Virus record (IMG/VR): IMGVR_UViG_3300020172_003505
Location: 1-21,694 of that record
Strand: one strand, 5' to 3'
Length of the DNA: 21,694 bases
Origin: a virus
Below, one piece after another: positions 1 to 21,694 of the stretch. Numbering within the stretch: position 1 is the stretch's first letter; each line of letters starts with the position of its first letter. Below the pieces are notes generated by a model, which did no database searches, was not told the DNA's origin, and was given only the letters and a program-made list of their open reading frames with translations. Position numbers and translations under genes: made by a program.

Positions 1-422
1 GCCTCATCCATTTGTTTAAGCGCCTTACGGTTCGCTTCGATATTCTCTTTTTCAGTTTTAATTTTTTCATCATAGACAGATATTTTTGCTAGTACATCAC
101 CCGATACTAAACTTTGGTCACTGTGTGCTTTGCTTAAGAAGCCAAAGATACCCATACTGGTTACTATCATAAGAACTATGATAGCAGTGAATAGATAGAT
201 CCGCATTGACCACGGAGCAATACTCCAGTTTTGTTTGAGCCATAGCGTTGCTGATATCTTACCTAGGCCAAGTGCAATACCCATAACAACGACGGGAATA
301 ACTGCGGCGGAGAAGATAGAAGTTAGGCCGAGAATACTGTAGTATTCTGCGACTAAGGATAAGAACAATCCGCTGAATAAGGCTAAGTAGGCAAGGAACT
401 TTTCATTTAATGTTGGTTTCAT
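1..422 (-). CDS. Membrane protein with start of a coiled coil, C-terminus cut off by the window edge
   Basis: I read this frame directly from the reverse strand. It starts with ATG at 422 (MKPTLNEKFLAYLALF) and stays open to base 1, giving 140 residues with no stop. It shows three hydrophobic segments, roughly residues 9-28, 31-53 and 72-93, followed by a charged stretch (DEKIKTEKENIEANRKALKQ) that looks like the start of a coiled coil. This layout suggests an inner-membrane protein with a long soluble or helical domain. It resembles large uncharacterised membrane/coiled-coil proteins I associate with aquatic T4-like phages, but I cannot name a family. There is no clear Shine-Dalgarno sequence. 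A late-promoter core at 428-435 ends six bases before the ATG, so the mRNA may be leaderless. Confidence 0.8.
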   Translation of the reverse strand, partial: MKPTLNEKFLAYLALFSGLFLSLVAEYYSILGLTSIFSAAVIPVVVMGIALGLGKISATLWLKQNWSIAPWSMRIYLFTAIIVLMIVTSMGIFGFLSKAHSDQSLVSGDVLAKISVYDEKIKTEKENIEANRKALKQMDE

Positions 423-427
423 AAGGA

Positions 428-435
428 TATTTATC
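428..435 (-). promoter_or_regulatory. T4-type late promoter core (GATAAATA)
   Basis: The minus strand reads GATAAATA, matching the T4 late consensus TATAAATA at seven of eight positions. It overlaps the TAA stop of the upstream gene. Its last A lies six bases before the A of the downstream ATG at 422. With T4 geometry, transcription would start at or next to the start codon. Confidence 0.6.
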
Positions 436-823
436 GGCGCATATTAGCGATGGCCACAGCTTCTTCGTCACTGAAGATAGGAACAGCATTACTCTTATGC
501 ATAGTTCCGATGCCTTTGATCTTAGTCCCAGTGTAGACTTTAGCAGGTGCTAGAGTAGCAACACCATTGTCTGCGCCAAGACTTCTAATGTGGTGTGTAT
601 TAGTTCGTCCGATAGGAGTGGTCAATTTGTAGGTAAGAGGTTCGGCTGACATTGCTCTCTTACGTTTTTTATCTTCTGCTTCTACTTCCCACTTCTTCTG
701 AAGTTCTTTCCAAGACTCGTCTAACTCACGTGCCTTACGAGCTTCTTCAGCATTACGGAATTTAACCTTGCCTTTCTTCTTGCCATTGAGACTAAGGCTA
801 GGGTGGTGCAGATGCATTGACAT
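431..823 (-). CDS. Conserved-type phage hypothetical protein, 130 residues, basic N-terminus
   Basis: The N-terminal half is highly charged (KKKGKVKFRNAEEARKAREL, then KKWEVEAEDKKRKRAM) and looks helical. The C-terminal half carries the segment GIGTMHKSNAVPIFSDEEA and ends in MRR. I recognise the IG-x-MHKSNAVPVF signature from uncharacterised small proteins of many T4-like and other phages, but no function is known to me. The ATG lies one base after the stop of the 825-1157 gene (TAA-T-ATG), so translation is probably coupled. A second Met two codons downstream could also serve. There are no membrane segments or catalytic motifs. Confidence 0.75.
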   Translation of the reverse strand: MSMHLHHPSLSLNGKKKGKVKFRNAEEARKARELDESWKELQKKWEVEAEDKKRKRAMSAEPLTYKLTTPIGRTNTHHIRSLGADNGVATLAPAKVYTGTKIKGIGTMHKSNAVPIFSDEEAVAIANMRR

Positions 824-824
824 A

Positions 825-1157
825 TTATGCTACTTCAAGTGTTGGGAAGTTAATAGGATTGGCAGTGTTTGATGCGTGTGGCTCAAATGTCTTTTGAACT
901 TTGCTAGGAATGCCAGTAAATCGCAATACCTGGCCGTTGGGTGCAATTTTGAGCGAGCCTGCTACTACCCAAATTTGTTTGCCAGCAGGGTTAATGCCTG
1001 CCAACTTTCGTACTACACCGTTAATCAATCCAGTAGCAGTATCCTTGCCCCTGTTCCATTGATATGTAGTATCTTTATTAAACCAAATCTGTTCATCTTT
1101 AGATTGGTTGATGCACCAAAGTTTCAATTGTGTAAGAGTGTATTCGGCGTTGTTCAT
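825..1157 (-). CDS. Hypothetical protein, 110 residues
   Basis: An upstream ATG would add 13 residues. I choose the ATG at 1157 (MNNAEYTLTQLKLWCIN) because AGGAGG lies five bases before it, and because the extended start would sit almost on the sigma70 promoter at 1185-1213. The product is a soluble 110-residue protein with two Trp-rich strands (IWFNKDTTYQWNRG and KQIWVVAGSLKI). The family is unrecognised. It is the first gene of a minus-strand run that continues with one-base spacing into the next gene. Confidence 0.72.
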   Translation of the reverse strand: MNNAEYTLTQLKLWCINQSKDEQIWFNKDTTYQWNRGKDTATGLINGVVRKLAGINPAGKQIWVVAGSLKIAPNGQVLRFTGIPSKVQKTFEPHASNTANPINFPTLEVA

Positions 1158-1184
1158 AGAACCTCCTGTGTATGTAATGTTACT

Positions 1185-1213
1185 ATTGTAACACAAAAGG
1201 TTTTTTCATGCAA
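1185..1213 (-). promoter_or_regulatory. Sigma70-type promoter (TTGCAT-17-TACAAT)
   Basis: On the minus strand the -35 TTGCAT (1213-1208) and -10 TACAAT (1190-1185) are separated by 17 bases. A leader of about 20 bases with AGGAGG then leads to the ATG at 1157. The -10 sits inside the palindrome GTTACTATTGTAAC, which could be an operator. Confidence 0.65.
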
Positions 1214-1241
1214 CTGATTTTTTTACCAAAGGTTTAATAAC

Positions 1242-1249
1242 AATAAATA
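1242..1249 (+). promoter_or_regulatory. T4-type late promoter core (AATAAATA)
   Basis: AATAAATA lies 21 bases before the ATG of the radical SAM gene, with a GAAAGGAT ribosome-binding site in between. It is the plus-strand member of a divergent region whose minus side carries the sigma70 promoter at 1185-1213. Confidence 0.6.
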
Positions 1250-1270
1250 TTAGAAAGGATATTTTTCAAC

Positions 1271-2794
1271 ATGGATGTGATTTTTTTAAACAGCGACCCT
1301 ACTACCCAAATTAATTTTAATCGAACAATCGGTCCTTACAAGATTGCACATTGGTTGAGAAAACATGGCTATCAAGCCCAGGTGGTTGATTTTATTTCTC
1401 GATTCAGTGAAGAACAACTGTACAACATGGTCACCCATTTTATTACTCCTAGTACTTCAGTTATTGGTGTATCTACTACATTCTTAACCAACATGCGATA
1501 CAAATGGCCAAACAATGAAACTAGAAGAATTCCCTACGAAATGTGGAAGGTTTTAACAAGAATAAGAAAAGAGTATCCTTACATTAAGATAGTTGCCGGT
1601 GGTTACATGAGTGATCGAATTCCAGATTACGGAATTTTTGATGATACTGTTATGACCTACACGGGTTCAAATGAAGATGCCTTTTTGGAATATGTGAAAT
1701 ATGTTAAAAAACAAGGAAAAGCCCCATTGGGTACACTGACATTCCCTTCTATGAAAAGCAGAGAGAATAGACCAAGAATGGTGTACAGTAGTCCTAGATC
1801 TACTACCTACAACATCGAGACTGATGATTTTAGATTTACCAAACAAGACGGAATACTGCCTAACGAGCCTTTACCTTTAGATGTAAGCAGAGGTTGTATC
1901 TTTGCCTGTAGATTCTGTCAATATCCACACTTAGGAAAAGGTAAACTAGACTACATTAGAGGCATGGAGTATCTTGAAGAAGAATTAAGACAAAATTATG
2001 AGAATTTCGGCACCACCATGTATTACATGTTAGATGACACATTTAACGATACTGAGTGGAAAATGGGCGAGTTTTTAAAAATGACTCAAAGATTGCCATT
2101 TAAAATTAACTATGTTTCATACTTACGTGCTGACCTAATACATAGATTTCCAGACACTGCACACATGCTCAAAGAATCTGGATTATGGGGTGCTTATCAC
2201 GGAATAGAAAGCCTACACCCGTATGCCAGTAATCTAGTAGGTAAAGCATGGAGTGGAAAATCTGCTAGAGAATTCATTCCTAAATTATTTCATGATATTT
2301 GGAAAGGCGAAATTCCTCAAACATTGAGTTTTATCGTAGGGCTTCCTAAAGAAACCAAAGAGGATGTGTTATCTACCAAAGATTGGTTTATCGATAATAA
2401 CCTGTACAATGCTCACTTCAAAGGCTTGGCATTATTTGGCAAAGATAACGAAGCATCTCGATATAGTATCCATTCTGAATTTGATAAAAATTCAGAAAAA
2501 TATGGATTTTGGTTTGAAGAAGGGGTTGGCGGTTTTGAAGGAATTCAAGGGTGGCGTAACGAAACATGGACAGAAAAAGAAGCCAGAGATTTTGGCGATG
2601 ACATGAATCAAGCTGTAAGACATCACGCAAGACCTATGAATTGGATGTCACCATCGTTTCTTTGGATGGGCTGGGAAAAGGAGTATATAATGACAACTCC
2701 CTGGGATAGATTATTCACAACTCATAGAAAAGATATTGCCAATTTCAATCAAAGCAAATATCAAGAATATTACAATTTGATAATGTCTATGTAA
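1271..2794 (+). CDS. Radical SAM protein with an N-terminal B12-binding-like domain
   Basis: The radical SAM signature CX3CX2C is present as C209-I-F-A-C213-R-F-C216, within DVSRGCIFACRFCQYPH. It would bind the 4Fe-4S cluster that cleaves S-adenosylmethionine. Residues 1-150 look like a Rossmann-type domain (VIFLNSDP, IGVSTTF, KIVAGGY, TYTGSNEDAFLEYV), the layout of cobalamin-binding radical SAM enzymes. The DxHxxG motif for base-off cobalamin is absent. A later segment (YHGIESLHP) fits the radical SAM barrel. The length of 507 residues is normal for the class. The substrate is unknown. The gene stands alone on the plus strand between a late promoter and a terminator, and it is noticeably AT-rich, so it may be an acquired accessory gene. 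Confidence 0.88.
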   Translation: MDVIFLNSDPTTQINFNRTIGPYKIAHWLRKHGYQAQVVDFISRFSEEQLYNMVTHFITPSTSVIGVSTTFLTNMRYKWPNNETRRIPYEMWKVLTRIRKEYPYIKIVAGGYMSDRIPDYGIFDDTVMTYTGSNEDAFLEYVKYVKKQGKAPLGTLTFPSMKSRENRPRMVYSSPRSTTYNIETDDFRFTKQDGILPNEPLPLDVSRGCIFACRFCQYPHLGKGKLDYIRGMEYLEEELRQNYENFGTTMYYMLDDTFNDTEWKMGEFLKMTQRLPFKINYVSYLRADLIHRFPDTAHMLKESGLWGAYHGIESLHPYASNLVGKAWSGKSAREFIPKLFHDIWKGEIPQTLSFIVGLPKETKEDVLSTKDWFIDNNLYNAHFKGLALFGKDNEASRYSIHSEFDKNSEKYGFWFEEGVGGFEGIQGWRNETWTEKEARDFGDDMNQAVRHHARPMNWMSPSFLWMGWEKEYIMTTPWDRLFTTHRKDIANFNQSKYQEYYNLIMSM

Positions 2795-2816
2795 AATTCT
2801 AAATTAGCCAAAAGAA

Positions 2817-2840
2817 AACCCGCCGAAGCGGGTTTTTTTT
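2817..2840. terminator. Bidirectional intrinsic terminator
   Basis: The stem AACCCGC/GCGGGTT has a four-base loop. It is followed by eight T on the plus strand and, on the minus strand, by TTTTCTTTT. It lies between two convergent genes and can end both. On the minus strand the loop is the stable UUCG tetraloop closed by C-G. Confidence 0.92.
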
Positions 2841-2855
2841 ACCATCTAATTAAAA

Positions 2856-3407
2856 TTAGAAACTAAAGCCTAGGCCTAGACCATAAGCATTTTCTTTGAT
2901 GTCTTGATAACTCTTACTTGCGTTTAAGTTAAGTGCAACACCTTTGGCAACTGGAATACTGTAAGTAGCAAAAGCAACTGTTTGTTTAGTTTCGACTGCG
3001 GCAGTAGTTCCAACACGGGTCTTAACACCGGCTAGGGCAAAACCTGAACCAACTGGACGACCTGCTGTAGCACCAACTAGACCGTATGTGTAGTCTGCGC
3101 CTTTAGCACCGTTGAAACCATTGTCGTAACCAACACCAACAAATGGTGTGATACCGGCAACATTGATCTTGCTGTTAGCAACTGTAGTCTCTAAGCTGTT
3201 TAACATGCCGCCACCGTCAACGGTAGCAGTACGAGCTTGTAGACCCAATTGGTAAGCACCAAATCCTTTGCCTGCACGAACATACTGTGCTGTGCTGTCT
3301 TTTGCCCCGTTAACACCTTTGACAGCGTCGACATCTACAGAGACATAGTCTGCGGCAAACGCAGTACTAGATAGGGCCAAAGCCAAGATTGCAAAAATTT
3401 TCTTCAT
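2856..3407 (-). CDS. Outer-membrane beta-barrel-like protein with signal peptide
   Basis: The chosen start is the ATG at 3407 (MKKIFAILALALSSTAFAAD). It has AAGGAAA upstream and begins a textbook signal peptide with an AFA-A cleavage site near residue 18. An upstream in-frame ATG would add 24 residues that spoil the signal. The mature part is about 165 residues of alternating short polar/hydrophobic strands rich in Gly and aromatics (GLQARTATV, ITPFVGVGYDNGF, ALNLNASKSY). It ends in Phe (GLGLGFSF), the C-terminal signature recognised by the Bam machinery. This predicts a small eight-stranded outer-membrane barrel. It looks bacterial, perhaps picked up from a host. Roles could include altering the infected-cell surface or superinfection exclusion, as with lambda Lom, but nothing in the sequence decides. 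A late promoter lies at 3454-3461. Confidence 0.82.
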   Translation of the reverse strand: MKKIFAILALALSSTAFAADYVSVDVDAVKGVNGAKDSTAQYVRAGKGFGAYQLGLQARTATVDGGGMLNSLETTVANSKINVAGITPFVGVGYDNGFNGAKGADYTYGLVGATAGRPVGSGFALAGVKTRVGTTAAVETKQTVAFATYSIPVAKGVALNLNASKSYQDIKENAYGLGLGFSF

Positions 3408-3453
3408 TTTAATTTCCTTTGAATAATAAGAGATTTTAATTCTCCTATGGTGA

Positions 3454-3461
3454 TATTTATT
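3454..3461 (-). promoter_or_regulatory. T4-type late promoter core (AATAAATA)
   Basis: AATAAATA on the minus strand lies 46 bases before the ATG of the outer-membrane protein gene. It is downstream of the tmRNA terminator, so it gives this gene its own transcript. Confidence 0.6.
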
Positions 3462-3492
3462 GTATGCTGTACTGGTCATTAAATATCTTGAT

Positions 3493-3517
3493 AAAAGAAA
3501 ACCCGCCGAAGCGGGTT
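3493..3517 (-). terminator. Intrinsic terminator of the tmRNA gene
   Basis: On the minus strand the stem AACCCGC-UUCG-GCGGGTT is followed by TTCTTTT. The 25 bases are identical to 2810-2834, the terminator beyond the outer-membrane protein gene. Confidence 0.88.
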
Positions 3518-3560
3518 CTGGTGGTTTCTGTTACGAGGTATTTCCTACCCTAAGCCGAGT

Positions 3561-3593
3561 TTAGGCGGCTAAAGCGAACTGTTCGTCGTTTGC
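3561..3593 (-). other. tmRNA tag-peptide reading frame (ANDEQFALAA-stop)
   Basis: The codons are GCA AAC GAC GAA CAG TTC GCT TTA GCC GCC TAA. The frame would resume at GCA, which is preceded by CGTAAAT, and ANDE matches the E. coli start of the tag. The C-terminal LAA is the ClpXP degradation signal. The tag type resembles beta- and gammaproteobacterial tags more than alphaproteobacterial ones. Confidence 0.93.
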
Positions 3594-3701
3594 ATTTACG
3601 GTTTTTGTGTCTTCGGCCGGGTAACCCCAACCCTAACGGCTTCTACATTGCCGGACTGTCCATTTCATTACTCTTGACCCAATCGATCCTGTGTCAGGCC
3701 C

Positions 3702-3768
3702 ATCATAAAGAATACTACTGAATTGTGTTGGATGGCGCCATCCGCAAAAACCTGTGCAATATTCTTTA
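3702..3768 (-). other. Intervening segment removed from the permuted tmRNA precursor
   Basis: This 67-base segment joins the mature CCA end to the mature 5' end. Perfect 10-base inverted repeats, ATAAAGAATA at 3705-3714 and TATTCTTTAT at 3760-3769, extend the acceptor stem. A perfect 14-base palindrome (GGATGGCGCCATCC, 3730-3743) sits in the loop. This is the expected form for a precursor whose two ends are freed by RNase P and 3' processing. Confidence 0.82.
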
Positions 3769-3837
3769 TGGTGGACCTGGCGGGCACTGCCCCCGCGTCT
3801 TGAATCCTTTTCAATCTACTTCATACAGTCTTAACTT

Positions 3838-3945
3838 TTAGTACAATAGTCCATAGGCTATGCACCAAATTTCTAAACCTAATTTGTATGCTATGTATGC
3901 ACCTAATAGGCACCCTGTTAATTTTAATGTTTGAGCGATGTTCAT
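3838..3945 (-). CDS. Small hydrophobic protein, 35 residues, upstream of tmRNA
   Basis: The frame runs from ATG at 3945 to TAA at 3838 (MNIAQTLKLTGCLLGAYIAY, then KLGLEIWCIAYGLLY). It is mostly one hydrophobic segment, so a single-pass membrane peptide is possible. A late-promoter core ends exactly six bases before the ATG, so the mRNA would be leaderless. The stop codon abuts the predicted 5' end of the tmRNA acceptor piece, so ORF and tmRNA probably share a transcript. No family is recognised. The frame could instead be only the leader of the tmRNA transcript. Confidence 0.5.
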   Translation of the reverse strand: MNIAQTLKLTGCLLGAYIAYKLGLEIWCIAYGLLY

Positions 3946-3950
3946 AGCTG

Positions 3951-3958
3951 TATTTATT
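3951..3958 (-). promoter_or_regulatory. T4-type late promoter core (AATAAATA) upstream of the small ORF and tmRNA
   Basis: AATAAATA on the minus strand begins right after the TAA stop of the methylase gene (3961-3959). It ends six bases before the ATG at 3945. It is the only convincing promoter I see for the tmRNA, which suggests late expression. Confidence 0.6.
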
Positions 3959-4933
3959 TTAAACAAACTCAAATAATTCTTCTGCAATACTTCCGCTTGC
4001 TTGAACAAACGGTCTTGGCAATATCAATACTTCTACGTTAGTCTTGTTAGATTTTTTAGCAGATTGAGCTCCTGCGCCTGCCCACTTGCGATAGTTCTTA
4101 TTAATGTAAACAACATGTTTGTTAGCGGCCCACTGTTGCAACAACGAATTTGATTTAGTTCCACTAATAAATGTATTGCTCAATGCCCACGCACAAGGAA
4201 GACTATCAATGTAGTTTAACAAATTTTGTTCATCCTGTAAAGTCCATCCACCATAGGTGTAACCACTGGCTAGATAAGGAGGATCAAAATAACAAAAGTC
4301 ATCAGCTGTAGGAGTAATAGCAGAGTAATCAGAATTGATAAAACTGTGTCTACCTTGTGCAATCATTACCTCATGTTCTTTTAATTTTTTAGAACATGTA
4401 GGACTAAAATCTAATGGACCAACTGCACCGCTTAATTGTAATGTTTGGAGGTTAGTGGCAACACTGCTATTTCTTCCATAGACTGTGGCAATTAGATATG
4501 CGGCACTTGTTGTAACTCCTGTAAAAGAGTTCTTATTGAAATCTTGTAACAATTGGATGTACCCAGCCTTGTTTAATTGGTCTAAGTGCATGTTAGGAAC
4601 AGTAACACCATGCCACTGGCATGTGCCAATGTTAGGATTTTGCAATAGTTGTTTTCTAGGAGTAACACTACTGTCAGTTAAATTGTATTGGCTGATAAGT
4701 CTTTTAATTTCTGTTATCAGCAAAGGATTTCCAATATCTGCATACAATTTTGATAGGAACGGATTTCTTTCTACACAGACAACCTTACTGTAAGGTGCAT
4801 TTAATCCTACTACACAACTACCGGCAAACATATCATAGAATGTTCCAGTGACAGCGGGTGGCAGATTGGCAAAAATTGTATCTACAATTTTGCTTTTATG
4901 TCCGATGTAGTTTAATAGGCTGTGAATTGTCAT
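3959..4933 (-). CDS. dam: DNA adenine N6-methyltransferase (D12 class, Dam-like)
   Basis: The protein has the D12-class order of motifs: NYIGHKSKI near residue 8, the SAM-binding motif as FAGSCVVG at 36-43, an acidic strand VVCVERNPF near 51-59, and the catalytic DPPY at 217-220 (CYFDPPYLASGYTYGG). This class transfers a methyl group from SAM to adenine N6 in DNA. The second Gly of the usual FxGxG motif is Cys40 here. The length of 324 residues is within the family range. In a phage it could protect DNA from host restriction or mark replication; the target site cannot be read from sequence. It has its own consensus sigma70 promoter only six bases before the ATG and no Shine-Dalgarno sequence, so the mRNA is predicted leaderless and early. 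Confidence 0.88.
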   Translation of the reverse strand: MTIHSLLNYIGHKSKIVDTIFANLPPAVTGTFYDMFAGSCVVGLNAPYSKVVCVERNPFLSKLYADIGNPLLITEIKRLISQYNLTDSSVTPRKQLLQNPNIGTCQWHGVTVPNMHLDQLNKAGYIQLLQDFNKNSFTGVTTSAAYLIATVYGRNSSVATNLQTLQLSGAVGPLDFSPTCSKKLKEHEVMIAQGRHSFINSDYSAITPTADDFCYFDPPYLASGYTYGGWTLQDEQNLLNYIDSLPCAWALSNTFISGTKSNSLLQQWAANKHVVYINKNYRKWAGAGAQSAKKSNKTNVEVLILPRPFVQASGSIAEELFEFV

Positions 4934-4939
4934 ATGTTA

Positions 4940-4968
4940 ATTGTACTATCTTTTTACTAACTTGTCAA
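4940..4968 (-). promoter_or_regulatory. Consensus sigma70 promoter for the methylase gene (TTGACA-17-TACAAT)
   Basis: The -35 TTGACA is at 4968-4963 and the -10 TACAAT at 4945-4940, with a 17-base spacer. The -10 ends six bases before the ATG at 4933, so transcription should begin at or next to the start codon. Confidence 0.82.
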
Positions 4969-4975
4969 CAAAAGT

Positions 4976-5068
4976 GGCAGACTTCCCAGGGCGTGTGGGG
5001 CCTCTGCCGAGCCTGATAGGTATCTCACCTAACTGCTATTCGCTACGCGAACATGCCCCTGCGAAAGC
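4976..5068 (-). ncRNA. Candidate structured RNA in a GC-rich intergenic island
   Basis: This gene-free stretch is far richer in G and C than its surroundings. It contains GGCAGA/TCTGCC (4976-4981/5003-5008), TAGGT/ACCTA around a five-base loop near 5017-5031, and TTCGC/GCGAA around a three-base loop near 5039-5051. Outer arms at 4989-4995 and 5052-5058 pair over 7 bp if read from the plus strand. From the minus strand one A-C mismatch appears. A late-promoter core at 5073-5080 would start a minus-strand transcript at its edge. It is not a normal tRNA because the loops are wrong. Strand and identity are uncertain. Confidence 0.32.
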
Positions 5069-5072
5069 CTAA

Positions 5073-5080
5073 TATTTATT
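5073..5080 (-). promoter_or_regulatory. T4-type late promoter core (AATAAATA)
   Basis: AATAAATA on the minus strand overlaps the TAA stop of the DUF2452 gene and sits in the inverted repeat CTAATA-AA-TATTAG. No ORF of useful size follows directly, so it would transcribe the structured island at 4976-5068 and read towards the methylase gene. Confidence 0.5.
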
Positions 5081-5597
5081 AGACTACCGGATTCCCGTGT
5101 TGGTCAACTTCAAGCCAGGTATGATCTCCTAACCATTTCACCGATGCTATGTATTGGTAGTCATCTGGTTTACCGGAAGACCAATCATTTGGTCCCATGA
5201 TACTTAATCGAGTTATTTCTTTTCGAGCATCATAAATTAACCAATAAACATTACCGTGAGCAATTTGGAATTGATATTCTGCGCCATGTACTGCATCAGT
5301 TATCTCTAACCTACGTTTAATTTGGCGAGCCTGCTTTTCTAGGACAGTTACCAAATCCATAATACGATCATACTCTTGCTGGGCATGAAGCCTAGCCACA
5401 TTGAGCATGACATCTTTTTGTTTGGTAACAGGAACTAGATCAAACTTTGGTCCACTGGACTCTGTAGCATATGGTGTTACATTTCTATTGAAGAAATTTA
5501 CCAGTGTACCATCGGCAGAGATATCAAAACTATTCCTGCCTTTTGCAGAATTTGATTTAGGAGATTCGTGTCCAGTTGAGGACGTTTCCGTGTCCAT
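5079..5597 (-). CDS. DUF2452-type protein
   Basis: The central and C-terminal parts match my memory of the DUF2452 family: KQKDVMLNVARLHAQQEYDR, then a helix LVTVLEKQARQIKRRLEITD, HGNVYWLIYDAR, LSIMGPNDWSSGKP and WLGDHTWLEV near the end. The family occurs in bacteria and T4-like phages and has no established function. The N-terminal 25 residues are Ser-rich and probably disordered. The ATG at 5597 lies inside the preceding 48-residue gene, a 41-base overlap in another frame. No strong Shine-Dalgarno is seen, so coupled translation is likely. A start further downstream would cut into conserved-looking sequence. Confidence 0.78.
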   Translation of the reverse strand: MDTETSSTGHESPKSNSAKGRNSFDISADGTLVNFFNRNVTPYATESSGPKFDLVPVTKQKDVMLNVARLHAQQEYDRIMDLVTVLEKQARQIKRRLEITDAVHGAEYQFQIAHGNVYWLIYDARKEITRLSIMGPNDWSSGKPDDYQYIASVKWLGDHTWLEVDQHGNPVV

Positions 5598-5703
5598 ATT
5601 GACTTTCAGCTATTAGCTTTGCTTGGATATCATCGTTGGCATTTACGTGAACGTGAGCGGTTTGATAAGAATTTAACCGAATCCAAACTTGATATGTGTA
5701 CAT
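5557..5703 (-). CDS. Small phage protein, 48 residues
   Basis: The frame runs from ATG at 5703 (MYTYQVWIRLNSYQTAHVHV) to TAA at 5557 (ending NVLNWTRIS). I recognise the pattern VW-x-KLN-x-YQT and IAE-x-QYGHGNVLN from tiny uncharacterised proteins of many phages. The fold looks like strand-strand-helix. It begins two bases after the stop of the cold-shock gene and overlaps the DUF2452 gene by 41 bases, so the three form one coupled operon. Confidence 0.75.
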   Translation of the reverse strand: MYTYQVWIRLNSYQTAHVHVNANDDIQAKLIAESQYGHGNVLNWTRIS

Positions 5704-5705
5704 GA

Positions 5706-5918
5706 TTACTCTTTCTGTGTTACGGGTTGAATATTTTGAGCCTGTTTACCTTTTTCACCATCAACTAAATCAAACTCTACTGCTTGATTAGTTTTTAAAG
5801 TTCGGTATCCTTCCATTTTAATTTGGCTAAAATGTGCAAACACATCTTCGCTACTATCTTCCGGAACGATAAATCCAAAACCTTTGGAATTATTAAACCA
5901 TTTTACTGTGCCCTTCAT
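5706..5918 (-). CDS. Cold-shock-domain protein (CspA family)
   Basis: This is a complete 70-residue cold-shock domain. RNP1 is KGFGFI at residues 12-17 and RNP2 is DVFAHF at 25-30. It starts with the usual MKGTVKWFN. The family binds single-stranded RNA or DNA through surface aromatics and melts RNA secondary structure, so it may act as an RNA chaperone during infection. A consensus-like sigma70 promoter lies upstream with a leader carrying TAGGAAAAG before the ATG, so early expression is likely. It heads an operon with the 48-residue protein and the DUF2452 protein. The length is normal and no residue of the motifs is missing. Confidence 0.95.
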   Translation of the reverse strand: MKGTVKWFNNSKGFGFIVPEDSSEDVFAHFSQIKMEGYRTLKTNQAVEFDLVDGEKGKQAQNIQPVTQKE

Positions 5919-5941
5919 ACTACTTTTCCTACTAAGTTATT

Positions 5942-5970
5942 ATTATAATTGAATTTTGGTAAAAAGTCAA
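5942..5970 (-). promoter_or_regulatory. Sigma70-type promoter for the cold-shock operon (TTGACT-17-TATAAT)
   Basis: The -35 TTGACT is at 5970-5965 and the -10 TATAAT at 5947-5942, 17 bases apart, 23 bases before the ATG at 5918. The spacer carries TTTTACCAAAA, similar to the spacers of the promoters at 4940-4968 and 14630-14658. Confidence 0.8.
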
Positions 5971-5987
5971 CCAAAATTTTTACCAAA

Positions 5988-6869
5988 TTAAACCACTTTT
6001 ACGCTACCGCCGCCGCCACTGTAAGTGACTGGTTTATCATAATCAAGGGGAATTGGCCAGCCACGACACACCGCAACAATTGGCATACCGCTGGATTTAA
6101 ACCCAACTTCTGTTAGATTATCACTTTGATTTCCGCCTGCAATTAAAACAGACCCTGTGCTAGGATTGTATCCTCTAAAAAATCCAACGTGGCCACCACC
6201 TGCTCTACTGAATACAACAATGTCATTCAGTCTCCACTTTCCTTTGTCACTTAACGGAATAGATTCTCCGTATTTTGAATAAGCTAAACTACTCAATGTT
6301 TTAAACGCAGGTGCGCCCGCAGATTTTAATACATATCCTGTGTAGGCAGCACACCAAGGAGTGCTGTCTCCGCTGACATTAAATCCAACAGTCTTGTAAC
6401 AATTAACAATCTTTGGATTGGATCCTGTTTCTTTCCATCCACCACTTTTAGCTTCTGCTAGCGATGCATCGATAATCTTAGCAACATCAACAAATAGGCC
6501 AGTCGATGACGTTGAGACTGCAAATGTAGAAGTAGTTGACTCTTCAGTTGAACCTGCCGCGATTGCAGAATTAGATTGTGTAAGAGTTAACGGGCCTTCT
6601 TGCGGTACCTCTCCCTTATTGCTTAAACCTACTTCAGCAGTATTAGGATCAGATGCGGCCAATGCCTGTGAGGCAGTGATTGCTTCTAATTGTGTTTGAG
6701 ATAACGACACCACAGTTCGTTCTGCCATTGACAGACTTCCAGTGGCGCCAGGGGCTAGCCATAATGCAACGGGAACAGAATTAATGAAAACATTCTCGGT
6801 ATGGTAAACATCGGCAACTTCAACTCGTCCGCTATTTCCTTGCGAGGTTCCTCCTGGTACATATGGCAT
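5988..6869 (-). CDS. NlpC/P60-like peptidoglycan hydrolase fused to a phage structural-type N-terminus
   Basis: Residues about 130-272 fit the TIGR02594-type cysteine peptidase family: STPWCAAYTGYVLKSAG with nucleophile C173, a low-complexity-free core, NDIVVFSRAGGGHVGFFRG with H227, and LIAGGNQSDNL with N247/Q248 as the likely third site. Such enzymes cut peptide bonds in peptidoglycan. The first 50 residues (YVPGGTSQGNSGRVEVADVY) and a Thr/Ser/Ala-rich linker at 55-125 suggest a virion anchor, so this may be a tail- or baseplate-associated lysin, although an endolysin is possible. There is no signal peptide. AAGGAG lies before the ATG. A Gly-rich tail ends the protein. Confidence 0.82.
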   Translation of the reverse strand: MPYVPGGTSQGNSGRVEVADVYHTENVFINSVPVALWLAPGATGSLSMAERTVVSLSQTQLEAITASQALAASDPNTAEVGLSNKGEVPQEGPLTLTQSNSAIAAGSTEESTTSTFAVSTSSTGLFVDVAKIIDASLAEAKSGGWKETGSNPKIVNCYKTVGFNVSGDSTPWCAAYTGYVLKSAGAPAFKTLSSLAYSKYGESIPLSDKGKWRLNDIVVFSRAGGGHVGFFRGYNPSTGSVLIAGGNQSDNLTEVGFKSSGMPIVAVCRGWPIPLDYDKPVTYSGGGGSVKVV

Positions 6870-6886
6870 AAATTATCTCCTTGCTT

Positions 6887-6894
6887 TATTTAAG
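6887..6894 (-). promoter_or_regulatory. Possible late promoter core (CTTAAATA)
   Basis: CTTAAATA on the minus strand overlaps the TAA stop of the preceding gene (6892-6890). It lies 17 bases before the ATG of the hydrolase gene. Its match to the core is weaker than the others. Confidence 0.35.
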
Positions 6895-7177
6895 CCATTG
6901 CAATGCCGGTGGTGCCTTGCATGTATTGATCAGCGGCTTCCTTTTGACTAGGCACCATACAAAATACGTGTGCTTTTTGTAACGTGATTACATTCTTAGC
7001 ACCTAAGAATAACCACGGAATCATTCCTAGTCCTTGTGCATTCATGGTCAATGCTTTTGGTCTGTCTAATTTAATTTCAGTGACTGTTTCACCTTCAAAT
7101 CGAGCAATGATTTCATCACCGTTTAATAATTTAAGACTTACTACATCTCCAGTAGCGATTGGTTTTTCTAATAACAT
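6890..7177 (-). CDS. Small conserved-type phage protein, Sm-like in pattern
   Basis: The 95 residues begin with a strand-rich part (PIATGDVVSLKLLNGDEIIARFEGET) that resembles the first strands of Sm/LSm-like barrels. They end with ADQYMQGTTGIAMA, a tail I recall from similar T4-like phage proteins. Sm-like proteins usually bind RNA as rings, but I see no direct proof of that here, and a structural role is equally possible. The ATG follows the stop of the preceding coiled-coil gene by two bases (TAA-TC-ATG), so translation is coupled. Confidence 0.72.
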   Translation of the reverse strand: MLLEKPIATGDVVSLKLLNGDEIIARFEGETVTEIKLDRPKALTMNAQGLGMIPWLFLGAKNVITLQKAHVFCMVPSQKEAADQYMQGTTGIAMA

Positions 7178-7179
7178 GA

Positions 7180-7338
7180 TTATCCTTTTCTTTGTGCTAA
7201 AATGTTTATGTCTTGTTTGCGTCGACTGTTTTCTCTTTCTAGGAATGCCAGTCGTTGATTAAGTTCGTTGAGCTTTGTTAACAGTTGTTTATTCTGTTGC
7301 TCCAATAACGCTATCTTTTGATCTTTAGGATCCGTCAT
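7180..7338 (-). CDS. Short coiled-coil protein, 52 residues
   Basis: I read the frame MTDPKDQKIALLEQQNKQLL through NILAQRKG from ATG at 7338 to TAA at 7180. It is almost entirely a heptad-like helix with Leu spaced for a coiled coil, ending in basic residues. The start lies inside the last codons of the 7325-7822 gene (14-base overlap), and the stop is two bases before the next gene. It fills what would otherwise be a gap, which supports it being real. Function is unknown. Confidence 0.66.
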   Translation of the reverse strand: MTDPKDQKIALLEQQNKQLLTKLNELNQRLAFLERENSRRKQDINILAQRKG

Positions 7339-7822
7339 CTTTTTTCTCTGGGATCTCACACAAGGCTTCTAAAGTCTTGTAGTGTTGATATGCTTTTTGT
7401 AGTGCTTCAAAGTGTTCTAACTTAGCAGGGTCTGGTTGAAGTATGGCCAGCCGTTTTGAAATAGTCTCCATAAACTCTGAGATATTACGGCCGTTGATCA
7501 TAACCTTGCCTTCAAACTCTGCATCACCGTTGACTTTTAACCCCGGACTTGGATTTGGATTTGGACTGTAGTTAACATTTCCTATGCTCCACGGACTTGT
7601 ATTGTTAGTAGTCCATACAGTTCCACTGGCCCCAGTGCTGGTTAGATAGGAACCACTGGTGCCATTAAGGCCGGCAGTGGTATTGAAAAAATAACCGCTA
7701 CCTGTAGCTCCCATGTTACTTGTGTCGATAGTGAGCGTATCTGTTAACAGATCTAGATCTTCTGCTTTGATAGTGTCAATTTGTTCTGTGCTTAATGCAC
7801 CGATATCGTTATGCTCATCCAT
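7325..7822 (-). CDS. Probable phage structural protein, 165 residues
   Basis: The N-terminal 30 residues are acidic and helical. The middle (GATGSGYFFNTTAGLNGTSG, then SPWSIGNVNYSPNPNPSPG) is Gly/Ser/Thr/Asn-rich, as in phage fibre or neck segments. The segment LKVNGDAEFEGKVMINGRNI looks like the beta-strand repeat seen in phage structural proteins. A final helix (LEHFEALQKAYQHYKTLEAL) follows. I recognise the combination of a G-DA-FEG strand and a C-terminal helix in T4-like aquatic phages but know no assigned role. It overlaps the glutaredoxin gene by eight bases. Confidence 0.68.
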   Translation of the reverse strand: MDEHNDIGALSTEQIDTIKAEDLDLLTDTLTIDTSNMGATGSGYFFNTTAGLNGTSGSYLTSTGASGTVWTTNNTSPWSIGNVNYSPNPNPSPGLKVNGDAEFEGKVMINGRNISEFMETISKRLAILQPDPAKLEHFEALQKAYQHYKTLEALCEIPEKKDDGS

Positions 7823-8039
7823 TTAGATGCGCCTTTAGTTCAGTAAAGCCACCAATAAGCTGATCGTCTAGAAATATCTGAGGAACTGTACGTGCGGTAG
7901 GAACAGCTTCTAGTAATTCTTCTCGAGTATATCCGTCTCCAATTTTCTTTTCTTCAAATTGAATACCTTTTTGTTTTAACAATGCCTTTGCTTGATCGCA
8001 ATAAGGGCAATGGTACTTAGACCATACAACTGCTTTCAT
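7815..8039 (-). CDS. grx: Glutaredoxin
   Basis: The 74-residue thioredoxin-fold protein has the active-site motif C11-P-Y-C14, the cis-proline region TVPQIF and the glutathione-binding IGGFTEL. It is a standard short glutaredoxin. It would return electrons to ribonucleotide reductase, whose genes lie immediately upstream on the same strand (11-base gap to nrdB), as in T4 where a phage redoxin serves its own reductase. AAGGAAAAC precedes the ATG. The ORF ends eight bases inside the following structural-like gene. Confidence 0.94.
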   Translation of the reverse strand: MKAVVWSKYHCPYCDQAKALLKQKGIQFEEKKIGDGYTREELLEAVPTARTVPQIFLDDQLIGGFTELKAHLNG

Positions 8040-8050
8040 TTTTGTTTTCC

Positions 8051-9151
8051 TTATAAATCTGGTAACTCTTCGTAGTCAACGGAATCGCTCATAACGCCAA
8101 TAACATAATTTGTAGATTCTGTTTCTTGTAACGCTGACTGTTTCTTATTGATGTTAACGTGCTTGTTGAACCAAGGAATAGGACTTGACCTTGGATGTTC
8201 CTCGGCATACTTAATTCCAATGTCTTTTAATCTGTTAAAGGCTGTGTAGTCTACAAAATCTTTTAGAATTGTTGCGTTAAGACCAATCACTGGACCTTTC
8301 TTAAAAAGATAATCAGCCCACTCTTTTTCTTCACGAATAACATCTACATACATAGCATACACTTCTTCTGCACATTCTTCTTCGATTTTGATAAAATCTG
8401 TATCATCTTTTGGCGCCTGATTAATCAACCAAGCAGTCCACTCTGTGTGTAACAACTCGTCTTGTAAAATTAAGCTGATGATGTTTCCATTGCCAATGTA
8501 GATCTTATTCTCTACCATGGCCAATGAGGTTGCAAAGGAAACCATAAAGCGTAGGGCCTCGAGGGCGTAGGAGGCATGTAAAGCCATCCATATGGCTCGC
8601 TTGTGAGCATAGAGTTCAATTTCTTCACCCATCTCTTTACGGCAGTTAAGGTGATGAAGATCCTCATAGTAACGACCAATGTTAGCTGCCATACCAACAA
8701 TTTCAGCCGTGTTATGAATCTTGTTAAATTCTTCTTTTGGTACTCCATACACATTCCTTATGATATGTGAATAACTTTTGCTGTGAATATTAGTTTCAAA
8801 GAAACTCCAGTTACTTACTAAGGCTTCTAATTCAGGAATACTAATAACAGGTTGAAACACCTGATTAGGTGCTCGACCTTGAATACTGTCCAGTGCAGTT
8901 TGTCTTAGAAGATTGCTGGTAAAGATATGCTTAACTGCATCGCTGGCATCTTTGTGATCCATCTTGTCTTTGGTGAGACTGATCTCTTCAGGTACCCAGA
9001 AGAAGCCACGTGCTAGTTCTTCGTACTTGGCAATCTTAGGATACTTGACTTCTTCAAAACGTTGCACTGTGACAGGACCTTCTGGGTCCAAAAACATTGT
9101 ACGTTTTAGATAATTTGTTTGTTTTGATAAGTTGTATTGGTCTTTACTCAT
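8051..9151 (-). CDS. nrdB: Ribonucleotide reductase class Ia, beta (radical) subunit
   Basis: NrdB carries the diiron-tyrosyl radical cofactor that starts dNTP synthesis on NrdA. By alignment in my head with E. coli, the metal ligands are D88 (ALDSIQGR), E119, H123, E198 (LEALRF), E232 and H235 (QDELLH), and the radical Tyr is Y127 (SKSYSHIIRN). D88 to E119 is 31 residues as in E. coli, and H123 to Y127 is 4 as in E. coli. Between E119 and H123, however, there is one extra residue (E-T-N-I-H instead of E-T-I-H). The acidic C-terminal tail is the expected NrdA-binding peptide. It lies 20 bases after nrdA with an AAAGAGAAC ribosome-binding site. Confidence 0.96.
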   Translation of the reverse strand: MSKDQYNLSKQTNYLKRTMFLDPEGPVTVQRFEEVKYPKIAKYEELARGFFWVPEEISLTKDKMDHKDASDAVKHIFTSNLLRQTALDSIQGRAPNQVFQPVISIPELEALVSNWSFFETNIHSKSYSHIIRNVYGVPKEEFNKIHNTAEIVGMAANIGRYYEDLHHLNCRKEMGEEIELYAHKRAIWMALHASYALEALRFMVSFATSLAMVENKIYIGNGNIISLILQDELLHTEWTAWLINQAPKDDTDFIKIEEECAEEVYAMYVDVIREEKEWADYLFKKGPVIGLNATILKDFVDYTAFNRLKDIGIKYAEEHPRSSPIPWFNKHVNINKKQSALQETESTNYVIGVMSDSVDYEELPDL

Positions 9152-9171
9152 TTAGTGTTCTCTTTGTGTGT

Positions 9172-11493
9172 TTATAATTTGCAGGCTTCGCAGTCGTCAT
9201 CTTCATAGATCGTAATTGGTGTTTGATTGACTATCGGAGTTATTGTTCCGGTAACATCTGCCTTGGCACCAACTTTATTAATCAAGCTGTAATAAATTGT
9301 TTTGATTCCCCAGCGATATGCTAACATTAGATTTTTTGCAACCAGTGTACCGGGAACTTTACTGTCTTTAAAATGGGCAGGATTGTAGAATGTGTTAGTA
9401 CTTAAACTTTGATCAATGTATGCGGCTAGCACAGCACTGGTCTTCAAATATTCAACACAATCAGTTTGGTCCCACATTAGTTGATAACGGTTCTTTAGAC
9501 GTTTGTATTCAGGCACTACCTGTACAAAACTTCCTGCCTTTGATTCCTTGACACTAATCAATTCCATAGGCATTTCAATTCCATTGGTACTGTTTAATAC
9601 AACACTACTAGACTCAACTGGTGCTACGGCCATTAATGTAGCATTGCGAATGCCGTATTGTTTCATACGAGCACGTAACGGTTCCCAATCCATGCTAGGT
9701 TCAAAACTAGTTAATTCGTCTACTCCCTTGTTTCGACGTTCCCAAGGAAATATTCCCTTACCGTAGTAGGTGTACTGACTACGTCCGCATGGCCCGCGTT
9801 CTTGGGCAAGCTCGACACTGGCTTCAGTAAGGTAATATGCTTGATGTTCCATCCAACGTTTAACTTCAGCAAGTGCATCAGTATCTCCGTATTTGAAACT
9901 ACGCTTGGCATGCCAGTAGGCTAAGTTAGTAATACCAACACCTAAAGGTTCAAAGTCTTGATTGGCAAGTTTACTTTGTACCGATAAAAAGTCTTGGTAT
10001 TGTAATAGATTACTTAGACTGCGAACTAACACACGACAGGCTTTTCTCATCTCTTGTGGGTTGCGGAACGCACCCCAGTTGATTGACCCAAGAGTGCAAA
10101 GAGCAATTCGTCCCTCTGGATCTTCAATTCTCTGGAAAGGACGGGTGGGTAAAAGTATCTCTTGGCATAGGTTTGATTGATATATGGGATCAACTGTTGT
10201 ATCAAACGGACCTTGATTGATGACGTTGTCAATGTTGACAAGATATATGCGCCCAGTATCAGTGCGCTCTTTAAGTATTCCATTTTTAAATATCTCATCC
10301 GCCGATACAACTTTCTTTTTCTTTGTCTTGTCTTGCTCATACTGAAGGTACAACCTTTCAAACTCTTTGCTGTCTCTGTAGTATGCTTCGTAGAGGTCAG
10401 GAACTTCTGCAGGATCAAACAAGCTCATTGTTTCTCCATGCTTGTAACGTTTCCAGAACATAGCATTAACTACTACTGAGTAATCCATTTGACGCACACG
10501 ATTTTCTTCTGTACCTTGATTGTTCTTTAGTACAATAAGATCCTCAAATTGATAATGCCAAACAGGGAATGTAACTGTACAACTGGCATTGCGTATGCCA
10601 CCTTGACTGCATGATCTTAGATCGGCAAACCATTTCTTCAAGAATGGTATCATACCCGTGTGTTTAATTTCACCGTTGCGAATTGGGGCGCCTAAGGGGC
10701 GGATTCTGCCTATTTCTAGGCCAATACCGGCTCGCTTTGACGCATATTTGGCCATCATTTCGCCTGCGGCAAATATGGAATCAAGGGTATCATCACTGCT
10801 AATAAGAACACAAGAACTAAACTGTTTAGTTGTAGTGCCAAGGCCAGCAAGTACAGGAGTAGCAAGAGTAAAATGACCATCGGACGCACATTCATAATAT
10901 TCCTTAACTAATTTTAACCTTTTATCCTTTGGCTCATTATGGAACGCAGTTGCGGCTGCGATTGCATAACGTACCTGAGGAGTTTCGTAGATTTGACCAG
11001 TAGCACGATTTTGCACTAGATATTTTTCAGCTAACTGTGCAATGGCTGCATAGGTGTAATTTTCATCTTTACTATGATCTATGAATAGATCAATGATATC
11101 CCATTCTTCTCTTGTGTACCAGTCTAATAACTCACTAGTGTACATTCCGGATGATACATTCTTTTTTACAATTTCATAAAGAGCGGGAGGTTCGTATTCT
11201 CCGTACACTTCTTTGCGTAACATACTGACTTTTTGTCTGCCTGCCACTGTTTGATAATTGACATTATTAATTTCAGGATTTTCTGTTTCGTCGATCAAAT
11301 CAACCATTGCTTTAAGTAATAACTCGTCTATGGTTTTTGTACTCATGCCGTCATGCAATTCTATCTGTGCTTTAATTTCGATCATAGATGGACTAACGCC
11401 ATCGATGCCTCTGCACGAATAAGCAACCTGTCTCTGTATCTTTCCGATGTCTAAGGGGACACGATTCCCATTACGCTTTACTACTGTAATCAT
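9172..11493 (-). CDS. nrdA: Ribonucleotide reductase class Ia, alpha (catalytic) subunit
   Basis: The 773 residues (E. coli 761) include an N-terminal ATP-cone (MITVVKRNGNRVPLDIGKIQ), the substrate-reducing cysteines C228 (FSSCVLIS) and C466 (LCTLGSINW), the radical site N441-L-C443-Q-E445, the radical-transfer tyrosines Y734-Y735, and a C-terminal redox pair C768-E-A-C771. The tail pair is spaced CxxC instead of the E. coli CxxxxC. All residues needed for reducing ribonucleoside diphosphates are present. AGAGGT precedes the ATG. It heads the nrdA-nrdB-grx cluster that supplies dNTPs for phage replication. A TAAATA core at 11529-11536 is the nearest promoter-like site. Confidence 0.97.
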   Translation of the reverse strand: MITVVKRNGNRVPLDIGKIQRQVAYSCRGIDGVSPSMIEIKAQIELHDGMSTKTIDELLLKAMVDLIDETENPEINNVNYQTVAGRQKVSMLRKEVYGEYEPPALYEIVKKNVSSGMYTSELLDWYTREEWDIIDLFIDHSKDENYTYAAIAQLAEKYLVQNRATGQIYETPQVRYAIAAATAFHNEPKDKRLKLVKEYYECASDGHFTLATPVLAGLGTTTKQFSSCVLISSDDTLDSIFAAGEMMAKYASKRAGIGLEIGRIRPLGAPIRNGEIKHTGMIPFLKKWFADLRSCSQGGIRNASCTVTFPVWHYQFEDLIVLKNNQGTEENRVRQMDYSVVVNAMFWKRYKHGETMSLFDPAEVPDLYEAYYRDSKEFERLYLQYEQDKTKKKKVVSADEIFKNGILKERTDTGRIYLVNIDNVINQGPFDTTVDPIYQSNLCQEILLPTRPFQRIEDPEGRIALCTLGSINWGAFRNPQEMRKACRVLVRSLSNLLQYQDFLSVQSKLANQDFEPLGVGITNLAYWHAKRSFKYGDTDALAEVKRWMEHQAYYLTEASVELAQERGPCGRSQYTYYGKGIFPWERRNKGVDELTSFEPSMDWEPLRARMKQYGIRNATLMAVAPVESSSVVLNSTNGIEMPMELISVKESKAGSFVQVVPEYKRLKNRYQLMWDQTDCVEYLKTSAVLAAYIDQSLSTNTFYNPAHFKDSKVPGTLVAKNLMLAYRWGIKTIYYSLINKVGAKADVTGTITPIVNQTPITIYEDDDCEACKL

Positions 11494-11528
11494 TCAAGTA
11501 ACCTCTTATTATTCTTGTGCTAGGTTGA

Positions 11529-11536
11529 TATTTACC
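11529..11536 (-). promoter_or_regulatory. Possible late promoter core (GGTAAATA) upstream of nrdA
   Basis: GGTAAATA on the minus strand overlaps the TAA stop of the 11532-11966 gene and lies 35 bases before the nrdA ATG. It is a weaker match, and nrd genes in T4 are not late, so the role is doubtful. Confidence 0.35.
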
Positions 11537-11966
11537 GAGGAAGAGCAACTTCAACCAAATTTTCAAGCCTAAACGAACTAGTTATTTCTGGAACTTCAAC
11601 TGGCCCGTTATCGCTGTAGTTAATGACCCATTTCTCATCTACGTAGATTAAATTATACTCTCTAGAACGAGCGTTGTCTACTAATGTTCGCAATTCTATC
11701 TTGCTATTCTGATATTTTTTTGTCAATTTCAAAGTCCAGCCAATCATTAGTGCTTTGGTAAAATCATCATATTTGTTTTCTGCAATGATTTCCCAGGGAC
11801 TAGGCCAACTTTGTTGGTAGTATTGATCTATGTTTCGGTTATGTGGGATGAAGGGAGCCTGGTGCCAGAAATCCCAAACTTCTTGTAAGGGATTGTCTAT
11901 ACTGTCTAGGTGCCTTCTATGATTTGCCCACTCTGTTAATCTTTCATCTACAGACAGGTTAAACAT
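11532..11966 (-). CDS. Conserved-type phage hypothetical protein, 144 residues, Trp-rich
   Basis: The protein has PLQEVWDFWHQAPFIPHNRN, QYYQQSWPSPWEIIAENKYD and FTKALMIGWTLKLTKKYQNS, followed by IELRTLVDNARSREYNLIYV. The pattern WPSPWEI and ALMIGWTLKLT is one I associate with uncharacterised proteins of T4-like aquatic phages. It is mixed alpha/beta and soluble, with no membrane segment. It sits between the tail-fibre gene (five-base gap) and nrdA, and its position downstream of a fibre gene is compatible with a virion or assembly role, but this is only context. Confidence 0.72.
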   Translation of the reverse strand: MFNLSVDERLTEWANHRRHLDSIDNPLQEVWDFWHQAPFIPHNRNIDQYYQQSWPSPWEIIAENKYDDFTKALMIGWTLKLTKKYQNSKIELRTLVDNARSREYNLIYVDEKWVINYSDNGPVEVPEITSSFRLENLVEVALPR

Positions 11967-11971
11967 ATTTT

Positions 11972-13867
11972 TTAAGTTATAACTTTAGCGGTGAATTCCA
12001 TAACGACACTATCGCTAGTGTTAGTCGATGAGTCTTTAGTAACAACAACATCATAATAACGATAACCGTCGACAGCTTGAACAGTCCATCCAATGGAATT
12101 ATTGAATGTTTCGTTGCCGCTGTAATTGTAGTTATCATAAACTAAGAGGCTGGATGAAACATCTGCGCGAGAGTTTCCAGGAGGAACATAAATTTCTACC
12201 TGTCCTAATCTATCAATTGCTCCTGCAGAGTTAAAAGTCCAATACACTGAGTCACTAGGAGGAATACCTGTTATCGAAGTAATTTCAGTAGATGATGTTT
12301 CGTTGGTTACAGTGTTAACAATGTATTTGTTACCATTGTAAAATACTTCGCTGGTTGCAGTGTAAGATGCAGTTGATAGATATGTGGTTACGAATCCATT
12401 TTCAGTTTTGAAGATAGAATATCTTAAAGAAATGTTTTGTGTAAATCCTGTAATAGGTACTCTTAAAATAGATGACTCGGTTTGATCGTAGGCTAGAGTT
12501 GCAATAGAAACATAAGGTGCATCAATAACTGTTCTTCCTTCGACTAACGGACTATGTGTGTACGTTGTTGATGTAGAAATAGATCGTTGCTGGAATTCAA
12601 ATCTCGAAAACAAATCATTGACAGTAGAGTTGTTCAACGTATCGTTGAAGGAGATAATTGCTGTTCCAGTTCCACCTTCTCCAGTGTTGGTAAGCGTGTT
12701 GTAGTACAACGTACTATATGATCCTACATCTTCAAAGATGTTGTTCATGCTAAGGTGGAACGTTCCAGTCTGGCTTGTACTGGTACTCCAGTTACCTACA
12801 TAGATACCTTGTTCGTCTATGACATCAAATTTGTTGTTGAGTATCTTGCAATATCTCGGACCAGTAGTAGCATCTGGATGCTTACCTGTACTTTCTAAGA
12901 AATTAAAATTAACACCTTTTAATAAATTGTGTAGATAAGAATTTTCAACGTTAACTTTTTCAATATCGTGTGCAGACATAACTGCATAACGTAGGCCGTC
13001 AAATTCACAGTTTTCAATTAAGATATTTCTAGAAGTAATTTCACCCCAACCCCTGATATCAACACCTGAATAGTAATGATTAGTAGATGTGTCTGGAGAT
13101 ACCCTATGGCCTTTGAACTTTACATTTTTTACAGTAACATCTTCAGCCATGTCGATACTTAACAGAATATCAGAGAATTGAGTTAAAGTTGCCGTACTGT
13201 ATTGTATGGTCATACCTTCGATGTGGATGTTGCTAGGATGTACTTCACCTACAGGTAATCCAGAGAACGCATTGATATCATCAAACGTTGCACCACCGGA
13301 TGCAACAGTAACAAATGCTTTAGATGTAGTTAAAACATTTAGAATAGTTTTGTCCGGACCTTCGCCTACTAGTATTGTATTCGATGGAAGGAATACAGTA
13401 TCTGCAATATTGTAAGTTCCTGCAGGAATAATTAATCTTCTTTCTGCGCCAGTTAACGCAGGAATCTGGTCATTGGCAAACAGTCGAGTAATTGCTCGTC
13501 TCAGCGTTACATCACCGTCTTCACCAGTCTCTTTAAAATGGTTTACACTTACATAAGCCTCGTCTAATACTTCACTGACTGTGCGGACAACTTCTTCAGA
13601 TAAGTCGTCTCCTGTTACAGAAGTTAAGTAAGAACCTTCTCGATAGGTGTAAGTAGTAGCAGTATTTCCTACAGCAGAAAAAAGGTCGTTTTCTGTTAAA
13701 ATTCTGACGTTTTCGTCCCTAGAACCGCCATCTTCTCGGCGTAGACCGATGTAAAGATGTTCAGTATCCGCGGCCCAAGCAAACTCGCCGCCCGCTAGCG
13801 TTGGAATTCCTGTTTGATTTTCTTGTCCTCTGCGGACCTGAATTTTTGCAATCTCGATGACGGCCAT
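11972..13867 (-). CDS. Tail fibre / tailspike with right-handed beta-helix
   Basis: Residues 1-60 (AKIQVRRGQENQTGIPTLAG, then GEFAWAADTEHLYIGL) match the N-terminal module common in phage tail fibres that begins with QxRRG and holds GE-A-x-DT--L-IG. Residues about 130-400 carry pectate-lyase-like beta-helix features: RRLIIPAGTYNIADTVFLPS, NTILVGEGPDKTIL, then repeats of the form V-x-N-V-x-F/N-x-x-F (DVTVKNVKFKG, NILIENCEFDG, KVNVENSYLHN). The C-terminal 200 residues are Thr/Ser-rich strands. This fits a receptor-binding or polysaccharide-degrading spike. Catalytic residues cannot be assigned. A late promoter core lies at 13889-13896. The start is ATG at 13867 with a weak CAGGGAT ribosome-binding site. 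Confidence 0.85.
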   Translation of the reverse strand: MAVIEIAKIQVRRGQENQTGIPTLAGGEFAWAADTEHLYIGLRREDGGSRDENVRILTENDLFSAVGNTATTYTYREGSYLTSVTGDDLSEEVVRTVSEVLDEAYVSVNHFKETGEDGDVTLRRAITRLFANDQIPALTGAERRLIIPAGTYNIADTVFLPSNTILVGEGPDKTILNVLTTSKAFVTVASGGATFDDINAFSGLPVGEVHPSNIHIEGMTIQYSTATLTQFSDILLSIDMAEDVTVKNVKFKGHRVSPDTSTNHYYSGVDIRGWGEITSRNILIENCEFDGLRYAVMSAHDIEKVNVENSYLHNLLKGVNFNFLESTGKHPDATTGPRYCKILNNKFDVIDEQGIYVGNWSTSTSQTGTFHLSMNNIFEDVGSYSTLYYNTLTNTGEGGTGTAIISFNDTLNNSTVNDLFSRFEFQQRSISTSTTYTHSPLVEGRTVIDAPYVSIATLAYDQTESSILRVPITGFTQNISLRYSIFKTENGFVTTYLSTASYTATSEVFYNGNKYIVNTVTNETSSTEITSITGIPPSDSVYWTFNSAGAIDRLGQVEIYVPPGNSRADVSSSLLVYDNYNYSGNETFNNSIGWTVQAVDGYRYYDVVVTKDSSTNTSDSVVMEFTAKVIT

Positions 13868-13888
13868 AAAAATATCCCTGTTATGGGA

Positions 13889-13896
13889 TATTTATC
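13889..13896 (-). promoter_or_regulatory. T4-type late promoter core (GATAAATA)
   Basis: GATAAATA on the minus strand starts directly after the TAA stop of the nuclease gene (13899-13897). It lies 21 bases before the ATG of the tail-fibre gene. Confidence 0.62.
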
Positions 13897-14622
13897 TTAC
13901 TGAGTGAGCATTTGCTTTAGGCCATGCATACTCGTTGTGTAGTATTCTTCTACTTTAGCCAACCACATGTCCTGATATTTGTTAAAATCTTCAGGTTTTA
14001 GATCAAACTGTTGATATTGAAAGTCTCTGCTACACATAAAGATAACCCCTCGGCGCATGTCTGTGCCGTAGACTTCATTATGTGCTAAGATGTAAGCCAT
14101 TAACTGTAAGTAGTAATCCTCTACCCACTCTGCTTTCTTAGGCTTGTTAGTCTGCTTGTGATCACAGACTGCTGGCACACCTTCGAATACACCTACTAGG
14201 TCAGTTGTACCACTGTACAATCCTGGAAAGTAAAGACTTTGTTCCATGGCCCATACCTCGTCCATTTTGCTAAGTCCGTTTTCGATAATGATATCGGCCA
14301 TTTTGTTAGCTTGAACGTGAACAGGATTGTTACCCGGCTGTCGCTGTTCACCAATTAGGAAACGTTCTAAGTTGGCATGCATGGCTGTACCTACGCCTGC
14401 GGCTTCTGTAGTAATTTGTCTTGCTTTGTCTTCGCCTATGCGTTTCTTCCACTCATTTAAATGAGTCATATCCTTGGTAGCACCAAGGATAGTTGTAACA
14501 CTAGGAAGACTTTCTCCGTCTGGAGTTTGATAAACACGTTTGCGAGTAACTGGATCGTTTACTTGTACGCAGTTTTTGTATTGGAATCGTTCAACGAACG
14601 GAGGTGGAGTGTAAATTTGCAT
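13897..14622 (-). CDS. PD-(D/E)XK nuclease, RecB/Cas4-like exonuclease
   Basis: The order of motifs is that of the RecB-like nuclease family: GVGTAMHANLERFL with H82, E127 (MEQSL), D141 in SGTTDLVGVFEG, D154-H-K156 (AVCDHKQ), and Q173 in YLQLMAYILA. D141, D154 and K156 would bind metal and cut DNA. The length of 241 residues fits a single-domain phage exonuclease, possibly for host-DNA breakdown or recombination. It is the only DNA-processing nuclease in the window. A consensus sigma70 promoter ends seven bases before the ATG at 14622, with no Shine-Dalgarno between, so an early leaderless mRNA is predicted, as for the methylase. Confidence 0.88.
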   Translation of the reverse strand: MQIYTPPPFVERFQYKNCVQVNDPVTRKRVYQTPDGESLPSVTTILGATKDMTHLNEWKKRIGEDKARQITTEAAGVGTAMHANLERFLIGEQRQPGNNPVHVQANKMADIIIENGLSKMDEVWAMEQSLYFPGLYSGTTDLVGVFEGVPAVCDHKQTNKPKKAEWVEDYYLQLMAYILAHNEVYGTDMRRGVIFMCSRDFQYQQFDLKPEDFNKYQDMWLAKVEEYYTTSMHGLKQMLTQ

Positions 14623-14629
14623 AGTGTTA

Positions 14630-14658
14630 ATTATAACACCATTTTACTAAAATGTCAA
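14630..14658 (-). promoter_or_regulatory. Consensus sigma70 promoter for the nuclease gene (TTGACA-17-TATAAT)
   Basis: The -35 TTGACA is at 14658-14653 and the -10 TATAAT at 14635-14630, both perfect, 17 bases apart. Seven bases separate the -10 from the ATG. The -35 overlaps the end of the upstream gene, whose stop is at 14655. Confidence 0.88.
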
Positions 14659-14999
14659 ATATTTGGCTTTAATTGTTTGGCATTACTGGATGCCATTGCA
14701 TCGATAGCAGGAGAGCCACCAGTTTGTTGTGCCTGGTCTTTATTTGGATTTGGTTGATTTGTTTTAAGAACGATTGCTCCATTATCCAAAACATCGTCGA
14801 TAACATCACCGGCTGGATCAACAGCATTTTTAAGAGCAATTAATCCATCTGGTGTGCTAATGCCCAACCCAAATGGTTTAATTAATTTCATCACAACAGC
14901 AAAAGGCAAAGTTGAACTTTGCCCTGCTCTGTTTGCTTGTCCTTGGAGAACTGCTAGAACATCTCTAGCACTTCCAAGGTCTACTTCAAATAATCTCAT
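14655..14999 (-). CDS. Phage hypothetical protein, 114 residues
   Basis: The protein begins MRLFEVDLGSARDVLAVLQG and has a likely helical first half. Then comes a hydrophobic helix (FAVVMKLIKPFGLGISTPDG) and an acidic segment (DPAGDVIDDVLDNGAIVLKT), ending in a Pro/Asn/Gln-rich tail. The MRLFEVD start is familiar from small proteins that sit beside prohead-core or structural genes in T4-like aquatic phages, but I know no function. The start overlaps the stop of the preceding gene by ATGA (14999-14996), so the two are translationally coupled and probably act together. Confidence 0.68.
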   Translation of the reverse strand: MRLFEVDLGSARDVLAVLQGQANRAGQSSTLPFAVVMKLIKPFGLGISTPDGLIALKNAVDPAGDVIDDVLDNGAIVLKTNQPNPNKDQAQQTGGSPAIDAMASSNAKQLKPNI

Positions 15000-16345
15000 C
15001 GAGCTAATTTTGCCATAATGCTGTGTGACTCAGCCAACTTACGAGCAATACGTTGTTGACGGCTTTCACGCATCTCACGGCCTGAAACTTCAGCGCCGCC
15101 TGCGGCTGCATCGGCTGCACCGAACTCATCACCACCAGCTGGATTCATTTCATCAGGAGCTGCCATGTCCATGCCTGGCTCTGGAGGCATAGCTGGCTCC
15201 ATGCCCATTGGAGCTTCTGGAGCTGCCTCGCCTGCTAGTGTAGCAACAGCGTTGCTTACTGCTTCACGTTGTTGTGTTAGTACTTCTAATGTAGCACTTA
15301 GAGCTGGTCCAACTGCTTGTTTGAAAGCTTCTGCTTCTGCTGCTCCGAAGTCCGCTTTGATAGCATCTGCTAATTCAATCATTGTCTTGGTCTGATACTG
15401 GCCAACACGTTGCATCCATGATGTGTAATCATTGACCATGTCGCCGGCAGCGGTAATAGCCTTGGCCTTACCTTCTTCGTCTTCTGCCAACAAGAATTGT
15501 AAACTCTCATTTACAAAACGTACATTGTGTTTAAATTGGCTTTCTTTCATAGACTTCTTAGCTTTCTTATCGCTGTCAGGAGTCTTAGGAGCATCTTCAC
15601 CACCATAGTTCTTACCAGCTGTATGCTTTAGTCCTGTAGCAGTCTTAGTGATCTCGCCACCTGTTGAAGACTTTTGCTTGTCACCAACTTTCATGCCGGA
15701 TGTGCCTTTTTCAGCGTGTGCTTTTTTAGCAGAATCAACAGTTGGGAAACCTTCTTTAACTTTTGCATCTTTCTTAGCAAAAGGATTTACACCTTTCTTA
15801 GGACCTGCTTTTTTGTCTTTTGCGGCATCCTTCATTTTTTCTTTCTTATTGCCATCATCGTCGATATCGGCGTAGTCTGGCTTTGCACTTTCTTCAAATG
15901 GCTTGCCTGCTTTGGCTGCGGCTTTAGCACGTGAGCCCCAGACTTCGGCCTTTGGTTTTTCAACTTTACCGTCGCCGTCATAATCTTGAGCGGCTGTGCC
16001 TTGTGCGTGAATTTTGTGCTTTGGTGCTCTAACACCTTTCTTGGCTTCACTTAGTTCCACCATTTTGTCTTTTAATTTTTTAATGTCTTCACCTAGCATT
16101 TCTTTGATCCTTGTGTTTAGCAAGGCCATCATCGCCTTGTCTTTTTGATATGTTTCGTTGGTTAGCAAATCGTTAATACCTGCACGACCCTCTTGTTGGA
16201 ACATACGTGTGCGAAGTTTATTTCGCATGTCCTCGAGTTGTTCTCTTGAATACTTTTCAAGAGTGACATTTAACCCAAACATCTTGTTCATGTTTTCTTT
16301 GAGTTTAGAGCTAGTAATTTTAGCCGAAAAGTCTGTTGTCTTCAT
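14996..16345 (-). CDS. Possible phage scaffold/core or virion protein with two EF-hand-like loops
   Basis: The 449-residue protein is highly charged, Lys/Ala-rich and mostly predicted helical. Residues 1-100 form helices (SREQLEDMRNKLRTRMFQ). Residues 121-129 (DYDGDGKVE) and 160-168 (DIDDDGNKK) have the DxDxDG pattern of EF-hand or dockerin calcium loops. Residues 130-270 are a low-complexity Lys-rich region. Residues about 280-360 look globular or helical. Residues 375-420 are a Met/Pro/Ala/Gly/Glu-rich stretch, and the end is a basic helix. Such composition suits an internal scaffold or core protein, but I cannot assign a T4 homologue. A late promoter core lies 27 bases upstream. Confidence 0.6.
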   Translation of the reverse strand: MKTTDFSAKITSSKLKENMNKMFGLNVTLEKYSREQLEDMRNKLRTRMFQQEGRAGINDLLTNETYQKDKAMMALLNTRIKEMLGEDIKKLKDKMVELSEAKKGVRAPKHKIHAQGTAAQDYDGDGKVEKPKAEVWGSRAKAAAKAGKPFEESAKPDYADIDDDGNKKEKMKDAAKDKKAGPKKGVNPFAKKDAKVKEGFPTVDSAKKAHAEKGTSGMKVGDKQKSSTGGEITKTATGLKHTAGKNYGGEDAPKTPDSDKKAKKSMKESQFKHNVRFVNESLQFLLAEDEEGKAKAITAAGDMVNDYTSWMQRVGQYQTKTMIELADAIKADFGAAEAEAFKQAVGPALSATLEVLTQQREAVSNAVATLAGEAAPEAPMGMEPAMPPEPGMDMAAPDEMNPAGGDEFGAADAAAGGAEVSGREMRESRQQRIARKLAESHSIMAKLAR

Positions 16346-16372
16346 ATTAGTTCCAAAAGAATTGATTAAATT

Positions 16373-16380
16373 TATTTATC
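16373..16380 (-). promoter_or_regulatory. T4-type late promoter core (GATAAATA)
   Basis: GATAAATA on the minus strand overlaps the TAA stop of the preceding gene (16378-16376) and lies 27 bases before the ATG at 16345. Confidence 0.6.
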
Positions 16381-16846
16381 TAAACCGTACCAGTTTCTCA
16401 AAGCCTTTGTCGATTTCCCTTTTAAACTGTTCTTTCCTATGTTTAGAAATAGCCAGTTTAGTGTACATAACTTCAGCTTTATCGTAATTACTAGATTTTA
16501 AACTATTCTCAGCTAGACGTCTATGCAACAGTTCTTCAAATAACGCATGACCATATCGAATGTCAGCTTGCAGGATAGCATCATCTATCAATCTGCCCAG
16601 TGCCAGCTTATTAGCAAGAACTGCGGCTGTTTGTGGTAGATTTATCCTACCAATGATTGCTTCATTTTTAAAATCCAAAACAGAATAAAATCCGTCATTG
16701 CCTTTCTTAATAAAGTAACTACCAATTTGGATAGACCCGTTTTTTTTCCTCAAAGGAATTACCACACCCTGACGCTTTAATTCTTCTTTAACGTCACGGT
16801 TTAGTTCTTGTATCTTGGAATAGATTTCAGCTGTTGTTAGTTTCAT
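16376..16846 (-). CDS. Phage hypothetical protein, 156 residues
   Basis: The product is basic and helical at both ends (TAEIYSKIQELNRDVKEELK; HRKEQFKREIDKGFEKLVRF), with a beta segment in the middle (GSIQIGSYFIKKGNDGFYSV). An Ala/Leu-rich helix with IDDAILQADIRYGHALFEEL follows. It has no catalytic motif that I recognise. It resembles uncharacterised proteins in T4-like aquatic phages that neighbour structural genes. Its start overlaps the end of the upstream gene by 20 bases, so translation is coupled within the overlapping cluster from 17793 downward. Confidence 0.7.
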   Translation of the reverse strand: MKLTTAEIYSKIQELNRDVKEELKRQGVVIPLRKKNGSIQIGSYFIKKGNDGFYSVLDFKNEAIIGRINLPQTAAVLANKLALGRLIDDAILQADIRYGHALFEELLHRRLAENSLKSSNYDKAEVMYTKLAISKHRKEQFKREIDKGFEKLVRFR

Positions 16847-17039
16847 CTAGTTTCTTAATTATTGTACGACTGTCTTTACTTATTGTGTAAACACCCTTGC
16901 GTACAAGGTTTTGGGCCAGCCATTGATCATGTTCGTCAAGGCTTAGAATAGAAACTCGATCACTGTGCTTGTCTATGAAAGCACGTTCTTCGTTGGTGAT
17001 AGCAAGGCCAAATCCCGATAGTAAATGGGCAATCTTCAT
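16827..17039 (-). CDS. Small phage hypothetical protein, 70 residues
   Basis: The protein reads MKIAHLLSGFGLAITNEERA, then helix (DEHDQWLAQNLVRKGVYTIS) and a basic end. The last part resembles a small winged-helix (helix followed by a hairpin RKGVYTISKDS), but at 70 residues this is weak. It sits between two overlapping genes: the start shares one base with the preceding stop (TAATG at 17041-17037), and its end overlaps the next start by 20 bases. That tight packing supports it being real. Function is unknown. Confidence 0.68.
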   Translation of the reverse strand: MKIAHLLSGFGLAITNEERAFIDKHSDRVSILSLDEHDQWLAQNLVRKGVYTISKDSRTIIKKLDETNNS

Positions 17040-17488
17040 TAGATGCCTCCAGGGGCAGTTTGCACAGGAGGTGTTGTTCCCGGCTTTTGAACTGACATTG
17101 CTTTTAGTTGTAGATCTAGATTTGTACTTAGATTTTTATTTTTTAACAAAGCACTTGCTAGACCTGCCATTGAGCTTTGTTGTTGGGGATTCAAAGTCTT
17201 CCCTGTGGTACTTGCTTGATATGCACCGATAAAATCATTAATTTCTTTTTCATTATCGATGATTTGATTTTGTTTTAACGTTGCGGCTAATTTTTGTAAA
17301 TTAGGATTGTTGTCGCCGGCAACTTGATTTTGAGTTGTAGTTTTATTTGCATCCGGGCTGTTAGGATCAGCTGGTTTAGTACTAGACGGAGTTTGAGAAA
17401 CTGTGCCCACGGGTTGATTAGTAGGCGAGGACGTCGAGCCGGTGGTCCCTATTGTTTGCTGTTCACGGATTAAATCAAGAATACGCAT
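17039..17488 (-). CDS. Low-complexity phage protein, 149 residues
   Basis: After a short N-terminal helix (MRILDLIREQQT) comes a stretch of about 50 residues of Thr/Ser/Pro/Asn/Gln (GTTGSTSSPTNQPVGTVSQT and onward), likely disordered. A small helical domain (NLQKLAATLKQNQIIDNEKE through SALLKNKNL) and a Pro/Thr tail follow. The MRILDLI start followed by a Thr/Pro linker resembles virion-associated small proteins, but no family is recognised. Both junctions are one-base TAATG overlaps. Confidence 0.62.
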   Translation of the reverse strand: MRILDLIREQQTIGTTGSTSSPTNQPVGTVSQTPSSTKPADPNSPDANKTTTQNQVAGDNNPNLQKLAATLKQNQIIDNEKEINDFIGAYQASTTGKTLNPQQQSSMAGLASALLKNKNLSTNLDLQLKAMSVQKPGTTPPVQTAPGGI

Positions 17489-17793
17489 TATTTTATAATT
17501 TTTAAAATAGTATCAGTATGAGCTAATGCCCAGCTTACTACTACTGCGCCACCGGCAATCATGTACAACCATTTTTGCTTCCATTTTTCTAAGTCTGAAA
17601 TTTTAGTTGCAAGCTCGGCATGTTGTGTGCAAGATGCCGAATACATTTCGTCTAACTTACCCATTAGGCTATCTCTAGTTTGATCTAGACAATCGTGCAT
17701 TTCTTTAACGTCTGTCTTAAGGTTGTCGAGTTTTTCGTTCAAATTCTCGACTTTGGTCTCAACTATGCCAAGTCGTTCTACTGTAGTGGCCAT
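17488..17793 (-). CDS. Coiled-coil protein with C-terminal membrane segment (XhlA-like layout)
   Basis: Residues 1-70 form a long heptad helix (VERLGIVETKVENLNEKLDN and on through HAELATKISDLEKWKQKW). Residues about 76-93 are a single hydrophobic segment (MIAGGAVVVSWALAHT), ending in KIIK. This layout, coiled coil then one membrane span, is that of XhlA-type haemolysin-like phage proteins, some of which help holin function. A tail tape or anchoring role is also possible. AAAGGGAGAG precedes the ATG. It is the first gene of the overlapping cluster 14655-17793. A holin role is not proven. Confidence 0.66.
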   Translation of the reverse strand: MATTVERLGIVETKVENLNEKLDNLKTDVKEMHDCLDQTRDSLMGKLDEMYSASCTQHAELATKISDLEKWKQKWLYMIAGGAVVVSWALAHTDTILKIIK

Positions 17794-17837
17794 TTAGGCT
17801 CTCCCTTTAAAAATTTTAATACTAAAATACCGGTGCC

Positions 17838-18263
17838 TTAAATGGTGCCTTGGAGTGCCTTGATGATTGTGTTTGTGGTAGCAACATCTTTAAGTTCGAA
17901 TATTGCCTTATCCATATTTATTGTTTCTGTTAATTTTTGGATGACAGGAACTTGGTCAATGTCGTCGATTAGAGATCCTACTTCATTGTTTCCTAGAACA
18001 TAGGTACCGCTTCGCTCTGGTGTAAACTTAAATGTCCAGACTTGCTGTTTACCTTTGTATTTGGTTCCAAATCCCATATCTTTAACATCTACTACTTCCA
18101 TGGTTGGAGGAGTATCATAAATGATATTAGAACGCATTTCAACACATTGTTTTAATGTAGTAAAATTTCTAAATTGATCGTGTTCTAAAACTAATCCTGC
18201 TTTAGGACGATTTACTTTTGTGTCGGTGATATCGACGAGAGTTTTAATTTCTATTACTTGCAT
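17838..18263 (-). CDS. Phage hypothetical protein, 141 residues, beta-rich
   Basis: The sequence is strand-rich: MQVIEIKTLVDITDTKVNRP, then KQCVEMRSNIIYD, MEVVDVKDMGFGTKYKGKQQ, VWTFKFTPERSGTYVL, followed by acidic and helical ends. I have seen similar proteins in T4-like aquatic phages without a name. The fold may be a beta-sandwich of a virion part. A late promoter core and AGGTACTTT precede the ATG. The 44-base gap to the next gene shows no promoter I can support. Confidence 0.7.
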   Translation of the reverse strand: MQVIEIKTLVDITDTKVNRPKAGLVLEHDQFRNFTTLKQCVEMRSNIIYDTPPTMEVVDVKDMGFGTKYKGKQQVWTFKFTPERSGTYVLGNNEVGSLIDDIDQVPVIQKLTETINMDKAIFELKDVATTNTIIKALQGTI

Positions 18264-18285
18264 AAAGTACCTATTTAATTAAAGA

Positions 18286-18293
18286 TATTTATG
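18286..18293 (-). promoter_or_regulatory. T4-type late promoter core (CATAAATA)
   Basis: CATAAATA on the minus strand lies 22 bases before the ATG of the 17838-18263 gene, just past the terminator of the previous gene. This makes a clean terminator-promoter boundary. Confidence 0.65.
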
Positions 18294-18301
18294 CCAAAGA
18301 A

Positions 18302-18325
18302 AAAGGACGCTAAAAAACGTCCTTT
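18302..18325 (-). terminator. Intrinsic terminator after the 18348-18752 gene
   Basis: On the minus strand the stem AAAGGACG/CGTCCTTT with an eight-base loop is followed by TTCTTT. It lies 22 bases after the stop of the upstream gene. Confidence 0.82.
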
Positions 18326-18347
18326 AACTTTTTTCTAATTGCTTAGA

Positions 18348-18752
18348 TTATAGTGCGTAAGCAACTACAGTAGCAGAAGCCAGGTTAACAGCTTGGTGTG
18401 TACCAGCAGCCTGTACTAGGTCTTCTAGGTGAGCAGCGAATGTTTCGCTGTTTGTGCCGTCATAAGTGTCAGTACCGTATGCACCACCAATTGCTGCAAC
18501 AGCAATACGTAGGCCTTCACCAGTTCCGCCAGTAGCGTCAACTGTACCGATGATCTCGATACTTGCAACTTGTGCGATTGCTTCTAGAGCAACTGCAACT
18601 GGGCTACGTGGTGCGTTTGGATAGTTAGTGTAATCTGTATCTAGTTTAGCAGATACGTCTGCACCGAAATCAATTTGGAAAAACTGTAGAGTAACGCCGT
18701 TCTTGTAAAAAGGTGCTACAACTGTTTCATTCTTTTTTGTTAATGTTGCCAT
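18348..18752 (-). CDS. Probable small virion protein, 134 residues
   Basis: The protein has MATLTKKNETVVAPFYKNGV, then TLQFFQIDFGADVSAKLDTD and a long Ala/Gly/Thr-rich region (ALEAIAQVASIEIIGTVDAT), ending AVNLASATVVAYAL. This alanine-rich, beta/alpha composition resembles small repeated virion or decoration proteins. It has all the signs of strong expression: AAGGAGACC before the ATG, a late promoter core, a stem-loop in the leader and a dedicated terminator. No family is recognised. A highly expressed structural role is inference. Confidence 0.7.
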   Translation of the reverse strand: MATLTKKNETVVAPFYKNGVTLQFFQIDFGADVSAKLDTDYTNYPNAPRSPVAVALEAIAQVASIEIIGTVDATGGTGEGLRIAVAAIGGAYGTDTYDGTNSETFAAHLEDLVQAAGTHQAVNLASATVVAYAL

Positions 18753-18778
18753 TTTAATGGTCTCCTTAATCTTGTTTT

Positions 18779-18797
18779 AAGTTCCCCTATGGAACTT
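18779..18797 (-). promoter_or_regulatory. Leader stem-loop upstream of the 18348-18752 gene
   Basis: AAGTTCC (18779-18785) and GGAACTT (18791-18797) form a 7-bp hairpin with a five-base loop. It lies between the late promoter core and the ribosome-binding site, near the predicted 5' end of the mRNA. It may stabilise the transcript. Confidence 0.5.
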
Positions 18798-18806
18798 GTA
18801 TGAATT

Positions 18807-18814
18807 TATTTAGT
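18807..18814 (-). promoter_or_regulatory. T4-type late promoter core (ACTAAATA)
   Basis: ACTAAATA on the minus strand lies 54 bases before the ATG at 18752, upstream of a leader hairpin. Confidence 0.5.
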
Positions 18815-18845
18815 CTCTTTGGAAAAAAACTTATCTAATGGCCAA

Positions 18846-19145
18846 TTAATCGTCGTCTTTGACATCACCTTCTATGATTTTTAGACTCTTAGCAGTATCC
18901 TTGCTGTCTCGTAGTTTGCGTATGCCACGAGTAAATTTAGTAGGATCACCGCCCTTGATACTGTTAATAAGACGTCTCTCCAATTCATAGGCCTGATCTG
19001 GAGGGAAATTTTCCTTAATAATTGCTAATAGATTAATAGCACTATTGATAACATGGGTAGCACGGCTTTCGACGACCGCTTCGCTGTCCTTTTTTATCGA
19101 AACTGCATTTAATTCTTCTAATAGACTTCTAGTAGCTCTTTTCAA
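18846..19145 (-). CDS. Phage hypothetical protein, 99 residues, TTG start
   Basis: The frame begins with TTG (read as MKRATRSLLEELNAVSIKKD). An AAAGGAAAC ribosome-binding site stands just before it, and no ATG lies nearby. It continues with VVESRATHVINSAINLLAII, a conserved-looking helix, then FTRGIRKLRDSKDT and a Lys/Asp tail. I recall similar RATRSLLEE and ESRATHIINSAINLL proteins in T4-like phages; function is unknown. The protein is almost entirely helical. A late promoter core lies 17 bases upstream. Confidence 0.75.
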   Translation of the reverse strand: MKRATRSLLEELNAVSIKKDSEAVVESRATHVINSAINLLAIIKENFPPDQAYELERRLINSIKGGDPTKFTRGIRKLRDSKDTAKSLKIIEGDVKDDD

Positions 19146-19162
19146 GATAGTTTCCTTTGAAA

Positions 19163-19170
19163 TATTTAGT
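19163..19170 (-). promoter_or_regulatory. T4-type late promoter core (ACTAAATA), minus strand
   Basis: ACTAAATA on the minus strand lies 17 bases before the TTG start at 19145. It forms a divergent pair with the plus-strand core at 19232-19239. Confidence 0.5.
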
Positions 19171-19231
19171 ATTTTGATTAGTGTAACATAGTTTTTGGAA
19201 AAGATAAAATGTTGCGGTGCAAGACGAAATA

Positions 19232-19239
19232 ACTAAATA
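19232..19239 (+). promoter_or_regulatory. T4-type late promoter core (ACTAAATA), plus strand
   Basis: ACTAAATA lies 49 bases before the ATG at 19289, upstream of the small-ORF run. The same octamer recurs at 18807-18814, 19163-19170 and 20385-20392. Confidence 0.5.
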
Positions 19240-19288
19240 CTCAGTAGAAACCATGAGTAACTACAGTTTAACACACAGGAAAAACACA

Positions 19289-19465
19289 ATGAAATACATA
19301 TCAGAAAAAATGATCGCTATCATGGAACGTCTATCAGAAATGTTTCCAGGTAGCAGTTACCAAAGCCACTTAGACGCTTATCTAAGCACCAAAGGCATTA
19401 CCGATGCCGCACAGTTGGAAAACTACATCCGACAATTTAATTCTCAAAAGGAAGGATATCTATGA
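19289..19465 (+). CDS. Small helical protein, 58 residues (DUF3563-like pattern)
   Basis: The ATG at 19289 with CACAGGAAAA upstream gives MKYISEKMIAIMERLSEMFP, then HLDAYLSTKGITDAAQLENY and IRQF. The segment with DAYLxxK followed by a D/E-rich turn and LExxIRxF resembles DUF3563-type small proteins known in betaproteobacteria and some phages; this is tentative. An in-frame extension upstream exists (GTG at 19217) but lacks a ribosome-binding site. The stop overlaps the next start by four bases (ATGA). Confidence 0.7.
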   Translation: MKYISEKMIAIMERLSEMFPGSSYQSHLDAYLSTKGITDAAQLENYIRQFNSQKEGYL

Positions 19466-19581
19466 AAAACTTTTTAAACACATTATACGAAATTGGCCTA
19501 AGTATTGGCAAAGCTCGCGCCGCTGCCGCTATGGCTCGTGCAGGCCTGCACAAAGAAGCTCAAACAATGATGGCCAGCTAA
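19462..19581 (+). CDS. Small basic helical protein, 39 residues
   Basis: I read MKNFLNTLYEIGLSIGKARA then AAAMARAGLHKEAQTMMAS, start at 19462, TAA at 19579-19581. It has an Ala-rich amphipathic helix with basic residues. The start overlaps the preceding stop (ATGA), and AAGGA lies upstream, so coupled translation is likely. Similar short KARAAA-x-ARAG peptides are common in bacteria and phages, with no function known to me. Confidence 0.66.
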   Translation: MKNFLNTLYEIGLSIGKARAAAAMARAGLHKEAQTMMAS

Positions 19582-19583
19582 TT

Positions 19584-19658
19584 ATGGAACTATTTGTTGT
19601 TCAGTTAGTTGCCATAGGCGCACTGGTATTATCTTACATAAGTCAGGAATTACTATGA
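19584..19658 (+). CDS. Tiny membrane peptide, 24 residues
   Basis: The frame is MELFVVQLVAIGALVLSYIS then QELL-stop. It is one transmembrane helix with almost nothing else. It starts two bases after the preceding stop, and its stop overlaps the next start (ATGA). A chance ORF is possible, but the neat chain of junctions favours a real gene. Confidence 0.5.
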   Translation: MELFVVQLVAIGALVLSYISQELL

Positions 19659-19753
19659 ATTTATTAGACACACTAATAATGCTACTACGTTGGAAGCAAC
19701 AAGGGTGGGAAGTGCATCCGTTAGTTGACTCCGAGTTTCAAGGTTGGATTTAA
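19655..19753 (+). CDS. Tiny protein, 32 residues
   Basis: The frame is MNLLDTLIMLLRWKQQGWEV then HPLVDSEFQGWI-stop. It is amphipathic at the start and has three Trp. The start overlaps the stop of the preceding tiny ORF by four bases (ATGA), giving a chain of four small genes. Function is unknown. Confidence 0.48.
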   Translation: MNLLDTLIMLLRWKQQGWEVHPLVDSEFQGWI

Positions 19754-19758
19754 CAGCT

Positions 19759-19766
19759 AATAAATA
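19759..19766 (+). promoter_or_regulatory. T4-type late promoter core (AATAAATA)
   Basis: AATAAATA ends six bases before the ATG of the hydrolase gene at 19772, the same geometry as at 428-435 and 3951-3958, so a leaderless mRNA is predicted. Confidence 0.6.
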
Positions 19767-19771
19767 TTGGC

Positions 19772-20347
19772 ATGAACTTAGTGTACATTCACGGTGCCAA
19801 TGCCACCAGCGAGAGCTTTAACTACATCAGAAGTAAAATTGGTTCTGGCATAGACGTCAACTATGACAGTCGCAACGGTTTTGAGAATAATCTCAATGAC
19901 ATGTTGGCACAGTTAAAAGATGTCAAAGATCTAGCATTTGTGGCACATAGCCTGGGCGGTGTGTACGCTCTACATATTGCCAACACCTTGCCCAACAATG
20001 TATCCGGAGCAGTTACCATTAGCACACCTTATGGTGGTGCTGAAGTAGCAGACTATGTACAATACTTCTTACCATTTAGTCGTTTAATGCGCGATATTGG
20101 TCCCAGCAGTTGGGCCATGCGGCAGGCAGATAAGATTAAAATACAGCATCCTTGGACTAACATTGTGACAGTAAAGGGTCAAAGTGCATTTATGCATGAG
20201 CCCAATGACGGAGTAGTAACTATCAAAAGTCAACAACATCACGATGACATGGAATTAGTAGAAGTGGAGTACAATCACTATGAAGTAGTGCTCAGTGACG
20301 CAGTTATTGATATTATTAAGAAACGAATAAAAAAATTTAAGAAATAA
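19772..20347 (+). CDS. Alpha/beta hydrolase (lipase/esterase-like)
   Basis: The 191-residue protein has the compact alpha/beta-hydrolase layout. It begins with strand LVYIHGAN (oxyanion HG), the nucleophile elbow is A-H-S60-L-G-G, Asp146 lies in HEPNDGVV and His169 in EYNHYEV, giving a Ser-Asp-His triad. It cleaves an ester or similar bond; the substrate is unknown. The compact size with no lid suggests a cytoplasmic or small esterase, perhaps acting on lipid during lysis, but that is a guess. There is no signal peptide. It follows a late promoter core with no Shine-Dalgarno. Confidence 0.85.
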   Translation: MNLVYIHGANATSESFNYIRSKIGSGIDVNYDSRNGFENNLNDMLAQLKDVKDLAFVAHSLGGVYALHIANTLPNNVSGAVTISTPYGGAEVADYVQYFLPFSRLMRDIGPSSWAMRQADKIKIQHPWTNIVTVKGQSAFMHEPNDGVVTIKSQQHHDDMELVEVEYNHYEVVLSDAVIDIIKKRIKKFKK

Positions 20348-20358
20348 TTTCATATCGC

Positions 20359-20387
20359 TTTACAAATAGTACGCATACCAGTATACT
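20359..20387 (+). promoter_or_regulatory. Sigma70-type promoter (TTTACA-17-TATACT)
   Basis: The -35 TTTACA is at 20359-20364 and the -10 TATACT at 20382-20387, 17 bases apart, upstream of the 96-residue gene. The -10 overlaps the late core ACTAAATA at 20385-20392, so this gene may be read both early and late. Confidence 0.58.
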
Positions 20388-20392
20388 AAATA
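20385..20392 (+). promoter_or_regulatory. T4-type late promoter core (ACTAAATA)
   Basis: ACTAAATA lies 55 bases before the ATG at 20448 and partly overlaps the sigma70 -10 element. Confidence 0.48.
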
Positions 20393-20447
20393 CATAGACA
20401 GCAAAAATGCTGTTTACACATAGACATTAACACACAAGGAGAATAAT

Positions 20448-20738
20448 ATGTCAAATTTTGAAACACCAAAGCTACCAGAAGTTAAATTTAACAAGAACGG
20501 CTACGAAATCCGTACTGACATTCTAGCAATGGCCAAAGACCTAGTAGGTCAAGAATATCATGCTAAGTACATGGGCTGGGAAGTCAGCGCCGAGCGTGAT
20601 GAAAAAACTGGACAAATTGTTAACAAAGTAAACATGCCAGAGTTTCCAGGTCTAGAAAAGATCCTTGAAACTGCTGAAAAGATGTACGGCTTTGTTAATC
20701 AAGGCGTTAATCAAGTTAGCAAGGCCACTAAGAAGTAA
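20448..20738 (+). CDS. Phage hypothetical protein, 96 residues
   Basis: The protein MSNFETPKLPEVKFNKNGYE, then IRTDILAMAKDLVGQEYHAK, GWEVSAERDEKTGQIVNKVN and FPGLEKILETAEKMYGFVNQ, is one I recognise as a recurrent uncharacterised type in aquatic T4-like phages. It has two helices around a short beta hairpin. The strong AAGGAGA ribosome-binding site and its own promoter region and terminator suggest abundant expression. Whether it is a virion part or an infected-cell protein is not visible. No catalytic motif is present. Confidence 0.76.
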   Translation: MSNFETPKLPEVKFNKNGYEIRTDILAMAKDLVGQEYHAKYMGWEVSAERDEKTGQIVNKVNMPEFPGLEKILETAEKMYGFVNQGVNQVSKATKK

Positions 20739-20788
20739 TACAATAATAATATTAGGGCATAGCCCAAACAATAATAGAGTAAGTAATG

Positions 20789-20815
20789 AAAAACCCCGGA
20801 GACTCCGGGGTTTTT
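20789..20815. terminator. Bidirectional intrinsic terminator
   Basis: A 12-bp stem AAAAACCCCGGA/TCCGGGGTTTTT with loop GAC lies between two convergent genes. The symmetrical A and T runs let it work on both strands. Confidence 0.93.
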
Positions 20816-20834
20816 CTTATTCGAATTTCCTAAC

Positions 20835-21694
20835 TTAATTAAGTGCAACCCAGGCACTACCAGTGTAACCAAAAAATGTAGTTCCTGCTAGTACAATCAT
20901 ACCTGCTGTAGGAGCAGTAATAGCCGCATCTCTAGCAGTAGTATCGGTGTAGTTCTTTGTTCTTATAAAGCCTGTTGCGCCAGTTACTGATAATCCGCCT
21001 GTGGCGACTGTTAATGTACTTGCGATTCGAACTCCCCCGTGGCCGCCAGTAATATTCCATCGACCAGTTCCATCAGCTGACGAAACAATTCTCATAGTTG
21101 AAGTAGTTGCATCTTGTTCAGCATTGTTATCGTAACCAAACATTCCTACACTTTCTCCGGTAACGAACAATCCGCTTCCTGCCTGTTGATTTCGATCAAC
21201 ATTACCTATAAACAATGTATCACCTGTTTGTATTGGAGGTGTATCAACACTAGCCCTTAGTGCATTTATTGCATTACCTTCTACGCAAGCAATAACAGCA
21301 TGAGAACTAGTAGTTGCTGCCCAAGTGCCCTCTATCCATGTAAATGGAGTCAATGCAGGTGCACCTGTGGTTAATTTACCTGTTAGTGGTATTTTTAAAT
21401 AGGCTGTTGAATCTCCTGAATCTATCGCACCACCGCTGCTATTAATATCAAAGTTTGGAGTTAAATTTCCCCTTGATGTTTTTATTGTGCCAATTGTAGA
21501 AATATTTCCAGCATAGATAGAACCGTTAACGCTTAACCCACCTTGCGGTATTTGAACTCCGCCGGTGCCAATACCTGTAGATGTGCTTTCTGATGTTATT
21601 ATTAGGCTGGTAGTTTCTGTTGATCCTCTTCTTGTTGAGAACACAAACTTAGAATTTAAAGTGCCCGTAGAAACTGCACCAGTATCAACTACCA
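20835..21694 (-). CDS. C-terminal part of a tail-fibre-like structural protein, N-terminus outside the window
   Basis: The reverse frame is open from the window edge (VVDTGAVSTGTLNSKFVFST onward) to TAA at 20835, with no start needed inside; an internal GTG at 21644 is unlikely to be the true start. It is rich in Gly, Thr and Ser with repeated beta motifs (GGLSVNGSIYAGNISTIGTI; GGLSVTGATGFIRTKNYT). It ends with ITAPTAGMIVLAGTTFFGYT then GSAWVALN, a C-terminal pattern common in phage fibre and virion proteins. This suggests a fibre or virion adhesion protein. No chaperone domain is visible at the end. Confidence 0.8.
   Translation of the reverse strand, partial: VVDTGAVSTGTLNSKFVFSTRRGSTETTSLIITSESTSTGIGTGGVQIPQGGLSVNGSIYAGNISTIGTIKTSRGNLTPNFDINSSGGAIDSGDSTAYLKIPLTGKLTTGAPALTPFTWIEGTWAATTSSHAVIACVEGNAINALRASVDTPPIQTGDTLFIGNVDRNQQAGSGLFVTGESVGMFGYDNNAEQDATTSTMRIVSSADGTGRWNITGGHGGVRIASTLTVATGGLSVTGATGFIRTKNYTDTTARDAAITAPTAGMIVLAGTTFFGYTGSAWVALN

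Follow-up and report, generated by a model that had tools for sequence, protein, structure and literature searches.

A phage family of predicted ten-stranded outer-membrane barrels and its recurrent linkage to permuted tmRNA genes

Phage-encoded outer-membrane proteins and phage-borne tmRNAs are both known. The former include Lc/NmpC of phage PA-2 and Lom of phage lambda, which alter the host surface, originate from temperate phages and belong to sequence families other than the one described here; we know of no tmRNA partner for either. Lc/NmpC of the E. coli phage PA-2, a phage-borne porin, is reportedly tied to porin replacement and provides a precedent. The cyanophage outer membrane barrel domain Phage_OMP (PF24653) is, by its Pfam name, likewise a phage-encoded outer-membrane barrel. 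According to the accessible part of its description, the aquatic myophage Melnitz, a Methylophilales phage, also carries a permuted tmRNA, as do 17 of 47 contigs related to it; in Melnitz, the tmRNA gene immediately precedes a transcription coactivator gene and is accompanied by a glutamine riboswitch (PMC9004378). The same part of the article describes no pairing with a barrel gene and does not contain the word 'porin' (PMC9004378), and the accessible part of PMC6802176 mentions neither tmRNA nor porin nor outer membrane.

Here, we analyzed a stretch of 21,694 nucleotides of viral DNA (IMG/VR record IMGVR_UViG_3300020172_003505, hereafter the window), in which a gene for a small predicted barrel directly follows a permuted tmRNA gene. 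The literature searches that we made, judged by titles and the beginnings of abstracts, returned no paper on a recurring tmRNA-barrel pair in phages or on this family of barrels.

Gene, family and predicted fold of the barrel

The following features define the barrel gene:

2856..3407, minus strand: open reading frame P0001 for a phage outer-membrane beta-barrel protein of 183 aa, family A (reading frame, IMG/VR relatives, AlphaFold2 model)
3354..3407, minus strand: putative Sec-type signal peptide, residues 1-18 (MKKIFAILALALSSTAFA; read by eye, model helix at residues 2-12, low pLDDT at 14-17)
2859..3353, minus strand: predicted mature ten-stranded barrel (AlphaFold2 model mc3e06e58d0d4, lumen-side conservation)

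The initial annotation had proposed a phage-encoded outer-membrane barrel with a clear signal peptide, a strand-rich body and a C-terminal Phe at these positions. The reading frame indeed exists, on the minus strand, and its product begins with MKKIFAILALALSSTAFA followed by ADY and ends in LGLGFSF (GLGLGFSF), which confirms the terminal Phe. An n-region with KK, a hydrophobic core and an AFA cleavage motif agree, by eye, with the signal peptide that had been claimed, and the family A proteins occurring in the tmRNA sets described below satisfy a crude home-made signal-peptide rule. The program-made reading frame starts 24 codons further upstream, at 3479; the MKK start is possible in all 60 usable relatives (as TTG in one of them) and is preceded in the window by a AAAGGAAA-type ribosome site.

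Relatives were collected in IMG/VR, where the best 80 of 100 were kept as loci. As 63 of these best 80 match with E-values of 1e-27 or better, the barrel reading frame is not a product of chance. After removal of partial matches (L064-L080) and truncated genes (L027, L062, L063), 60 usable loci with 48 distinct family A proteins were left. Alignment A1 consists of P0001 and 47 relatives, L020 being omitted for its TTG start. Its invariant columns are scattered over the whole barrel, and the C-terminal residue is F or Y in all 60 complete relatives. For P0001 and five relatives, dN/dS (NG86) runs from 0.051/0.331 to 0.185/1.304. With dN far below dS and with a family of relatives, it is evident that the barrel gene is real and under purifying selection.

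AlphaFold2 run on A1 returned a model with a pLDDT of 88.2, a pTM of 0.79 and ten strands (residues 21-31, 38-49, 52-63, 68-78, 86-95, 106-119, 122-132, 142-154, 157-168 and 172-182). The body of the protein is therefore strand-rich, as had been proposed, although the eight-stranded barrel that was expected has to be replaced by one of ten strands. The model corresponds to a closed antiparallel barrel with an even strand number, closure being judged from structural matches and not from coordinates. Among the Foldseek matches, outer-membrane barrels rank first (chitoporin, NspA, invasin; best E-value 7e-6) with TM-scores mostly of 0.3-0.55, and the scores against PDB barrels are only moderate (OpcA 2vdf, 0.48 of the model). 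VIA-align put OpcA (1k24) on top with a Z-score of 18.1 and 2.7 Å over 162 residues; Pla (2x56) reached 17.0 with 3.5 Å over 166 residues, omptins about 14-17 and a Legionella porin 16.7. Soluble barrels of the nitrobindin type (VIA-align Z 12-14) were taken to reflect shared geometry.

OpcA of Neisseria (1k24, 2vdf) and the omptins (Pla 2x56, OmpT 1i78), which VIA-align ranks among the best matches (Z-scores between 18.1 and 14.7), are ten-stranded outer-membrane barrels as well. They differ from the family A barrel in sequence, with 9-14% identity, and in their extracellular loops, which are longer than the 3-10 residues predicted for family A. Over the fold alignment, OpcA and P0001 share 13-14% identity, and a search of PDB sequences gave no match below an E-value of 0.5; binary-toxin pore chains that appeared there at 0.5-1 were taken as chance. 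P0001 does not contain a single histidine, and the omptin active site, whose catalytic residues we take to be Asp and His, is therefore absent. BFVD holds barrels from uncultured Caudovirales phages that are either without annotation or labelled 'porin domain': A0A6J7WKY7 (TM-score 0.92, 56% identity to the window barrel) belongs to the same family, and A0A6J5TAD3 reaches a TM-score of 0.79 at 26% identity. Positions presumed to face the lumen, the two sides being assigned by hydropathy alternation and not from coordinates, are polar and more conserved than lipid-side positions in ten out of ten strands, and R44, R59, E73, D95, K129 and R131 are invariant charges in the presumed lumen of family A. 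Mean conservation amounts to 3.00 bits in strands, 2.40 in turns and 2.47 in predicted loops; the loops are not hypervariable, as an arms race over receptors might have made them.

On the basis of profile searches, family A is a group of phage barrels for which Pfam, PHROGs and NCBIfam offer no model. P0001 matched no Pfam family at E-values up to 10 and nothing significant in PHROGs and NCBIfam. The best Pfam match among the 48 members of A1 was Porin_4 (PF13609; E 4e-4, one member), the gathering cut-off of which is not reached by P0001; Porin_4 porins have sixteen strands as opposed to ten in family A. Phage_OMP was not matched by P0001 and is touched by four of the 48 family A members (best E 0.022). 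Contig scans for a bacterial origin brought up no relatives in 32 stretches with the family alignment as query and none in 52 stretches with a phage porin, weak negatives given that exact short peptide patterns were needed. Among 50,697 phage records, P0001 found no convincing match (two at an E-value of 1 only). Taken together, the reading as a phage-encoded outer-membrane barrel is backed by the predicted fold and by the family relatives: the fold comes out as a barrel, and the PHROG search turned up no homologue known from virions.

The permuted tmRNA gene and the barrels on its 3' side

Directly upstream of the barrel gene, a tmRNA gene was found that the initial annotation, whose coordinates do not cover it, had missed:

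3496..3889, minus strand: permuted (two-piece) tmRNA gene (ARAGORN, Rfam)
3561..3593, minus strand: tmRNA tag reading frame, ANDEQFALAA* (ARAGORN, Rfam)
3498..3519, minus strand: intrinsic terminator of the tmRNA gene (z -3.78; hairpin sequence identical to that of the barrel gene)
3951..3957, minus strand: ATAAATA upstream of the tmRNA gene, possible late-type promoter (position only)

ARAGORN calls the gene at 3470-3861, and Rfam matches it as beta_tmRNA at 3496-3889 (103 bits, cut-off 84) and as tmRNA_permuted at 3561-3830 (112.9 bits, cut-off 47). A permuted tRNA-like domain, a tag frame and scores above gathering, as required for permuted tmRNA (RF04321 / RF01850), are all present. Against named phages, the matches of the window tmRNA were confined to short stretches around its terminator hairpin. 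Its T-loop (3785-3791, minus strand) reads GGCAGTG or close to it instead of TTCGATT; similar T-loops occur in L001, L003, L004, L006, L021 and L022 and not in L029, L033, L035 and L053. This variant may indicate a tmRNA of alphaproteobacterial type. In Rfam, L001, L002, L004 and L047 match alpha_tmRNA, and the window, L021, L022 and L028 match beta_tmRNA. Three permuted tmRNAs (L008 6615-7060, L009 6590-7078, L016 4120-4609) were given odd ARAGORN tags of 26-27 residues, e.g., ANANTKGEVAINARGVKIARRAAVLA, which are either real or miscalled. Related phages also contain tRNA genes with a CTA anticodon (L006 7342-7414, L007 9719-9795; tRNA-Pyl in ARAGORN), possible amber suppressors, of which that of L007 scores 50.9 bits as tRNA in Rfam. 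SmpB was found in none of 24 contigs, each with family A or a phage tmRNA.

Linkage was counted from both sides. The 60 family A loci reduce to 43 non-redundant ones, 34 of which have a tmRNA within 3.1 kb, on the same strand in all 34; 28 of these tmRNAs lie 5' of the barrel gene, 21 of them within 350 nt, and six lie 3'. Their positions were taken from ARAGORN, Rfam, a whole-contig search of 48 records and, in a few cases, tag scans, those in L026, L040, L042 and L061 resting on a tag match or a sub-cut-off Rfam match. The remaining 9/43 loci are without a tmRNA within this distance; in L017 it is about 11 kb away, and L020 is a contig of 6.4 kb. On contigs that measure 20 kb or more and contain the two genes, these are near each other in 17 of 18 cases (1.1 expected from random placement), a count that covers contigs in which a tmRNA was found and leaves out the others. 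The pairing occurs in contigs of up to about 350 kb.

From the other side, phage tmRNAs were collected by tag pattern as set 1 (at least 120 loci), set 2 (other tags, at least 120 loci) and set 3 (29 loci), the last being biased and not independent because it was picked by a tag known to accompany family A. Among 61 listed loci of set 1, barrel-like genes of several kinds were noticed just 3' of the tmRNA. The rule for calling a gene barrel-like (signal peptide, C-terminal aromatic residue with alternating hydrophobics, no helix) was fixed before set 2 was seen. The permuted form is present in 173 of 269 tmRNA loci, 153 of them non-redundant. Among the non-redundant permuted loci listed, the first 3' gene is barrel-like in 16/57 cases in set 2 and 6/53 in set 1, as compared with 35 of 2273 other reading frames of at least 100 aa (Fisher 7e-15 and 3e-4, respectively, ignoring common descent as do all linkage tests here); this count is independent of any distance limit. 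Distance limits of 1.6 and 2.4 kb were set after the distances in all sets were known, and the counts based on them call for at least 2 kb of 3' sequence and exclude 67 of the 269 loci without a recognized form as well as 29 standard-form loci. A barrel-like gene on the same strand lies at most 1.6 kb 3' of the tmRNA in 19/57 listed loci of set 2, with 0/57 on the opposite strand and 0/47 on the 5' side, where reading frames within 400 nt of the tag were skipped so that about 2 kb were covered. The corresponding figures for set 1 are 8/50 by rule, or 7/50 after L145, a lipoprotein that satisfied the rule, was removed by hand, with one case on the opposite strand and 0/44 on the 5' side. The 3' side thus differs from the 5' side with Fisher values of 2e-6 (set 2) and 0.01 (set 1). 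Contigs L240 (set 2) and L102 (set 1) had already been part of the family A search; without L240, set 2 yields 18/56 (4e-6). The biased set 3 gives 9/11. Outside the 3' stretch, 15 of 1956 reading frames satisfy the rule. Second barrel-like matches in L118, L091 and L286 look like hydrolases. The notion that such genes are uncommon in T4-like phages can therefore not be upheld for permuted-tmRNA phage loci, at which they are frequent (19/57 and 7/50 of the loci listed). On the other hand, about two thirds of the set 2 loci are without a barrel-like gene there, and 9/43 family loci are without a near tmRNA; the pairing is thus not obligate.

Several kinds of barrel occupy this site. For a second group, family C, eight long strands are predicted; NspA, OmpA and OprF come close in fold (Z about 17-18). 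Full Porin_4 porins occupy the equivalent site in phages L283 and L318 (E 5e-28 and 2e-18), and Gcw_chp proteins (PF09694; L096 3942-4655, L134 4130-4867; E 2e-53 and 1e-45) follow right after the tmRNA on phage contigs. A third group, family B, was called barrel-like from the rule and weak outer-membrane protein matches only; its member L223 matches the C-terminal half of Porin_4 with E 1.2e-5 (25.7 bits, cut-off 27), and hhalign relates family B to the C-terminus of the phage porins with 77-79%. A PEP_mutase match of one family B member, below the cut-off, was taken as chance. Signal peptides proved to be treacherous in these comparisons. An apparent end-to-end homology of families A and B (hhalign 95%, 173 columns) fell to 2% once they were cut off and was withdrawn; A and C align with 96% on the signal peptide alone and, without it, with 54% over 23 columns; and between family A and the phage porins only the signal peptide aligns (0.6% without it). 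Without signal peptides, B and C align weakly with 82% over 109 columns, B and the porins reach 79% over 64 columns, and C and the porins 51%. Single-linkage clustering merged most of the barrel-like proteins, probably via their signal peptides, and was discarded. Neither a group-2 family A member nor single representatives of family B, family C and the porins found a convincing match among the 50,697 phage records. As far as sequence comparison goes, the barrels at the tmRNA site are of different kinds without provable kinship outside the signal peptide, which argues that a barrel is retained while its kind switches; fast divergence from one ancestor would be the alternative.

With regard to the phages themselves, T4-type portal genes were found in 14 of 24 contigs searched, each with family A or a phage tmRNA, so that the assignment to T4-like phages is supported for such contigs. 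The window carries ribonucleotide reductase genes and encodes a Dam-type methyltransferase, a radical SAM protein and proteins matching virion and lysozyme PHROGs. Apart from P0001, two window proteins were compared with the 50,697 phage records without a convincing match, one of them being the radical SAM protein (507 aa, 1271-2794, plus strand). A 475-aa protein encoded 3' of the tmRNA in L114 resembles the radical SAM protein by eye. Two further proteins are repeatedly encoded 3' of phage tmRNAs, a short one starting with MSNMTPFEIRLEL and an endolysin of Hydrolase_2-like type (L118 2304-2795, L155, L131, L096 and others), and the window has a protein that resembles the former by eye (20448-20738, plus strand). 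In L117, L144 and L145, the position of the barrel gene immediately 3' of the tmRNA is taken by a gene for a small secreted protein (MRYIALLMLLWTTVSFA..., about 100 aa).

Expression signals

Three further features surround the barrel gene:

3454..3461, minus strand: late-promoter-like core AATAAATA (sequence, position before the start)
3426..3448, minus strand: small, statistically non-significant hairpin (-6.4 kcal/mol, z -0.89) in what is presumably the 5' leader
2815..2836, minus strand: intrinsic terminator downstream of the barrel gene (hairpin AACCCGCTTCGGCGGGTT followed by a T run, z -3.71)

The gene had been thought to lie under a late promoter core. AATAAATA (3461-3454) is indeed present, with TAAATA beginning 52 nt before the barrel start, and differs from TATAAATA by one letter. 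In the window as a whole, ATAAATA shows no excess (10 occurrences versus 7.2 expected; 10 were reached in 18 of 100 shuffles), although NATAAATA is found at most 90 nt upstream of 6 of the 28 gene starts listed. Hairpins comparable to that at 3426..3448 were seen by eye in some relatives, and terminator-like sites in the scanned region are not in excess (two versus 2.4 in shuffles).

A sigma70-like promoter was found in 23 of 71 non-redundant barrel-gene upstream regions (2.6 expected from mononucleotide shuffles) and a TAAATA core in 23 (12.3 expected), 20 of these cores at 36-57 nt before the start; ten regions contain both promoter types and 35 neither. The barrel gene of the window falls into the TAAATA class. 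Some of the genes with neither type abut the tmRNA, and no terminator was seen by eye. In group 2 of family A (e.g., L031, L033, L035, L053), the ribosome site follows close behind the 3' hairpin of the tmRNA and inspection revealed no terminator, so that transcription in these phages should run on from the tmRNA into the barrel gene. As the mode of expression varies, late expression is possible in the window but cannot be generalized.

Possible roles of the barrel and of its pairing with tmRNA

Going beyond predicted fold, family and linkage, we infer export, membrane insertion and a role at the cell surface. The phage would make a ten-strand miniature barrel with a Sec signal peptide that, judged from this peptide and the C-terminal aromatic residue, would cross the inner membrane via Sec and be folded by BAM into the outer membrane of the host. 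The short-looped barrel would there supplement or replace the host porins, thus leaving fewer receptors for further phages, and the phage tmRNA, possibly in cooperation with the barrel, would in the meantime release ribosomes stuck on cleaved host messages. This change of the host surface, i.e., superinfection exclusion, is the best explanation that we can offer; the initial annotation had likewise named surface remodelling and exclusion, with a lysis role as a further possibility. Two points favor it: true porins are found at the site, and in one classical case a phage-borne porin reportedly plays this part. We advance it tentatively, as something possible and short of probable, and had to lower our estimate slightly because kinship of family A with porins is no longer supported; the non-uniform expression of the barrel genes, loops that are not hypervariable and the non-obligate pairing with tmRNA also speak against it.

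The late-like promoter core in the window would suit a lysis helper acting on the outer membrane, which it would weaken or open as infection draws to a close, beside an endolysin and instead of or together with a spanin. A window protein encoded on the same strand as the barrel (5988-6869) matches tail-lysozyme and endolysin PHROGs (E 7e-18 and 1e-4), and a Hydrolase_2 (PF07486)-like hydrolase lies in the 3' region of the tmRNA, within 2.5 kb, in 16/23 barrel loci of set 2, 4/7 of set 1 and 13/14 of set 3 (counts not de-duplicated). Such hydrolases, however, are also found near tmRNAs without a barrel (16/34 in set 2, Fisher 0.11; 22/40 in set 1, Fisher 1.0). They consequently mark the locus and not the barrel, an association of endolysins with the barrel as such was rejected, and none of the ten window proteins scanned with Pfam matched Hydrolase_2. 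Since the hydrolase is independent of the barrel and timing seems variable, with many barrel genes having sigma70-like promoters or seemingly being read from the tmRNA, help in lysis is unlikely. Upkeep of the outer membrane, which the barrel would keep filled and stable after shut-off of host outer-membrane proteins, delaying premature lysis, is a serious rival to surface substitution, even if we do not consider it likely. Eight-strand barrels of the OmpA type are mainly structural, and retention of a small barrel regardless of its kind, be it of eight strands, of ten or a full porin, fits such a role, which by itself would not explain the two thirds of set 2 permuted tmRNA loci without a barrel. 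A small pore that sustains nutrient uptake in infected, slow-growing aquatic hosts would be in keeping with the full Porin_4 porins at the equivalent site and with the polar, charged and conserved presumed lumen of family A; yet lumen conservation is equally expected from packing alone, and eight-strand barrels, which are usually closed, also occupy the site, making this role quite improbable. The chance that the protein is a component of the virion is very slight: possible late timing and nothing beyond would fit, and the signal peptide, the predicted outer-membrane fold and the lack of a virion homologue in PHROGs all argue against it.

A different kind of explanation, compatible with functional roles, is that the 3' flank of the tmRNA gene, by providing a promoter or terminator boundary, simply takes up genes easily and that barrel and tmRNA are unconnected. 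The barrel gene in the window looks like a unit of its own, with a core resembling a promoter and with the very terminator hairpin that the tmRNA has, and hydrolases and small secreted proteins are among the other first genes after tmRNAs. Points against a mere insertion hot spot are the strong confinement of barrel-like genes to the 3' side and the same strand (one opposite-strand case in set 1) and the position of the ribosome site of group 2 family A barrels, which comes immediately after the 3' hairpin of the tmRNA without a terminator that could be seen by eye. In our estimation, its chances come close to even.

Surface substitution can be extended to a two-part module for takeover of the envelope in T4-like environmental phages, in which the permuted tmRNA frees ribosomes and the slot on its 3' side takes any small barrel that replaces porins. 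We consider this rather improbable as a whole. If it were true, porin messages would be among the most abundant of the cleaved host messages, the short-looped barrels would be unusable by other phages, and the slot would be kept while its occupant is exchanged between unrelated barrels (full porins, eight-strand and ten-strand barrels), on the same transcript as the tmRNA in some phages. Phage contigs that carry full-length porins are documented here. For the question of what purpose a tmRNA of their own serves in virulent phages, the recurring one-sided pairing with a barrel offers a concrete handle: either tmRNA and barrel cooperate, or the locus of the tmRNA ensures that a surface protein is expressed.
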